DNA of 64,000 nucleotides from Aquimarina sp. Aq107. Lineage in GTDB: Bacteria; Bacteroidota; Bacteroidia; Flavobacteriales; Flavobacteriaceae. Below the pieces are notes generated by a model, which did not search any database, had not been told where the DNA came from, and worked only from the letters and a program-made list of their open reading frames with translations. Below, piece after piece: positions 1-64,000 of this stretch. Where the stretch lies: contig NZ_OX030782.1 in assembly GCF_943733665.1 (NCBI RefSeq), forward strand, positions 3,210,501 to 3,274,500, read 5' to 3'. Both the position numbers and the translations under genes were made by a program. The stretch's first letter is position 1; each line of letters starts with the position of its first letter.

Positions 1-258
1 TATGTGGTAATGAATATAATAATCATAATTTTTAAAATAAAAATTGGAGATTATGTAAATAGTGAAAATTATGACAATTACCTGCCATGGAATCTATTTA
101 GTGCTCCGATATTATGGGGAATTGGTTTACTGGCTCACGGATTATGGACATTCAGAGGAAAAAATGGATTAGGAAAATTATTTAGTAAATCCATCTTTGG
201 TAAAGAATGGGAAGAACAAAAGATTGAAGAATTTATGAACAAGAAGAATGACATCTAA
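1..258 (+). CDS. 2TM-domain membrane protein (5' partial)
   Basis: The reading frame is open from base 1, so the true start lies upstream and about a third of the protein is missing. What remains is a second hydrophobic segment with the motif PILWGIGLLAHGLW followed by the charged tail KEWEEQKIEEFM, both shared with the four genes that follow. These are the marks of the 2TM domain family: two membrane helices, a cytoplasmic amphipathic N-terminus and a WEE(R/K)KI tail. The family has no known biochemical activity; in flavobacteria it is often found attached to, or beside, LytS-type sensor kinases. This is the first visible member of a tandem array and its stop overlaps the next ORF by 11 bp. 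Confidence 0.85.
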   Translation, partial: YVVMNIIIIIFKIKIGDYVNSENYDNYLPWNLFSAPILWGIGLLAHGLWTFRGKNGLGKLFSKSIFGKEWEEQKIEEFMNKKNDI

Positions 259-589
259 ACAAATGGAAAATTCTGAATTACATAAAAGATATTCTAAAGC
301 AAAAAAGAGAGTTCAAGACGAACGATCTTTCTTTACACACCTTGCCTTGTATATAGTAATTAATATGGTGATTACTTATATAATTTTACAACTAAAACAC
401 CATATATATGACGGATATTTATTTTTAAACCTAATTAGTTCTCCTGTCATTTGGGGAATATTCTTACTTGGACACGGGCTATGGGTTTTTGGAAATAAAG
501 ATGTATTAAGAAAAGCATCAAAACCATCTTTTTTAAGCAAGAAATGGGAAGAAAAAAAGATTGAAGAACTGATGCAAGAAAATAACTAA
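248..589 (+). CDS. 2TM-domain membrane protein, array member 2
   Basis: 113 aa. The N-terminal helix carries RYSKAKKRVQDERSFFTHLA, then two hydrophobic segments, the second containing PVIWGIFLLGHGLWVF, then the tail KKWEEKKIEELM. This matches its neighbours along the full length. The ATG at 248 overlaps the upstream gene by 11 bp; an in-frame ATG at 263, which aligns better with the N-termini of the other copies, is equally plausible. Function unknown; the overlap suggests co-transcription with and coupled translation from copy 1. Confidence 0.85.
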   Translation: MTSKQMENSELHKRYSKAKKRVQDERSFFTHLALYIVINMVITYIILQLKHHIYDGYLFLNLISSPVIWGIFLLGHGLWVFGNKDVLRKASKPSFLSKKWEEKKIEELMQENN

Positions 590-605
590 TTCAAAAAAAT
601 ATAAC

Positions 606-920
606 ATGGAAAACTTAGAACGACAAACAAAATATAGAAGAGCAAAAAAGAGAGTCCAAGAAGAAAAAGGTTTTTATAGCCATTTTACAGCTTATGTAAT
701 TGTAAATGTTTTTCTACTTCTGATCAACTCAGATTTCATAGATGAAGGATTTAATAATTGGCTAAATTGGAATTTATACATTACTCCATTTTTCTGGGGA
801 ATTGGTTTATTCTTTCACTGGGTGAAGGTTTTTAATCCTAACATAATTTTCAGTAAACAATGGGAAGAGCGAAAAATCAAAGAGATTATCAGAAAAGATA
901 ATACTACAGATTATTTCTAA
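606..920 (+). CDS. 2TM-domain membrane protein, array member 3
   Basis: 104 aa with the same plan: YRRAKKRVQEEKGFYSHFTA at the N-terminus, two membrane segments, FFWGIGLFFHWVKVF in the second, and KQWEERKIKEII near the end. It starts 16 bp after the previous stop. It is closest in sequence to the following copy (both contain NTDFxxxGFxNWL-like loops), which indicates local duplication. No catalytic or metal-binding motif is visible. Confidence 0.87.
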   Translation: MENLERQTKYRRAKKRVQEEKGFYSHFTAYVIVNVFLLLINSDFIDEGFNNWLNWNLYITPFFWGIGLFFHWVKVFNPNIIFSKQWEERKIKEIIRKDNTTDYF

Positions 921-947
921 AAACTAATAAACTTAAGGCTATTCATC

Positions 948-1262
948 ATGCTAAATTCTGAAGAAAATAAACGATATGAAAGTGCTAAAAAAAGAGTAGA
1001 TGATGAGCGAGGGTTTTATACACATCTAACCTTCTATATTGTAATTAATATAGTGATATTAATAATCAATACCAATTTTGCTAGTCAAGGGTTTAAAAAC
1101 TGGTTGCAGTGGCACTTATATATTACCCCAATACTTTGGGGAATAGGATTATTGTTTCATGGATTAAAGGTTTTTAAACATAATTTCATTTTTGGAAAGA
1201 ACTGGGAAGAACGAAAAATCAAGGAACTAATGGACGAAGAAGATACACCAGATGTATCATAA
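948..1262 (+). CDS. 2TM-domain membrane protein, array member 4
   Basis: 104 aa. RYESAKKRVDDERGFYTHLT precedes two hydrophobic stretches; the second reads PILWGIGLLFHGLKVF and the tail NWEERKIKELMDEED is acidic at the end. It sits 27 bp after copy 3 on the same strand. The shared length and loop sequence with copy 3 point to a recent tandem duplication. Function not known. Confidence 0.87.
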   Translation: MLNSEENKRYESAKKRVDDERGFYTHLTFYIVINIVILIINTNFASQGFKNWLQWHLYITPILWGIGLLFHGLKVFKHNFIFGKNWEERKIKELMDEEDTPDVS

Positions 1263-1296
1263 CATCAATCAAAACTAACACTAAAAACTAATCATA

Positions 1297-1602
1297 ATGA
1301 AAGATTTCGAAGAACAAAAAAGATACGAACGCGCAAAAGAACGAGTAGACGAACTAAAGAAATTTTATAACAATCTCTTTACTTACATTATCATTATTGG
1401 ACTTCTTGCAGGGATAAATTATTACACTAATGAATGGCGTTATGCCTGGTTCTTATGGGCTGCATTTGGTTGGGGAATAGGTTTGGCTTTTCATGCTGTT
1501 AAAGCATATAGAATTAATCCTATGTTTGATAAAGATTGGGAGGAACGTAGAATCAGAAAATATATGGATGAAGAAGATAAAGAAAAACAACTTTGGGAAT
1601 AA
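1297..1602 (+). CDS. 2TM-domain membrane protein, array member 5
   Basis: 101 aa. RYERAKERVDELKKFYNNLF, two membrane helices with FGWGIGLAFHAVKAY in the second, and DWEERRIRKYMDEEDKE at the end. It is the most diverged of the complete copies and has the shortest loop. It is followed 85 bp later by the amidohydrolase gene. The array is closed by a LytTR regulator two genes downstream, consistent with the family's usual link to LytS/LytTR signalling. Confidence 0.86.
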   Translation: MKDFEEQKRYERAKERVDELKKFYNNLFTYIIIIGLLAGINYYTNEWRYAWFLWAAFGWGIGLAFHAVKAYRINPMFDKDWEERRIRKYMDEEDKEKQLWE

Positions 1603-1687
1603 TTGATTTTTTAGATCGTGTTTCCCATAATTACAAAAGGATTTAATACAATAAGAATTCTAATAATCTTTTTAAAGATCAATCAAA

Positions 1688-2830
1688 ATGAAAACACTTA
1701 TTCATCTAATTATATTATTCTTTATCAGCTTACTTAGTAATGCTCAAGAATCTTTTATCATTAAAGATGTAACCATTTTTGATGGTGAGAAAGTGATCCC
1801 AAAAACATCCATCCTTATAGAAAACGGAGCTATTTCCAAAATTGCTAAATCAATAAATCGCAACGCTACAGTTATTAATGGAAATGGTAAATTCTTAATG
1901 CCTGCAATGACTAATTGCCATGTACATGCTTGGGGAATTCCTATTTTACAACAAGCTGTAGAAGCTGGTGTATTTAATCTATTAGATATGCATGGTGTTG
2001 AACCTTACCAAGGGATGATGAAAACATATAGAGATTCTACAAATTATGCTCGTTTCTTTGTAGCCGGATATGCTGCCACCGCGCCAGATGGACACGGAAC
2101 GCAATATGGTTTTCCTGTTCCTACCCTCACTAAACCTGAGGATGCAATTAAATATATAGCAGATAGAGTAAAAGCGGGTGTAGACCACATTAAAATAATT
2201 GTAGAACCATGGAAACCTACATTATCCCACGAAACCGTTAAATCGATTATTGATGAAGGTCATAAGAACAAAAAAAAGGTGGTAGTACATGTTTCTAAAA
2301 TGAATGACGGATATCAAGTTCTAAATAATAATGCCGATGGATTAGTCCATATCTGGAGAGATACTCCAATGCCAGAAGATCAGTTACAACAATTAGTAAA
2401 AGAAAAAGATTTTTTTGTAATCCCTACACTTCTGGTTTCCATAGAAGTTCAAAAGAAACGAAAAAATAAAACTGCTGAAGAAACTGCAAAAATGGAAGTG
2501 TTTTTGAAAAAAGAAGTAAAACGATTACACGATGCAGGAGTCCCTATTTTAGCAGGAACTGATCCTCCAAATGTGGATATTAACTATGGAACCGATCTTT
2601 ATAAAGAATTAATTTTAATGTCTGAAGCAGGTATACCAAATGAAGAAGTCTTAAAAGGAGCTACCTCATTACCAGCAGATAAATTTAAACTAGGAAAAAT
2701 AGGATATATAAAAGAAGGGTATATTGCTGATCTTTTATTATTAGATAAAAACCCAATAGAAGATATTACACATATAAATACGATGGTATCTATGTGGAAA
2801 GCTGGAAAAAAAGTACAAACAAAAAAGTAA
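1688..2830 (+). CDS. secreted amidohydrolase-family protein
   Basis: 380 aa with an N-terminal signal peptide (hydrophobic to about residue 17, likely cut after NAQ20). The body is a metal-dependent amidohydrolase of the imidazolonepropionase/prolidase-like branch: an N-terminal composite domain, the metal-binding HxH (H78, H80, in TNCHVHAWG), a histidine strand VVVHVSKM in the middle, the conserved aspartate in LAGTDPPN (D292) and a C-terminal KxGYIADLLLLDKNP strand. The usual PGLID-x-HxH sequence is changed to PAMTNCHVH, with Asn in place of Asp. The substrate is not predictable; the signal peptide places it in the periplasm. It lies between the 2TM array and the LytTR regulator, all on one strand, so it may be in the same operon. 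Confidence 0.85.
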   Translation: MKTLIHLIILFFISLLSNAQESFIIKDVTIFDGEKVIPKTSILIENGAISKIAKSINRNATVINGNGKFLMPAMTNCHVHAWGIPILQQAVEAGVFNLLDMHGVEPYQGMMKTYRDSTNYARFFVAGYAATAPDGHGTQYGFPVPTLTKPEDAIKYIADRVKAGVDHIKIIVEPWKPTLSHETVKSIIDEGHKNKKKVVVHVSKMNDGYQVLNNNADGLVHIWRDTPMPEDQLQQLVKEKDFFVIPTLLVSIEVQKKRKNKTAEETAKMEVFLKKEVKRLHDAGVPILAGTDPPNVDINYGTDLYKELILMSEAGIPNEEVLKGATSLPADKFKLGKIGYIKEGYIADLLLLDKNPIEDITHINTMVSMWKAGKKVQTKK

Positions 2831-2843
2831 TTTTAATTAAACT

Positions 2844-3599
2844 ATGAACGTAATAATAATCGAAGACGAAAAACCTGCTGCTAGAAGACTAGGACGTATG
2901 CTAGATGATCTAGGTATTAAGATCAATACAATGCTTCATTCTGTTAGTGAATCTATTGAATGGTTTAGTAATAATGAACATCCTGATTTGATATTTTTAG
3001 ATATCCAATTAAGTGATGGGTTATCGTTCGAGATTTTTGATGCAATTGCAATCAAAAGTTCAATTATTTTTACAACTGCCTATGATGAATACGCATTAAA
3101 AGCCTTTAAATTAAACAGCATTGATTATCTACTAAAACCAATTGATGACGAGGAATTAGAAACAGCTGTAAAAAAATATAAAGATCAAGCATCACCAAAT
3201 CAATCAATTCAAGTAGATTTTGAAGATATCAAAAAACTGTTGGTCAATCCAATAGATAGAGTCTATAAAAAGCGTTTTACTGCGCGTGTGGGTCAGCATC
3301 TTAAAATATTTTCTGTAGAAGATATCGAATGCTTTTATTCAGAAAACAAAGGAACATACCTTCATACAAAAGAAAATAGAAATTATCTTATTGACACTAC
3401 TTTAGAATCTCTAGAAGACGAATTAAATCCACAGCAATTTTATAGAGTGAATCGCAAATTCTATGTAAATATAAATGCGATAAAAGACATCATCTCGTAT
3501 ACCAATTCTAGATTACAAATCAAACTAAACCATTTTAATGAACAAGAAATCATTGTCGCCAGAGAACGTGTTAAAGATTTTAAAGATTGGTTGGAGTAG
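2844..3599 (+). CDS. LytTR-family response regulator
   Basis: 251 aa. Residues 1-120 form a receiver domain: acidic pair ED7-8, phospho-acceptor D53 in PDLIFLDIQL, the TTAYDEYA strand and the LLKPI lysine. Residues about 145-251 form a LytTR DNA-binding domain (FYSENKGTYLHTK, FYRVNRKFYVNINAI). The start is 13 bp after the amidohydrolase stop. The cognate LytS-type kinase is not in the window; the 2TM proteins upstream suggest it lies just before base 1 (inference). A strong hairpin follows the stop. Confidence 0.93.
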   Translation: MNVIIIEDEKPAARRLGRMLDDLGIKINTMLHSVSESIEWFSNNEHPDLIFLDIQLSDGLSFEIFDAIAIKSSIIFTTAYDEYALKAFKLNSIDYLLKPIDDEELETAVKKYKDQASPNQSIQVDFEDIKKLLVNPIDRVYKKRFTARVGQHLKIFSVEDIECFYSENKGTYLHTKENRNYLIDTTLESLEDELNPQQFYRVNRKFYVNINAIKDIISYTNSRLQIKLNHFNEQEIIVARERVKDFKDWLE

Positions 3600-3601
3600 A
3601 C

Positions 3602-3638
3602 AAAAAAAGCCTTAAGATTTAAAAATCTTAAGGCTTTT
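3602..3638. terminator. bidirectional rho-independent terminator
   Basis: Perfect inverted repeat GCCTTAAGATTT / AATCTTAAGGC flanked by A-tracts on the left and T-tracts on the right. It lies between two convergent genes and should end both the LytTR operon and the lipoprotein gene on the opposite strand. Confidence 0.9.
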
Positions 3639-3674
3639 GGGAAAATAATAATAAATAAAACTACAATTATTCTT

Positions 3675-5090
3675 CTATATCGCTACAATTCCTTGTGTAT
3701 TTGTATCTGGAAGATTACCTGACTCTTCACCTATTGGGCTAAGTGTTTGTCCATTAACTCCAAAGATTCCAATAGTACCATCTAATCCATATAACTGGTA
3801 TAAGAAAGCTCCATCATCAGAAATCCACATATCAATCCATCCTTCTGTAGTTCCAAATGCAGCACCAGGATCTGTAGTATTACCTGTAGCTCCTACACCT
3901 TGAGCAGCTGTTTGATCTAACAAGGTTACGACACCGTTATTAAAGCTAAAGGATGCCAGACCAGCTTCTATAGCATTTGATACGAAAAACGTATTTCCAT
4001 CTGATGTAAAATCTAACCAGCAAGCCGTTCTTCCTGTGTTTCCTTCTCCCGATCGAACATCTAAGTTAACATCTACTAATTGATCTCCATCAATTCTCCA
4101 TGTAGAAACCGAACCATCTTGTAATGCTGGAAATGCTGGTGGTGCTCCATTATATTGAAATTCTCTAGCCTCAGTAACAACCGCATATAATTCTCCATCT
4201 GTTCCTCTAACAATCTGAGATCCAATTGCTGAAGGAAGATTTCTTTGTTCTGTATTTCCTCTTAAAGTAGAAGTAGTGCCATCTAATCTAGTAAGTGAAC
4301 CTCCATTAATACCAAATAAAACCACCTCATCTTGATTACCCACTGCAGTACTCCCAGTTCCTAAATTATCTGTAGCGCCTACATCTAAACCTGCAGCTCC
4401 CGCATTAATAGAAGCAACAATCGCATACTCTCCACCAGGAGCAATATATACACAAGACGGTCTGTTATCTAGATTAACAGAAGCTCCAGCAGATTGAAAA
4501 GTTCCATCATCTAATAACCAAAAAGAATCTAAAGTACCTCTATGCATTGGCTCTCCACCATCTAAAAACTCTGAACGAGTAATGTTCGTTACTAGAACCA
4601 AGCTATTTACTCCTGTCATACTTTCTGGTGCTGGATAAGAATCTATACTATTAGGACCTTCGGCAGAAGTTGTCTGAAGAACCGGACTTCCTAAGGAGAA
4701 ATCATCATTTACTGGCAATGCAGAAATTGTGTTACTACCTGCATTTACCGCTAAAATAAATGAGTTATCTCTCGTTTTGGTTATTGCATAAGCAGAAATT
4801 AATGGATCTAATCCTTCTCCACCATCAAAATCACCACCATTACCTCCTGTAGCAACAGGTCCTATTGGAGTTAGTGTTCCATCTACATTTCTACCATAAG
4901 TTACAATAGTATTAGGTCCTTGCTCTACTCCATCTACCTGTCCTTCACCATTTGTCATTGCGTACACCGCTCCTACAAAATTATTAGGTTCTTCTCCCCC
5001 ATCCGGAACGAAATTATCATCATCGTTACACGAAGTAAATATTAATGTTGAGGCCAATAGTATATATAAGCTAAATTTTAGATTTTTCAT
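3675..5090 (-). CDS. beta-propeller (lactonase-like) lipoprotein
   Basis: 471 aa. The N-terminus is a lipoprotein signal (hydrophobic stretch then LIFTSC, lipid-modified Cys about residue 21) followed by an acidic DDDD spacer. The mature part is made of repeated strands typical of six- or seven-bladed propellers (NSFILAVNAGSNTISAL, PSCVYIAPGGEYAIVASIN, DGNTFFVSNAIEAGLASFS), resembling the lactonase/YncE-type NHL-like propellers. No catalytic assignment is possible from sequence alone. It is monocistronic, on the opposite strand from its neighbours. Confidence 0.72.
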   Translation of the reverse strand: MKNLKFSLYILLASTLIFTSCNDDDNFVPDGGEEPNNFVGAVYAMTNGEGQVDGVEQGPNTIVTYGRNVDGTLTPIGPVATGGNGGDFDGGEGLDPLISAYAITKTRDNSFILAVNAGSNTISALPVNDDFSLGSPVLQTTSAEGPNSIDSYPAPESMTGVNSLVLVTNITRSEFLDGGEPMHRGTLDSFWLLDDGTFQSAGASVNLDNRPSCVYIAPGGEYAIVASINAGAAGLDVGATDNLGTGSTAVGNQDEVVLFGINGGSLTRLDGTTSTLRGNTEQRNLPSAIGSQIVRGTDGELYAVVTEAREFQYNGAPPAFPALQDGSVSTWRIDGDQLVDVNLDVRSGEGNTGRTACWLDFTSDGNTFFVSNAIEAGLASFSFNNGVVTLLDQTAAQGVGATGNTTDPGAAFGTTEGWIDMWISDDGAFLYQLYGLDGTIGIFGVNGQTLSPIGEESGNLPDTNTQGIVAI

Positions 5091-5190
5091 TTTGTTTCTT
5101 TTTTTGAGTTTTAGGTTTATGTTTACGTCAAACTTTGCACATTATCTTTTCTTAAAAACAAGACAATGATCAATTTCATTCACATACTAT

Positions 5191-5204
5191 TATTCGGCCG
5201 AATA
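5191..5204. promoter_or_regulatory. 14-bp perfect palindrome, candidate operator
   Basis: TATTCGGCCGAATA is a perfect palindrome with a GC-rich centre in very AT-rich surroundings, about 100 bp upstream of the start of the minus-strand beta-propeller lipoprotein gene. The shape suits a dimeric repressor site; the regulator is unknown. Confidence 0.4.
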
Positions 5205-5472
5205 CAATGCAAAAATCAAGAAATGAAGTACTTTAATTTTTAAGTTTCTTGACTGATATTTGGTACGCTTTATACTTTCCGTACTTACAAGTCTAAAAAA
5301 ATCTATCGAACACAAAAAGAAATTAAAAATACATCAATAAGTTAAATAAAACACTGAAAATCAATATTTTAAATAAAAACAAAGTACTTACACAGGAGTT
5401 ATGGAATCTAGAGTTTTTAGAATAACATTAACATTTATATTAGATAGCTTTAACAAATAAGTGTTCTTAGTA

Positions 5473-5490
5473 ATGTTAGCTAGCTAACAT
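5473..5490. promoter_or_regulatory. 18-bp perfect palindrome, candidate operator
   Basis: ATGTTAGCTAGCTAACAT is perfectly self-complementary over 18 bp and lies about 110 bp upstream of the presumed promoter of the small lipoprotein gene at 5655. It may be a dimer binding site; it has no T-tract, so it is not a terminator. Confidence 0.4.
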
Positions 5491-5601
5491 AAGTCACTAT
5501 CAATTCACCTTCAAGACATACTTAACACTAGAGTAAAAAAGATTTGAATACAATCAGGCATAGGCAACCCTCTTTAAATACTAAAGTTCTAAGTAGTTCT
5601 A

Positions 5602-5609
5602 TAATTTTG
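5602..5609 (+). promoter_or_regulatory. Bacteroidota -7 promoter element
   Basis: TAATTTTG matches the Bacteroidota -7 consensus TAnnTTTG exactly. It lies 45 bp before the ATG at 5655. A clear -33 TTG is not present at the expected distance. Confidence 0.45.
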
Positions 5610-5654
5610 CGCAACCATTTCAATTTTTTACATCTTATAAAAAAGCAAAAGACA

Positions 5655-6074
5655 ATGAACAAACCATTCAAATTAATCGTTATCGTACTATCTTTATTAT
5701 TAACGAATATACAGATGTCTTGTGATGATACAGATAATTGCGAAGATGCTATCTGTACGCTAGTACTGATTAGAATTTCGGTATCAATAACTGATCAGGA
5801 CCAAAATCCTATTGCGTTAGACTCCTATGAAGTGATTAATCTAGAGAATGGAGAAAATATTACAGTTTCATTGCCCCCAGCAGAACAGGAGCAAGAATTA
5901 CAACGAGGACAATACCTATTAATCGAGGATGATGTTCTTGGAGTAAATCAAGTACAACAAATACAGTTTAGAGGATTTATTAATAATCAAGAAGTTATTA
6001 GTAGTGACTACACAGTAAGTACCGATTGTTGTCACGTAAACTTAGTGTCAGGAAACTTAGAGCTTACTATTTAA
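5655..6074 (+). CDS. small lipoprotein of unknown function
   Basis: 139 aa from the ATG at 5655. The open frame extends upstream to a TTG at 5544, but a lipoprotein signal begins exactly at 5655 (MNKPFKLIVIVLSLLL, lipobox IQMSC), so the shorter start is chosen. The mature part is cysteine-containing (DNCEDAIC, DCCHV) and looks like a single beta-rich domain of the carboxypeptidase-regulatory/Ig type. I do not recognise the family. Monocistronic between an AT-rich intergenic region and a convergent acyltransferase gene. Confidence 0.75.
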   Translation: MNKPFKLIVIVLSLLLTNIQMSCDDTDNCEDAICTLVLIRISVSITDQDQNPIALDSYEVINLENGENITVSLPPAEQEQELQRGQYLLIEDDVLGVNQVQQIQFRGFINNQEVISSDYTVSTDCCHVNLVSGNLELTI

Positions 6075-6175
6075 TAAAATACAAAAAAGCTAGAGTATCA
6101 AGCAATTTTGGAGCTTGAGTTATTGATTTTTGAACATTTAATAAATGGGAAATATAAAATACAGAATCCGATATT

Positions 6176-6979
6176 TTAATATTCCCATTGTCTTTTCTTG
6201 TTCAATTCTTCTTCTGCATCTAACTCTTCCTGAGGAATTACTTTAAGAAAAGAAGAATGTTGTTCAATAGCAAATTCCAATTTACTAACGATATCATCTA
6301 CAGTATCATTTTCATAATCAAATTGTAGTGGTTCTTTAATAACCATTGACTGAAGAATTCCTCTTTTTTTGATTCTAATACCTTTTTTATCAAATGATCT
6401 TCTAAAACCATCAATTACTATTGGAATTACTATTGGCTTATATTGTCTAATAATATGCGCAGTCCCTTTACGAATTGGTTTAAATGGTTTAGTAGTTCCC
6501 TGCGGAAATGTAATCACCCACCCATCTTCTAGGGCTCTTTTGATATTAGTAATATCACTCATCTTTACCTGGCGATTGACATCCTGACCTTTTTCTCTCC
6601 AAGTTCTTTCTACAGTAATTGCGCCTGCATATGCTAATATCCTTGCAAGTAAACCGGCATTCATGGTTTCTTTAGCGGCTACATAATAAAGATTAAGTTT
6701 AGGTTTCCATAAATATCCAATGTTTTTAATTGAATCTGTACGACCACTTAAACTGGCATTAAAAACATGAAACATGGCAACCACATCAGCGAAATAAGTC
6801 TGATGATTAGAAACAAATAATACATTATTATCAGGAAGTTCTTTAAAAATTTCACTTCCTTCTATTTGTAACTCATTAAAGCCTCTATAACGACGATGCG
6901 TCATAGATCCCATAATTCTAATAAGCCATTTTTTCAGGAATAATATATGTCCAAAAGGATTTCTTTTAAATAATCCCAT
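6176..6979 (-). CDS. 1-acyl-glycerol-3-phosphate acyltransferase (PlsC-like), variant motifs
   Basis: 267 aa, of PlsC/LPLAT type, likely membrane-associated and involved in phospholipid or lipid A acylation. The acceptor motif reads NHQTYFAD (H59, D65), so His and Asp are five residues apart (HX5D) where the family normally has HX4D. Motif III reads FPQGTT (Q160) where FPEGTR is usual. Hydrophobic strands and the PIVIPIVIDGF block (motif IV position) are kept. Both changes occur in an otherwise intact protein, so this is probably a distinct subfamily rather than a decayed gene, but catalysis by the standard His-Asp dyad should not be assumed. Convergent with the lipoprotein gene at 5655. Confidence 0.8.
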   Translation of the reverse strand: MGLFKRNPFGHILFLKKWLIRIMGSMTHRRYRGFNELQIEGSEIFKELPDNNVLFVSNHQTYFADVVAMFHVFNASLSGRTDSIKNIGYLWKPKLNLYYVAAKETMNAGLLARILAYAGAITVERTWREKGQDVNRQVKMSDITNIKRALEDGWVITFPQGTTKPFKPIRKGTAHIIRQYKPIVIPIVIDGFRRSFDKKGIRIKKRGILQSMVIKEPLQFDYENDTVDDIVSKLEFAIEQHSSFLKVIPQEELDAEEELNKKRQWEY

Positions 6980-7147
6980 AAATAATTTTGATTTATCAGC
7001 ATCTATTATTTTAAAGCAGCAAAATTTACTACACTTGATTATTAGCTAGTTATACTTAAAACTAAACACAATTAATTAAATAATAGATAACAATTCAGTT
7101 AAATTCTTCTAAATATTAAGAAGAAAATGGGAGCCAAATATACAAAA

Positions 7148-7792
7148 TCATACCTCTAACGCAGATTTTATAAAGATTTTAAGTTCACTAAGCATCATTG
7201 CTGTTGCTCCCCAAACAACGTAACCATTTAATTCAAAGGAAGGTACTTCAATATTTTCTGCATAAGAAGTAGATAATTTTTTAGCAATTACATTGCTTTC
7301 ATCTAACAATTGGGATAAAGGTACTTCTATTATCTCAGCTACTTCTTCTTCTTGTTTTACGAAATTTGGTAATCCATTGGAAACTCCTAAGAACGGATGT
7401 ACCCAAAAATTAGATGGAGGTATGTACACTTTTGTTAATTGTTTCAATACTTCGATTAAATCAGAATTCACGCCTATTTCTTCTCTAGTTTCACGTAATG
7501 CAGCTTCTTCATAGTTCTTATCGAATTGCTCCACCTTGCCACCAGGTAATGCTACCTGTCCGGAATGCACTCCTTCATACGTTGGGCGTAAAATTAATGC
7601 TAAATGTGTAATATTTCCCTTAGGATAAAAAAGCATCATAACAGCTGCATTTCTGGGATTCTTCTCCGCTATCTTAATTTTATAAAGCTCCTGTTTTCTT
7701 ATTTCTGGAGCCATAATAAAATGAGAAGATTCTCCAGGCACCGACATTTTCTGTATTTTTGGAATTAATTTTTTAAATGTTTCGAATGTCAT
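7148..7792 (-). CDS. Nudix hydrolase, CoA pyrophosphatase (NudL) type
   Basis: 214 aa. It carries the coenzyme A pyrophosphatase signature ILRPTYEGVHSGQVALPGGK directly followed by the Nudix box ending in ALRETREEIGV (metal-binding RExxEE). Such enzymes hydrolyse CoA and acyl-CoA to 3',5'-ADP and 4'-phosphopantetheine with Mg or Mn. The start codon at 7790-7792 lies inside the 5' end of the divergent cyclophilin gene; an internal ATG (about 7747) would remove the overlap but would shorten the conserved N-terminal region (FKKLIPKIQKMSVPG). Confidence 0.87.
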   Translation of the reverse strand: MTFETFKKLIPKIQKMSVPGESSHFIMAPEIRKQELYKIKIAEKNPRNAAVMMLFYPKGNITHLALILRPTYEGVHSGQVALPGGKVEQFDKNYEEAALRETREEIGVNSDLIEVLKQLTKVYIPPSNFWVHPFLGVSNGLPNFVKQEEEVAEIIEVPLSQLLDESNVIAKKLSTSYAENIEVPSFELNGYVVWGATAMMLSELKIFIKSALEV

Positions 7793-8544
7793 TAACCCGA
7801 TTGATTTTAGTATTAGGTTTCGTTAGTGTTTTTGTATTCTATAGTTGTGAAGATACACAATCTAAAAAAACTAAACAGCCAGTTGTAGAAAATGAAAAAG
7901 ACAATTCTGGGCAAAGTACTATGACTCAGAAAGATTCGCTAAAAACTACCAAAAAAGAAAAGAACAATATTTCTAAAACTACGGATAAAGAGCCATTTAA
8001 ATTGGCCAATGCTAACATGAAAGAGTTTTTATTACAATATGGTAAAGAAAACCCAGAAACTTTAGTTCGTATTAGCACCAAATTTGGAGATATTGATATT
8101 AAACTTTATAAAGAATCTCCTATACATCGAGCTAACTTTATTTATCTAGTTAAACAAAAATATTTTGATGAGACTTTCTTTTATCGTGTTGCCAAAGGTT
8201 TTGTTATTCAAGGTGGAAATAGTGATCGTACTCAAATGGCTCAAAAGCGTCACGATATTGGAGATTATACATTACCCCAAGAACCAATAAAAGGTCTTAA
8301 ACACAACAGAGGATCAGTGGCCTTATCAAAGCAATGGGTTAATAATCCTTCTAATCGTTCTACTCCATATGAGTTTTTTATTGTGATTGCCAAAGAAGGA
8401 GCTCCTCATCTGAATGGAGAACATACAATCTTTGGGAAGGTTGTAAAAGGTATGAGTGTGGCTGATAAAATCTCTAACGTTCCTGTAGATGGTAGCGAAT
8501 GGCCTAAAGAAAATATATTTATAAAAGCAGAAGTAATTCAATAA
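7777..8544 (+). CDS. lipoprotein cyclophilin-type peptidyl-prolyl isomerase
   Basis: 255 aa. Lipoprotein signal (hydrophobic LILVLGFVSVFVF then YSC, Cys 24), a Lys/Asp/Thr-rich linker to about residue 85, then a cyclophilin domain: FGDIDIKLYKESPIHRANF, FYRVAKGFVIQGGN (the FxxxxxFxxQGG core) and PYEFFIVIAKEGAPHLNGEHTIFG. It should accelerate proline isomerisation of envelope proteins. The ATG at 7777 overlaps the divergent Nudix gene by 16 bp; the in-frame ATG at 7786 cuts this to 7 bp and gives an equally good signal peptide. Confidence 0.9.
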   Translation: MFRMSLTRLILVLGFVSVFVFYSCEDTQSKKTKQPVVENEKDNSGQSTMTQKDSLKTTKKEKNNISKTTDKEPFKLANANMKEFLLQYGKENPETLVRISTKFGDIDIKLYKESPIHRANFIYLVKQKYFDETFFYRVAKGFVIQGGNSDRTQMAQKRHDIGDYTLPQEPIKGLKHNRGSVALSKQWVNNPSNRSTPYEFFIVIAKEGAPHLNGEHTIFGKVVKGMSVADKISNVPVDGSEWPKENIFIKAEVIQ

Positions 8545-8547
8545 ATA

Positions 8548-8579
8548 GCTGTCTAAAAAATTATAATCTTCTAGACAGC
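8548..8579. terminator. hairpin terminator between convergent genes
   Basis: GCTGTCTA and TAGACAGC form an 8-bp stem around an AT-rich loop just after the cyclophilin stop and just after (on the other strand) the RiPP precursor stop. There is no long T-tract, so efficiency is uncertain. Confidence 0.55.
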
Positions 8580-8592
8580 CATCATCAAGAGC

Positions 8593-8754
8593 TTAGCAAG
8601 GATCAGCTATTGTTTCACACTGACAGGTATTACGAGTACCTACGGCATGCTTTACACGCTCTTTATATGGGCCCATAGGATGTGCCAATCCTCCCTTTAG
8701 CTTAGAAATAGTTTCTTTTCGCAATGCTAAGTGTTTAAAACTCTTTGCTTTCAT
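8593..8754 (-). CDS. RiPP precursor, class I lanthipeptide-like, orphan
   Basis: 53-codon ORF. The N-terminal half is a leader with the pattern LALRKETISKLKGG (residues 9-22): an LxLxKETI-type recognition segment, as in leaders of Bacteroidota class I lanthipeptides, ending in a double glycine. The C-terminal half (residues 23-53) is a core with three Thr (40, 43, 48) and three Cys (44, 46, 53), ending NTCQCETIADPC, enough for up to three methyllanthionine rings. No Ser is present in the core. No lanB, lanC, LanT or protease gene is seen anywhere in the window, so modification would have to be in trans. It lies 82 bp after the RDD gene on the same strand and could share its transcript. Family assignment is by leader pattern only. 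Confidence 0.75.
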   Translation of the reverse strand: MKAKSFKHLALRKETISKLKGGLAHPMGPYKERVKHAVGTRNTCQCETIADPC

Positions 8755-8836
8755 GATATTTGATTTTATGATTTATATCAATATATCAATCATCATAAAA
8801 AATTGTTACCCTAAAAAATAGATTGATACTCCAATT

Positions 8837-9550
8837 CTATTTCTGTGTATAATAATTATAATCTTCTAATACTTTAGATAGAAACTGTATTGGTTTTTCT
8901 TGTGGAGTGATCTGCATAATACTACTTACTTTGTTAGATAGTTGCAAAATAACATTATGATTTCCATTTCTTTTTGCATCCTGGTAGATACCTTTAATTT
9001 TACGCATCTCACTATCGTCAAACACCGTCACTTGAGGATAAACGGGTTTATAATCATCTGGAATATCGACTAAAATAGTTTGATTGAATCTTACTTTTTG
9101 TTTTTCACTAATCACTGTTGTTCCTGCTGCCATATCTCCTAGTCTTTGGCCAGTTCCCTTAAATAATATTGCAACTACCGCAATTCCTCCTGACGCTAGT
9201 GTGATATCAATCAACCTAAGTAACCATCTTATTAAATACCCTGAAAAGGCAGGTCTAGATCCATCTAATCGAACAACACGTATCTTCATAGTTGCTTTTC
9301 CGGGAGTTCTACCATCCCAAAAAGTTTCCCATAATAAAAAGTAAAGAAAAGGAGGTAAACCTACTACCATCCAGAATGCCCACTCATCCGCCATTCCTAA
9401 ATCCAAAGCAGCTACAATTAAGATTACAACAATAAAATAGGCGATGATTATCAACAAGTCTACTAAATATGCCAAGATTCGTTCCCCTATTCCAGCAGTA
9501 TTTTGCTGTATACTCACATTTTGAGCTGTTTCTATTTGAAAATTATCCAT
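8837..9550 (-). CDS. RDD-family membrane protein
   Basis: 237 aa. N-terminal RDD domain: GIGERILAYLVDLLIIIAYF, then LLWETFWDGRTPGKATMKIR and SGYLIRWLLRLID, with Arg-Asp-Asp-type polar residues in three membrane helices up to about residue 145. The C-terminal third is soluble and charged. Role unknown (RDD proteins are implicated in ion or solute transport). It is divergent to, and 36 bp from, the SpoIIM-like gene; RDD, SpoIIM, MoxR and DUF58 genes are commonly clustered in Bacteroidota. Confidence 0.88.
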   Translation of the reverse strand: MDNFQIETAQNVSIQQNTAGIGERILAYLVDLLIIIAYFIVVILIVAALDLGMADEWAFWMVVGLPPFLYFLLWETFWDGRTPGKATMKIRVVRLDGSRPAFSGYLIRWLLRLIDITLASGGIAVVAILFKGTGQRLGDMAAGTTVISEKQKVRFNQTILVDIPDDYKPVYPQVTVFDDSEMRKIKGIYQDAKRNGNHNVILQLSNKVSSIMQITPQEKPIQFLSKVLEDYNYYTQK

Positions 9551-9586
9551 TAATTATGTTTCTTTGAAGCTCCTAATTTTTGATCC

Positions 9587-10555
9587 ATGCGTGAGGCGGC
9601 TTTTGTGAAGCAAAATAAAGATAAATGGTTAAAATTTGAAAGTGTTCTGCTTAATAATGCGCAAATTACTCCAGATGAACTCTCTAGTTTATATATTGAG
9701 ATCACCGATCACTTGAGTTACGCAAGAACCTTTTACCCTAGTAGTCAAACATTTAACTATCTAAATGGGTTAGCTTCTAACGCTCATCAAAAAATATATA
9801 AAACTAAAAAAGAAAAAAAGAATCGATTTTATTCTTTTTGGGTTAAAGAATTCCCTCTGGAATTTTATAAGTACCAACGGCAACTCCTCATTGCCTTTTT
9901 AATTTCGGTACTTTTTACTGCTATTGGAGCTTATTCTTCGGCAACTGAGGGAGCATTTGTAAGGTCAATCTTAGGTGATGGTTATGTAAATATGACCCTA
10001 GAAAATATTGAAAATGGCGATCCAATGGCTGTCTATAAGAAAATGGAAGAGACCGATATGTTCCTAGGTATCACCATAAATAATATAAGAGTAGCTCTAA
10101 ACTGTTTTATACTTGGTATTCTTTTGGGAATTGGAACGATCTACATGTTAATGCAAAACTTTATTATGTTAGGCTCGTTTCAATACTTTTTCTACGAAAA
10201 AGGACTTCTTTGGGAGAGTGCTCGAACTATTTGGATACACGGGACTATTGAGATTTCTGTTATTATTATAGCAGGATGTGCAGGATTAGTGGTTGGTAAT
10301 TCGATTTTATTTCCAAAAACCTATACCAGGTTAACCTCTTTTGTAAGAGGTATTAAAGCAGGATTAAAAATTGTAATTAGCACGGTCCCCTTTTTTATTA
10401 TTGCAGGTTTTTTAGAAGGTTTTGTAACTCGACATACCGAAATGCCAGATTGGTTGGCGATTTTTATTATTGCTTCATCTTTATCATTAATTTTATTCTA
10501 TTACGTAATATACCCAAGACAATTATATAAAAAATCAATTTCTACAGATGAATAA
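9587..10555 (+). CDS. SpoIIM (stage II sporulation protein M)-like membrane protein
   Basis: 322 aa. A soluble N-terminus (about 90 residues) precedes five or six membrane helices; the segment TINNIRVALNCFILGILLGIG and the EISVIIIAGCAGLVVG stretch are characteristic of the SpoIIM family. In non-sporulating bacteria it accompanies MoxR/DUF58 systems and probably forms part of a membrane complex. The start ATG is 36 bp from the divergent RDD start and the 3' end overlaps the next gene by 8 bp, marking a tightly packed operon. Confidence 0.87.
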   Translation: MREAAFVKQNKDKWLKFESVLLNNAQITPDELSSLYIEITDHLSYARTFYPSSQTFNYLNGLASNAHQKIYKTKKEKKNRFYSFWVKEFPLEFYKYQRQLLIAFLISVLFTAIGAYSSATEGAFVRSILGDGYVNMTLENIENGDPMAVYKKMEETDMFLGITINNIRVALNCFILGILLGIGTIYMLMQNFIMLGSFQYFFYEKGLLWESARTIWIHGTIEISVIIIAGCAGLVVGNSILFPKTYTRLTSFVRGIKAGLKIVISTVPFFIIAGFLEGFVTRHTEMPDWLAIFIIASSLSLILFYYVIYPRQLYKKSISTDE

Positions 10556-11435
10556 TAATTACATTGAATTTAAAAAGAAAAGAGAATTAGGCGATATTCT
10601 TACAGATGTTTTTGTGTTTTTAAGAACTAATTTTAAACCTTTATTTACGGTTTTATTTAAGACAACTGGAATCGTTTTGATTATCCTACTTTTATCTATT
10701 GCATATTATACTCATGCTACTTCTAATTTCATGGATCCTTTTGCTCTTGGTGGAGGCGCTGGTAATTTAAATATGTTTAATTCTGGCTCTTTTTTAATAT
10801 CAGCATTTGTGATGATAATAAGTATTTTAATTTTTTATGGATTAGTTTTTGGCACCGTTCTACATTACATAAAAGAATACTCAGATAATCAGGGTGTAGT
10901 ATTACAACAATCAGTTATCAATGGAGTAAAAAAAGATTTAGGAAGTATCATAGGACTTTCAATTCTTTCTAGTATTATGCTAGTAGTAGGATTTATGCTA
11001 TGTGTTATTCCAGGAATATACTTGTATGTACCTTTAAGTCTTATTTTTCCTATTTTGGTTTTTAGAAAATCACCAGTTTTTGATGCGATTAGCGAAAGTT
11101 TCGAATTGGTAAAAAATGAATGGTGGATAACATTTGCAACACTTCTTGTTATTGGATTATTATCTTATGTGATAAGTATGGTATTTTCAATTCCAGCAAT
11201 TATTTATACATTTTTTAAAACATTTACTGCTGCATCAGAAGGTAGTTTTTCTGATCCCTCTAGTATGTTTGACTGGGTTTTTATCCTACTAAATACTATA
11301 GCTTCTGTTCTTCAGTATATTATTATCTATCTCTTTACAGCAATTTCTACTGCTTTCATTTATTTCAACCTAAATGAAAGAAAACATCATACAGGAACAT
11401 TAGAACAAATTGATTCTTTAGGTAAAACCGAATAA
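10548..11435 (+). CDS. polytopic membrane protein of the MoxR/DUF58 cluster
   Basis: 295 aa with about six hydrophobic segments and a cytoplasmic N-terminus (YIEFKKKRELGDILTDVFVF). The segment MLCVIPGIYLYVPLSLIFPI followed by SPVFDAISESFELVK resembles the membrane domain found in DUF975 and glycerophosphodiesterase-associated proteins. Specific function unknown. Overlaps the SpoIIM-like gene by 8 bp and is followed after 1 bp by the DUF4129 gene. Confidence 0.75.
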   Translation: MNNNYIEFKKKRELGDILTDVFVFLRTNFKPLFTVLFKTTGIVLIILLLSIAYYTHATSNFMDPFALGGGAGNLNMFNSGSFLISAFVMIISILIFYGLVFGTVLHYIKEYSDNQGVVLQQSVINGVKKDLGSIIGLSILSSIMLVVGFMLCVIPGIYLYVPLSLIFPILVFRKSPVFDAISESFELVKNEWWITFATLLVIGLLSYVISMVFSIPAIIYTFFKTFTAASEGSFSDPSSMFDWVFILLNTIASVLQYIIIYLFTAISTAFIYFNLNERKHHTGTLEQIDSLGKTE

Positions 11436-11436
11436 T

Positions 11437-12189
11437 TTGAAACAACTAAGCTACTTTCTTTTTTTAATTATACCATTTTCAATTTCTGCTAAGATACAGG
11501 ACAGTATATCTGTAAAACAATCTGAAGAAATCGTTTATGATTTAGATTCTAATAAAGAAATTAGAGAATTTAGTTCTGATAAAATTAATGAGTTTCGCAA
11601 TGAGGAAGATTTTAATTATACCGAATATGAGGAACCAGATAATATTTGGACACAATTTAAACGATGGATTGGACAATTATGGAGTCGATTTCTTCAATGG
11701 ATATTTGGCGTAGGAGAAGTAACAGGTTTCTGGGCAATCCTATTTAAACTCTTACCCTATTTAGTTATCATTGGTGTATTATTTTTGTTAGGTTGGTTAT
11801 TTATGAGAGTAAATCCAAGAGATATGCTTTTTGAAAAACAAGAAGCCCCCCAAATCATACTTACAGAAGATGAGGATATTATCCAAAACCAAAATATAGA
11901 ACAATTAATACAGCAAGCACTAAAAGCTAATAACTACAGATTAGCTATCCGCTATTATTACCTATCTGTACTTAAACAATTATCAGAAAACGAATTCATA
12001 AACTGGGAATCTCAAAAAACAAATACGGATTATTTAAAAGAATTAACTGATAATTCACTAAAAAATAAGTTTCAAAATATCACGAGGTTATATGACTTTA
12101 TCTGGTATGGGAGTTTTGAAATTAATCAAACATCGTTTGAACAAGCTGAACAAAAATTTAAATCGATTACTAATAGTATAAGATCCTAA
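11437..12189 (+). CDS. DUF4129-domain protein
   Basis: 250 aa from a TTG codon, which is chosen because a signal peptide (MKQLSYFLFLIIPFSISA) follows directly and the upstream gene stops 1 bp earlier. A periplasmic region, a membrane helix (about residues 105-128, LLPYLVIIGVLFLLGWLFM) and a cytoplasmic DUF4129 domain (NYRLAIRYYYLSVLKQLSE, YDFIWYGSFEINQTSFEQAE) follow in order. DUF4129 proteins occur with MoxR/DUF58 or transglutaminase genes; function unknown. Confidence 0.85.
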   Translation: MKQLSYFLFLIIPFSISAKIQDSISVKQSEEIVYDLDSNKEIREFSSDKINEFRNEEDFNYTEYEEPDNIWTQFKRWIGQLWSRFLQWIFGVGEVTGFWAILFKLLPYLVIIGVLFLLGWLFMRVNPRDMLFEKQEAPQIILTEDEDIIQNQNIEQLIQQALKANNYRLAIRYYYLSVLKQLSENEFINWESQKTNTDYLKELTDNSLKNKFQNITRLYDFIWYGSFEINQTSFEQAEQKFKSITNSIRS

Positions 12190-12190
12190 T

Positions 12191-13405
12191 TTGTTAACTA
12201 AAAAGACTAAAATATTCATTATTGTAATTATTACCTTAATAGGTCTACTTACCTTTTTAGAAGCAAGTGAACCAGAGCCTATAAATTGGTTCCCTAGCTA
12301 TGCTAAAACAGATAAAATTCCTTTAGGCACTTTCGTTTCTTACAATATGATCAAAGAAACTTTTAATAAGAGTACATTAAAAGATATTAATAAACCACCA
12401 TATGAATTCTTATTAGATAATGATACGATTAGTGGAACATACTTTTTTGTCAACGGTTCTGTAGATTTTGATAGCGCCGAACTGGATCGTATATTAAACT
12501 GGGTAGAAAAAGGAAATACGCTATTTGTATCTTCAAAATCTATTAGTAGTAAATTATTAGATACCTTATCTATTGAATTAGATAATCTAGTATCCTTAGA
12601 TGATATATCTACACAACCGATGGTCGAATTAGTAAACAAAAAACTAAAAGTAGAAAAACCATATCATTATGATCGTGATACCTACAATCCATATTTTAGT
12701 GAAATAGATACTACAAATGCCACAGTTCTTGGACTTACCCAATTATACAATGACACATTGCAAATTAAGGATCCTAAGCTAAACTACATCAAACAACCTT
12801 TTGGCCAAGGTGAAATACTACTCCACTCTTTTCCAGAAGCTTTTGGTAACTACTTTATGTTATCCGATAATAATTATCAATACACCCAAAATCTATTGAG
12901 TTATATTGACTTTACAAAAGATATTCTTTGGGACAATCACTACAAATCTGGAAAAACATTTTACAGCTCTCCTTTATTTTTCTTATTACAAAACAGGTAT
13001 CTAAAATGGGCATATTACATAATGCTCTTAGGGGTTTTACTCTTTGTAATTTTCGAAGGAAAAAGAAAACAAAGGAGTATCCCAATAATAGAACCTCTTA
13101 AAAATCAAACTTTGGCTTTTACTAGAACAATCAGTGCCATGTATTTTGAAAAAGAAAAGCATAAAGAAATAGTCGAAAAACAAAACCTTCTTTTTTTAGA
13201 TTACGTTCATCACGACCTTAGAATACCCACAAATACTCTAGATGAAAAAACCTTACTAGATATTTCTGCAAGAAGTAACAATGATTTTGAAGATACCAAA
13301 GCATTGTTTACATATTTTGAGGAACTTAGTAGAAAAAGAATAATAACTAAAGAAGAATTAATTCGACTATATAATATGATTAGCGAATTTAAAAACAAAT
13401 CATAA
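12191..13405 (+). CDS. DUF4350-domain membrane protein
   Basis: 404 aa from a TTG codon 1 bp after the DUF4129 stop. One N-terminal helix (KIFIIVIITLIGLLTFLEA), an extracytoplasmic DUF4350/GATase-like domain (GTYFFVNGSVDF, ILNWVEKGNTLFVSSKS), a second helix near residue 280 (YYIMLLGVLLFVIFEG) and a cytoplasmic tail of about 110 residues. Proteins of this type sit between DUF4129 and MoxR in Bacteroidota clusters. No enzymatic role is established. Confidence 0.83.
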   Translation: MLTKKTKIFIIVIITLIGLLTFLEASEPEPINWFPSYAKTDKIPLGTFVSYNMIKETFNKSTLKDINKPPYEFLLDNDTISGTYFFVNGSVDFDSAELDRILNWVEKGNTLFVSSKSISSKLLDTLSIELDNLVSLDDISTQPMVELVNKKLKVEKPYHYDRDTYNPYFSEIDTTNATVLGLTQLYNDTLQIKDPKLNYIKQPFGQGEILLHSFPEAFGNYFMLSDNNYQYTQNLLSYIDFTKDILWDNHYKSGKTFYSSPLFFLLQNRYLKWAYYIMLLGVLLFVIFEGKRKQRSIPIIEPLKNQTLAFTRTISAMYFEKEKHKEIVEKQNLLFLDYVHHDLRIPTNTLDEKTLLDISARSNNDFEDTKALFTYFEELSRKRIITKEELIRLYNMISEFKNKS

Positions 13406-13453
13406 CGGAAACGATATAAAACATACTCTTAAAAAGAGAAAAAACTAAATCAT

Positions 13454-14530
13454 ATGGAAAACGAAGAGTTACAAAATGATGCTCAAAAAGCTCCCGATAA
13501 CACTACTCCTTCTGAGGCTACTCAAGAAAGTACTATTCCTACAGAAAAAACTTCAGAAAATATAAGTTTTGAGAATCGTATTGATCTTAGCGAATTACAA
13601 CAAGCAGTAGAAAGACTAAAATCAGAACTAGCTAAAGTTATTATCGGACAGCAGGATTTTATTGAATTACTAATTGTATCTCTATTATCCAATGGGCACG
13701 TTCTTATAGAAGGGGTACCTGGAATTGCAAAAACAGTAACAGCTAAGTTGTTTGCAAAAACCTTAGAAACTAACTTTAATAGAATTCAATTTACTCCAGA
13801 TTTAATGCCAAGTGATGTATTAGGGACTTCTGTTTTAAACATGAAAACTAGTGATTTCGAATTCAAAAAAGGACCAATATTTTCTAACATGGTTTTAATT
13901 GATGAGATCAACCGTGCTCCAGCAAAAACTCAGGCAGCTCTATTTGAAGTAATGGAAGAACGACAAGTTACTATAGATGGTATCAGATATGTAATGGAAC
14001 CTCCCTTTATGGTACTAGCAACACAGAATCCAATCGAGCAAGAAGGAACGTATGCTTTACCAGAAGCGCAACTAGATCGTTTTTTGTTTAAAATCAAAGT
14101 GGATTATCCATCGTTAGAGGAAGAAGTAAATATTCTAAAAACGCATCATGAAAGAAAAACATTAAAGCCATTAGAACTAGTAAACTCCGTAATGACGCCT
14201 GAAAAACTTGTAGAATACAAGAAAAAAACTCAAGAAGTTATTATCGAAGAAAAAATTATAGGATATATCGCAGAAATTGTTACCAAGACTAGAACACATC
14301 CTCATCTATACCTTGGAGGTTCGCCACGTGCTTCTATAGCGGTAATGAATGCTTCAAAAGCTTTTGCAGCTATTAATGGTAGAGATTTTGTAACTCCAGA
14401 GGATATTAAAAAATCATTATATCCAGTTTTACGACACCGTATTATTTTATCTCCAGAACGTGAAATGGAGGGAATGACTACAGAAGATGTTATTGAAATG
14501 ATTATCCAATCTGTAGAAATACCTCGTTAA
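13454..14530 (+). CDS. MoxR-family AAA+ ATPase
   Basis: 358 aa. A disordered Ser/Thr/Glu-rich extension of about 40 residues precedes the AAA+ core: Walker A GVPGIAKT (87-94), Walker B VLIDEIN (147-153), sensor 1 LATQNPIEQEG, and the arginine-finger region LPEAQLDRFLFK. MoxR ATPases act as chaperones that assemble or activate partner proteins, usually with von Willebrand or DUF58 proteins; the DUF58 gene follows after 2 bp. Confidence 0.95.
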   Translation: MENEELQNDAQKAPDNTTPSEATQESTIPTEKTSENISFENRIDLSELQQAVERLKSELAKVIIGQQDFIELLIVSLLSNGHVLIEGVPGIAKTVTAKLFAKTLETNFNRIQFTPDLMPSDVLGTSVLNMKTSDFEFKKGPIFSNMVLIDEINRAPAKTQAALFEVMEERQVTIDGIRYVMEPPFMVLATQNPIEQEGTYALPEAQLDRFLFKIKVDYPSLEEEVNILKTHHERKTLKPLELVNSVMTPEKLVEYKKKTQEVIIEEKIIGYIAEIVTKTRTHPHLYLGGSPRASIAVMNASKAFAAINGRDFVTPEDIKKSLYPVLRHRIILSPEREMEGMTTEDVIEMIIQSVEIPR

Positions 14531-14532
14531 CT

Positions 14533-15867
14533 GTGATCAAATTTTATAAATCTCTATACCTAAGCCCACGCGTATTTTATATACTCGCTATCTTATCTGT
14601 GCTATTTTTAGTATCCTATTGGTTCCAAGCACTATATCCGATAGCCTGGTTATTATTATGGGGATTAGTAGTTACCTTTTTATTTGATATTGTTATTTTA
14701 TTTAATACAAAAAAAGGTATTGAAGCTATTAGATTGTTACCAGAAAAATTTTCTAATAGTGATCTTAATGTAATTCCTATAAGAATTAAAAGCAACTATA
14801 CATTTACAACCTTCGCAGAAATAATAGATGAAATCCCAGTCCAGTTTCAAAAACGTGATTTTCTAAAAACTGGAATAATACATCCAAAATCAACTTTTGA
14901 TTTTGAATATTCATTAAGACCTGTAAAAAGAGGAGAATATATTTTTGGTCACCTACACGTGTATACTATGACCAAAATCAATTTGGTCAAGAAAAGATAT
15001 AGTTTTGATAAATCAGCTATGGTAAAGGTATATCCATCCTTTATCCAAATGAAGAAATATGACTTTTTAGCTATTGATAATAAATTAACTCAATTTGGGC
15101 TTAAAAAAATAAGACGTATTGGCCATACAATGGAGTTTGAACAGATTAAAGAATACGTGATTGGTGATGATGTACGAACAATCAACTGGAAGGCAACTGC
15201 CAAACATGGAAATCTAATGATCAATCAATTTCAGGATGAAAAATCACAACCAATATATTCTATAATTGATGAAAGTCGTGTAATGAAAATGCCATTTAAG
15301 GAGTTAAGTTTATTAGATTATGCTGTAAATAGCACATTAGCTTTTTCTAATATCGCTCTCAAAAAGAATGATAAAGTAGGAATGCTTACTTTCTCTAATT
15401 CTGTCAATAATTTTTTACCTGCCAGCAGAAAGAAAACCTACATAAATAATGTATCAGAAACATTATACAACGTTAAAACCCAGTTTTTAGATTCGGATTT
15501 TGGATTGTTATACACCCATGTAAAAAGACAAATTAATCATCGTAGCTTACTTTTATTATACACTAACTTTGAGCATATCTCTGCGTTAAAAAGACAACTT
15601 CCTTATTTACAAGCATTAGCTAAGAAACATTTATTAGTAGTTATATTCTTTGAGAACACAGAATTACATCAATTGACACATCAGAATGCAGAAGATCTCC
15701 AAGCTATCTATGATCAAACTATTGCACAACAATTTGCCTACGATAAAAAAATCATGGTAAAAGAGCTACAAAGACATGGTATACAAACGGTTCTAACATC
15801 CCCAGAAGACTTAACGGTAAACACCATCAATAAATATTTAGAAATAAAAGCTAGAGGGCTTTTATAA
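14533..15867 (+). CDS. DUF58-domain protein
   Basis: 444 aa from a GTG codon 2 bp after moxR. Two N-terminal membrane helices, then a beta-rich region and the DUF58 signature (GHTMEFEQIKEYVIGDDVRTINWKATAKHG read in parts: R-x-Y-x-x-G-D-x-x-R-x-I-x-W) at about residues 195-225, followed by a vWA-like domain (PIYSIIDESRVM, VGMLTFSNSV). DUF58 proteins are the usual MoxR clients. This is the last gene of the cluster. Confidence 0.93.
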   Translation: MIKFYKSLYLSPRVFYILAILSVLFLVSYWFQALYPIAWLLLWGLVVTFLFDIVILFNTKKGIEAIRLLPEKFSNSDLNVIPIRIKSNYTFTTFAEIIDEIPVQFQKRDFLKTGIIHPKSTFDFEYSLRPVKRGEYIFGHLHVYTMTKINLVKKRYSFDKSAMVKVYPSFIQMKKYDFLAIDNKLTQFGLKKIRRIGHTMEFEQIKEYVIGDDVRTINWKATAKHGNLMINQFQDEKSQPIYSIIDESRVMKMPFKELSLLDYAVNSTLAFSNIALKKNDKVGMLTFSNSVNNFLPASRKKTYINNVSETLYNVKTQFLDSDFGLLYTHVKRQINHRSLLLLYTNFEHISALKRQLPYLQALAKKHLLVVIFFENTELHQLTHQNAEDLQAIYDQTIAQQFAYDKKIMVKELQRHGIQTVLTSPEDLTVNTINKYLEIKARGLL

Positions 15868-16002
15868 TTTCCCGATCAAACACTATCTACATTTCATCCA
15901 TTAAATTCTACAATTGGGTGATATACTTTATAAGAGTATCCAAGTTTTATAGACTTTTGAATCATCAAAACGAAATAATAAAAATCAAAAAACTAAACTC
16001 TT

Positions 16003-16422
16003 ATGAAAACTCTAGTATTATTTTTAGCAATGACAGCCATAAACTTTGTAACTCATGCACAAGATACCAAAGGTATTACTATCACAGTAACGGTACCTAA
16101 TGTATCTAGTTCTGATGGTGCTGTTCTTTTTGGATTATATGATGAAGCTACCTTTATGAAAGCTGCTCCTATTAAATCAACAAAAGGAGAAATAAAAAAT
16201 GGTATCGCTAAAATAACTTTTACAAATGTTCCTGCAGGCGAATATGGAATCTCTTGTGTACACGACGCTAATAACAATCAAAGAATGGATTTTGAAGAAA
16301 ACGGAATGCCTAAAGAAAGTTATGGAGTATCTAATAATAATATGAGCTACGGACCACCAATGTGGAGTGATGCAAAATTTGAAGTAGGTAATGAAGATCT
16401 AGAATTAGAAATTAGATTCTAA
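16003..16422 (+). CDS. DUF2141-domain secreted protein
   Basis: 139 aa. Signal peptide (MKTLVLFLAMTAINFVTHA) then one DUF2141 domain: ITVTVPNVSSSDGAVLFGLYDE, FTNVPAGEYGISCVHDANNN, MDFEENGMPKESYGVSNN. The conserved HD-N-N-x-x-M/L-D and P-x-E motifs are all present. Function unknown; such proteins are common in marine Bacteroidota. Monocistronic and followed by a strong terminator. Confidence 0.9.
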   Translation: MKTLVLFLAMTAINFVTHAQDTKGITITVTVPNVSSSDGAVLFGLYDEATFMKAAPIKSTKGEIKNGIAKITFTNVPAGEYGISCVHDANNNQRMDFEENGMPKESYGVSNNNMSYGPPMWSDAKFEVGNEDLELEIRF

Positions 16423-16455
16423 TAATCAAAATAACATATTCATCAATCAAAAAAT

Positions 16456-16489
16456 AAGGGTTTTGCTAATATCATAAAACAAAACCCTT
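16456..16489. terminator. bidirectional terminator
   Basis: AAGGGTTTTG and CAAAACCCTT form a 10-bp perfect stem with a 14-nt loop between convergent genes (DUF2141 protein and small lipoprotein). Confidence 0.8.
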
Positions 16490-16509
16490 TCTATAGTAAC
16501 TACTAAATA

Positions 16510-16809
16510 CTAATTTTCACAATCCGTTTCGCTAGCATCGCGCAATGCTTCTTCTAAATCAGCATCTTCAATAAGTGGACAATCATCTAATGCACTTAAA
16601 TATGCTATCGATGCAGCTTTTAAAGATTCACAATTTTCTACACTAGGATCATTTCCATATCGATCTAATGCTGCACTATAATTTTCAATTGCATTAATAG
16701 CTATACAACCTCCCGTAAGATCTTCCAAAATTTCCTCTTCTGAACAAGAAGTTAATAACGCACCAATACTTAATCCCAATATCACTAAAGATTTACTTAC
16801 TATTTTCAT
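16510..16809 (-). CDS. small acidic lipoprotein of unknown function
   Basis: 99 aa. Lipoprotein signal with lipobox LLTSC (Cys 22), acidic mature part with four further Cys that could pair (GGCIAIN, ENCESL, DDCPLI, ETDCEN). Predicted helical. I do not recognise the family. Good codon usage and a clean signal support that it is real; it is convergent to the DUF2141 gene. Confidence 0.72.
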   Translation of the reverse strand: MKIVSKSLVILGLSIGALLTSCSEEEILEDLTGGCIAINAIENYSAALDRYGNDPSVENCESLKAASIAYLSALDDCPLIEDADLEEALRDASETDCEN

Positions 16810-16946
16810 TTGTTAAATTTTTAATTATTATAAGTTTTATTGTTTAGTGTGATTAAATGGAGAGAGGTCAACATTATCTTAAAAAAATCTCAATAGAAAA
16901 AACAAATTTTTAGTATATCATTAATAAGTTTTATCAATAGCTTTCC

Positions 16947-16954
16947 TATTTTTG
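16947..16954 (+). promoter_or_regulatory. -7 promoter element of oxyR
   Basis: TATTTTTG fits TAnnTTTG exactly and lies 18 bp before the oxyR ATG at 16973, implying a very short 5' leader. The -33 element is not obvious. Confidence 0.5.
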
Positions 16955-16972
16955 TCATCCAAAATTAACAAC

Positions 16973-17923
16973 ATGACCATTACACAGCTACGATATGTAT
17001 TAGCAGTTGCTGAGCATCAAAATTTCACAAAGGCAGCAGAAAAAACATTTGTTACTCAACCTACATTGAGTATGCAAATTCAAAAATTAGAAGAAGAATT
17101 AGCTATCCTAATATTTGACCGAAGTAAAAAACCAATCGAGCTTACAGAAGTGGGTAAAAAACTAGTACAACAAGCTAGAAATATAGTTAATGAAAGTGAG
17201 CGAATACAAGATATAGTTGATCAACAAAAAGGGTTTATTGGCGGAGAATTTAAATTAGGAGTTATACCAACGGTAATGCCTACTTTATTACCTATGTTCT
17301 TACATAATTTCATAAAAAAATACCCAAAAGTAAAACTAAAGATTGAAGAACTAACAACTGAGGCTATTATGGAGCGCTTGCAAGATGGACATCTTGATGC
17401 TGCAATTGCCGCTACTCCTTTACAGAATGAAAGTATTAAGGAGCGTGTATTGTATTATGAACCTTTTGTTGGCTATATACCTCCTAGTCATCGATTAAAT
17501 AAAAAAAATAAAATAGATATATCTGATTTAGATATAGATGATATGTTATTATTAGAAGATGGACATTGTTTTAGAGATGGGATTGTTAACCTATGCAAAA
17601 CTCAAAAGAGTTACGATGAAGATCATTTTCAACTAGAAAGTGGAAGTTTCGAAACACTAGTTAAACTATCCAATGAGGGATTAGGAATGACACTACTACC
17701 TTATCTTCACACATTGGATATTAACGAAAAAGAAAAAGGAAATCTACATTTCTTTAATGAACCATCACCTGCTAGAGAAGTAAGTCTTATTTTTCACAAG
17801 AGTGAATTAAAAATGCAAATTATAGAAGCATTACATAACACAATAGCTGGAGTAGTAAAAGGAGCTATTACTTTTCAAAATGTTCAGATTATAAGTCCGA
17901 TATCAAAAATAAAAAGCGACTAA
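16973..17923 (+). CDS. oxyR: OxyR, LysR-type peroxide-sensing regulator
   Basis: 316 aa from the ATG at 16973 (the frame is open further up, but MTITQLRYVLAVAEHQNF is the standard family start). Residues 1-65 form the LysR winged helix-turn-helix; the rest is the substrate-binding-like sensor domain. The redox pair is visible as GHCFRDGIVNLC with Cys at 199 and 208, exactly the positions known for peroxide-sensing OxyR, where H2O2 drives disulfide formation. It would activate catalase/peroxidase genes elsewhere; none is adjacent. The stop lies within a terminator hairpin. Confidence 0.93.
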   Translation: MTITQLRYVLAVAEHQNFTKAAEKTFVTQPTLSMQIQKLEEELAILIFDRSKKPIELTEVGKKLVQQARNIVNESERIQDIVDQQKGFIGGEFKLGVIPTVMPTLLPMFLHNFIKKYPKVKLKIEELTTEAIMERLQDGHLDAAIAATPLQNESIKERVLYYEPFVGYIPPSHRLNKKNKIDISDLDIDDMLLLEDGHCFRDGIVNLCKTQKSYDEDHFQLESGSFETLVKLSNEGLGMTLLPYLHTLDINEKEKGNLHFFNEPSPAREVSLIFHKSELKMQIIEALHNTIAGVVKGAITFQNVQIISPISKIKSD

Positions 17924-17936
17924 AAAGTCGCTTTTA
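17911..17936. terminator. terminator of oxyR (and of the opposing small gene)
   Basis: AAAAGCGACT and AGTCGCTTTT form a stem with a short A loop and T-tract. The left arm includes the oxyR stop codon; on the other strand it directly follows the 65-aa gene. Confidence 0.85.
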
Positions 17937-17941
17937 TATTT

Positions 17942-18139
17942 TTATGATTTTAAATAAATTAAACAAGGTTCTAACTCTGGTTTGTTAAGTGCCAAAGATT
18001 GAATCCAAAGTTTTAATTCTTCAATCTCGTGCGGTAGTAATCTGTTTAGTGCTTTAATTACTTCCTTTGTAAATAGATTTACGTCAAAACTAACCTTTTT
18101 CAGTACAGTCTTGGTATAATCAAACATTGCTCTCGCCAT
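17942..18139 (-). CDS. conserved small flavobacterial protein
   Basis: 65 aa: MARAMFDYTKTVLKKVSFD followed by LFTKEVIKALNRLLPHE, EELKLWIQSL and LEPCLIYLK. Predicted all-helical, no signal peptide or metal site. I recognise the general pattern (FDYTKTVLKKVSFD...LLPxEI) as a small conserved protein of flavobacteria, function unknown. It has its own intergenic upstream region and a shared terminator with oxyR. Confidence 0.75.
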   Translation of the reverse strand: MARAMFDYTKTVLKKVSFDVNLFTKEVIKALNRLLPHEIEELKLWIQSLALNKPELEPCLIYLKS

Positions 18140-18271
18140 AAATTAATAGGGGTTTAAATGTTAGGTTTAATACAAGTAATTGTAGGATAATACTTACAGT
18201 TTTTAAAGTTGTTAGAACTAATATAGTCAAATAAAACTAAAAAACCGCCTTTTAACCCTTATTTAACTTTA

Positions 18272-19072
18272 CTAAAAATTATTATCGCCATCTAAAAGAT
18301 CACCTAAACCACCTAAAATACTACCTTCTCCTCTACTTTTACCTCCTCCTCTAGGAGCTAATGCTAACACTCTATTTGCTAACCTACTAAATGGTAAAGA
18401 TTGTATATAAACCACTCCTGGACCAGTTAAGTTTGCAAAAAACAATCCTTCGCCTCCAAAAATCGTATTCTTAATACCCTTTACCATTTCTATATCGTAA
18501 TTAACGCCTTTAGAAAAACCTATAATACAGCCAGTGTCTATTTTCAATGTTTCTCCTATTTGTAATTCTTTTCTAGCAGTAGTTCCTCCTGCGTGTACAA
18601 AAGCCATTCCATCTCCTTCTAACTTTTGCATAATAAACCCTTCTCCTCCAAATAAGCCTCTTCCTAATTTTCTTGAAAATTCGATCCCAACAGAAACTCC
18701 CTTAGCTGCACAAAGAAATGCATCTTTCTGACAAACAAACTTACCGCCATATTCTGTAAGGTCTATAGGAATAATTTTTCCTGGGTATGGCGAAGCAAAA
18801 CTCACTTTCTTCTTTCCAACAACTTCATTATAAAAAGCAGTCATAAAAAGACTTTCTCCAGTAAGCAACCGTTTTCCTGCTCCAAAAATCTTTCCCATAA
18901 ACCCTTCATCTTTTTGGGAACCATCTCCAAAAATAGTATCCATTTTGATACCATCTTCCATCATCATAAAACTACCTGCCTCTGCAATCACTCCTTCTTG
19001 AGGATCTAATTCTATTTCCACATATTGCATTTCTTCTCCATAGATAGCGTAGTCAATTTCGTGTGCTGTCAT
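18272..19072 (-). CDS. AIM24 / TIGR00266-family protein
   Basis: 266 aa. Typical features: QYVEIELDPQEGVIAEAGSF at the N-terminus, GKRLLTGESLFMTAFYNE, and glycine-rich repeats GLFGGEGFIMQKLEGDG and TIFGGEGLFFANLTGPG, building a double-stranded beta-helix-like fold. C-terminus is Gly/Arg-rich (ALAPRGGGKSRG). Role unknown in bacteria (the eukaryotic AIM24 relatives are mitochondrial inner-membrane proteins). Single gene. Confidence 0.92.
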   Translation of the reverse strand: MTAHEIDYAIYGEEMQYVEIELDPQEGVIAEAGSFMMMEDGIKMDTIFGDGSQKDEGFMGKIFGAGKRLLTGESLFMTAFYNEVVGKKKVSFASPYPGKIIPIDLTEYGGKFVCQKDAFLCAAKGVSVGIEFSRKLGRGLFGGEGFIMQKLEGDGMAFVHAGGTTARKELQIGETLKIDTGCIIGFSKGVNYDIEMVKGIKNTIFGGEGLFFANLTGPGVVYIQSLPFSRLANRVLALAPRGGGKSRGEGSILGGLGDLLDGDNNF

Positions 19073-19191
19073 ATTTAATTATTTATTTTATTGATTAATG
19101 AATAGTCTCAATATATAAGTTATAGATTAACGTAAAGTGTTACAGAATTTAGTATCCAATAAATAAAATTAATAGTCTTTTACACTTAAAC

Positions 19192-19650
19192 CTACTTGGT
19201 TTTTAATCTAATTGTCCATTCAAAATTAAATGTAGAAACTTCAACACCTTGTTTATTTGTTCCTATAGATTTCATCCATACAGTTTGCCCCTCCCCAGTT
19301 TTAATAGTTTTTTGAATAGCTTCTTTAATCAAACGACCGTCATTACAAATAAATGTGATCCTACCTGTGGCTTTTTTTGTAAAAGTTGCATTATTATTTG
19401 CTACCAACATGGATATTTTTTTGCCACTTTCCCTAATTTGACCAGAAACCATGGCACCTGTACTCATCTCTGCAGCCATACCTTGTACTGCCCAAAACAT
19501 AGAATTAAAAGGATTTTGATTCATCCATCTATGCTTAACGCTTACAGTGCAACTAGATTCACTAATTTGTTTTACACGAACACCACAGAGCCAAGCAGAG
19601 GGTAACTTGAACATTGTGAAGGTGTTAATTTTTCCTGGTGTAATCTTCAT
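19192..19650 (-). CDS. DUF4442-domain (hotdog-fold) protein
   Basis: 152 aa, intracellular. FKLPSAWLCGVRVKQI, HRWMNQNPFNSMFWAVQGMAAEMSTGAM and an even spread of beta strands fit the DUF4442 family of hotdog-fold proteins, related to acyl-CoA thioesterases (PaaI-like). The NPFNSMFWAVQGMAAE segment is where thioesterases carry their active-site Asn/Glu. Substrate unknown. Confidence 0.85.
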   Translation of the reverse strand: MKITPGKINTFTMFKLPSAWLCGVRVKQISESSCTVSVKHRWMNQNPFNSMFWAVQGMAAEMSTGAMVSGQIRESGKKISMLVANNNATFTKKATGRITFICNDGRLIKEAIQKTIKTGEGQTVWMKSIGTNKQGVEVSTFNFEWTIRLKTK

Positions 19651-19745
19651 AATTATGATATTTAATTGTCCTAAAATATTGAAAAAGAATGGACATACAA
19701 AATCACGTCAAATCATAAAATTATGTTAAAATATGGTACTATGTT

Positions 19746-19777
19746 TTGCATAATACCTTCTTTTAACCATATATTTG
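19746..19777 (+). promoter_or_regulatory. Bacteroidota promoter (-33 TTG, -7 TATATTTG)
   Basis: TTG at 19746-19748 and TATATTTG at 19770-19777 are separated by 21 bp, matching the housekeeping promoter of Bacteroidota (TTG-N17-23-TAnnTTTG). The ATG of the DUF4870 gene follows 29 bp later. The best complete promoter I see in the window. Confidence 0.7.
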
Positions 19778-19806
19778 TATAAGAAACTATTATATACTTT
19801 AAAAAA

Positions 19807-20259
19807 ATGTCAACTAACAACCATAATAACATAGCAACATTTATGCACTTAGGGGTGTTCACTAAGTACTTTATTCCATTCGGAAATTTTATTGTTCCCA
19901 TACTTCTATGGACTACTAATAAAGAAAAATCCGATTTTATAGATGAACACGGAAAAGAAGCAATCAATTTTCAGTTGAGTATTTTGTTATACACTGTTAT
20001 TTTAGGAATGATATCCTTTCCATTTTTTATGTTCAATATACTTGGAGACGCTTCTTTGTTCGATATTTTTAATCATAATGGATTAGATCTTCACTTTTCT
20101 AGTGATGGTGGATTTAGAACATTGATAGGTGCTTCTTTTGTAGGAGTTATTGCTTTAATTGGTTTCTTTTTAGAAATCACTTTTATCATCTCCGCTGCGA
20201 TTAAAGGAAATAAAGGTGAGCGATATAAATACCCATTAACAATACGCTTTATAAAGTAA
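19807..20259 (+). CDS. DUF4870-domain membrane protein
   Basis: 150 aa. HLGVFTKYFIPFGNFIVPIL and KSDFIDEHGKEAINFQLSI are the family signature; three or four membrane helices. Possibly involved in envelope homeostasis (these genes often neighbour PspC and GIN-domain genes, as here). The next gene begins 7 bp later, so it heads a small operon that may run into the padR-pspC region. Confidence 0.9.
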   Translation: MSTNNHNNIATFMHLGVFTKYFIPFGNFIVPILLWTTNKEKSDFIDEHGKEAINFQLSILLYTVILGMISFPFFMFNILGDASLFDIFNHNGLDLHFSSDGGFRTLIGASFVGVIALIGFFLEITFIISAAIKGNKGERYKYPLTIRFIK

Positions 20260-20266
20260 TTTTAAC

Positions 20267-20800
20267 ATGAACTCATCAATCAATATAAAATATGTTTTAA
20301 TTACAGCTATAGCTGTGGTATCCTCCTTCTTTTTTCATGAGTTGGCCCACTTCATCACTGGGAAGCTTTTAGGATATGAAATGGGAATGACACTTAACTC
20401 TGCATTCCTGAAAGAAGGAGAATATCAATATAGTTGGCATCAACAATTAGTAAGTGCTGCAGGTCCATTATTTACAATAATTCAGGCTTTTGTCATTTTC
20501 TATTTTATAAAAAAAACAAATAATGAGTATTGGTATCCATTTTTATTCTTTGCTTTTTACTCTAGAGTATTAGCTATGATAATATCAATTTTTAATCCTA
20601 ATGATGAAGCTAGAATTAGTGCTTGGTTAGGTCTAGGATATTGGATTTTACCATTATTAGTAAGTTTTACATTACTCATATTAGTAATAAAAACATCAAA
20701 AGAGCAGAGATACAATTTAAAATTTAACTTAATCAATTATCTTTTATCAACTGTATTTATTGCAGGAGTTGTATTCTCTGATCAATATTTATTAAAATAA
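20267..20800 (+). CDS. membrane protein with HEXXH motif (M50-like)
   Basis: 177 aa with four to five helices. The first helix carries HELAH (H24, E25, H28), followed by FITGKLLGYEMG, resembling the zinc site of site-2-protease-like (M50) membrane peptidases. The second M50 signature (NxxPxPPLDG, third zinc ligand) is not clearly present; FNPNDEARISAW at about residue 115 is the only candidate. It may be a divergent peptidase or an inactive relative. Same strand as DUF4870, 7 bp away. Confidence 0.7.
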   Translation: MNSSINIKYVLITAIAVVSSFFFHELAHFITGKLLGYEMGMTLNSAFLKEGEYQYSWHQQLVSAAGPLFTIIQAFVIFYFIKKTNNEYWYPFLFFAFYSRVLAMIISIFNPNDEARISAWLGLGYWILPLLVSFTLLILVIKTSKEQRYNLKFNLINYLLSTVFIAGVVFSDQYLLK

Positions 20801-20816
20801 TCATCAATCAATCATT

Positions 20817-20838
20817 AATCAAAAAATGAACAGTTTAA
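20817..20838 (+). repeat. 22-bp leader repeat, copy 1 (before padR)
   Basis: AATCAAAAAATGAACAGTTT plus AA, ending 19 bp before the padR start codon. An almost identical block (one mismatch) ends 20 bp before the GIN-domain gene at 23006. It may be a shared A-rich translation leader or a regulator site. Confidence 0.5.
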
Positions 20839-20857
20839 CTTTTTAAAAATCAGTTTT

Positions 20858-21199
20858 ATGAAGATCGAAAACACAAAAGCGCAAATGCGCAAAGGTGTTC
20901 TGGAATATTGCATACTTTCAATTCTTAAGGACGATGATGCTTATGTAGCAGAGATTTTAGAGACCCTTAAAGATGCAAAGATGTTAGTTGTAGAAGGCAC
21001 AATATATCCCCTACTAACCAGACTTAAAAATGCAGGCTTACTAAGCTATCGCTGGGAAGAGTCAACATCAGGACCACCACGTAAATATTATGGACTTACA
21101 GAAACAGGAAAACTTTTTCTTAAAGAATTAAACACTACTTGGGACGAATTACAAAATGCAGTAACCATAGTTACTAAACAAAAAAAGAAACAAAAATGA
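20858..21199 (+). CDS. PadR-family transcriptional regulator
   Basis: 113 aa winged-helix protein: RKGVLEYCILSILKDDDAYVAEIL, VEGTIYPLLTRLKNAGLLSY, SGPPRKYYGLTETGK are the PadR core. The last codons overlap the pspC start (4-bp ATGA overlap), so the two are translationally coupled. PadR-PspC-GIN gene order is frequent in Bacteroidota; it probably autoregulates this operon. Confidence 0.95.
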   Translation: MKIENTKAQMRKGVLEYCILSILKDDDAYVAEILETLKDAKMLVVEGTIYPLLTRLKNAGLLSYRWEESTSGPPRKYYGLTETGKLFLKELNTTWDELQNAVTIVTKQKKKQK

Positions 21200-22959
21200 A
21201 CAAGACAGTCAATATAAATTTAGCAGGCATATTTTTTCATATCGATGAAGACGCTTACTTAAAGCTGCAGCGCTATATTCAGGCGATAAAACGTTCGTTT
21301 ACCGACTCTCAAGGTAGAGATGAAATTATCGCTGATATCGAAGCTAGAATAGCAGAACTTTTCAGTGAAAAAATAAAAGATGAAAGACAAGTAATAGGCA
21401 TCAAAGAAGTTGATGAAGTAATCGAAGTAATGGGGCAACCCGAAGATTATAGATTGGATGAAGAAATTTTTGAAGATGAGCCAAAATCATCATATCAAAG
21501 AACTACTAAGTCTAAACAATTATTCAGAGATACTTCTAACTCATATGTAGGAGGTGTAAGTTCCGGATTAAGTCATTACTTAGGTATAGATCCTATTTGG
21601 TTAAGAATCGCTTGGATACTATTTACTGTATTCTCTAGTGGTGCATTTATTCTTATATATATAGCATTTTGGATTTTTGTGCCAGAAGCAAAAAGTACTG
21701 CAGATTACTTAGCTATGAAGGGTGAGGCAGTAAATATCAGTAACATTGAAAAAAAAATCAAGGAAGGATTTAATGATGTTGCAGATAAAGTTAAAGACGT
21801 AGATTATCAAAAATATAGTGATAAAGTAAAAAGTGGATCTACTAGTTTCTTTGACGCCCTTGGAGATGTACTATTAGTAGTATTAAAAATATTCGTAAAA
21901 TTTATAGGTGTATTACTTATAATAGTTGCAGGTATTACTTTAATAAGTCTTTTTATTAGCTTATTTACTGTTGGTACTTTTGGATTTATAGAAACCCCTT
22001 TTACTGAATATATTGATGTAGTTAATCATCCTAACATCCCATTATGGCTAGTATCATTACTTACATTATTTGCTGTTGGTATTCCATTCTTCTTTTTATT
22101 CATTCTAGGATTAAAGATTGTTATCAATAATCTAAAATCAATAGGTACACCAGCCAAGTTAGCACTGTTAGCTGTTTGGATTCTATCCGTAATAGGACTA
22201 ACCGTAGTAGGGATTCGTCAAGCTACTCAAGAAGCTTATGATGCCGAAGTAATCGAAGATTCGAGAAACTTAAACATACAATCAAGCGATACTTTAACTA
22301 TAAAAATGGTTGGAAACAATAGATATGTAAGAGGATTATATCACCGAAATGATTTTAAAATAAAAAGAGATGAAAATGATAATAAGGTGATCGTAATTCA
22401 GGATGTAGAAGTTTTGATTAAAGAAAATAGAGAGGATTCAACACCAAAATTAACTATTAGAAAAAATGCAGAAGGAAGTAGTTATGATGGAGCAAAAGAA
22501 AGAGCCGCTGCAATCAAGTATAATTATGACATAAAAGGAAACACCTTATTATTAGATGGATATGCTATCACTGATTACACAAATAAGTACAATGATCAAG
22601 AAGTCGAAATCATAATTTCTATACCCGAAGGGATGACTATATATGCAGATGATAACACCTCTGGTTTTAATAACTCTTGGAAATACAATGATTATCTAAC
22701 TATCGATGGTAAAGAAGGAAAATATCTAAAATTAATAGATGGAAAACTTACTTGCCAGGATTGTCCGAAAGATGAATGGCAATATAATGAATGGGAAGAT
22801 GATGATGATAGAGATTCTAATGACGGGGTAAAAATTAATATCAATTCAGATGATGACAATGCCAATCTTAAAATTGACGAAGATGGAGTACAAATCAAAA
22901 GCGAAGAAGTAGACATAAAAATTGACGAGAACGGAATAAAAATCAAAACCGATAATTAA
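21196..22959 (+). CDS. PspC-domain envelope protein
   Basis: 587 aa. Residues 1-85 are a cytoplasmic regulatory region (VNINLAGIFFHIDEDAYLKL, DIEARIAELFSEK, EVIEVMGQPEDY). A PspC domain follows (about 105-160, SYVGGVSSGLSHYLGIDPIWLR), then four or five membrane helices and an extracytoplasmic beta-rich domain to the C-terminus with Asp/Asn-rich repeats (NINSDDDNANLKIDEDGVQI). Likely an inner-membrane stress sensor or anti-sigma-like partner. Coupled to padR, with a GIN lipoprotein 46 bp downstream. Confidence 0.92.
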   Translation: MNKTVNINLAGIFFHIDEDAYLKLQRYIQAIKRSFTDSQGRDEIIADIEARIAELFSEKIKDERQVIGIKEVDEVIEVMGQPEDYRLDEEIFEDEPKSSYQRTTKSKQLFRDTSNSYVGGVSSGLSHYLGIDPIWLRIAWILFTVFSSGAFILIYIAFWIFVPEAKSTADYLAMKGEAVNISNIEKKIKEGFNDVADKVKDVDYQKYSDKVKSGSTSFFDALGDVLLVVLKIFVKFIGVLLIIVAGITLISLFISLFTVGTFGFIETPFTEYIDVVNHPNIPLWLVSLLTLFAVGIPFFFLFILGLKIVINNLKSIGTPAKLALLAVWILSVIGLTVVGIRQATQEAYDAEVIEDSRNLNIQSSDTLTIKMVGNNRYVRGLYHRNDFKIKRDENDNKVIVIQDVEVLIKENREDSTPKLTIRKNAEGSSYDGAKERAAAIKYNYDIKGNTLLLDGYAITDYTNKYNDQEVEIIISIPEGMTIYADDNTSGFNNSWKYNDYLTIDGKEGKYLKLIDGKLTCQDCPKDEWQYNEWEDDDDRDSNDGVKININSDDDNANLKIDEDGVQIKSEEVDIKIDENGIKIKTDN

Positions 22960-22963
22960 TAAC

Positions 22964-22985
22964 AATCAAAAAACGAACAGTTTAA
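22964..22985 (+). repeat. 22-bp leader repeat, copy 2 (before GIN gene)
   Basis: AATCAAAAAACGAACAGTTT plus AA; differs from copy 1 by one base (C for T) and stands at nearly the same distance from its start codon. A shorter related block, AATCAAAAACGAACTATC, precedes the NTF2-like gene at 24449-24466. Confidence 0.5.
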
Positions 22986-23005
22986 TAAATTAAATCACTT
23001 AGATT

Positions 23006-23725
23006 ATGACAACACTAACTAAAATAATTGTAACCTTATGTTTATCAGCATTATGTTGTTCTTGCAACATAGCCTTCAATGGAATTAGAGGTCAAGGAGA
23101 TGTAATCAAAAAAGAAAAGACTATTAACGAAGACTTTAATACTATTAAATCAAGTCGAGGTTTAGATGTAGTCTTAACCAATAAAAAAGATAGAAAAGTA
23201 ATTATTGAAGCCAACGAAAATTTACATCAACATATAGAAGTATATGTAGAAGGAGATATTTTATACATAACCTCTGATAAAAACATTTATCAAGCAGATG
23301 AAAAAACAGTATATGTATCATACGATAAATTAGGAAAAATATCCGCTACGAGTGGTGCTAGAGTAACTGCGCAAGGTGCAGTTGTACAAAAAGATCTTGC
23401 CATTAGCGCAACCAGTGGTGCGGATATTGAACTAAAAGTAAAAGCCGAAACACTTACTACATCAGTAACTAGCGGAGCAATGATGGATCTATCTGGCAAA
23501 GTAAATAATCATAATGCAAGCGCAACAAGTGGTGCAGATATTAGAGCTAGTGAATTATTGAGCTTAGTATCAGAAGCAAAAGCAACTAGTGGTGCGATGA
23601 TTAGAATACATGCCAAAGATCAATTTACAGGAAAAGCAACTAGTGGTGCTAATATTAACTACTATGGAGAACCTGGAAAAGTTGACGAAGTAGAAAATTC
23701 TGGAGGAAATGTAAAAAGAAATTAA
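23006..23725 (+). CDS. GIN-domain (DUF2807) lipoprotein
   Basis: 239 aa. Lipoprotein signal with SALCCSC (Cys near 19), then a right-handed beta-helix-like DUF2807 domain. The sequence SATSGA or a close variant recurs seven times from about residue 111 on (SATSGARVT, SATSGADIE, SVTSGAMMD, SATSGADIR, KATSGAMIR, KATSGANIN), one per helical turn. GIN-domain proteins are extracellular/periplasmic and form the third gene of the PadR-PspC-GIN module. Confidence 0.92.
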   Translation: MTTLTKIIVTLCLSALCCSCNIAFNGIRGQGDVIKKEKTINEDFNTIKSSRGLDVVLTNKKDRKVIIEANENLHQHIEVYVEGDILYITSDKNIYQADEKTVYVSYDKLGKISATSGARVTAQGAVVQKDLAISATSGADIELKVKAETLTTSVTSGAMMDLSGKVNNHNASATSGADIRASELLSLVSEAKATSGAMIRIHAKDQFTGKATSGANINYYGEPGKVDEVENSGGNVKRN

Positions 23726-23792
23726 ACCAATAAAAACAAATTCCTAACCAATAAATTTAACCACAGACCAACCACCAACCAACCAAAATTCG

Positions 23793-23860
23793 AACCACCT
23801 GAAAAGCTTCCATTGTTGACAGACAAGTTATTTAGATATTTATGCTTTTTGGGTGGTTTT
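23793..23860 (+). terminator. terminator of the padR-pspC-GIN operon
   Basis: AACCACC, AAAAGC on the left pair with GCTTTTT, GGTGGTT on the right across a 35-nt loop, followed by TTTTTTC. The hairpin overlaps the region just upstream of the next gene. Confidence 0.7.
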
Positions 23861-23888
23861 TTCTTTTCATCATTTTAAAAATCAAAAA

Positions 23889-24437
23889 ATGATCACACAA
23901 AAAATAATTCAGAACAAACTACCATTCATTATTATTGTTACATTACTAGTTGGGCTTCATATCTTTTGGGAATATCATTATAATAATGGGGTGACGACAC
24001 ATCATCTATTAGCCCGAGAAGATTTACCTGGAATATCCAATTGGTGGGGATTATTATCAATCCCTTTAATCAGTTGGATTTTGATTTCTTTAAGTAAATG
24101 GTTACATAATAAAGACTCAATTACCTACAGCCTATCAAAAATCACAAAGGGTTTTATTGGAGGGTTAGTTTTCGGAATACTAATAGCTTTATTATGGGAA
24201 TTAAGGTTAGAAAACATTTTACAATATGCTATTTGGACGCCAATTATTCTAGCTTTTTTCATTCCAATATATCTTCCAGGAAATTTACTTGGTTTTATAC
24301 TGGGTCTTACCTTTACTTTTGGAGGGATCTTACCAATAGGCATCGGTTTAGTTCTCATAATAATATCATTTGTGATATGGACCATTTTTAGAAAATGGAT
24401 CCCATTTATATTCCAAAAAATCAATCAAAGAAATTAA
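23889..24437 (+). CDS. polytopic membrane protein of unknown function
   Basis: 182 aa from the ATG at 23889 (the frame is open further upstream, but the upstream residues lie in the terminator). Five hydrophobic segments, e.g. GLVFGILIALLWELRLEN and LGFILGLTFTFGGILPIGIGL. No recognised domain. It is followed within 30 bp by the NTF2-like gene. Confidence 0.7.
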   Translation: MITQKIIQNKLPFIIIVTLLVGLHIFWEYHYNNGVTTHHLLAREDLPGISNWWGLLSIPLISWILISLSKWLHNKDSITYSLSKITKGFIGGLVFGILIALLWELRLENILQYAIWTPIILAFFIPIYLPGNLLGFILGLTFTFGGILPIGIGLVLIIISFVIWTIFRKWIPFIFQKINQRN

Positions 24438-24466
24438 TCAAAGAAATCAATCAAAAACGAACTATC

Positions 24467-25243
24467 ATGTTAAAAACAATTTTAAGTAAAACTCATAAAC
24501 TTTTACTTATAGCATTAATTCCTTCACTTCTGACAGCACAAAATAATTCTTCATTAGAAGAAACAATTCTAGAACTCGATAAAAATTTCTGGAAATCCTA
24601 CAACACCTGTAATATATCTACATTTAAAACTTTTTTTGTAGAAGATTTTGAGTTTTATCACGATAAAGGAGGGCTTACTTCTGGACTTACTAAAATGATG
24701 TCCAGTGTAGAAAATGGATTATGTAATCCAGAAAACCCAAGAGTTCGCAGAGAAGTTGTAGAAGGTAGTGTACAGGTATATCCTCTAAATAATTATGGTG
24801 CAATTATTACTGGAGAACATGTTTTTTATGTTTCAGAAAAAGGTAAAAAAGAAAAACTTGCTGAAATAGCTAAATTTACTCACGTTTGGCAACATAAAGA
24901 TGAACAATGGAAAATGACCAGAGTTCTTAGTTACGATCACCAACCAGCGCAACAAAATACAGACAAAAAAGAAATTTCCTTATCGGATAATATCTTAAAT
25001 AAATATATAGGAACCTACCAAGGGCCACAAACAGGAACTGTAATTATTACCAAAAAAGAGCAACATTTAGAAATAAATGCTGGCAAAATGAACGCAATAG
25101 TATACCCACAAACAGAAAATTTATTTTTTCATAAACAAAGCCCTCTCACCTTTGAGTTTATACAAGACAAGAACAGTGTAGTCTCAAAAATGATTGTACG
25201 CGAAAATGGACAGATTGTAGAAGAAGCGAAAAAAGTAAAATAA
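24467..25243 (+). CDS. secreted NTF2-like (DUF4440) protein
   Basis: 258 aa from the ATG at 24467, where a signal peptide begins (MLKTILSKTHKLLLIALIPSL, likely cut after LTAQ). Residues about 25-150 are an NTF2/SnoaL-like DUF4440 domain (ILELDKNFWKSYNTCNISTF, FHDKG-type turn, THVWQHKDEQWKMTRVLSYDH). The C-terminal 80 residues form a DUF3471-like beta domain (LNKYIGTYQGPQTG). Probably periplasmic; substrate unknown. Preceded by the A-rich leader block AATCAAAAACGAACTATC. Confidence 0.85.
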   Translation: MLKTILSKTHKLLLIALIPSLLTAQNNSSLEETILELDKNFWKSYNTCNISTFKTFFVEDFEFYHDKGGLTSGLTKMMSSVENGLCNPENPRVRREVVEGSVQVYPLNNYGAIITGEHVFYVSEKGKKEKLAEIAKFTHVWQHKDEQWKMTRVLSYDHQPAQQNTDKKEISLSDNILNKYIGTYQGPQTGTVIITKKEQHLEINAGKMNAIVYPQTENLFFHKQSPLTFEFIQDKNSVVSKMIVRENGQIVEEAKKVK

Positions 25244-25296
25244 TACCTTAAATAACATTCCCTTGTTAAACGTTTTTTGCATTTGGTAGAAAAAAA

Positions 25297-25328
25297 AAGC
25301 CTCTAATCTAAAAGAGGCTTTTTTTTGG
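25297..25328 (+). terminator. rho-independent terminator
   Basis: AAGCCTCT and AGAGGCTT stem with an eight-base loop and a run of T after the NTF2-like gene. Confidence 0.85.
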
Positions 25329-25458
25329 TACGTCTTTTGAAATATCGCTTAAAACAACATTATATTTAATAAGTAATATTGAATTGAAGATGATATTTTT
25401 TTGACTCGTATTATACTGAAATAAAAAAAACACAGTTTAAAATAAAAACTTTCATACT

Positions 25459-26316
25459 ATGAGAACATGGGCACTTTCTTTATTATGCCTAATCGGTTTA
25501 GGAAACCTACACGCGCAAAAAGAGAAAATAAAAGGAAATAAAATTGTAGTTACTGAACAAAAATCAGTAGATGCTTTTCATACAATACAACTCAATGATA
25601 ATTTTGAAGTAACATTACAAGAAGACAGTGATAATATAATATCTATTGAAGCAGATAGTAATTTACAGGAAGTAATTAATATAACTGTACAAGATAGCAT
25701 CTTAAATATTAAGTCTGATAAAAGAATCAAACGCTCAAAAGCACTTAATATTAAAATCAGTTATGCTCAAGATTTAAAGAAGATAGTATCTTTTAATAAA
25801 GTACAACTTAAATCTACTTCTTTAATAAAAGCTTCTAACATAAGAATCGAAAGTAATGATGATTCTGAGATGTTTCTAAGTATTGAAGCTGACAAAACAA
25901 GTAGTATTACAAATGGCAAATCTAATGTTGATTTACATATAAATGCAAATGAAGCTTTTTATCAAGTAAATGATGACTCCGAACTTAAAGGTATCGTAGA
26001 AGCAGATAGCCTAAAAATAGATTTATATCAAAAAGGATATGCAAAATTAGAAGGAAAAGTAACTTCGATGCTATTAAGAGCAGATGGAAATACTGATTTC
26101 TATGGTGAAAAATTAATCACAGAAAAAACCTCAATAATTGCTGAAGGCTCTAGTGATTGTTATTTAGTTGCCAATGAAGAAATTACCATTGAAGCTAAGG
26201 ATGATTCAGAAATCTATCTTCTGGGAGAACCAAAAATCAATATCCCTGTATTTACCAATGAAGCTATATTGTACAAGAAAAAAATAGATTATAGTCCTGG
26301 TTTACTCAAATTATAA
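25459..26316 (+). CDS. GIN-domain (DUF2807) secreted protein, second copy
   Basis: 285 aa. Signal peptide (MRTWALSLLCLIGLGNLHAQ), then an N-terminal GIN strand set (FHTIQLNDNFEVTLQEDSDN, a variant of the F-x-x-I-x-x-x-x-x-D/N-V motif of DUF2807) and a beta-helical body (IEADSLKIDLYQKGYAKLEG, GEPKINI). It differs from the lipoprotein copy by lacking a lipobox and the SATSGA repeats. A terminator follows, and the promoter region is 215 bp long, so it is transcribed alone. Confidence 0.85.
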   Translation: MRTWALSLLCLIGLGNLHAQKEKIKGNKIVVTEQKSVDAFHTIQLNDNFEVTLQEDSDNIISIEADSNLQEVINITVQDSILNIKSDKRIKRSKALNIKISYAQDLKKIVSFNKVQLKSTSLIKASNIRIESNDDSEMFLSIEADKTSSITNGKSNVDLHINANEAFYQVNDDSELKGIVEADSLKIDLYQKGYAKLEGKVTSMLLRADGNTDFYGEKLITEKTSIIAEGSSDCYLVANEEITIEAKDDSEIYLLGEPKINIPVFTNEAILYKKKIDYSPGLLKL

Positions 26317-26322
26317 TAAAAA

Positions 26323-26353
26323 AAAGACCTGATACATCTCAGGTCTTTTTTTT
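26323..26353. terminator. bidirectional terminator
   Basis: AAAGACCTGA / TCAGGTCTTT stem with a 6-nt loop and T-run, between the GIN protein gene and the convergent trxB. Confidence 0.9.
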
Positions 26354-26370
26354 ATTACATATACTATTTT

Positions 26371-27339
26371 TTACGCAGAAACTTCTTCACTAGTTTCTAT
26401 CGTAGCAAGATATCTTTCTGCATCCAATGCCGCCATACAACCAGTACCTGCAGCAGTAACTGCTTGTCTATATTCTTTATCCTGAACATCTCCAGAAGCA
26501 AATACTCCAGGAATATTCGTTTTTGTAGACTTACCTTCGGTAATAATATATCCAGTATCATCCATATCAATCTGATCCTTAAAAATATCAGTATTCGGTT
26601 TATGACCAATAGCTATAAACAATCCTGTTATTGAAATTTCAGATTTATCTCCAGTTTGATTGTTTATCATACGCAAACCATCTACTACCTGATCACCTAG
26701 AACCTCATCAACTTCTGTATTATAAAGCACTTTAAGATTTGGTGTATTATTTACACGATGTTGCATAGCTTTCGAAGCTCTCATAAAATCTTTACGCACA
26801 AGCATAGTAACACTAGAACAAATATTAGCCAAATAAGTAGCCTCTTCTGCTGCAGTATCACCAGCTCCTACAATAGCAACATCTTGTCCTTTATAAAAGA
26901 ATCCATCACAAACTGCACAGGCAGAAACTCCACCTCCTCGTAATTTCTGTTCGCTAGGTAAACCTAAATATTTAGCAGTGGCACCAGTAGATATTATTAC
27001 AGCTTCTGCTTCGATCTCTTTCGTATTATCAACAGTAACTTTATGAATACCTCCTACTTCTTTACTAAATTCGACAGAAGTAACCATCCCTATTCGGACT
27101 TCAGTTCCAAAACGCTCAGCTTGTTGCTGTAATTGCACCATCATTGTAGGTCCATCGATTCCCTCCGGATATCCCGGAAAATTATCTACTTCAGTTGTAG
27201 TAGTTAACTGACCTCCAGGCTCCATACCGGTGTACATAATTGGTTTTAGATCTGCTCTGGCTGCATATATTGCTGCAGTATAACCTGCAGGTCCTGAACC
27301 TATAATAAGGCATTTTATTCTTTCTATAGTATCTGACAT
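26371..27339 (-). CDS. trxB: thioredoxin-disulfide reductase
   Basis: 322 aa, the usual length. FAD-binding GSGPAGYTAAIYAARA (14-29), redox-active CAVC (C141, C144), NADPH-binding VGAGDTAAEEATYLA (156 on), and the C-terminal FAD motif GVFASGDVQD. It reduces thioredoxin with NADPH in the cytoplasm. Single gene, divergent from the TRIC-type channel gene. Confidence 0.96.
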   Translation of the reverse strand: MSDTIERIKCLIIGSGPAGYTAAIYAARADLKPIMYTGMEPGGQLTTTTEVDNFPGYPEGIDGPTMMVQLQQQAERFGTEVRIGMVTSVEFSKEVGGIHKVTVDNTKEIEAEAVIISTGATAKYLGLPSEQKLRGGGVSACAVCDGFFYKGQDVAIVGAGDTAAEEATYLANICSSVTMLVRKDFMRASKAMQHRVNNTPNLKVLYNTEVDEVLGDQVVDGLRMINNQTGDKSEISITGLFIAIGHKPNTDIFKDQIDMDDTGYIITEGKSTKTNIPGVFASGDVQDKEYRQAVTAAGTGCMAALDAERYLATIETSEEVSA

Positions 27340-27510
27340 AATCTTTTCTATTTAACTGATGTAAAAGTAGCAATTTGATGATAAACCTTACACTAAAGTT
27401 ATTAAGAATTGTTATTCATATATAGATATCCTAGATAATCATAAGAAAGATGAATCTGAAAAATCATAATTTCAATTAGATACCCTACTTTTATTCCAAA
27501 ATAAAAGAAA

Positions 27511-28131
27511 ATGACACTTTTCGATACTTTGGATATTTTAGGAACTATTGCTTTTGCTATTTCTGGAGCTTTAAGTGCGATGAATAGAAGATTCGATCTG
27601 TTTGGAATCTTTATTATTGCATTTGTCACAGCTATTGGTGGCGGAACTCTAAGAGATGTATTAATTGGTGCAACACCTGTATCCTGGATGCAAAACACTG
27701 TAAACATGTACTTGATCGGTGGAGTAACTATACTAGCTATATTGTTCCGAAATAAAATAGATTACCTAAAAAAGTCTCTTTTCTTATTTGATACTATAGG
27801 ATTGGGTATTTTTACTATTATAGGAGTAGAAACAGGCATACAGACCAACCTAGCCCCTATTGTATCTATTGCATTAGGAACCATGACGGGATGTTTTGGA
27901 GGTGTTATTAGAGATATCCTATGTAATGAAGTTCCTGTAATTTTCAGGAAAGAAATTTATGCAACGGCATCTATTGCTGGAGGAATATGTTTTATGATTT
28001 TATATACTTTCAATACTCCCACTAATCTTGTGTATATAACTACTACCCTATTGATTATTATTATTCGTTTAATTGTTGTAAAATATCAAATAACACTGCC
28101 AATGTTTACTGTGATAAATCAAAAAAAGTAA
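27511..28131 (+). CDS. TRIC-family cation channel (UPF0126) protein
   Basis: 206 aa with six to seven helices and an internal duplication: GTIAFAISGALSAMNRRFDLFGI...GGGTLRDVL in the first half and GIFTIIGVETG...GCFGGVIRDILCNEVP in the second. Both halves carry the G-G-x-x-R-D motif typical of bacterial TRIC homologues, which form trimeric potassium or glycine-permeable channels. Single gene. Confidence 0.9.
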   Translation: MTLFDTLDILGTIAFAISGALSAMNRRFDLFGIFIIAFVTAIGGGTLRDVLIGATPVSWMQNTVNMYLIGGVTILAILFRNKIDYLKKSLFLFDTIGLGIFTIIGVETGIQTNLAPIVSIALGTMTGCFGGVIRDILCNEVPVIFRKEIYATASIAGGICFMILYTFNTPTNLVYITTTLLIIIIRLIVVKYQITLPMFTVINQKK

Positions 28132-28472
28132 TATCGTTAAAAATAAAAACTCGCTTTTTATATTGATATTTCATAATTAAAAAGTCATTTTCAAACGAAA
28201 TTTTACAAGGTAAGTTATCTTATATTATGGCTTTGACGTTTTTTGAATATAAAGAGGTTAAAAATAAATTATTCAACCTTTAAATTATTGCATTTTTCTT
28301 AAATGATTGATGCGCTTTAATAAACCGTATATCCACATATGTTTTTAAAAACATTACTCTAGATTTTACTAGATATATATTGAATATCAAAAATTATTCA
28401 ATCTCCTCTTCTTTTACTTGGAAATCGACTCTTTTTGGGCTATGTTCGTACATTCAGAAAAGAAGTTACACA
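28132..28472. other. intergenic region before fabV
   Basis: About 340 bp of AT-rich sequence. The reading frame of fabV is open back to 28380, but the protein family begins at 28473. I find no hairpin with a T-tract and no exact TAnnTTTG element; nothing further can be supported. Confidence 0.5.
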
Positions 28473-29666
28473 ATGATTATCGAACCAAGAACTCGCGGTT
28501 TTATCTGCTTGACAGCACACCCTAAAGGATGTGAACAAAATGTACTAAATCAAATCAATTATATTAAATCTAAAGGAGCCATTGAAGGTCCAAAAAATGT
28601 ACTAGTTATAGGAGCATCTACAGGATTTGGTCTTGCCTCCAGAATTACTAGTGCATTTGGTTCTAATGCTGCTACAATTGGAGTCTTTTTAGAAAAACCA
28701 CCTAAAACTAATAGACCAGCCTCTCCAGGATGGTATAATACTGCTGCATTTGAGACACAAGCACATGAAGCCGGATTGTATGCTAAAAGTATTAATGGAG
28801 ATGCATTTTCTAATGAGATAAAAGAGCAAACCATCGCTCTTATAAAGAAAGATCTAGGTCAAATCGATTTAGTTATTTATAGTTTAGCTTCCCCTGTTCG
28901 AGTACATCCAGAAACTGGAGTAAAACATAAATCCTCTTTAAAACCTATTGGAGATTCTTACACAAATAAAACTGTAGATTTCCATACCGGAAATATATCT
29001 CAAGTATCCATTGAACCTGCTACTGAAGAAGACATAGAAAATACAGTTACGGTTATGGGTGGAGAAGATTGGAAGTTCTGGATTGATGCTTTACAAAAAG
29101 AAAATTTATTAGCTCCAGAAGCTAAAACAATTGCCTATTCTTATATTGGTCCTAAGTTAACTGAACCTGTATATAGAAAAGGAACTATTGGTCGCGCCAA
29201 AGATCATTTAGAAGCAACAGCATTTGATATTACTGATTCTCTTGCTGATATAAACGGAAAAGCATATGTTTCTGTAAATAAAGCGCTAGTAACACAAGCT
29301 AGTTCAGCTATTCCTGTTATTCCTCTATACATTTCTTTATTATACAAAATAATGAAAGAAAATAATGTTCATGAAGGATGTATAGAGCAAATGCAACGTT
29401 TGTTTGCAGATCGATTATATAACAACAATGAAATCGCTACCGATGACAAAGGCAGAATACGAGTCGATGATTGGGAAATGCGTGAAGATATTCAAGCAAA
29501 GATAAAAGAACTTTGGGATAATGCCACAACAGAAACGTTGTCAACTATTGGAGATTTAGAAGGGTACAGTAATGATTTCTTCAACTTATTTGGGTTTAAA
29601 GTAGCTGGAATCGATTATACCCAAGATGTAAATGAAGTTGTTGAAATCCCAGGATTACAATCTTAA
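28473..29666 (+). CDS. fabV: trans-2-enoyl-CoA/ACP reductase FabV
   Basis: 397 aa from the ATG at 28473, chosen because MIIEPRTRGFICLTAHPKGC is the family start. NAD-binding segment LVIGASTGFGLASRI (45-59) and the FabV active site Y234-X8-K243 (YRKGTIGRAK), longer spaced than the YX6K of FabI. It performs the last reductive step of fatty acid elongation using NADH and is typically insensitive to triclosan. Bacteria often carry it alone or with FabI. A second FabK-like flavoprotein is encoded at 58397. Confidence 0.95.
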   Translation: MIIEPRTRGFICLTAHPKGCEQNVLNQINYIKSKGAIEGPKNVLVIGASTGFGLASRITSAFGSNAATIGVFLEKPPKTNRPASPGWYNTAAFETQAHEAGLYAKSINGDAFSNEIKEQTIALIKKDLGQIDLVIYSLASPVRVHPETGVKHKSSLKPIGDSYTNKTVDFHTGNISQVSIEPATEEDIENTVTVMGGEDWKFWIDALQKENLLAPEAKTIAYSYIGPKLTEPVYRKGTIGRAKDHLEATAFDITDSLADINGKAYVSVNKALVTQASSAIPVIPLYISLLYKIMKENNVHEGCIEQMQRLFADRLYNNNEIATDDKGRIRVDDWEMREDIQAKIKELWDNATTETLSTIGDLEGYSNDFFNLFGFKVAGIDYTQDVNEVVEIPGLQS

Positions 29667-29692
29667 TTCAACTTTATTTTTAGTAATATATT

Positions 29693-29730
29693 AAATCCCT
29701 TGTTACATCTATGTAATAAGGGATTTTTCG
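29693..29730 (+). terminator. terminator of fabV
   Basis: AAATCCCTT, TTACAT / ATGTAA, AAGGGATTT stem with one bulge and a T-tract directly after fabV. Confidence 0.88.
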
Positions 29731-29925
29731 TTTATGATATTTGACAATAAATATTTCTTTTCATAAAAAATAAATTTTGGGGTAACATTTAGTATCAATC
29801 TGACACTTACCTAAGAATATAAAACTTTGCCAAAACATAAAAACATTTTAAGAAATTGTCATTTTACAATTAATAAATGTTACAATGTTGAAGTTTTTAA
29901 TTAGCTAACTAATAACATTTTTTTT

Positions 29926-32900
29926 ATGAAAAACCTATACTCAAAAAGTTCTCATAGCATACCCGATGGACTAACGAAGCCTTCTGCTTCATTTAAAAAA
30001 TTTGTATGGCTTTCAGTTTTAGGACTCTTATTCTTTATTGTTATTTATATATCATTAATAATCTGGTTTGGTCGACTAGCATATTATTCATTTTTAGATG
30101 AAGGTTCTTTTTGGAACTATGTATTGGCAGGTGGATACGCTTTTCTTTGTTTATTTATGATTAAGTCTCTTTTTATTTTCAATAAAAAAGAGAAAAATCC
30201 ATTAGATAAATATATTACAGAAAAAGAAGAACCAACGCTCTTTGATTATCTCTATAAATTAGCTGATGAAGCTGGCGCTCCTAGACCTTCAAAAGTTTTT
30301 CTTTCACCTAGAGTAAATGCAAGTGTATCATATGATCTTTCTATTATAAATTTAATTTTTCCATCAAAGAAAAATTTAGAAATAGGATTAGGCTTAATGA
30401 ATGTATTGAGCCTTGGAGAATTTAAAGCTGTACTAGCACATGAATTTGGTCATTTTGCACAGCGTTCTATGTTATTGGGTAGGTATGTATATGTCGCGCA
30501 GCAAATTGCTGTTCAAATTATCAATAAACGAGATATTTTTGACAATTTTTTAGCTGGAATATCCAGTATTGACATCCGTATTTCCTGGATAGGTTGGATA
30601 TTATCAATACTTGTATGGGCAGTTAGGTCATTAATAGAAACTTGTTTTAGTATTGTTATAATAGCACAACGTGCATTATCCAGAGAAATGGAATTTCAGG
30701 CAGATTTAGTCGCTGTTTCATTAACTGGTAGTGATGCCCTTATACACGCTCTATATAAATTACAAATCGCTGATGAAGCATATGATCATGCCTTAAATGC
30801 TGTTAATTCTAAACTAGAAGATAAAAAAGCGATACATAATTTATTTAAACTACAAAGCAATTACATCAAGAAAATGTCATGGGTATTGAATGATCATTCT
30901 TATGGCAAATCTCCTCAAATAGTTGATACGAATCCTGAATCAAATAGAATTTTTGAAGACAGAATATTTAATCCACCAAAAATGTGGTCTACACATCCTG
31001 CAGATCAAGATCGAGAAGAAAACGCTAAAAAAATATACATCGCAGCCGAAATAGATGAAAGACCAGCAGAAATTTTGCTATCCGACGCTACTAAATATGA
31101 AGTCGAAATAACAGCAAAACTAATAGCAACAAGTAAAATTGAAACAGAAATTATATCTGATCAAGAGTCTTTAGAATTTCAGAATAAAAAATATTTTAAT
31201 TGGACTTTCTTGGACCCAAAATACCAGTCGAATTTTTTAAACAGATTTTTTACACTAAATTTTGAAAGTGTTGATCAAATGTATTCATTAGATATATCTA
31301 ATAGCGAAATAACATCTAATTTTGAATCATTATACCAAACAACACTTTCTAAAACATTAGATAATTTAAAGGAAGTAAAAGAAGAAATAGTTGCTATTAA
31401 CCTTATTGTAAACGGTCCAATTACTATAGAAAAAAGAGAAATTTGGCATCGAGGAGAAAGAATTAAAAGAAAGGATGTAAAAGCGGTACTAAACAAACTA
31501 GCTCTAGAAGAATCTTCTTTATTGGATGAATTAAAAACTCAAGATACATTATGTAGATCTACATATTATAAAGCAGCTTCAATTATAGATAATAATTGGT
31601 CCAATTATTTAAAATCAATCAGTAGTTTAGTACACTATTCAGAACACGCAATAGCAGATATTGAAGACGCAGCTAGAAAATATCACAACGTAGTTTCAAT
31701 TGCTCTTGCTGATGGAAATGTAAGTTCTGATGAACTAACTGCTATATTAAATTCCGGGAACGATTATTACAAATCCATTCGTTCTTCTTTTCTTAAAAGT
31801 AAAAAAATACAATTAAATAAAGAACTATTAGAAAATTCTAATAAAGAAAGTTATGCCGATTTTTTTGAAGAATTTAAACTATCATCTCCCACGGGAGAAA
31901 ACATAAACAAATGGTCCCAAGTAATTGATGGCTGGGCTAATCAAGCTCTAAATGGGTTAAATTTCTTAAGAAATTCATCCCTTGAACATCTGTTGGATAT
32001 TGAAGAAGATATAAAGAATGCTTATCTTACTAATAATCAAATTGCAAAAAGAATTCCTAATCCTATTACTATAGCAGATTCTTATAAATTACTAGTTCCC
32101 GGAACAGAAAGGCCTATCCAAAGAAAGCTAAAATTATGGGATCGCTTTATGATGGGAGAAGGTTTTTTTGGAGCAACTGCGAAATTTGCTATATCCTCGG
32201 TACTAATTGGAGGTGCTCTTTTTTTAGGAAGCTTTTCTCAATCAACTAGCTTGACTATTTATAATGGATTAGAAATAGATGTAACTGTAGTTATCAATGA
32301 ACAAGAACAAATACAAATCCCTGCAAAAAATAACAAATCTATCTCAATAGACTATAATACCGATTACAACATAGTAACAAATAGATTTGATGGATCAAAC
32401 ATAGAAAACTTCAATGAAACTAGTGGGTCACCTGGTCAAGAACATGTTTACAATATAGCAAATGCTGGTGTTTTCTTTGAATATACTGCTTACTACGGAT
32501 CAGGAAATGGTTATATTCCAAAACAAAGAAATATTGGTGCAAAAAGATGGTTTGCAAGTGAAGCAGATTATATTTTAAAAACACCTCCTGAAAGAGATGA
32601 AATAGGAACTAAAAAAGATGTCCTAGTAGCATACAGTGATATTAACCCATATGATATGATTTCAGTTGTTAGTGATTCTTCTGAACTGAAAAAATTAATA
32701 TATGCTCACGTAAAATGGGATACAGAAGAAAGTACCAATATCCTGAACTGGCTAAGTCTATTACAATTTTCTGATAATCCTCAAGAGGTAATTGATCAAA
32801 GAATACAAAATTTAGGAAATGATATGGTTTCCAAAAGAGCAAGAATGGATCTAGCCAATATCGAAGAAAAAAATAAAATATGTAATGAGATTAAAGAATC

Positions 32901-33732
32901 ATTTATAAAAAATAAAAATAGTCCTGATTTATATTATCTAAATACTAGGTGCCTAGAAGATTCTGATTACCAAGATAATAAATTCCTAAAAGGATATGAG
33001 CAATGGAACAATCATCCTTGGTTAGCATATGCTGCAGCTCATATTTATGCAAAAAATGAAAATTGGGAAAAAAGTTTGTTAGCCTTTAATTCAGCCAGTA
33101 AAGTAAATAGTTTAAAAGAGATTATAGCCATTAATGCTGAGAAAGTACGAAGGAAAATTAATCGTTATGGTGAAAAAGGAAAATTAAACTTTACTACGAA
33201 CGATCTAGAATATTACTTAGGTATAGATAATCGAAAATTGACCAAATTTAATGATGATCCTAACTACGCATTCGTATTAATGCTACAAGGTAAATTAAAC
33301 GAAGCATATGATTTTATAAAATCATATGAAGAAAACAAACCATATATATTACGTTTTCTAGCAGTATCAGATGGCGCATCTAATAAAATCAAAAATGATG
33401 TAAAACTGTTAAATGATCAAGAAGGAATTAACAACTCCACAATTTGGTACTCATTAGCATTTAATCTATTAGAAAAGAAAGACTATACAAAAAACGTAAA
33501 GAACATTGAAAATCTAGGAGTTACAAAAACAGATCTAGATCAGTATATTCAATTAATCAAAGCTGGAAATTATCAGAAAGCCGAAAATGTAATAAAAAAA
33601 CAACAATTATATTTTAAAGGATATATGTATGCAGTAGGTTATATTATCAATAAATCGGATGCTCCAACTACATGGAAAAACAATGCAAATGACCTATTAC
33701 TTGCCCATGAAAAACCTTTCTTAGGGAAGTAA
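29926..33732 (+). CDS. giant M48-family metallopeptidase with C-terminal extension
   Basis: 1268 aa, about four times the usual M48 size. Residues about 25-85 hold two membrane helices; the zinc site HEFGH (H172, H176, in AVLAHEFGHFAQRSM) is followed by more hydrophobic segments and EMEFQADLVA (third zinc ligand region). The next 450 residues are helical and soluble. A further hydrophobic segment lies near residue 755 (ISSVLIGGALFLGSF), then a beta-rich part (LTIYNGLEIDVTVVINEQEQ) and a TPR-like helical C-terminus. The peptidase part resembles HtpX/CAAX-like proteases; the C-terminal part I do not recognise. Long upstream region, single gene. Confidence 0.85.
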   Translation: MKNLYSKSSHSIPDGLTKPSASFKKFVWLSVLGLLFFIVIYISLIIWFGRLAYYSFLDEGSFWNYVLAGGYAFLCLFMIKSLFIFNKKEKNPLDKYITEKEEPTLFDYLYKLADEAGAPRPSKVFLSPRVNASVSYDLSIINLIFPSKKNLEIGLGLMNVLSLGEFKAVLAHEFGHFAQRSMLLGRYVYVAQQIAVQIINKRDIFDNFLAGISSIDIRISWIGWILSILVWAVRSLIETCFSIVIIAQRALSREMEFQADLVAVSLTGSDALIHALYKLQIADEAYDHALNAVNSKLEDKKAIHNLFKLQSNYIKKMSWVLNDHSYGKSPQIVDTNPESNRIFEDRIFNPPKMWSTHPADQDREENAKKIYIAAEIDERPAEILLSDATKYEVEITAKLIATSKIETEIISDQESLEFQNKKYFNWTFLDPKYQSNFLNRFFTLNFESVDQMYSLDISNSEITSNFESLYQTTLSKTLDNLKEVKEEIVAINLIVNGPITIEKREIWHRGERIKRKDVKAVLNKLALEESSLLDELKTQDTLCRSTYYKAASIIDNNWSNYLKSISSLVHYSEHAIADIEDAARKYHNVVSIALADGNVSSDELTAILNSGNDYYKSIRSSFLKSKKIQLNKELLENSNKESYADFFEEFKLSSPTGENINKWSQVIDGWANQALNGLNFLRNSSLEHLLDIEEDIKNAYLTNNQIAKRIPNPITIADSYKLLVPGTERPIQRKLKLWDRFMMGEGFFGATAKFAISSVLIGGALFLGSFSQSTSLTIYNGLEIDVTVVINEQEQIQIPAKNNKSISIDYNTDYNIVTNRFDGSNIENFNETSGSPGQEHVYNIANAGVFFEYTAYYGSGNGYIPKQRNIGAKRWFASEADYILKTPPERDEIGTKKDVLVAYSDINPYDMISVVSDSSELKKLIYAHVKWDTEESTNILNWLSLLQFSDNPQEVIDQRIQNLGNDMVSKRARMDLANIEEKNKICNEIKESFIKNKNSPDLYYLNTRCLEDSDYQDNKFLKGYEQWNNHPWLAYAAAHIYAKNENWEKSLLAFNSASKVNSLKEIIAINAEKVRRKINRYGEKGKLNFTTNDLEYYLGIDNRKLTKFNDDPNYAFVLMLQGKLNEAYDFIKSYEENKPYILRFLAVSDGASNKIKNDVKLLNDQEGINNSTIWYSLAFNLLEKKDYTKNVKNIENLGVTKTDLDQYIQLIKAGNYQKAENVIKKQQLYFKGYMYAVGYIINKSDAPTTWKNNANDLLLAHEKPFLGK

Positions 33733-33929
33733 TAAATTATTTAACTAAAGAATAACTTAAAAACAATTAATTAGCACTGTTAAACTTAATACCTATTAGC
33801 AGAAAATTATAATGATTCATTGATTTTAGATCAAAAATGCAACAAAACTTCATTGCTTAAGTATTTATGCATGAACCGATACAATCATTACATACAATTT
33901 TCGTTATTTTGCAGACAAATTACAGATAC

Positions 33930-35819
33930 TTGAAAAACACATTTTTCTATATAGCTTTTATATTGCTTTTTTGCACTATCTCGTTTGCTCAAGAAGGTAA
34001 AAAAATCAAGGTTCAATCAGATCGTACCATTAAAAACGAAGAACGTTTTCCTGGTGCAACAATTCTTGCCAAAGTAAAGAAACAAGTTTATATCGAACAC
34101 GATGGTATTGAGATCTGGTGTGATCGAGCTGTGCATTATGGTAAGGATAAATTCGTTAGAGCACTTGGTAATGTAAAAATGAAACAAGGAGATACACTTA
34201 CTATGACCAGTGCCTATGCTGAATATAATGGTAATAGTAAATTTGCATATGCGAGAGAAAATGTTTTTTTAGAAACTCCATCGAATACATTAACAACGGA
34301 TACATTATTTTTTGATCGTTTACGTCAGCAAGCTTATTACAGAAGTGGTGGAACAGTAAAAGATTCTTCTAATACACTTACTAGTAAAATAGGAAGGTAT
34401 TTTATGGACAGAAAACAATACTCATTTAATACAAAAGTAAAAATCGTTAATCCAGAAAACACAGTTGATTCCGATCGTTTGGATTATTATACTGATAACG
34501 GCCATGCATATTTATACGGACCATCAACTGTAAAAGGAGAAGAAAGCACACTCTATTGCGAGCGTGGTTTTTATGATACTAAAGTAAAGACTGGATATGC
34601 TATAAAAAATGCTCGTATCGATTATGATAATCGAACTGTTTTTGGTGATAGTATATTTTATAATAGTGCCATACAATTTGCATCAGCCACGAATAACATT
34701 AAAGTATTAGATACCGCCAATAATTCGATTATTACGGGTCATTATGCAGAAGTTTTTAAGGACAAAGATTCTGTATTTATCACAAAAAGAGCATTAGCAT
34801 CCACTTTACAGGAAAAAGACTCTATTTATATTCACAGTGACACTTTAATGGTTACAGGAAAACCAGAACGTAGAATTATGAATGGTTTTTATGATGTTCG
34901 AATTTTTAAAAGTAATATGAGTGGTAAGAGTGATTCTATTAATGTTGATCAAACCACTGGATATACTAAAATGATAGGCAAACCTATTATTTGGTCTCAG
35001 CGAAATCAAATGACCGGTGATACTATAAAGATTATATCAAATACTGAAACTGAAAAGCTTGATTCACTGGTAGTGTATCAAAATGCATTTTTAGTCCAAG
35101 AAGACACACTAAAAGCTGGATATAATCAGGTGAAAGGTCAAACGCTGTATGGATTATTTAAAGACAATGAAATTTATCAAGTAGATATCGATAAGAATAC
35201 AGAAACTATATTTTATCAAAGAGAAAGTGAAGGAGAACTTAAATTGATTGGTATTAATAAAGTATTGTCGAGCTCTATAAAATTACTACTAGAACAACGA
35301 GAAATTGTAGATGTCTACTATTATCAAAATGTAGACGGAACATTGTATAGAGAAATTGATTTGCCTGAAAATGCCAGAGAATTATCTGGTTTTAAATGGA
35401 GAGGAGAAGAACAAATACTTAGTAAAAAGGATCTTTTCAGAGGAGAAACACCTCCTAAGCTAACAAAAATAACAGGAATACCGCTTCCTGTAGAAGATGA
35501 TGACTTCTTTGATGAAGAAACTATAAAACGTCTAGAAGAAAACAAATCCGAAGGTTCTCGATTATTAGAGCAAAAACTTGAGGACGCGGAATTAAAGGAA
35601 ACTAATGAAGAGCTAGATGAAATTCTAAAACCAAAGAAAAAGACTAAGGAAAACACAAAAGCTGAAAAGAAAAAAGATACAACTTCTAAAAAAGAATTGC
35701 CCAAAAAAGTAGCCTTTGTAGACCATGATCTTAATCGTTCGGCAAGACAACGAGATAGCATTACGGTAACGACCTTAAAAAATAAAAAGACTTTAGATAG
35801 TATTCAAGAAAAGAAATAA
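33930..35819 (+). CDS. OstA/LptA-like periplasmic protein
   Basis: 629 aa starting at a TTG (33930), selected because a signal peptide follows at once (LKNTFFYIAFILLFCTISFA, cut before QEG). The frame is open to an ATG at 33867, but that would add an unlikely 21-residue prefix. Mature part: OstA_2-type jelly-roll repeats (VKMKQGDTLTMTSAYAEYNG, NTLTTDTLFFDRLRQQAYY, GPSTVKGEESTLYCERG) as in LptA/LptD N-terminal domains that carry lipopolysaccharide across the periplasm. The C-terminus (from about 540) is Lys/Glu-rich and low complexity. Role in LPS transport inferred. Confidence 0.85.
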   Translation: MKNTFFYIAFILLFCTISFAQEGKKIKVQSDRTIKNEERFPGATILAKVKKQVYIEHDGIEIWCDRAVHYGKDKFVRALGNVKMKQGDTLTMTSAYAEYNGNSKFAYARENVFLETPSNTLTTDTLFFDRLRQQAYYRSGGTVKDSSNTLTSKIGRYFMDRKQYSFNTKVKIVNPENTVDSDRLDYYTDNGHAYLYGPSTVKGEESTLYCERGFYDTKVKTGYAIKNARIDYDNRTVFGDSIFYNSAIQFASATNNIKVLDTANNSIITGHYAEVFKDKDSVFITKRALASTLQEKDSIYIHSDTLMVTGKPERRIMNGFYDVRIFKSNMSGKSDSINVDQTTGYTKMIGKPIIWSQRNQMTGDTIKIISNTETEKLDSLVVYQNAFLVQEDTLKAGYNQVKGQTLYGLFKDNEIYQVDIDKNTETIFYQRESEGELKLIGINKVLSSSIKLLLEQREIVDVYYYQNVDGTLYREIDLPENARELSGFKWRGEEQILSKKDLFRGETPPKLTKITGIPLPVEDDDFFDEETIKRLEENKSEGSRLLEQKLEDAELKETNEELDEILKPKKKTKENTKAEKKKDTTSKKELPKKVAFVDHDLNRSARQRDSITVTTLKNKKTLDSIQEKK

Positions 35820-35821
35820 GT

Positions 35822-35850
35822 AAGATTCTTTTTAAATCTTTTCTTTTTTT
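35822..35850 (+). terminator. weak terminator after the OstA-like gene
   Basis: AAGATT and AATCTT form a six-bp stem followed by TTTTCTTTTTTT. Short, so the call is tentative. Confidence 0.45.
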
Positions 35851-35902
35851 GAAACATTAAAATAAGCTATCGAGAACTTCATATTGACTTAACTTTACGA
35901 AT

Positions 35903-37111
35903 GTGAAAAAAGATTTCTTTACTTATCAAGCGCAAACTACTCCGCATCCTTTGGCAATGGAAATTTCGCATGCAGAAGGAAGTTATATTTTTTCAACTGA
36001 AAACAAAAAGTATTTAGATTTTGTAGCTGGTGTATCTGCCTGTAGTCTTGGTCACAAACATCCTAGAGTTGTGAACGCTATAAAAGAACAACTTGACAAG
36101 TATTTACACGTAATGGTTTATGGAGAATATATTCAAAAACCTGCAGTGAAACTTACCAAATTATTGGCTTCTCTTCTCCCCGATCCTTTAGAAAAAACAT
36201 ATTTAACGAACTCAGGAACAGAAGCAATAGAAGGATCCTTAAAATTAGCACGAAGAGTAACTGGAAGAAGTGAAATCATAGCTGCTAAATTAGCGTATCA
36301 TGGTAACACTATGGGATCAATGAGTGTTATGGGTTTTGAAGAACGAAAACAAGCTTTTAGACCTCTTATTCCAGATATTTCGTTTATTAATTTCAACAAG
36401 GAAGCTGATATACAGAATATTACAAAAAAAACTGCTTGTGTCATTCTAGAAACCATACAAGGAGGAGCCGGATTCATTGAGCCTATTAATGATTATCTTA
36501 AAAAAGTTAAGGAACGTTGTAATGAAGTTGGTGCTTTACTAATTCTAGATGAAATCCAACCTGGATTTGGTCGTACCGGAAAACTGTTTGGATTTCAAAA
36601 TTATGATATCATTCCGGATATAGTTGTTATGGGAAAAGGAATGGGTGGTGGATTACCAATAGGAGCTTTCACGGCTTCTTCAACAATGATGGATCAACTA
36701 CAAGACAATCCAAAACTTGGTCATATTACTACATTTGGAGGGAATCCTGTCATCGCGGCTGCCGCTTTGGCAACTTTGCAGGAAATTACAGAAAGTGACT
36801 TAATGGCAGCAACATTAAAAAAAGAAAAATTATTTAGATCGCTCTTAGTACACCCTTTGATAAAAGAAATAAGAGGTATCGGGTTAATGTTAGCTTTAAT
36901 AACACCTTCTGCTGAAATAACAAATGAAATTGTTTTAAGATGTCAAGATAAAGGATTAATACTTTTTTGGCTTCTTTTTGAACCAAAAGCAGTACGTATT
37001 ACACCTCCTTTAACGATCTCGGAAGAAGAAATTAGTATCGGTTGTCAAATAATCATCGATATATTGGATGAACTTGTAAATCATAAAAATTCAAACATCG
37101 ATATTGATTAA
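35903..37111 (+). CDS. class III PLP-dependent aminotransferase
   Basis: 402 aa from a GTG codon. PLP lysine K245 in VMGKGMGGGLPIGAF, with D216 in LLILDEIQPGFGRTG contacting the cofactor, and SGTEAIEGSLKLAR at residues 104-117. The family includes acetylornithine, ornithine and 4-aminobutyrate aminotransferases; the specific substrate cannot be called. Cytoplasmic. The 20-kb span around it has no amino-acid operon, so no substrate clue comes from neighbours. Confidence 0.92.
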   Translation: MKKDFFTYQAQTTPHPLAMEISHAEGSYIFSTENKKYLDFVAGVSACSLGHKHPRVVNAIKEQLDKYLHVMVYGEYIQKPAVKLTKLLASLLPDPLEKTYLTNSGTEAIEGSLKLARRVTGRSEIIAAKLAYHGNTMGSMSVMGFEERKQAFRPLIPDISFINFNKEADIQNITKKTACVILETIQGGAGFIEPINDYLKKVKERCNEVGALLILDEIQPGFGRTGKLFGFQNYDIIPDIVVMGKGMGGGLPIGAFTASSTMMDQLQDNPKLGHITTFGGNPVIAAAALATLQEITESDLMAATLKKEKLFRSLLVHPLIKEIRGIGLMLALITPSAEITNEIVLRCQDKGLILFWLLFEPKAVRITPPLTISEEEISIGCQIIIDILDELVNHKNSNIDID

Positions 37112-37422
37112 TTCATATAAATTCCTTATATTTAGTAAGCTATCTTACCATATCGCACATCCAATAGCATCCAAAGGCTTTTATTTTTTAAAACTGTAAT
37201 CCATTCATTTATAAATGGTACGCATTTTGTTAATTAGTTTGTTAACAAACAAATGATTTCCGAAGTAGTATTATACCAATTCATTTGTAATTTTAATACA
37301 GAGGAAATCAATAATGCCAAAATAAATTAAGTAAGGTGTTTTGTATTACTCTTAATTGTTGGGGAAAACAAAAAAGATTTACAACGCATTTATGATTTAT
37401 TCGGCATCTTTAATCAACGTGT
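37112..37422. other. intergenic region before the TPR gene
   Basis: About 310 bp. It holds two short palindromes, CATTTATAAATG at 37206 and GTTTGTTAACAAAC at 37237-37250, 20 bp apart. No T-tract follows, so they are not terminators. No ORF is supported. Confidence 0.5.
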
Positions 37423-38820
37423 ATGAAATTTAACCACGAAGAATTCGAAGAAAATAATTTCTCAATTACTCGATATGAGTCTATGCTGAGATCTAATGAT
37501 GTTAAATTTTTTGATTCTGATGAATTCGAATCAATAATTCATCATTATCTAGAGAATGGAAAAATTGCTAAAGCCAAAAAAGCAATTTCTCTAGGACTTT
37601 CTCAACATCCTTCTTCTGTTAATCTAAAACTATTACAAGTTGAAATTCTTGTTTTTGAAGATCGTTTAGATAAAGCTGATAATCTTCTGGCACAGCTTCA
37701 TGCATTGGAACCTGAAAATGAAGAAATATATATCCAAAAAGCCAATATACTTTCTAAACAAAATGATCACTTAAAGGCAATCGAATTACTAAACACTGCG
37801 CTGCAGTATACTGCTGATGAAGCAGATGTATATTCTCTTATAGGTATGGAGTATTTGTTTATGGATGATTTTGAAAATGCAAAAGTAAACTTCATGCGAT
37901 GTCTAGAATCAGATAATCAGGATTACTCGGCACTATATAATATTATTTATTGTTTTGATTTTCTTGAGCAACACGAAGAAGCAATCAATTATCTCAATAT
38001 GTTTTTAGATAAAAATCCATATTGCGAAGTCGCCTGGCATCAAGTTGGTAAACAATACTTTGATCTTAAAGAATATGAAAAAGCTTTAGCTGCATTTGAT
38101 TTTGCTATTATTAGTGATGAATATTTTATTGGTGCTTATTTAGAAAAAGGAAAGGTTTTAGAAAAATTAAAACGTTATAATGAGGCTATAGAAAATTATC
38201 GGATTACTTTAGAATTAGACGATCCGACTTCTTTTGCTCTACTAAGAATTGGTAAATGTTTCGAAAAATTAGGTAGCGATGATTTGGCAATTCAGCATTT
38301 TTCTAAAACAGTGCACGAAGACCCACTTTTGGACAAAGGGTGGATTGCAATCACTGATTTCTATATGAGAAAACGTAATTATCAAAAAGCGTTGTATTAT
38401 ACCAATAAAGCAATCAGCATAGATGCAGAAAATGTTTTATACTGGAAACGTTATGCTAAAATTAATAACCGCTTAGCTTTCTTTGAAGAAGCAGAAAGAG
38501 GATACCGAAAGGCTTTGGAGCTTGGAAATTACGAGTTAGAAACGTGGCTTAATCGTTCCGATATTTTAAAATTTATCGGAGAGTCTGATGCCGCTATTCA
38601 AAATATGCAACAAGCTATCGAATTTTATCCAGAAAATGCCGAAATACAATATAGATTAGCAGGTTTATATTACGAAAAACAAGAATTTAGCAAAGGAGAA
38701 TTTCACCTTAGAAAAGCACTGGAATTAGATATAGAGTTCACTATTGTTTTAGAAGAATTATTTGAACACGTATTTAATCTTACGTTGGTTCAGAATATTA
38801 TTTCTGAATACAAAGGGTAA
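37423..38820 (+). CDS. tetratricopeptide-repeat protein
   Basis: 465 aa, soluble, no signal peptide. At least ten TPR units are visible with the W-x-x-x-G/A-x-x-x-x and A-I-x-x-Y/F-x-x-A-L pattern (KAIELLNTALQY, YEKALAAFDFAIISDEYFIGAYL, DAAIQNMQQAIEFYPENAEIQYRLAGLYY). TPRs mediate protein-protein contact; no partner can be predicted from neighbours. The start is the ATG at 37423. Confidence 0.93.
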   Translation: MKFNHEEFEENNFSITRYESMLRSNDVKFFDSDEFESIIHHYLENGKIAKAKKAISLGLSQHPSSVNLKLLQVEILVFEDRLDKADNLLAQLHALEPENEEIYIQKANILSKQNDHLKAIELLNTALQYTADEADVYSLIGMEYLFMDDFENAKVNFMRCLESDNQDYSALYNIIYCFDFLEQHEEAINYLNMFLDKNPYCEVAWHQVGKQYFDLKEYEKALAAFDFAIISDEYFIGAYLEKGKVLEKLKRYNEAIENYRITLELDDPTSFALLRIGKCFEKLGSDDLAIQHFSKTVHEDPLLDKGWIAITDFYMRKRNYQKALYYTNKAISIDAENVLYWKRYAKINNRLAFFEEAERGYRKALELGNYELETWLNRSDILKFIGESDAAIQNMQQAIEFYPENAEIQYRLAGLYYEKQEFSKGEFHLRKALELDIEFTIVLEELFEHVFNLTLVQNIISEYKG

Positions 38821-38906
38821 TCAACCTATTTTTTGTGGAATTTATAAATCAAATGGTTTACTTCAATTTCCTTTAGATTACAACAAAATTTACAACAAAA
38901 AATACA

Positions 38907-38914
38907 TACATTTG
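38907..38914 (+). promoter_or_regulatory. -7 promoter element of the DUF368 operon
   Basis: TACATTTG fits TAnnTTTG exactly, 30 bp before the ATG at 38944. A TTG at -33 is not obvious. Confidence 0.5.
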
Positions 38915-38943
38915 TTTGTATAACAAATGCTAAATCAAAAAGA

Positions 38944-39909
38944 ATGCAACGAAGTCTTAAGGACTATCTGGTAGTTTCAGCTAAAGGAATTGCCATGGGA
39001 GCCGCGGATGTGGTTCCTGGAGTTTCGGGAGGAACAATAGCTTTTATTTCGGGTATATACGAAGAGCTGATTTCCACAATCAATAATCTAGACCTTAATT
39101 TTTTTAAGGTATGGAAAAATGAGGGATTTGTTGCTTCTTGGAAAAAATACAATCTTTCTTTTTTATTAGCATTATTTTCAGGTATTGCAATAAGTATTCT
39201 GTCATTAGCAAAAATTCTTAAATGGTTATTACATAATGAACCGCTATTGTTATGGTCATTTTTCTTTGGATTAGTATTAGCTAGTATACTTTATATTGGA
39301 AAACAAATAACAACTTGGAGTCCTAAGGTTCTTATAAGTATACTATTAGCTGCAGTTATCTCTTACTTTATAACAATTGCAGAACCAATGGCATCACCAG
39401 AAAGCCTATGGTACTTATTATTTTGTGGTTTTATAGCTATAATAGCGATGATATTACCAGGAGTTTCCGGAGCATTCATTCTTTTAATTTTAGGAGCCTA
39501 TGAAACATTCATTGGTATATTAAATCAATTTAGAGAAGGTTTGACTTCCTTAGATTTTAATCTATTATGGCAAGCGTTTTATAAAATACTGATTATAGCT
39601 GTTGGAGCTATAGCCGGTTTAAAGCTTTTTTCTAAAATATTAAACTGGATGTTTAATAATCATAAGAATATGACATTAGCTTTACTTACAGGGTTTATGA
39701 TCGGTTCTTTAAACAAATTATGGCCGTGGAAAAAAGTACTTTCATGGAGAACAAATTCAGAAGGTATTGAAGTTCCTTTTATAGAAAAAAGTATACTACC
39801 TTCTAGTTTTGATGGCGATCCTAGAATTATTTGGGTACTTCTTTTTATTACAGTAGGGTTTCTATTAATTCTTGCACTAGAGCGACTCGCAACCAAAAAA
39901 GGAGATTAA
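38944..39909 (+). CDS. DUF368-domain membrane protein, copy 1
   Basis: 321 aa with eight or more helices. AKGIAMGAADVVPGVSGGTIAF is the family signature at the N-terminus, repeated as MILPGVSGAFILLILGAYETF in the second half. DUF368 proteins are flippase-like polyprenyl-phosphate transporters (some recycle undecaprenyl phosphate in Gram-positives); the exact role in Bacteroidota is not established. It is followed 5 bp later by a paralogue. Confidence 0.93.
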   Translation: MQRSLKDYLVVSAKGIAMGAADVVPGVSGGTIAFISGIYEELISTINNLDLNFFKVWKNEGFVASWKKYNLSFLLALFSGIAISILSLAKILKWLLHNEPLLLWSFFFGLVLASILYIGKQITTWSPKVLISILLAAVISYFITIAEPMASPESLWYLLFCGFIAIIAMILPGVSGAFILLILGAYETFIGILNQFREGLTSLDFNLLWQAFYKILIIAVGAIAGLKLFSKILNWMFNNHKNMTLALLTGFMIGSLNKLWPWKKVLSWRTNSEGIEVPFIEKSILPSSFDGDPRIIWVLLFITVGFLLILALERLATKKGD

Positions 39910-39914
39910 TATAT

Positions 39915-40943
39915 ATGGCTCAAAACACCAGAACGTTTAGCGATAAGTTTTTTCTAGTCATTAAAGGTTTGGCTATGGGAGCTGCTAATAAAGTACCTGG
40001 TGTATCTGGTGGAGTTGTGGCTTTCGTTGCTGGTTTTTATGAAGAATTCATTTATTCACTGCAAAAAATAAATCTAAAAGCATTTAAACTGTTTATCAAT
40101 TTTAGATTCAAAAGTTTTTGGAGATATATAAACGGTCGATTTTTAGCACTATTGATCTCAGGAATGTTAATTAGCTACTTTAGTGTTTCTAAAATTCTCG
40201 ATTATCTAATCATCCATTATGAACTCTATGTTTGGGCAGCTTTTTTTGGAATGATTATAGGATCAATATACTATATAACCAAAAACTTTGATGAATGGAG
40301 TAAACGCAATATATGTTTTATTATCATTGGTACTATAGTCGGGATAAGTATTAGTTTACTAGAACCTGCAAAGGAGAATGATAACTTATTCTTCGTCTTT
40401 TTTTGTGGTATCGTAGGAGTTTCTGGTATGACACTACCTGGATTATCCGGTTCTTTTATCTTAATTCTATTTGGCAACTATGTGTTATTATTAGTAGACG
40501 CAGTAAATGCCTTATATGACACTATAGCAGATTTAATACGGTGGGATTTATCTTTTATGGAAAATGCTAAAAGGTTACGATTACTTCAAGTTCTTATAGT
40601 GTTTAGTTTAGGCTCTATAACTGGCCTAGTTACATTATCGCACTTTTTAGGATATGTATTAAAGCATTACAAAAATGCAACTTTTGCTGCTATTATTGGT
40701 TTCATAACAGGTTCTTTGGGAGTGGTTTGGCCATGGAAACATAAAATGTATAAAAAAAATGATCTTGGAGAAATATTGATCGATGCACAAGGAAATCCTA
40801 TACTGGACAACTACGATCGCTACCTTCCAGATCTTACAATAATACCAACCTATGCTGCTTTCTTTTTTATTTTAGTGGGTATAGGGATTGTCCTTTGGTT
40901 GGAATGGTATGGCGAGAAAACATTAAAAACCAAACCAACATGA
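39915..40943 (+). CDS. DUF368-domain membrane protein, copy 2
   Basis: 342 aa from the ATG at 39915 (the frame is open back to 39831 inside copy 1). VIKGLAMGAANKVPGVSGGV and SGMTLPGLSGSFILILFGNY mirror the two signatures of copy 1, so it is a tandem paralogue. Its last bases overlap aroE (ATGA, 4 bp), coupling the two translations. Confidence 0.92.
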   Translation: MAQNTRTFSDKFFLVIKGLAMGAANKVPGVSGGVVAFVAGFYEEFIYSLQKINLKAFKLFINFRFKSFWRYINGRFLALLISGMLISYFSVSKILDYLIIHYELYVWAAFFGMIIGSIYYITKNFDEWSKRNICFIIIGTIVGISISLLEPAKENDNLFFVFFCGIVGVSGMTLPGLSGSFILILFGNYVLLLVDAVNALYDTIADLIRWDLSFMENAKRLRLLQVLIVFSLGSITGLVTLSHFLGYVLKHYKNATFAAIIGFITGSLGVVWPWKHKMYKKNDLGEILIDAQGNPILDNYDRYLPDLTIIPTYAAFFFILVGIGIVLWLEWYGEKTLKTKPT

Positions 40944-41668
40944 ACACATACGGATTATTAGGTAGAGATATCGGTTATTCATTTTCTAGAAACTATTTTT
41001 CTAACAAATTCACAAACGAAAATCTGGATTGTTCTTATCAAAATTTTGATATCAAAACGATCGATGATTTAAGAACTATAATACAAGATTCAGATATCAA
41101 AGGAATGAATGTAACCATACCTTATAAAGAAGAAGTAATCCCCTTCTTAGATTCATTGGATCCTACTGCCAAAGAAATTGGTGCTGTAAATGTCATTAAG
41201 TTTAACAAAGACGGAAAACTAACAGGTTATAATAGTGATTATTATGGTTTTACAGAATCTTTAAAGCCATTGCTAAATAACAAGATTAAAAAAGCCCTAA
41301 TCCTGGGAACTGGAGGAGCATCAAAAGCAATTGCTTTTGCACTAAATAAATTAAATATAAAACACAATTTTGTATCTCGAAACCCTGATTTTAAAGAATT
41401 GAGCTACAATGATCTTGATGAAGATATCATTAGAGATTTTAAATTAATTATTAATTGTACTCCATTAGGCACACACCCTAATATAGAGAGTCATCCAAAC
41501 ATTCCTTTTGAATATTTAAGTGAACATCACGTTTTATATGACCTTATTTACAATCCAGAAGAAACCACTTTCATGAAAAAAGGAAAAGAATATGGAGCGA
41601 AAACTAGTAATGGTTTACGTATGTTAATACTCCAAGCCGAAAAATCTTGGGAGATCTGGAATCAATAA
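40940..41668 (+). CDS. aroE: shikimate dehydrogenase
   Basis: 242 aa from the ATG at 40940. Catalytic lysine K63 (NVTIPYKE) and D100 (GYNSDYYGF) bind shikimate; NADP-binding LGTGGASKAIAFALN follows, and INCTPLGTHP is conserved. It reduces 3-dehydroshikimate to shikimate with NADPH in the aromatic amino acid pathway. Slightly shorter than the common 270-280 aa. Coupled by overlap to the DUF368 genes, which suits an envelope-lipid/aromatic link only by proximity. Confidence 0.94.
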   Translation: MNTYGLLGRDIGYSFSRNYFSNKFTNENLDCSYQNFDIKTIDDLRTIIQDSDIKGMNVTIPYKEEVIPFLDSLDPTAKEIGAVNVIKFNKDGKLTGYNSDYYGFTESLKPLLNNKIKKALILGTGGASKAIAFALNKLNIKHNFVSRNPDFKELSYNDLDEDIIRDFKLIINCTPLGTHPNIESHPNIPFEYLSEHHVLYDLIYNPEETTFMKKGKEYGAKTSNGLRMLILQAEKSWEIWNQ

Positions 41669-41807
41669 TTTTTCATTTTCTATATCAGAATTATTATATA
41701 TTTCCTACAAATCTAATTCCTAAAACAGCTCATTTGCTTTGAGTTTATATAAGATGTTAGTATCTTAGTCAATCGTTAAGCTCAGACAAACAAAAACATT
41801 TTATATA

Positions 41808-43838
41808 ATGTCCACACACGATAACCTGCCAGAAGCAGATGGAAACGAAGAGAACAATACAAAGGCTATAGAAGAAAAAACTGTCGCAGAAGTTACTGAA
41901 TCACAGCCAACTCAAGACGATCAATCTGAAAAAGCTACTGTAAATGAAAAGACTGTTACAGAAGAATTCTCTGCAGAGAAACCGTCTACCGAAGAAATTA
42001 CAGCTACTGAAGAAGTAAAAAAAGAAGAAGTTATCTCTGATTCTGAAAATGAGATCCTAAATGAAATGGATCAGGCAGTAGCAAAAGATAGTGAGGATGA
42101 AAGCAAGTTAGAGCGACACGATATAGAAAAGAAAGACTATCATGCAATGAGCAAAGATGAGCTCATATCTGAATTACGTCACCTGATTAAAAGCGAAAAG
42201 ATCCAGGCAATAAAGGAGCATGTTGAGGAAATTAAAACTGAATTTAATGCTAAGTTTAATGAGGAAGTAGAGCAGAAAAAAGATGAATTTTTAGCAGATG
42301 GCGGTAATATAATTGACTTCTACTACTCTACTCCATTAAAAAAAGAGTTTAATTCTGTTTATTTCGATTATAAAGAAAAAAGAAATGCCTACTACCAAAA
42401 TTTAAAGAAAGATCTACAAGTTAATCTTCAAAAAAGATTGGACATAATTGAAGAATTAAAAGGGCTATTAAATGTAGAAGAAAACATTAATACTACATAT
42501 AACCACTTTAAGGAAATAAAAGAAAGATGGCATAATGCGGGTCCTATTCCAAGAGATAAGTATAATACAGTTTGGAACACATACCATCATCACACAGAGA
42601 ACTTTTATGATTTTCTTCATCTAAACAGAGATTTTAGAGATCTGGATTTCAAACATAATTTAGAGCAAAAACTTAAGATTATTGAGCGTGCCACAGAATT
42701 AGCTCAGGAAACTGATGTAAATAGGGCATTTAGAGAATTGCAAATTCTGCATAAAATGTGGAAAGAAGATTTGGGCCCAGTAGCTAAAGAATATAGAGAA
42801 CCTATATGGGAAAAATTTAGTGCTCTTACTAAAAAGATACACGAAAACCGTCAAGATTTCTTTAAAATACAGGATAAAGTTTACGAAAAAAACCTAGAAG
42901 TAAAACAAGAAATTATTTCTAAGATCATCAACGTAGCTTCCGATTATCCAAAAAATCATGGCGGATGGCAACAAAAAATCAAAGAAATAGAGGCTCTAAG
43001 GGAAGAATTCTTTCAAGCTGGAAAAGTACCTTCTAATGCTAATGAAGAAACTTGGAGTCAATTTAAAAGTGCGGTAAGAGATTTTAACAGAAATAAAAAT
43101 GCATTCTATAAAAGTCTTAAGAAAGATCAGTTCGAAAACCTAAATAAGAAAATGGAACTCATCAAAATCGCTGAAGATAATAAGGATAGTGATGATTTTT
43201 CTGTAACTACACCGCTAATGAAAAAAATTCAAGCGGATTGGAAAAAAATAGGTCACGTTCCTAGAAAAGACAGCGATAGAATATGGAAACGATTTAAAGA
43301 TGCCTGTAATTCTTATTTTGATCGAATACACGCTGAAAAAAATGAAGCTAATAAAGAAGAAGTTGCTTCTTATGAGAAAAAATTAGCGCACATAGAAGCA
43401 CTTAAAGAACTAAAATTATCTGGTGATCCCGAAACCGATCTTACTACAATCAAAGAAAATATTAACGTTTGGAAAAGCCTAGGTAGAGTTCCTTACAAAA
43501 AGAAAAACATAGAATCCGATTATAATAAGGTCTTAGACACCTTTTTTGAACAACTAAATCTTAGTAGACAACAAACTGAGATGATTAAGTACGAAAATAA
43601 ACTTAGTTCTCTTGCCAATCAATCAGATGATAGAGCTCTTAGAAATGAGCAAAACTTCATTCGTAAAAAAATAGATGAAGTTCATGGTGAAATTCGCCAA
43701 TTAGAAAATAATCTACAATTTTTTAAACACGCAGATGATAACAACCCTCTGGTAATAGAGGTAAAGAAAAACATTGGAAAACATAAAGAGAGTCTACAAG
43801 TTTGGAAAAACAAGCTTAAAAAAATTAAAGAGCTCTAA
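41808..43838 (+). CDS. DUF349-domain protein
   Basis: 676 aa. Residues 1-105 are a low-complexity acidic Glu/Thr/Ser region. Then at least five DUF349 units follow, each with a W-x-x-x-G-x-(V/I)-P-x-(K/R) core (ERWHNAGPIPRDKYNTVW, MWKEDLGPVAKEYREPIWEKF, DWKKIGHVPRKDSDRIWKRFK). Predicted helical coiled structure to the C-terminus. Function unknown in this group. Single gene. Confidence 0.92.
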   Translation: MSTHDNLPEADGNEENNTKAIEEKTVAEVTESQPTQDDQSEKATVNEKTVTEEFSAEKPSTEEITATEEVKKEEVISDSENEILNEMDQAVAKDSEDESKLERHDIEKKDYHAMSKDELISELRHLIKSEKIQAIKEHVEEIKTEFNAKFNEEVEQKKDEFLADGGNIIDFYYSTPLKKEFNSVYFDYKEKRNAYYQNLKKDLQVNLQKRLDIIEELKGLLNVEENINTTYNHFKEIKERWHNAGPIPRDKYNTVWNTYHHHTENFYDFLHLNRDFRDLDFKHNLEQKLKIIERATELAQETDVNRAFRELQILHKMWKEDLGPVAKEYREPIWEKFSALTKKIHENRQDFFKIQDKVYEKNLEVKQEIISKIINVASDYPKNHGGWQQKIKEIEALREEFFQAGKVPSNANEETWSQFKSAVRDFNRNKNAFYKSLKKDQFENLNKKMELIKIAEDNKDSDDFSVTTPLMKKIQADWKKIGHVPRKDSDRIWKRFKDACNSYFDRIHAEKNEANKEEVASYEKKLAHIEALKELKLSGDPETDLTTIKENINVWKSLGRVPYKKKNIESDYNKVLDTFFEQLNLSRQQTEMIKYENKLSSLANQSDDRALRNEQNFIRKKIDEVHGEIRQLENNLQFFKHADDNNPLVIEVKKNIGKHKESLQVWKNKLKKIKEL

Positions 43839-43847
43839 TTGTAATTT

Positions 43848-44474
43848 ATGAATTGTGCTCTTTGCGGATCAGAAACCGTAGAATTTTCTGTTACCGAAAA
43901 AAGAGTCTATTATCAATGTACTCATTGTGATGGGATTGGAATGGATCCATCGTATTTTCTATCTAACATAGATGAAAAAAACAGGTATGACACTCATAAC
44001 AATGACGTGACAGATATTGGTTATCAAAATTTTGTATCTCCTATAGTGAATTCTATTATAGAAGAATATAAAAAAGAACACAAAGGCCTAGATTTTGGAA
44101 GCGGTAGTGGTCCCGTGATCACTTCGATGCTAAGAAATATAGGATACAATATCACTACATATGATCCATTTTTTGATCCAAATACAAAAGCACTAGACCA
44201 AACCTATGATTACATTGCTTGTTGTGAAGTAATGGAACACTTTTACAATCCAAATCAAGAGTTCAAATTATTACACTCCTTATTACAGGAAAAAGGAAGT
44301 CTATATTGTAAAACCTATCTTTATAACGAATCCATTGATTTTAATTCTTGGTGGTATAAAAATGATCCAACCCACGTATTCTTCTACACGCAAAAAACTT
44401 TAAATTGGATTAAAACTAACTATCAGTTTAATGATCTATCAGTTTCCGATAAATTAATATGTTTCAAAAAATAA
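43848..44474 (+). CDS. class I SAM-dependent methyltransferase with zinc-binding N-terminus
   Basis: 208 aa. C3, C6, C24, C27 (MNCALC and YYQCTHC) form a rubredoxin-like zinc knuckle. The methyltransferase core follows: GLDFGSGSGPVITSML (motif I), TYDPFFDP and EVMEHFYNPNQEFKLLHSLL (the HFYNP helix). Similar zinc-ribbon methyltransferases modify RNA or small metabolites. Begins 9 bp after the DUF349 stop, so it is likely co-transcribed. Confidence 0.88.
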   Translation: MNCALCGSETVEFSVTEKRVYYQCTHCDGIGMDPSYFLSNIDEKNRYDTHNNDVTDIGYQNFVSPIVNSIIEEYKKEHKGLDFGSGSGPVITSMLRNIGYNITTYDPFFDPNTKALDQTYDYIACCEVMEHFYNPNQEFKLLHSLLQEKGSLYCKTYLYNESIDFNSWWYKNDPTHVFFYTQKTLNWIKTNYQFNDLSVSDKLICFKK

Positions 44475-44486
44475 GTTTTTGAAACA
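44460..44486. terminator. AU-rich hairpin at the methyltransferase stop
   Basis: TGTTTCAAAAA and TTTTTGAAACA form an 11-bp stem with a short loop; the stop codon lies in the loop. No U-tract follows, so it may be an mRNA 3'-end stabiliser instead of a terminator. Confidence 0.5.
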
Positions 44487-44602
44487 TATATTAAAATTAT
44501 TGGTACTTGGATTGGTATATGGACTACTTCTAAATCTTATCAACACGAAAACGTTTGAGTAAAAAAACAATCAAATTAATACTCAATTATTCCCTAAATT
44601 AG

Positions 44603-44638
44603 TAAATCATCATTTTTTGTGCTAATAAATCATCATTT
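44603..44638 (+). repeat. 13-bp direct repeat pair upstream of the amylase gene
   Basis: TAAATCATCATTT occurs at 44603-44615 and again at 44626-44638, 23 bp apart start to start, about 105-140 bp before the amylase ATG. Direct repeats near two helical turns apart suit an activator binding the same face of DNA. Confidence 0.5.
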
Positions 44639-44741
44639 ACTCAATAATGTTTAACTAATTCTACCAATATGACAAGATAAACTACAACTTCTGAAAGAAG
44701 TATAAAATTTCACACAAAACACAATTCAAACACTAAAACTT

Positions 44742-47700
44742 ATGAAAAACTTACTACCTAAACTTCTAGGCATAATATGCCTATGGAGTCTATTTCTCAA
44801 TTCTTATATTGTAACTTCACAGACGGATTTTAGAGAAGAAACGATTTATTTTTTAATGACTTCAAGATTTTTCGATGGAGATTCTAACAACAATGCTGCA
44901 ACAGAATGGTCTTCGTACAATCCTGACCCCACTATTAATCCCACAATTACGGATCCAAATGACGTAACTTGGAAAGGAGATTTTAAGGGATTAATCCAAA
45001 AACTAGACTATATTAAAGATCTTGGATTTACTGCAATTTGGATAACACCTATTGTACATAACAGAAGTCCTTTAGATTACCACGGATATCACGCATGGGA
45101 TTTTACGAAAGTTGATCCTCGTTTAGAGTCTCCCGGAGCTACCTTCCAAGATTTAATAAATGAAATTCATGCTCGTGATATGAAGATTGTTCTAGATGTC
45201 GTAACCAATCACGCTGGCCGTTTTGGTATAAAGGATGTCGCTGAGATAAAATACAATACAGATCCAACAAAACCTTGGTACGCTCCTGACAACCCTAATT
45301 GGGAATATGACGGTTTAACTCCCAATCCAGAAGATGGTTTAATATGGAGTAGAGCAAATTTAGAAAAAATGCCTCCTCCGTATAATCAAGATTTGTCCGC
45401 TTACAATTTCCCGGGTAAAGAAAGTTATGTTGACACTTCTGATCCGGATTGGTATCACCATTCTGGAAATGGTTTTGCACAAGGATTTGATGATATAGAA
45501 AATTTACAAAACAGAGCATTAGCTGGTGATACGCCTGATCTTAACACAGGAAGTCAAGTGGTTAGAGATTATCTTGTAAATGCCTATGCCACGTATATAA
45601 ATATGGGAGTAGATGCTTTTCGTTGGGATACCGTTAAACATATGAGTAGAGAGGACATTATTTATTTTTACGATGCGTTTAAAGCTATCAATCCCGATCT
45701 ATTTATTTTTGGAGAAGTAGCGCAAAAGCGTCACGAACTACATCCTGTTGATGAAACTAATCCACATTATTATACCTGGAGAGGAGAAGTGAATAACTCA
45801 GAACCTTTAGATCTTGCTGTAATAGATTTTTTCGGAGAAGCTACTTTTCATGGTACTTTTGAAGAAGGACAATCTTTCCCAACAGTAAAAGCTGCTGCAA
45901 GGTATGACAATTTATACAGTGATCCATCTACCTTAGTTACTTGGTTAGATAATCATGATTTTGGTCCAAATAATGACTGGAATAGACGTTATGGCGGATC
46001 TGATGAAAATTTAGCTGCTTGTATGAATTTCATGTTCACGTGGAGAGGAATCCCGACCGTATATTACGGAACAGAAATGCGATTTAAAGCCGGAGAGTTT
46101 AATGATATCCACGATGCATCTGGAATCGAAAAATCCATCAATGAAACCGGTAGAGCATACTATGGAGATGTTATTGATCAAGCGTCTAATCATCGAATAT
46201 ATCAACATATTAAAAAACTAAATGCAATTAGAAAAGCGGTTCCCGCTTTACAAAAAGGAAGTTGGGATTGGAAAGAAGCTCCTGGAAATGCCGTATCCTA
46301 TCGAAGAATATATCAAAATAGTGAAGTTGCGGTAGGATTAGCTAAAGATGGAGGTGCATCATTCTCTATTTCAGGAATGACAAATGGTTTATATAGAGAT
46401 GCAGTTACTGGTCGTGAAATTGCAGCACAAAATGGGATATTAAACTTTACAGTAACTTCTGGATCAGCAGGAATTTATGTGTTAAACGGACCTGGACTTA
46501 TTGGAGGTTGCGGAGGTGGTTTTTTCGAAAATTGCGTTAATGGCCCTAGCAATCCTGTTGTTATTATTAACCCTAATATTACAAATTCTGAAGATCCTAT
46601 TCAGGTTACTCTTGAAGGTGTAGGTGGTACTGGAGCTCCTTATGCTATTTATTACACTACCGATGGTTCTAATCCTAATGCTTCTAGCATTGCATATAAT
46701 AGTTCGTTTACTATCGCCGAATCGACTACTGTAAAAGCAATTGCTTTTGATAGAGATGGTACTGCCTCTGATATTATCACTCAAAATTATCGAATTGGCC
46801 CCATAGAAGGATTACATGTTTATTTCAAAAAACCATCTTCTTGGTCTCAAGCAAATGTACATTATTGGAATGAATCGCCAGACGTATTACCTGTAAGTAA
46901 TTGGCCGGGGCCTCAGATGAATCGAATAGACAATTCCGAATGGTATGAATATATTTTCGAAGGGGTGCAAAGCACTAACTTATTATTTAATGATAATGGT
47001 GGCACTAAAACAGATGATTTAAGTAGAGATAAAGATGGTTGGTATGATAATGGAATATGGTACGATGCAGATCCAAGAATTACAGGAAATACGCCTCCAA
47101 TAATATCCATGTCACCTGAAGGTGGATCTTTTAATATTGGAGAAACCGTAAGTATATCATTAAGCGCTACAGATAATAATCCACAAGGAATAGAAATCTA
47201 TTATACTTTAAATGGCGATGAACCTTCTATTTCTTCAGATAGATATACTGCCCCATTAAGTATTACATCTGACACAACGATACGCGCTATTGCATACGAT
47301 GTAGAAGGACTATCTTCTCAAATTATCAGTAATTCATTTACTTTTTCGGATGGTACATCTGATTCAATGACAATATATTTTAAAGGATCACTGCCTAATC
47401 CAACTATTTACTACTGGAATACAACTCCAATCGACGCTACAGTTCCTTGGCCAGGTGTGACCATGAATAGCATTGGTAATGAATGGTATTCTTTAAAACT
47501 TGAAGGAATTAATTGTGCAAATATAATTTTTAGTAATAATGGAATATCGCAAACACAAGATCTGCAGAGATGCGGAGATGGATGGTATTACAATGGAACT
47601 TGGTATGATAGTAATCCTGAAATAAGTCAAAACTTAACAGTATACTTTAAATCTGACTCATACACATCTCCAACTGTCTATTTTTGGGATACTACTCCTT

Positions 47701-48188
47701 CTGACGCCACAACTGGCTGGCCAGGAGAGCCTATGACATTAGCAACAGATGGTTGGTATCAATATACATTACCAAACACTTCTTGCTCTAATTTTATTTT
47801 TAGTAATAGTGGAATTTCTCAAACACCGGATCTAAATCGATGTCAAAATGGATGGTATTATAATGGTACCTGGTACGATCAAAATCCTGATGCAATAAGA
47901 TTGAATGATACTAATATTAAAGATGAAACATTAGATAAGAATATTAAAATATTTCCTAATCCCATAACTGAAAACTCCGTATTACAGATGGAAATACTAA
48001 AGAATAGAAGTGATGTAAGGATAGAACTCATTAATTTATATGGAGCTTCTCAAACTATTATCAATACAAAAGTAAGTTCAGGAACTCACCAATATAGGCT
48101 GGGAGAAAGATCTCTAGCAAGTGGTATTTATTTTTGTAAAATAACTATTGACGGTAAATCTTCTACTAGAAAGATTTTAAAACGATAA
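44742..48188 (+). CDS. secreted GH13 alpha-amylase with three starch-binding modules and T9SS tail
   Basis: 1148 aa. Signal peptide (LLGIICLWSLFLNSYIVTSQ), GH13 catalytic barrel with nucleophile D296 (GVDAFRWDTV), acid/base E325 (FIFGEVAQ) and transition-state D406 (LDNHDFGP). After the barrel come a chitobiase-like/Fn3 domain (YYTTDGSNPNASS), a CBM26-type starch-binding module (VYFKKPSSWSQANVHYW), a second Fn3-like domain, and two further CBM26 modules (IYFKGSLPNPTIYYWNT; VYFKSDSYTSPTVYFWDT), each with GWYYNGTWYD. The last 80 residues (IKIFPNPITENSVLQ) are a type IX secretion C-terminal domain. It hydrolyses starch outside the cell. Confidence 0.95.
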   Translation: MKNLLPKLLGIICLWSLFLNSYIVTSQTDFREETIYFLMTSRFFDGDSNNNAATEWSSYNPDPTINPTITDPNDVTWKGDFKGLIQKLDYIKDLGFTAIWITPIVHNRSPLDYHGYHAWDFTKVDPRLESPGATFQDLINEIHARDMKIVLDVVTNHAGRFGIKDVAEIKYNTDPTKPWYAPDNPNWEYDGLTPNPEDGLIWSRANLEKMPPPYNQDLSAYNFPGKESYVDTSDPDWYHHSGNGFAQGFDDIENLQNRALAGDTPDLNTGSQVVRDYLVNAYATYINMGVDAFRWDTVKHMSREDIIYFYDAFKAINPDLFIFGEVAQKRHELHPVDETNPHYYTWRGEVNNSEPLDLAVIDFFGEATFHGTFEEGQSFPTVKAAARYDNLYSDPSTLVTWLDNHDFGPNNDWNRRYGGSDENLAACMNFMFTWRGIPTVYYGTEMRFKAGEFNDIHDASGIEKSINETGRAYYGDVIDQASNHRIYQHIKKLNAIRKAVPALQKGSWDWKEAPGNAVSYRRIYQNSEVAVGLAKDGGASFSISGMTNGLYRDAVTGREIAAQNGILNFTVTSGSAGIYVLNGPGLIGGCGGGFFENCVNGPSNPVVIINPNITNSEDPIQVTLEGVGGTGAPYAIYYTTDGSNPNASSIAYNSSFTIAESTTVKAIAFDRDGTASDIITQNYRIGPIEGLHVYFKKPSSWSQANVHYWNESPDVLPVSNWPGPQMNRIDNSEWYEYIFEGVQSTNLLFNDNGGTKTDDLSRDKDGWYDNGIWYDADPRITGNTPPIISMSPEGGSFNIGETVSISLSATDNNPQGIEIYYTLNGDEPSISSDRYTAPLSITSDTTIRAIAYDVEGLSSQIISNSFTFSDGTSDSMTIYFKGSLPNPTIYYWNTTPIDATVPWPGVTMNSIGNEWYSLKLEGINCANIIFSNNGISQTQDLQRCGDGWYYNGTWYDSNPEISQNLTVYFKSDSYTSPTVYFWDTTPSDATTGWPGEPMTLATDGWYQYTLPNTSCSNFIFSNSGISQTPDLNRCQNGWYYNGTWYDQNPDAIRLNDTNIKDETLDKNIKIFPNPITENSVLQMEILKNRSDVRIELINLYGASQTIINTKVSSGTHQYRLGERSLASGIYFCKITIDGKSSTRKILKR

Positions 48189-48215
48189 AAATTCAAGAAA
48201 AATTCTTTTAAAATT

Positions 48216-48256
48216 AATTACCCGTTTAAAACAATATTTAAACGGGTAATTTTTTG
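48216..48256 (+). terminator. terminator of the amylase gene
   Basis: ATTACCCGTTTAAA / TTTAAACGGGTAAT stem with a short loop and TTTTTT, 28 bp after the stop. Confidence 0.9.
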
Positions 48257-48306
48257 GGATATAAAAAGGATATACACAATCTTCGGTCTTATTGCCCTGA
48301 GAGATT

Positions 48307-48391
48307 AAAACTGCCCAGAAAATTGTTTTGAATCAGATTATTGTTCATTCCACTCCGTAGATTTCATCTGATTATATTTCCAGGCAGTTTT
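48307..48391. repeat. 85-bp nested imperfect palindrome
   Basis: Outer arms AAAACTGCC / GGCAGTTTT (9 bp perfect) and inner arms AATCAGAT / ATCTGATT (8 bp perfect), with a loop around TTCCACTCCGTAG. On the minus strand it begins 23 bp after the stop of the SusD relic, so it may be that operon's old terminator; the nested arms with bulges also resemble a REP-type or recombination hairpin. Confidence 0.55.
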
Positions 48392-48413
48392 GAAAAATAT
48401 AAAAACTCAACAA

Positions 48414-48530
48414 TTAACTCCCATATCCTGAATTTTGCATTAAATTCGGGTTCGCATCTCTTTCTCTTTGAGGAACTGGCATTACCAAAAAGTTATCATC
48501 ATAATTCAATGGTCCAACAGCAGTTAGTAA
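48414..48530 (-). pseudogene. SusD/RagB C-terminal fragment (relic)
   Basis: On the minus strand this reads L-L-T-A-V-G then PLNYDDNFLVMPVPQRERDA and NPNLMQNSGYGS-stop. The tail P-I/V-P-Q-R-E-x-D-A-N-P-N-L-x-Q-N-x-G-Y is the characteristic end of SusD-like lipoproteins. A stop precedes it and no other SusD sequence adjoins, so only 38 codons remain. It is unrelated in sequence to the end of the intact SusD at 49997 (which ends in KDPTTFKIFWDN), so it comes from a different, second SusD. Confidence 0.82.
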
Positions 48531-48569
48531 TTATATATCAAATTTTATGCTCGAATAACTAACCTCAAA

Positions 48570-48676
48570 CATAAAAGAAGGCAAGAGTATATTGAAGGCT
48601 AACTCAATAATAATATCACCTATAAGAATAAACTACACGATTATTATCTATCGGTAATCTCTTGCCTATTTTTATG
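48570..48676. repeat. inverted-repeat leader element, copy 1
   Basis: 107 bp bounded by CATAAAAGAAGGCAAGAG and CTCTTGCCTATTTTTATG (16 of 18 complementary). Just inside the left arm it reads ATTGAAGGCTAACTCAA. The copy at 54885 shares the arms and this inner block; the middle differs. On the minus strand it ends 39 bp before the SusD relic, as the other copy ends 41 bp before susC. Confidence 0.7.
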
Positions 48677-48941
48677 ATCGTATTAAAAAGGTAGCGATAG
48701 AGTTCAAAAAAAAACAATTAAACACCATACAGATTTATTTTAATTGATAAAAACTCCCTTCATCTCTTAATAGCTATTCTTGCTAAAAAACAAAACACTC
48801 TTTACATTACCTATAAACAAATTATTTACAAAGAATTTTTAGTTTATCATTATCGAATGCATTACGTTACTTATCATTTCTCTTATACATCAGCATTAGC
48901 TAAAAATAGTTTGATATAAAAACCATTTTATTTTTTATTGT

Positions 48942-48992
48942 TGGATCAAGTTATTATCAAAGACTACATTATCTCTATAGTAACTTGATCCA
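48942..48992 (-). terminator. terminator of the susC-susD-lipoprotein operon
   Basis: TGGATCAAGTTA / TAACTTGATCCA, 12-bp perfect stem with a 27-nt loop, followed on the minus strand by an AT-rich run. It lies 36 bp after the last gene of the operon. Confidence 0.75.
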
Positions 48993-49027
48993 CTTATTTT
49001 ACAATAAACTGCAACAAATTAATCTCA

Positions 49028-49921
49028 TTAATTAGGCACAAGCTCTAAGGTATATGTGATACCAGGCAGTCCACAACAGGAACCACTTGTGTAAGCTAAT
49101 TCTAACGTAATGATACCGGTAACTGGATCCAAATTAGTACCATTTCCTTGATCAAAATCAACTTGACCTGGAAAAGATGTTGACTGCGTTGCAACAGTTA
49201 TTGTCCCACACACATCAGTAAATTGAAGTCCAATTGGAGTAGCGGCTCCAAAAATACCTGCAGTACCATCATTTAAAACATATGTTCCAGCAGATGGTTG
49301 AGTAATTGTAACTTGTTGCGGGCTTATGAAATTAGCAGGTATCGAAAGGTTTGATGCTACAACAGTCGACGTATAATTACCTTCCAACATTGTTGGACAA
49401 GATACCGGATAACTAATAACGGTTGTAAACAATACAGTTGTTTGAATATTACTACCAGTATTACTTGTACCATCTTCGTTTAATATATTTAGCACTGTTC
49501 CATCCGGCATAGTAAATCTAGTAGTAATAAACAAGACATCTCCAAGCTTAATATCTGATGAATTATTTATTTCTGCAAAGGCACCGACAATATCATCTGT
49601 GCTCATCGTAACATCCATAGGCAAAGTAACATCACTAAACAAAACCGAATAATAAACAGGCCCCGCTATTGTCTGGTATACAGCTACAATATCAGCCGAT
49701 GCCGGATTTCCTTGCGCAATTTCTGCACTAAATTCTAAATTTACTGGTTCATTATTATTGATTTTTACAAGGTCTATTATGCTCTCACCTGTCGCTGACT
49801 TTTGCATATTAGGGACAGCACCATCGTTTAATGGAACAAAAGAAGTGCCTCCATCATTTTCACAGGAACTTATTAATCCTGCTATTATTAATATAAATGT
49901 TATTATTTTTATTTTTTTCAT
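49028..49921 (-). CDS. SusCD-associated lipoprotein of unknown function
   Basis: 297 aa. Lipoprotein signal with LISSC (Cys 20), then beta-rich domains with several Gly/Asn turns; the C-terminal half contains a CCGLPG cysteine pair. It occupies the position of a SusE/SusF-type glycan-binding lipoprotein, 75 bp after susD, but it has no recognisable SusE or starch-binding domain. Last gene of the operon before a strong hairpin. Confidence 0.75.
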   Translation of the reverse strand: MKKIKIITFILIIAGLISSCENDGGTSFVPLNDGAVPNMQKSATGESIIDLVKINNNEPVNLEFSAEIAQGNPASADIVAVYQTIAGPVYYSVLFSDVTLPMDVTMSTDDIVGAFAEINNSSDIKLGDVLFITTRFTMPDGTVLNILNEDGTSNTGSNIQTTVLFTTVISYPVSCPTMLEGNYTSTVVASNLSIPANFISPQQVTITQPSAGTYVLNDGTAGIFGAATPIGLQFTDVCGTITVATQSTSFPGQVDFDQGNGTNLDPVTGIITLELAYTSGSCCGLPGITYTLELVPN

Positions 49922-49996
49922 CTGTTAAAATTTAGAGTTTATTAATCGTCAGAAGGAATTCACCAATATGTTGGTTCATTTCCAAATCTTATTTTA

Positions 49997-51685
49997 TTAA
50001 TTATCCCAAAATATTTTAAAAGTCGTTGGGTCCTTTTGTTCTGGTGCATTTTGATTTAGGTTTAGCTCTCTTTGCGGCCAGAAAAAAGAAACCTGAAAAT
50101 TATTATTAAGTACTGTTAAATTATCAACCAACGGAAAACCATCACCATTATCTAATTGATACTCTGGTGAAGATCCATTAGGGTCTGCAAGCACTGGATA
50201 ATCAGTTCTTCTATAATCATTATATTGATCCATCGGATCTCCAAAAGTCGCCACCCATTTTTGAGTCATAATAATTTCAAGTTGCTTATCCATATTTGCA
50301 CTAGCAAATTCTGTATCTATATTATCCATAAAAGTCGTTACTGCAGCAGACCCTGCCAGTACTGGTACTGTTTGTGAAGTACCCGTTCCTGCAACAACCT
50401 GATCAACTTTAGCAAAGCTAGCTGTCATTGCTTCTCTTAATTTCACTCCGGAGTCGCCTGTTATTAAACCAACCTGCATAAGTTCTGCTTGTATATAAAG
50501 AAATTCATCATAGGTAAGAATTCTTTTAGGAGCAACACCAGTACCACTATTTATTGTTCTAGCAAATCCTGCTCCATCATCATATCTTCCTCCACAAGGA
50601 AAAATCCCTGGAAAAGTTGCATCATTTTGTACTGCTCCATCTCTATCTGGTCCTATACTACCAAAACGAATACTAAAAAAACCAGTTGATGAATCCCAAT
50701 AATCCGCATTAGGGTCACCAGTAACACTATCACCTTGATCTCTCGGAAATTGACCTGGTAATAATTGATTAACAAAATAATACGGTAGTCTAGGATCTGG
50801 ATTTCCTGTATGAATATTAGGATTTACTCCTATTAAAATTTCATAAAACCATGGACTTGCATATTTCGTTACTTGTGCACCTCCATAAGCATCTAAGAAA
50901 AGTCTATTACGCTCATCTGATGGAGCTTGTGCCGCAGTATGATTAAATTGAAAATCATCGGCATTAGACGACATAAAATTGTCTTCTGCCACTAATGCAT
51001 TAAAATCTGTCTGATTGAATAAAGAAGAAAGACGTATTTGGTTATACAGCTTTAGCTTTAAAGTATTAGCAAACTTAATCCATTGAGCATTAGACCCTCC
51101 ATAAAATAAATCATCTGTACTAGGAGCTACTCCTTCTCCAGTTTGAATGTTTGCTTTTCCCGCGTCGATTAAGTCTAAAACGCTTTGGTATATTACCTCT
51201 TGGTCATCAAAAGAAGGACTTACCGTACCCTGTTCTAATATAGTAGCTTCAGAAAAAGGCACATCTCCCCAAAGGTCTACAGCCACCGACATAAGATACG
51301 CCTTTAATATTTCTGCATATCCAACATACACCAAATCTCCCGTTTCTGTTGCCTGTGAAATTAATGTCTCGATATCTGTGAGTCCTAGGTACACATTATT
51401 CCAGTCATTATTCATTAAAAGATTATCAGCTTTAGTACCGTATTGATCTTGCTCCTCTCTAGCAGTAAATTGATGTGTATATACCTGAAGTATATCTGCA
51501 CTAAAGAACTGAAAGTCCGCAACTGAACCTATATTTACTTCAATACCGGTTAACAATTGATTGATGGGCGCTACGGTAGGATTATCCGTATCCGTGTCGA
51601 CATCTAAGTAATCACTACAGCTCAAGATCATCAACGAACATGAGATAGCGATAAAAAATTTCCATTTATATAATATATTTTTCAT
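49997..51685 (-). CDS. SusD/RagB-family outer-membrane lipoprotein (SusD-like 2 type)
   Basis: 562 aa. Lipoprotein signal ending LILSC (Cys about 23), SDYLDVDTDTDNPT shortly after, TPR-like helices (YVGYAEILKAYLMSVAVDLWGDVPFSEA is the family's hallmark region), and a C-terminus lacking the PQRE motif (ends FWPQRELNLNQNAPEQK). The protein forms the lid over its SusC partner and captures glycans. It starts 11 bp after the susC stop, so they are coupled. Confidence 0.94.
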   Translation of the reverse strand: MKNILYKWKFFIAISCSLMILSCSDYLDVDTDTDNPTVAPINQLLTGIEVNIGSVADFQFFSADILQVYTHQFTAREEQDQYGTKADNLLMNNDWNNVYLGLTDIETLISQATETGDLVYVGYAEILKAYLMSVAVDLWGDVPFSEATILEQGTVSPSFDDQEVIYQSVLDLIDAGKANIQTGEGVAPSTDDLFYGGSNAQWIKFANTLKLKLYNQIRLSSLFNQTDFNALVAEDNFMSSNADDFQFNHTAAQAPSDERNRLFLDAYGGAQVTKYASPWFYEILIGVNPNIHTGNPDPRLPYYFVNQLLPGQFPRDQGDSVTGDPNADYWDSSTGFFSIRFGSIGPDRDGAVQNDATFPGIFPCGGRYDDGAGFARTINSGTGVAPKRILTYDEFLYIQAELMQVGLITGDSGVKLREAMTASFAKVDQVVAGTGTSQTVPVLAGSAAVTTFMDNIDTEFASANMDKQLEIIMTQKWVATFGDPMDQYNDYRRTDYPVLADPNGSSPEYQLDNGDGFPLVDNLTVLNNNFQVSFFWPQRELNLNQNAPEQKDPTTFKIFWDN

Positions 51686-51696
51686 TACGTTTTTTT

Positions 51697-54600
51697 TTAA
51701 AAGGATACATTAAGCTTAAAACCATATCGTTTTGATGTGGGCGCAGACGAGTTCTCAATTCCTTGAATCCTGGAAGAACCAAAACTTGTTACTTCTGGAT
51801 CAAAGTTGGTATACTTTGGAACGTTTGGTGCAAAATACCAAAGGTTATTACCTAAAAGACTTAAACTTACTCTTCCGAATGGAGTAGTTTTCAAAAACTT
51901 TTTGGGTAAATCATAAGTTAAACTTAATTCTCTCAACCTATATACGGTTCCATCATAAACCGAACCTTCTGCTACTGTATTGATCCCAAATGTGTTTCCT
52001 CCTGCTGGTGAGAAATACAATTCATTCGTATCTATTTGCGTAGTATTAGGTATTTTATTACCATTAGCATCCAAAATGGGATTACCCTGATTATCACCAT
52101 AAAAACCTGGTATGATAAAAGTACGCTCTCTATTTTCAGTATCTTTTGTAACTCCTCTACCTAATAATGAATTAATACTAATCGACTGGATATCTCCTCC
52201 TTCTTTCCAATCTACCTGTGCTCTTAAGGATAAATTCTTATAAGAAATCGTATTAATAAAACTCATTCTAAAATCTGGATTAGGATCTCCTACAATTCCA
52301 TTTTCTAAGTCCTGAACGATTCCACCTCCTGATTGATTAATAAGGAAATTACCTTCATCATCTCTGGCAAATCGAGATCCATAAAACACCCCAAACGGTT
52401 GACCAACGATCGCATGAGCTACTTGATTAGGATCTAATTGAATTCTTTCCAATCCATCAACTAATTCTGTAACCTCATTTTCATTTTTGGTAAATGTTGT
52501 AAATAAATCCCATTTAAAGTTTTCTGTTCTTATCGGAACCAGTGTAAGTCCAATTTCTATCCCTGTATTCTGCATTTCTCCAATGTTAGTATTAAAGGTT
52601 GTAAATCCACTAGAAGAAGGAACACTTACGGGAGAAATTAAATCTGTAGTGGTTTTTTTATACCAACTAAAATCAATAACTGCTCTTTGATTAAAGAATT
52701 CGAGATCAGTTCCAATTTCTATCTCATCCGTAAATTCAGGAGTAATATCCTGATCACCTAATGATGTATTATTACCAATAACTGGAATTCCACTGAAAGG
52801 ATTTCCTGAAGCAAATGTTCTATTTAAAAATTCTGCACTTGCATCATTACCAACAGAAGCATACCCAACTCTTAACTTACCAAATGTCAACACTTGGCTA
52901 TCCAAATTAAAAGCATCAGTAAATATTAAGGATAAACTTGCTGAAGGGTAGAAATAAGATTGATTACTTTTAGGTAAGGTAGAACTCCAATCGTTTCGCC
53001 CTGTTGCATTTAGAAATAAGTAATTTTTGTATGACAAACTTATATCACCGAATACACCTATATTACGTGATCTTGCAGATGAATCTTGTAAGTTAGACAC
53101 ATTAATATTATTTGCTATTGTAAATATTCCCGGAGATTTAAAATTAGTTCCTAAATAAGCCACTCTTTCGGTTGTATTTTGCAATACATTATTTCCTAAT
53201 ATAGCCGTAAGGTTTATATCTTCAGTTAGATCATAATTAAAATTAACTAATAACGTCGATTCTAAATCTTCATTGATAAAATCATCAGTTGTAATAGATC
53301 CCAGACCATTATTAGCTCTTGAACCCAAATCCCTTATTTGTTTTCTTTTTAAGTTATACTTGTTGAAACCAACACGATATGTTACAGATATATTATCATT
53401 AAAATCATATCCTAAATTTACATTAGCAACTATTCTATCTGTATCCGTAATAATCTGGTCGTGTTTCCATGACCATAGCGGATGATCCCATCCATTATTA
53501 GGTGTAACTGATGCTCCTGTAACAGGGTTTTCAAAAGGTATTGAAGTATCCCAAGCTCTACCCAACCATAATGTTCTTGCAAAAGAAGAAGCAGAACCAG
53601 CGAATTGATTGTTACCAAAAAAGCCTCCTATCTGTTCGGTTTCTGAATAACTTAATGAAGCTCCTACCTTAACACCATTACGAAGTTTAAAATTACCTCC
53701 AGCTGCTACTGATGTTCTGTCATATGTATTAAAGGGTATATATCCATCTTGATTCAAATCAGAAACAGTCACGCTAAAGTTTCCGTCTTCACCGTTATAC
53801 GATAGATTGATAGAATTGTCAAAAACAGTTCCTGTTTTAAAAAGGTTTTTAACATTATCAGGTTGTGCTTCATAAGGAACTGTAGGACCAATCTCAGGAA
53901 ATGCAGCTAAAATATTTGGCCAAGTAGGAATGGTTGCCAAGGAATCAAATCTAGGCCCCCAGGAACCATTAGCATTTAGATAACTAAAATTCACTCCATT
54001 ACCATAGGTATTCTGATACTCTGGTAAATTTGCAATATTTTCAAAATAAGTTCCTGAAGATAATGATACTGATAGTTTATTATTAGTTGGACCTTTGGTC
54101 GCTCCTGTTTTAGTTGTAACCACAATAACACCTCCTGTAGCTCTTGAACCATATAATGCTGCCGCAGCCGTACTTTTTAATACTGTAATAGATGCTATAT
54201 TATTAGGATCCAAAGATGATAATCCGGATTCATACCCTCCACCACCAGTAGTCTGACTAGATGTTGTTACCTGTGAGTTATCATATGCAACTCCATCTAC
54301 AATTATCAATGGCTGACTTGCTCCTCCTAAAGTAGTCGCTCCACGTATATTGATCTGATTAGATGCTCCTGCAACTCCCGTAGATAGATTAACATTAACC
54401 CCTGGTACTTTACCAGTTAATGATCGAATCAAATCTGGTTCGGAATTTTCAAGAACGTCATCTGTTTGAACCGTACTCACTGCATAACCAAGTTTTTTGG
54501 AATTTCTTGTAATACCAAAAGCTGTTACAACTACCTCCTCCAGTTGTGCTGCATCCTTTACCAAATCAACATTAATTGTATTATTGTCAGCTATTACTAT

Positions 54601-54843
54601 TTCTTGGGTTGAAAACCCTACATAACTAAAAACCAAAATAGCTCCTCGATTCGCGGTGACTGTATAATTACCGTCAAAATCGGTTTGTGTTCCGTTTGTT
54701 GTATTCTTAACTACAATATTCACTCCAGGTAACGGAACCCCCAAATCATCCGCCACTGTACCGGAAATTGTTTTTTGTTGTGCTAATGAAATGCTTGACA
54801 AGAAAAAAGCAAGCACCAGCAACTTGTATTGATGTACTTTCAT
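51697..54843 (-). CDS. SusC/RagA-family TonB-dependent transporter
   Basis: 1048 aa. Signal peptide (LLVLAFFLSSISLAQ), carboxypeptidase-regulatory-like domain (TVADDLGVPLPGVNIVVKNT, about 25-110), a TonB plug (LIIVDGVAYDNSQV; SITVLKSTAAAALYGSRATG) and a 22-strand barrel ending in an aromatic residue (KLNVSF). With SusD it imports oligosaccharides across the outer membrane, powered by TonB. The neighbouring secreted amylase suggests maltodextrins (inference). Confidence 0.95.
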   Translation of the reverse strand: MKVHQYKLLVLAFFLSSISLAQQKTISGTVADDLGVPLPGVNIVVKNTTNGTQTDFDGNYTVTANRGAILVFSYVGFSTQEIVIADNNTINVDLVKDAAQLEEVVVTAFGITRNSKKLGYAVSTVQTDDVLENSEPDLIRSLTGKVPGVNVNLSTGVAGASNQINIRGATTLGGASQPLIIVDGVAYDNSQVTTSSQTTGGGGYESGLSSLDPNNIASITVLKSTAAAALYGSRATGGVIVVTTKTGATKGPTNNKLSVSLSSGTYFENIANLPEYQNTYGNGVNFSYLNANGSWGPRFDSLATIPTWPNILAAFPEIGPTVPYEAQPDNVKNLFKTGTVFDNSINLSYNGEDGNFSVTVSDLNQDGYIPFNTYDRTSVAAGGNFKLRNGVKVGASLSYSETEQIGGFFGNNQFAGSASSFARTLWLGRAWDTSIPFENPVTGASVTPNNGWDHPLWSWKHDQIITDTDRIVANVNLGYDFNDNISVTYRVGFNKYNLKRKQIRDLGSRANNGLGSITTDDFINEDLESTLLVNFNYDLTEDINLTAILGNNVLQNTTERVAYLGTNFKSPGIFTIANNINVSNLQDSSARSRNIGVFGDISLSYKNYLFLNATGRNDWSSTLPKSNQSYFYPSASLSLIFTDAFNLDSQVLTFGKLRVGYASVGNDASAEFLNRTFASGNPFSGIPVIGNNTSLGDQDITPEFTDEIEIGTDLEFFNQRAVIDFSWYKKTTTDLISPVSVPSSSGFTTFNTNIGEMQNTGIEIGLTLVPIRTENFKWDLFTTFTKNENEVTELVDGLERIQLDPNQVAHAIVGQPFGVFYGSRFARDDEGNFLINQSGGGIVQDLENGIVGDPNPDFRMSFINTISYKNLSLRAQVDWKEGGDIQSISINSLLGRGVTKDTENRERTFIIPGFYGDNQGNPILDANGNKIPNTTQIDTNELYFSPAGGNTFGINTVAEGSVYDGTVYRLRELSLTYDLPKKFLKTTPFGRVSLSLLGNNLWYFAPNVPKYTNFDPEVTSFGSSRIQGIENSSAPTSKRYGFKLNVSF

Positions 54844-54884
54844 AAATTAAAATTTTCAATAGTTATTTTAAAAGAAATAATGCA

Positions 54885-54986
54885 ATCATAAAAGGAAGGC
54901 AAGAATATCTTGATGGCTAACTCAAATACTACATTTCATAAAACTTGAACAAAGCTTATATGGAAATTGCCTATCCTTTTTATGAT
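54885..54986. repeat. inverted-repeat leader element, copy 2 (upstream of susC)
   Basis: 102 bp bounded by ATCATAAAAGGAAGGCAA and TTGCCTATCCTTTTTATGAT. Transcribed with susC it would sit in the 5' leader, 41 nt before the start codon, and fold into a long stem. It shares arms and the block TTGATGGCTAACTCAA with copy 1 at 48570. Confidence 0.72.
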
Positions 54987-55035
54987 TACAGTACAAAAGA
55001 AGTAATAGAAATCATAAAGTCGGGTAACCCTTATC

Positions 55036-55095
55036 AAGGTTTACCTTTACCGAATAAACTTTACTTTTTCCGAAGAAAGTTTACTCAAAATATTA
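55036..55095. promoter_or_regulatory. three 20-bp-spaced direct repeats, candidate AraC-type operator
   Basis: AAGGTTTACC (55036), AAACTTTACT (55056) and AAAGTTTACT (55076) repeat at exactly 20-bp intervals. The first two units match at 15 of 20 positions (AAGGTTTACCTTTACCGAAT and AAACTTTACTTTTTCCGAAG). The spacing is two helical turns, typical of AraC-family and related activators. The array lies 190-250 bp upstream of susC, next to decayed copies of the adjacent AraC regulator. Confidence 0.65.
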
Positions 55096-55101
55096 GGAAA
55101 A

Positions 55102-55430
55102 TTAAGCAATAAGAGATTTTACATACTTGAATGTATTAATACGATTGTATTTCTTGAAGGATTTATTAAGCACAACCTAGTTATTGAAACCAAACACATA
55201 AACTATATCTATACTATTAAAAATATTGCGTTTCTTTAGCTTAAAACTTATTGGTTAATTCAGAAAAAAAGGATTCGTATACTTATTAAACTAAATAAGT
55301 ATTTTACAACATTATAGTATACATATAGGAAAGAATCTGAAGTGTACTATTATTTAACGTATACCATTATTGTCATTCAATAGAAGAAATAATTACCTCT
55401 TTTTAATTCTATAGACAAATTTTCGGTGAT
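55102..55430 (-). pseudogene. decayed AraC DNA-binding domain, copy A
   Basis: Minus-strand translation gives ITENLSIELK (intact gene: LTESLSAELK), then a diverged centre, then FNSIDIVYVFGFNN-stop-VVLNKSFKKYNRIN and FKYVKSLIA, ending in TAA. These parallel the intact FNIIDIAYEVGFNNKVTFNKSFKKYNNIT and EYVKSLVA of the gene at 55566. An in-frame stop and an apparent frameshift near 55260 make it non-functional. Tail-to-tail distance to copy B is 333 bp against 348 bp for the same module in the intact gene. Confidence 0.85.
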
Positions 55431-55431
55431 A

Positions 55432-55560
55432 CTATACGAGGCAAAGAGATTTTACATATTCAAAGGGAGTAATATGATTGTATTTCTTGAAGGATTTATT
55501 AAACATAACTTTATTATTAAAACCAATCTCAATAAAAGAAATAGTTATGTCTCTTTAATT
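55432..55560 (-). pseudogene. decayed AraC DNA-binding domain, copy B (internally deleted)
   Basis: Minus-strand translation gives ISFIEIGFNNKVMFNKSFKK, then YNHITPFEYVKSLCLV and a stop. It matches the last 40 residues of the regulator at 55566, whose stop is only 6 bp away. About two thirds of the module is missing. Confidence 0.85.
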
Positions 55561-55565
55561 CTATA

Positions 55566-57077
55566 TTAGGCAACGAGAGATTTAACATACTCAGAAGGAG
55601 TAATATTATTGTATTTCTTGAAGGATTTATTAAATGTAACTTTATTATTAAAACCTACTTCATAAGCGATATCAATAATATTAAATTTTTTATGCTTTTC
55701 ACCTTTTAAAAGCTCTTTTGCTTCTTCGATTCTATATTTATTAATTAACTCAAAAAAGTTTAAATTAAAATGTTCATTTATTATCTGAGAAGTATTATGC
55801 CTCGTTGTGTCCATTAACTCTGAGAGCCCTTGAAGGGTTATATTATTTTGTTTATAGATTTTTTCTTCGTTTAATAAATACAGTAATTTTTCTTTTAATT
55901 CTGCAGATAAGCTTTCCGTAAGTCCAGATTTTACATACTTAGTAACAGGTAATTTATTTTGTGGCTTAGTCTTGATCACCTTTAGGCTTCCGAAAATACT
56001 AGGTTGAACAAAAGCAGTATAACTTACATACAATACTAATAACGCCATTAATCCAACCTGCATATTGAATAGAAAACCACTGTAAATTTTAGAAATAATT
56101 AAAAATGCATAAATACTATATGTGACTATATATACAGAACAAAAAATTACAATATTTCTTTGCCAAACAGATTCAAAACGTAAAACTGATCTCTTGTTTC
56201 TAATTGACTTAATATAAATTTTTAAAACCAATCCGCCATAAATCATAAGTGACATCAATTTCACAATAGTGATTAAAGCACCATGCGGAACGGTACCATT
56301 TAACATCATTTTTAATTTTTCTTCTGCTGATAAAAAATATACTGGCAACAACAAGAATACAATTAATAATACAGTAGGAACTAAATGTAAAAGATCTATA
56401 GTTTTAAAAACATATTTATTAATAACTCTTTTAAAATAAAAATAAATTAAAGGACCATATAAAAATGAAAAAGAAGTAGATATGTACAAACTATGTGAAA
56501 AATAATATTGATAATTTGTCAATAGCGCGCAGATATGTAGAATAAAAAAGGAATGTAGTAATACAAAAAAACTCATTAAAAGATTCGCCACTTTGTCCGA
56601 ACGCTTTCTAAGATTTAGAACTATCGCAACAAAAAAACCAATGAAACCGACATACAAACAAAAAATCGACCACAAATCAACTTTTTTGAGATACTTATTT
56701 GCTAATAGCTGATAAGGTTCAGAGTCACTTATATTATTAAAGAAACTATGACCTGCAAAAGAAATATCCAAACTTGCTTTCACATACCTATCAATATATT
56801 GTACGGCAAGCTCCGGTTCTCTCATTTCGGAATAGGTAAAAGCCAACTTCTGAAATACTGATAAAGAATCCGCTTGTTTTTCTTCTAATGCATTAAGATA
56901 TCTATCAATTACAGATTGATATTGCTCTTTAGTATCATACCTATCTTGAGTGTAGGACAAAGTATTCTCCTTATCTATTATTCCATTGCTACCAAAACCA
57001 TATATGGTTGAAGAAATGGAAAATAAAACAAAGATACCTAGTAAAGATATTTTTATATATTTTTTTGAGTTAGCCAC
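55566..57077 (-). CDS. membrane-anchored AraC-family transcriptional regulator
   Basis: 503 aa. Signal-anchor helix (ISLLGIFVLFSISSTIYGF), an extracytoplasmic TPR-like stretch (about 45-120), seven membrane helices (about 135-365), then a cytoplasmic AraC helix-turn-helix domain (LSELMDTTRHNTSQIINEHF, DIAYEVGFNNKVTFNKSFKK, ITPSEYVK). The architecture suits a sensor that reads an outer or periplasmic signal and controls the neighbouring susC operon. The two residues stretches KYVKSG (linker) and EYVKSL (tail) flank the DNA-binding domain; tail copies have been duplicated downstream (see the pseudogenes). Confidence 0.92.
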   Translation of the reverse strand: MANSKKYIKISLLGIFVLFSISSTIYGFGSNGIIDKENTLSYTQDRYDTKEQYQSVIDRYLNALEEKQADSLSVFQKLAFTYSEMREPELAVQYIDRYVKASLDISFAGHSFFNNISDSEPYQLLANKYLKKVDLWSIFCLYVGFIGFFVAIVLNLRKRSDKVANLLMSFFVLLHSFFILHICALLTNYQYYFSHSLYISTSFSFLYGPLIYFYFKRVINKYVFKTIDLLHLVPTVLLIVFLLLPVYFLSAEEKLKMMLNGTVPHGALITIVKLMSLMIYGGLVLKIYIKSIRNKRSVLRFESVWQRNIVIFCSVYIVTYSIYAFLIISKIYSGFLFNMQVGLMALLVLYVSYTAFVQPSIFGSLKVIKTKPQNKLPVTKYVKSGLTESLSAELKEKLLYLLNEEKIYKQNNITLQGLSELMDTTRHNTSQIINEHFNLNFFELINKYRIEEAKELLKGEKHKKFNIIDIAYEVGFNNKVTFNKSFKKYNNITPSEYVKSLVA

Positions 57078-57304
57078 ACAATTATTACTAAATAATTATT
57101 GATTCTAATTTACGACAACTTTTTCTTAATTTTTTCACAATAGAGCGTCTCCCGATAATATCTTACTAAAAAACTCAATAAAATCAACAGTTTTGAAACT
57201 AAAATTTATTTTAAAAAAATATGGTATTACCGTAAATAACTTACAAAATATCAATAAAATTATAATTTTTATTATCCGAAAAATGGAAAAAAAGCATCAT
57301 TATA

Positions 57305-58078
57305 TTATATTTTTTTCGCTTCTTCCCAAAACACATCCATTTCGGCAAGTGTCATGTCCTGTAAACTCTTACTTTTTTCTTTTGCTTTTTTTTCCAAATA
57401 CTGAAACCGTTTTATAAACTTTTTATTGGTTCGTTCTAACGCGTCCTCTGGATTAATATTTAAGAAACGAGCATAATTGATCATCGAGAATAATACATCG
57501 CCAAACTCAGACTCTATCTTATCAGCATCTTGTTTTTCAATTTCGTCTTGAAGTTCTCCTAATTCTTCCTCTAGTTTTTCGAAAACCTGTTGTGGCTCTT
57601 CCCAATCGAAACCAACTCCTGCAACCTTATCCTGTATACGACTTGCTTTGACTAAAGCAGGTAAAGACTTAGGAACACCTTCCAAAACACTATTCTTACC
57701 TTCTTTAAGTTTTAAATTCTCCCAATTTCGTTTTACATCTTCTTCATCAGTTACTTCTACATCACCATAAATATGAGGATGACGACTAATTAATTTTTCA
57801 CATATTTCATTGGCTACATCTGCAATATCAAAATCTTTAGTTTCACTTCCTATTTTAGCATAAAAAACTATATGTAATAGTAAATCTCCAAGCTCTTTTT
57901 TAACCTCATTTAAATTATTATCTAATATCGCATCACCTAGTTCATAAGTTTCTTCAATAGTAAGATGCCTAAGTGACTGTAATGTCTGTTTTTTATCCCA
58001 TGGACATTGCTCTCGCAATTCATCCATTATAGTAAGCAACCTATCAAAAGCTTTTAATTGATTTTCCCTAGAGTTCAT
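57305..58078 (-). CDS. mazG: nucleoside triphosphate pyrophosphohydrolase MazG
   Basis: 257 aa, full length. Two MazG domains: CPWDKKQTLQSLRHLTIEETYEL with KKELGDLLLHIVFYAKIG (EExxE, ExxD magnesium ligands) and a second with QDEIEKQDADKIESEFGDVL. The ISRHPHIYGDV block is diagnostic. It removes non-canonical NTPs and lowers ppGpp-linked stress. Single gene. Confidence 0.95.
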   Translation of the reverse strand: MNSRENQLKAFDRLLTIMDELREQCPWDKKQTLQSLRHLTIEETYELGDAILDNNLNEVKKELGDLLLHIVFYAKIGSETKDFDIADVANEICEKLISRHPHIYGDVEVTDEEDVKRNWENLKLKEGKNSVLEGVPKSLPALVKASRIQDKVAGVGFDWEEPQQVFEKLEEELGELQDEIEKQDADKIESEFGDVLFSMINYARFLNINPEDALERTNKKFIKRFQYLEKKAKEKSKSLQDMTLAEMDVFWEEAKKI

Positions 58079-58196
58079 TGTATAGTTTTATTTCAAAAAT
58101 AAGGATAATATCATGCTCCTTATAATTTAAGAATAAAAGTAATTTTTTATAAAAAAACTATAGATTTGAAGTTCTCTTAACAGTAATACAATTTAT

Positions 58197-58340
58197 ATGC
58201 ACTCTATTAAAATTCTTTTTGCTTGTATATACGCTGACGGACATTTTAATCCGATGACTCAATTAGCAGTGCATCTAAAAAAAAGCGTGATGTAAGATGG
58301 TATACAGGGAATACTCATGAAAAAATTAAACTCCTATGAT
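58197..58340 (+). pseudogene. glycosyltransferase N-terminal fragment (relic)
   Basis: From ATG 58197 the frame gives MHSIKILFACIYADGHFNP then MTQLAVHLKKS-V-M-stop; shifting by one frame continues with KKRDVRWYTGNTHEKIKLL-stop. Both pieces match the start of MGT/UGT-type glycosyltransferases (ILFxxxPADGHFNPLTxLAVHLK...DVRWYTG). A frameshift in the A-run and a stop leave about 45 codons. The ORF lacks the rest of the roughly 400-aa protein. Confidence 0.75.
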
Positions 58341-58396
58341 ACTTAAATATTTGTAAGAAATACATTTTGGATTTAGTATTTTCTAAAACCAAGTAA

Positions 58397-59341
58397 TCAA
58401 AGTTGAATTTCACTCATTGTTCTCTGTATTTCTTTAAAATTAGACACTAGATCTTTCACTATTTCATCAACTGGTTTGATATTATTAATCAAGCCTGATA
58501 CCTGTCCTATTTCAAGTTCTCCTTCTATCAGATCTCCTTCGAACATTCCCTTTTTAGCTCTTGCACGACCCAATAATGTTTTTAACTCTTCTAATGATGT
58601 TCCTTTATCATACAATGCCGCAACATCATTATAAAATTTATTTTTCAACATTCTTACAGGAGCTAACTCCTTTAATGTAAGCTGTGTATCACCTTCCTTA
58701 GCATCAACCACCATTTGTTTAAAGCTATGATGAGAAGAAGCTTCTTCACTTGCGACAAACCTACTACCAATCTGAACTCCATCAGCTCCCAATGCCATTA
58801 CAGCAAACATAGAAGAACCTGTGGCAATACCTCCAGCTGCAATTAAAGGAATCCTAATCTTTTCTTTTACCATGGGAATTAATGCCAAGGTAGTTGTCTC
58901 ATCTCTTCCATTATGACCTCCTGCTTCGAAACCTTCAGCTACAACAGCGTCTACTCCGGCATCTTGTGCTTTCATAGCAAATTTCAAGCTACTTACGACA
59001 TGTACCACAGTAATACCTTTCTGTTTAAGATAAGAAGTATATGTTTTAGGATTACCTGCAGATGTAAAAACTATCTTAACTTCTTCTTCAATTATAATCT
59101 CTATAATTTCTTGAAGATTTGGATATAACATAGGAACATTTACGCCAAAGGGCTTATCCGTTGCTTTTTTACATTTCTGAATATGTTCTCTTAATACATC
59201 TGGGTACATAGAACCTGCTCCAATAAGTCCCAAACCTCCAGAATTACTAACTGCACTTGCAAGTTTCCATCCACTTGCCCAAATCATCCCACCTTGAACA
59301 ATAGGATATTCGATTTTAAAAAGTTCTTTGACCTTATTCAT
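58397..59341 (-). CDS. nitronate monooxygenase / FabK-like flavoprotein
   Basis: 314 aa, FMN-dependent TIM barrel. Hallmarks: YPIVQGGMIWASGWKLA, GGLGLIGAGSM, EGFEAGGHNG, PLIAAGGIATGS and GADGVQIGSRFVASEE. Family members are nitronate monooxygenases or the enoyl-ACP reductase FabK; the two cannot be told apart from motifs, and FabV already supplies an enoyl reductase here. The start codon shares a base with the upstream stop (TAATG, 1-bp overlap), so translation is coupled to the subtilase. Confidence 0.87.
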   Translation of the reverse strand: MNKVKELFKIEYPIVQGGMIWASGWKLASAVSNSGGLGLIGAGSMYPDVLREHIQKCKKATDKPFGVNVPMLYPNLQEIIEIIIEEEVKIVFTSAGNPKTYTSYLKQKGITVVHVVSSLKFAMKAQDAGVDAVVAEGFEAGGHNGRDETTTLALIPMVKEKIRIPLIAAGGIATGSSMFAVMALGADGVQIGSRFVASEEASSHHSFKQMVVDAKEGDTQLTLKELAPVRMLKNKFYNDVAALYDKGTSLEELKTLLGRARAKKGMFEGDLIEGELEIGQVSGLINNIKPVDEIVKDLVSNFKEIQRTMSEIQL

Positions 59342-60960
59342 TAGTTTTTAGATATCTTCATTGTATGACGCGAGGTACCAGAAATCAATTCTATTAAATA
59401 TAAACCGCTTGACAAATCATTTAGCCCAATAGATTTTCCACTTTTCAAACTTTCTGATTTGACTAATTTGCCCTCAGCTGTAAAAATTCTAATTTTAACT
59501 GACTCCACAGTTGTAAAATCAAAAAACAATCTATCATTTACAGGATTTGGATATATTCTAAAATCATCTGATAAATTTTCATCAACCGATAAATTTTCCA
59601 CTATAGTCCTAAAATTTGGAATTCCATACCCTAATTGAGTATTAGGATTGTTATATAATGATGCTGATTCTCTTATTAATTGCATAATTTCTGCATTTGT
59701 CATAGATGGAAAAGCCTGCCATAAACAAGTTACTGCTCCTGCTATAATTGGAGCGCTAAAAGAAGTCCCACTTCTACTAGCCACAGAATTATCTGATATT
59801 AAAACTGTAGCAGCTAATCCTCTTGCCACTACATCTGGTTTAACTCGATTATCAGCTGTAGGACCTCTTGAACTAAATGATGCATAATTACCTGCTCCAT
59901 CAACAGCTCCAACAGTAAGCACGCCTTCAGAATCTCCTGGAGCGGTTATAATACCCCAACTACTATTTCCTGAATTACCAGCAGAAGAAACTAATAACAT
60001 CCCTTTTTCAAAAGCCATATTTGCTCCTCTAGTAATAAAGGTAGTCTTTCCATCCATATCGGATACACTATACTCATAAGCTGGATTACTAAAACCATTA
60101 GAATATCCTAAAGAAGTATTAATTACATCTACTCCTAAACTATCAGCTCTTTCAGCTGCTTCTACCCATAATGATTCTTCTTTAGGTCCTTCTGTTACTA
60201 TATCTTCTGTTATAAATAAATGATATTTGGCATCTGGAGCTGTTCCCACAAATTCTCCATCAATAAAACCTGCAATATCACTAAAAGTTTGTGTTCCATG
60301 CGTATTTCCCGAAAAGGAAAACTCATCATCATCTCGTCTTACAAAATCATACCCAGCTAACAATCTACCTTCATCTCTAATACGTTTAAACCCTTCCATG
60401 GTATCAACATTAAGAAAACCAGAATCCATAATAGCTATAATCATTCCTGAACCTGTGTAATCTAATTCATGCAAGTAATCAGCATTCAATTGTTGAATTT
60501 GTTGAGCAGCACTACCGTAATCAAATGTAGTATTAACTTCAAATTTATTACTCTCTTGAAAAAAATTATCCCTTTTACGAATTATAGGTGTACCTGTATC
60601 TAAAGAATTATCAGCATAATCTATCTCAACTACAAAATTCAAATTCAATAAATCATTAATATCAGACTGAGTACCTCTAACAAAAACACAATTAAACCAC
60701 TTAGACTTAGCAAGTACTGTGATTCCTTCTATACTTTTAACCTTTGATATATATCCCTCATTTACAGGAACATCTTTCTCATCTATTACGACATTATGAA
60801 GACTTTTTCTATCAATAGACTCTTGTGTAAGAATAGATAAAGGATTTGCTATACTATTAGCTACATCTTCCTTATCTTTAAAATACACCCAGGCATCTTC
60901 AGTCTGCGCAATTCCCCATTGAGTAATACAAAAAAGTAGAAGGATAATTATTTTTCTCAT
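59341..60960 (-). CDS. subtilisin-like S8 peptidase with T9SS C-terminus
   Basis: 539 aa. Signal peptide (IIILLLFCITQWGIAQ), an I9-like propeptide (20-140), catalytic triad D179 (AIMDSGF), H221 (GNTHGTQ) and S400 (SGTSFSAPI), with the oxyanion Asn near AGNSGNSS. The last 75 residues (RIYPNPVNDRLFFDF, GLYLIELISG) are a type IX secretion sorting domain, so it is exported to the surface or medium. Its stop overlaps the downstream flavoprotein start. Confidence 0.95.
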   Translation of the reverse strand: MRKIIILLLFCITQWGIAQTEDAWVYFKDKEDVANSIANPLSILTQESIDRKSLHNVVIDEKDVPVNEGYISKVKSIEGITVLAKSKWFNCVFVRGTQSDINDLLNLNFVVEIDYADNSLDTGTPIIRKRDNFFQESNKFEVNTTFDYGSAAQQIQQLNADYLHELDYTGSGMIIAIMDSGFLNVDTMEGFKRIRDEGRLLAGYDFVRRDDDEFSFSGNTHGTQTFSDIAGFIDGEFVGTAPDAKYHLFITEDIVTEGPKEESLWVEAAERADSLGVDVINTSLGYSNGFSNPAYEYSVSDMDGKTTFITRGANMAFEKGMLLVSSAGNSGNSSWGIITAPGDSEGVLTVGAVDGAGNYASFSSRGPTADNRVKPDVVARGLAATVLISDNSVASRSGTSFSAPIIAGAVTCLWQAFPSMTNAEIMQLIRESASLYNNPNTQLGYGIPNFRTIVENLSVDENLSDDFRIYPNPVNDRLFFDFTTVESVKIRIFTAEGKLVKSESLKSGKSIGLNDLSSGLYLIELISGTSRHTMKISKN

Positions 60961-60988
60961 AGCATTGAAGTTTAAAAATCTTTACAAT

Positions 60989-62176
60989 TTACGAAATTAC
61001 TCCAGACCCAACTAATTCTTCATCAATATACCAAGCAACAAATTGTCCCTCTGTAATTGCACTCTGAGGGTTTTTAAAAACAATATACATACCTGAATCT
61101 ACTTGATATAAAGTTGCCTTATCAAGAGGTTGTCGATATCGTATTCTTGCCATTACATCTAATTCTTGATCTATCTGCAATTTAATATCTGATCGCACCC
61201 AGTGTAATTCTTCATTACTAATAAAAAGAGCTCTTCTATATAAACCGGGATGTGCTTTACCTTGTCCAGTATAAATCACATTAGTATTCACATCAGTTTC
61301 GATAACAAACAATGGTTCTGGAGTACCTCCTACTGCCAAACCTTTTCGTTGTCCTTTGGTATAATAATGCGCCCCTTGATGTTGCCCAACTACTTTCCCA
61401 TCAGCGATATTGTATTGATATTTTAAAGAAAGAAACTCTAATTCTTCTTTTTTAGAATTAAAATTCGGAATCGTTCTATTATACATTTCTTCTGTACAAG
61501 AAATCTCAATAATATCTCCTTGTTTTGGTTGTAATTTTTGTTGAAGGAATTCTGGGAGTCTTACTTTTCCTATAAAACATAACCCTTGTGAATCTTTCTT
61601 ATCCGCGGTAATAAGATTTTGTTCTTTTGCAATCTCTCTTACTTCAGGTTTTAGTAATTCACCAACCGGAAAAAGGGTTTTTGATAATTGATCCTGTGAT
61701 AATTGGCATAAAAAATAAGATTGATCTTTATTAGGATCTTTTCCTGCCAATAGGCGGTGTACCTCTTTTCCTTCTTTTATTATTGTATCTTTTCTACAAT
61801 AATGTCCTGTTGCAACATAATCCGCACCTAAAGACATTGCTATTTTTAAAAAAACATCAAACTTAATCTCTCGATTACATAGTACATCTGGATTTGGTGT
61901 TCTTCCTTTTTCATACTCGTTGAACATATAATCCACGATACGTTCTTTATACTCTTCACTAAGATCAACTGTCTGAAAAGGTATACCCAGTTTTTCTGCT
62001 ACAAGTAAAGCATCATTACTATCATCTAACCATGGACATTCGTCAGAAATAGTAACAGAATCATCGTGCCAATTTTTCATAAAAAGACCTATCACTTCAT
62101 ATCCTTGTTCCTTTAAAAGATATGCCGCTACACTTGAATCTACTCCTCCTGATAAACCTACAATAACCCTTTTCAT
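60989..62176 (-). CDS. mnmA: tRNA-specific 2-thiouridylase MnmA
   Basis: 395 aa from the ATG at 62176 (a TTG two codons upstream is in frame but not family-typical). PP-loop [13 protein letters not shown] (9-21), catalytic Cys C100 ([12 protein letters not shown]) and C200 (SQGLCFIGK), and the C-terminal [10 protein letters not shown]. It makes 2-thiouridine at position 34 of tRNA for Lys, Glu and Gln. The subtilase gene is 28 bp downstream. Confidence 0.96.
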
Positions 62177-62254
62177 TACCAACGCTTTCTTTACTTAATA
62201 TCTTCAAAAAATGAAGAAATCTTTATTTTAAAAATTATCTGCAAAAATAATAAA

Positions 62255-62282
62255 TAAAAAAAGCAATGCTTATGCATTGCTC
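62255..62282 (-). terminator. terminator of the YwqK-type gene
   Basis: On the minus strand AGCAATGC-ATAA-GCATTGCT followed by T7AT, an ideal rho-independent terminator between the gene at 62320 and mnmA. Confidence 0.92.
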
Positions 62283-62319
62283 TAAGGTTTTATCTATCTA
62301 TCGATTCTAAAAATTGATA

Positions 62320-63006
62320 CTATGAACCTGTTTTTCCAAGAGGAAATGTTTTCTGTTCTAATAACTTCCCATTTTCATAATAATTCCACACTCCATCTTT
62401 ACGGTCCCTTTTATAAGTACCCTCTATTTTAACTTTTCCCTTTACATCATAGTATTTAGTAATTCCATGTAATTGGTCATCTACATAAGTAAACTCCTTA
62501 ATTAAAACTCCTTTCTGGGAATATACTATTCGTTTACCTTGCTTTTTACCGTTAGTATAAATTATTTTTTCGGTTAGCTGACCATTTTCAAAATATGTTT
62601 TCTGTTCTCCATCTAATTTTCCAGCTTTATATTCTTCAGTCATCATTATTTCAGAGGATCCTTTATGATAATAAGTCCATACTCCAACTCTTTGCTTACC
62701 AAACATTTTTCCTTTACTAATAACCTTTCCTTTAACAGTAAAGTATTTTATTTGCACACTATCACTATCGGAAGAAAAAACTTTAATAGCTGTTGGCATT
62801 TTTCCACTATTTGGTTTATAAAACTTAAACTCTCCAACTTCTTTGCCGTGATCGAAAGTTCCTTCATAGCGAAGTTGATCACTATTCTCATATTTCTTTT
62901 GCCATTTTCCATGTCTCTTACCATCTGCATCAAAAGAGTTAAACTTCTGAGCATATCCTATAGCGGTTATGTAAGTAAAAACGAAAAACAAAAATCTATT
63001 TCGCAT
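62320..63006 (-). CDS. MORN-2/YwqK-type repeat protein
   Basis: 228 aa. Signal peptide (MRNRFLFFVFTYITAIGYAQ), then repeated units of about 20-25 residues: FDADGKRHGKWQKKYEN, LRYEGTFDHGKEVGEFKFYK, MTEEYKAGKLDGEQKTYFENGQL and GTYKRDRKDGVWNYYENG. These match the MORN-2 repeats of YwqK-like proteins, often annotated as antitoxins but with unproven function. No toxin gene lies beside it. Confidence 0.9.
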   Translation of the reverse strand: MRNRFLFFVFTYITAIGYAQKFNSFDADGKRHGKWQKKYENSDQLRYEGTFDHGKEVGEFKFYKPNSGKMPTAIKVFSSDSDSVQIKYFTVKGKVISKGKMFGKQRVGVWTYYHKGSSEIMMTEEYKAGKLDGEQKTYFENGQLTEKIIYTNGKKQGKRIVYSQKGVLIKEFTYVDDQLHGITKYYDVKGKVKIEGTYKRDRKDGVWNYYENGKLLEQKTFPLGKTGS

Positions 63007-63261
63007 GGTTTTATTTCATTTTTAGTAATTTGATAATCCAAAAAACATACCAATATTCATCAAAAATATAATCAAAAGAAAATATTTTATTTTTTTATCT
63101 AAAAAAATCCTACAAAAAAAACATTAAAACTTCTAAAAAAACAACTAACTAATCTCAAAACCACACCTTGTTAACTTTTGTTTAACAAATTATTGAAAAT
63201 ATATGAAATAAATACTCCGTTAGCTTATCTGAACAAATTTTAACTTTTAAAACTCAAAAAA

Positions 63262-64000
63262 ATGAAAATTATTTCAAAAATCACCAATGCTATTGTTATA
63301 ACAGCATTAATTTTAACAGCTTCTTCTTGTGGCGATGATGATGATGGTAATGTTATCATACCCACAGATGATAATATAGTTGCTATCGCAACTGCAGACT
63401 CAGATTTATCTTTATTGGTAACAGCTCTTGCTGCTGCAGATGGAGATTTAGTATCTATACTTAATGGCAGTGGACCATTTACCGTTTTGGCTCCAACAAA
63501 TACAGCTATACAAGCCTTTCTAACCGCGAACAATTATGCAGATATTAGCGCTGTCCCAACAGATGAATTACAACAAATCTTATTAAATCACGTAATTCCT
63601 GGAGAAGTTAGTTCCACTACACTTACTAACAATGTAGCTGGTTATACTGAAACTTCTTCAACCGCTGGCCCTAATGGATCAACCATTAGTATGTACTACA
63701 ATACTACAAATGGTGTTGTTTTTAATGGAGGTGCAACTGTAAGCACACCAGATATTGCAGCATCTAACGGTATAATTCATAAAATAGACGCAGTAATTGG
63801 TTTACCTGATGTAACCACTTTTGCTACAGCAGATCCTAATTTCTCAAGATTGGTAGAAGCTTTAACCGCTTATAGTTTTGACTATGTTACTACGTTACAA
63901 GGAGATGGTCCTTTTACAGTTTTCGCTCCAAATAACGCTGCTTTTGATGCTTTACTAGATGTTAATACCGACTGGACTGTTCCTGGAGATATTGATGAAA
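63262..64000 (+). CDS. fasciclin-domain lipoprotein (3' partial)
   Basis: At least 246 aa; the frame is open to the window end. Lipoprotein signal (ALILTASSC, Cys 23) followed by an Asp-rich spacer (GDDDDGN), then a fasciclin (FAS1) domain: LVTALAAADGDLVSILNGSG, PFTVLAPTNTAIQAFL, LQQILLNHVIPGEVS, ATVSTPDIAASNGIIHKID. A second FAS1 domain begins at about residue 185 (FATADPNFSRLVEALT, PFTVFAPNNAAFDALL). Such proteins act in surface adhesion. Upstream is about 255 bp of AT-rich non-coding sequence with no feature that I can support. Confidence 0.93.
   Translation, partial: MKIISKITNAIVITALILTASSCGDDDDGNVIIPTDDNIVAIATADSDLSLLVTALAAADGDLVSILNGSGPFTVLAPTNTAIQAFLTANNYADISAVPTDELQQILLNHVIPGEVSSTTLTNNVAGYTETSSTAGPNGSTISMYYNTTNGVVFNGGATVSTPDIAASNGIIHKIDAVIGLPDVTTFATADPNFSRLVEALTAYSFDYVTTLQGDGPFTVFAPNNAAFDALLDVNTDWTVPGDIDE

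Follow-up and report, generated by a model that had tools for sequence, protein, structure and literature searches.

Does a short open reading frame (ORF) with a lanthipeptide-like leader, standing away from any lanthipeptide enzyme, represent a functional precursor gene, and if so, how would its product be matured? The question is raised by an ORF at 8593..8754, on the minus strand of the window, which is the whole stretch of 64,000 nucleotides analysed here from the complete genome (5,500,051 bases) of Aquimarina sp. Aq107. It starts with ATG and encodes 53 amino acids before the stop codon, MKAKSFKHLALRKETISKLKGG followed by LAHPMGPYKERVKHAVGTRNTCQCETIADPC, with the predicted cleavage point after Gly-Gly between the two. 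The earlier note had described a 53-codon ORF between convergent genes, with a Ser-free core that holds three Thr and three Cys, and the translation and coordinates agree with it: the 31 residues past the Gly-Gly carry Thr40, Thr43 and Thr48 as well as Cys44, Cys46 and Cys53, Ser is absent, and the genes of a cyclophilin-type peptidyl-prolyl isomerase (7777..8544, plus strand; Pfam PF00160) and of an RDD-family membrane protein (8837..9550, minus strand; Pfam PF06271), the upstream neighbour here, face each other around the ORF. We do not regard either neighbour as belonging to the pathway.

The peptide gene, its conservation and its surroundings

The leader pattern was present in one of the 83 small ORFs (35–120 aa) of the window, versus none of the 7762 ORFs from 60 randomised windows in which dinucleotide frequencies were preserved, and a Pfam search on the peptide gave only one weak, meaningless match. 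Using nine orthologues as queries, orthologues over the full or nearly full peptide were found in 22 of the 66 Aquimarina genomes, the window's own included, at E values of 3.7e-25 or better; at E values up to 1, matches were obtained in 43 of the 66, a count that takes in leader-only and chance matches. Among named records, 19 orthologue loci were located, 18 of them from Aquimarina and one from a metagenome-assembled "Bacteroidia bacterium", by means of two exact peptide words, a search that relatives lacking these words would escape, and a further relative with one extra residue was found in a named record (L071). The peptide is full-length in 21 copies, and the 22nd (G056; L044 1501-1653) is altered and has a shorter end, so that two core Thr and two Cys are left and the last Thr and Cys are gone, in a genome where LanB and LanC are present.

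Analysis of the 21 full-length copies revealed a pN/pS of 0.128 for the predicted core (residues 23-53; 8596..8688, minus strand) and of 0.300 for the leader, with a mean pS of 0.52–0.64, values computed for the peptide gene alone, from pairs of copies that include related ones. Since mean pS is near saturation, the true ratios are probably lower than those computed. The core is under purifying selection. It varies only at positions 24, 29, 32, 33, 36, 37, 41, and 51 in these copies, and the conserved Thr/Ser with downstream Cys that is expected of a class I core was found in 21 of the 22 copies, in which all three Thr and all three Cys are fixed. Neutral drift of the core in relatives, which had been named as a sign against a functional peptide, is thus not what the ratio of about 0.13 indicates, and the absence of Ser holds for the window's copy but not for some relatives, which have Ser at 51 or 24.

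No relative of the core was found outside the genus in 397 genomes of the family (237 genera, with up to 17 candidates scored per genome). Five of these genomes gave other matches at E 0.01, four of them through the leader or little more, and the fifth (G121) proved to be a broken frame with no real likeness. Spread on phages was considered and rejected, as none of the four pattern matches in viral contigs was confirmed, and no match to plasmids was obtained either.

The cyclophilin gene adjoins the peptide gene on the opposite strand in all 22 carriers, according to coordinates compared by eye, and it is regarded as the constant neighbour because the RDD gene is non-adjacent in several of them. 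On a tree of this cyclophilin, which covers 42 genomes (the 22 carriers and 20 hand-chosen genomes out of 44 non-carriers) and is weakly resolved in places, the presence of the peptide gene changes at least nine times. Fourteen of the 20 non-carriers retrieved have no ORF of at least 120 aa between their cyclophilin and RDD genes, which are separated by 18 to 317 bases. The non-carriers G018 and G028 have probably lost the gene, since both sit among carriers on the tree, and G028 has LanB and LanC. The simplest story is that of an old presence at one place, followed by repeated loss.

Upstream of the gene (8768..8810, minus strand) lies the element GGTAACA-N15-TGATAT-N5-TATAAATCAT, and the consensus GGTAACA-N14/15-TGATAT-N5-TATAAATCAT-N13-15-ATG was present in 23 of 23 copies (those of the 22 genomes and that of L071). 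The GGTAACA/TGATAT element is probably a promoter, perhaps with an operator. A regulon governed by it was sought and discarded, as two exact patterns each occurred once in the 5.5 Mb genome, at the peptide gene only. On the other side, an inverted repeat at 8548..8579, GCTGTCTA/TAGACAGC, with 8-base arms and a 16-base loop, is likely a terminator common to both convergent genes. For 11 of the 22 copies, the best 3' repeat reported has AAGCGGAC as its arm, in this form or extended, with a T-rich stretch after it, and no 3' inverted repeat was found by the script for G014. No known RNA element in Rfam matched 8500-8900 at E values up to 1.

The patchy presence, which changed at least nine times by gain or loss on the tree of the cyclophilin, and the altered copy of G056 are what could be expected of a chance ORF or of a relic in decay, but we consider this reading extremely improbable in view of the low core ratio and of the upstream element kept in every copy, and for the window's copy it is contradicted by both. 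The ORF is a real gene, neither a chance frame nor a relic, because it is found in a third of the genomes (22 of 66), its core is under purifying selection and its upstream element has been kept. Of the two options left by the earlier note, modification in trans or a relic, the second is therefore dropped, whereas the first is possible because the genome encodes a split LanB and a LanC.

Leader type and genomic enzymes

The leader (residues 1-22; 8689..8754, minus strand) contains the motif LxLxKx5L (L9, L11, K13, L19) and ends in Gly-Gly at 21-22. Across 21 copies, L9, L11, K13, G21 and G22 are invariant, and position 19 is either L or V. In the available part of PMC7268733 (Walker et al. 2020), some Bacteroidetes class I precursors are described with LxLxKx5L in place of FxLD, many of these leaders end in Gly-Gly and a C39 protease is often encoded in the cluster. 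The motif and the Gly-Gly end are both present in the 8593-8754 precursor. Relation to leaders encoded beside LanB was also apparent from two leader models, drawn from 39 different leaders of 28 scanned LanB loci, with the orphan's own locus left out. With the model of the nearest subtype, built on 14 leaders, the ORF ranked first of 503 ORFs (E 2.3e-6), and with that built on all 39 it ranked second of 503 (E 6.4e-5), after a precursor beside the genome's lone LanC; these ranks are biased toward likeness, since the training leaders were chosen by a pattern written after such leaders had been seen. None of the shuffled leaders scored (1857 and 2000 for the two models) did as well as the orphan's. 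Similar leaders exist in related genomes, and the proposal that this leader fits the Bacteroidota class I lanthipeptide type is upheld by the motif, the Gly-Gly and both models.

With the NCBIfam model NF038153, which has a cut-off of 22 bits, the orphan reached about 14.6–14.7. Of the two precursors, both LanC-linked, at the genome's LanC-LanB locus, one scored 22.0 and the other 13.0 bits, from which it follows that the cut-off misses one real-looking subtype; at E values up to 10, this search also matches 5 of the 14 control genomes, none of them above the cut-off.

Genes for LanB and LanC usually lie beside a class I precursor, an arrangement that is not essential. Here, a tblastn search of the window at E 1e-3 with the genome's LanB, its C-terminal partner, LanC and one C39 transporter returned no match, and the LanB and LanC matches of the genome all fall outside the window, as was to be expected from the remark that no such enzyme or transporter is visible in the 64 kb. 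The search of the whole genome that the earlier note proposed was positive: a locus at 4.555–4.558 Mb, 1.3 Mb away from the ORF, encodes a split LanB, made of a LanB of 756 aa (PF04738) and a C-terminal partner of 294 aa (PF14028), together with a LanC of 407 aa, and includes two precursors of similar leader style. A second LanC is encoded at 3.376 Mb, 157 kb off the ORF, with small leader peptides alongside and no LanB. Both class I enzymes are thus present in the genome, not next to the precursor. No LanM, LanKC or LanL fusion of classes II to IV was seen, because the search for LanC domains at E 1e-4 gave two matches and no more, each in a 407-residue open frame. Near the LanB-LanC locus, L004 also encodes (1454-6181) a 1575-residue protein with long tandem repeats, nearly identical to each other, with a unit of about 79 residues.

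LanB and LanC were present together in all 22 carriers versus 24 of the 44 non-carriers (Fisher p 5e-5), and in 22 of 22 versus 23 of 36 at a completeness of at least 90% (p 9e-4), counts made by hand that ignore kinship and concern genomes in which LanB has other substrates. A dedicated LanB orthologue tracking the gene was rejected, as the carriers fall into distant clades of a tree of 39 LanBs (26 from carriers; 41 of the 71 listed LanB places were taken, and L102 and L106, without the search motif, were dropped). One clade contains a LanB from each of nine carriers, in seven of which the coordinates place a C39 gene close by; the remaining thirteen, among them G056 and, by way of its second LanB, G058, have a LanB that groups with that of the window's genome. 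Therefore, either LanBs of both clades accept the leader or it is the substrate of another enzyme.

This last option, a precursor for another modifying enzyme that shares the leader type (e.g., a radical SAM protein), would fit the occurrence of such leaders also away from LanB in the window's genome and the lack of a single LanB clade that tracks the gene. We regard it as quite unlikely, as the order of Thr and Cys permits three thioether rings in the usual direction and no carrier is without LanB and LanC.

The window's genome has three matches to the C39 peptidase, and across the genus such matches were found in 58 of 66 genomes. One of the three was inspected; its frame of 734 residues, with an adaptor-like gene adjacent, looks by eye like a peptidase-ABC transporter. 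Leaders cleaved by C39 peptidases have a Gly-Gly preceded by hydrophobic residues at -4, -7, and -12, and the orphan leader shows the same arrangement. It could then be asked whether the product is simply an unmodified or disulfide-bonded Gly-Gly-leader peptide, such as a pheromone or a class II-like bacteriocin, that contains no lanthionine and leaves the cell through a C39 transporter, an explanation that the abundance of C39 matches, the lack of Lan enzymes in the window and the fixed core, which suits a pheromone, would all accommodate. On the other hand, LxLxK is invariant in 21 copies and resembles the LanB-linked leaders, three Cys is an odd number for disulfides, and Thr and Cys are equal in count and fixed, so we consider such a peptide unlikely.

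Proposed maturation in trans and a possible role

The reading that we favour, with somewhat more confidence than doubt, is that of a stand-alone Bacteroidota class I-type lanthipeptide precursor that is matured in trans and whose product has a specific target or receptor. As we infer the pathway, from leader recognition through ring formation to export and function, the split LanB encoded 1.3 Mb away would bind the LxLxKx5L leader and dehydrate Thr40, Thr43, and Thr48, and LanC would close thioether rings with Cys44, Cys46, and Cys53. Assuming that each Thr is joined to a downstream Cys that is not its neighbour, only the pairs Thr40-Cys44, Thr43-Cys46 and Thr48-Cys53 remain, and under that pairing rule the first two rings would be interlocked. 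A C39 peptidase-transporter would then cleave past the Gly-Gly and export the 31-residue product.

Most likely, the product acts on one specific target or receptor, as a signal or a narrow antibiotic, since its core is nearly fixed, it is encoded at a single locus and it has its own fixed upstream element. A near-fixed product that is often lost and yet does not drift also points to one precise partner, whether receptor or target. The cores of LanB-linked precursors in the genus are varied, and the fixed core of the orphan is unusual beside them, which counts against the favoured reading, as do the distance from any Lan enzyme and the altered core end in G056. Between the two roles, signalling is slightly favoured over a single-target one. 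A more specific and clearly tentative proposal is that of a genus-specific lanthipeptide hormone, that is, a near-invariant stand-alone class I precursor with its own control element, matured by whichever LanB/LanC pair is present; if this were true, shared RiPP enzymes would serve both weapons, with varied precursors, and a fixed signal. If the rings are real, the near-fixed core would make a good test of lanthipeptides as signals in Gram-negative bacteria, and also of how broadly LanB and LanC accept distant substrates.

Known systems and other small peptides of the genus

By its leader, its core and the content of the genome, the orphan appears to belong with the Bacteroidota class I-type precursors. 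To judge from the available part of PMC7268733, the Bacteroidetes class I precursors have the same leader motif, Gly-Gly end and Thr/Cys core, with a split LanB and a LanC in the genome; the search for them reached no more than seven genes from a LanC, whereas the orphan lies at the distances given above from the lone LanC and from the locus of LanB and LanC, and throughout the genus it has a nearly fixed core. The prochlorosins, in the same part of that source, resemble the orphan in having precursors far from the enzyme, but they depend on a class II LanM and have highly diverse cores, in contrast to class I enzymes and one near-fixed core. The predicted rings offer a further comparison. In nisin, rings D and E form an interlocked pair ending in Thr-Cys-x-Cys. 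The predicted Thr40-Cys44/Thr43-Cys46 pair would resemble it, with a first ring one residue larger than that of nisin. The pinensins come from an organism of the same phylum as the window's genome. According to PMC7268733, they are of class I, with a split LanB like that of the orphan's genome, but their genes are clustered and the orphan is alone.

What is new in the orphan is that it stands alone and that its core is nearly fixed, distant precursors being already known for the class II prochlorosins. A search of the openly licensed literature by title and start of the abstract found no unlinked class I precursor in Bacteroidota, and no paper was recognised as treating this gene, including PMC7268733, PMC10734526, PMC10036551, PMC11118758, and PMC8960859 in the portions available. 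From such portions, Aquimarina is described as rich in gene clusters (PMC10734526), and its RiPP potential has been remarked (PMC11118758). Enzyme-centred precursor mining can miss conserved, unlinked class I-type precursors in Bacteroidota.

Other peptides with class I-like leaders were seen scattered over the window's genome, off the LanB-LanC locus, at 2636182-2636797 (L007-L009, three of them close together), 3998183 (L005), 338549 (L012), and 4498550 (L013), of which only L005 exceeds the NF038153 cut-off. Precursor genes of the genus also have in common an upstream element that resembles GGGGAAACCGAAAACCTT-N-AGAGTAGGT and lies about 15–30 bases before the ATG, an observation given without a count. 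It was noticed in L004 near 10931 (minus strand) and before LanB-linked precursors in L035, L045, L089, L091, L093-L095, L097, L100, L116, and L119, and one exact pattern of this type has a single occurrence in the window's genome, in front of a LanC-linked precursor. Finally, other small Gly-Gly peptides share a different upstream element, like TAGACA...TGTCTATAAATGTTCAG, together with an inverted repeat; this set is found in L003 (8962-9207, 9391-9663, and 12601-12780, near a lone LanC), L052, and L117.
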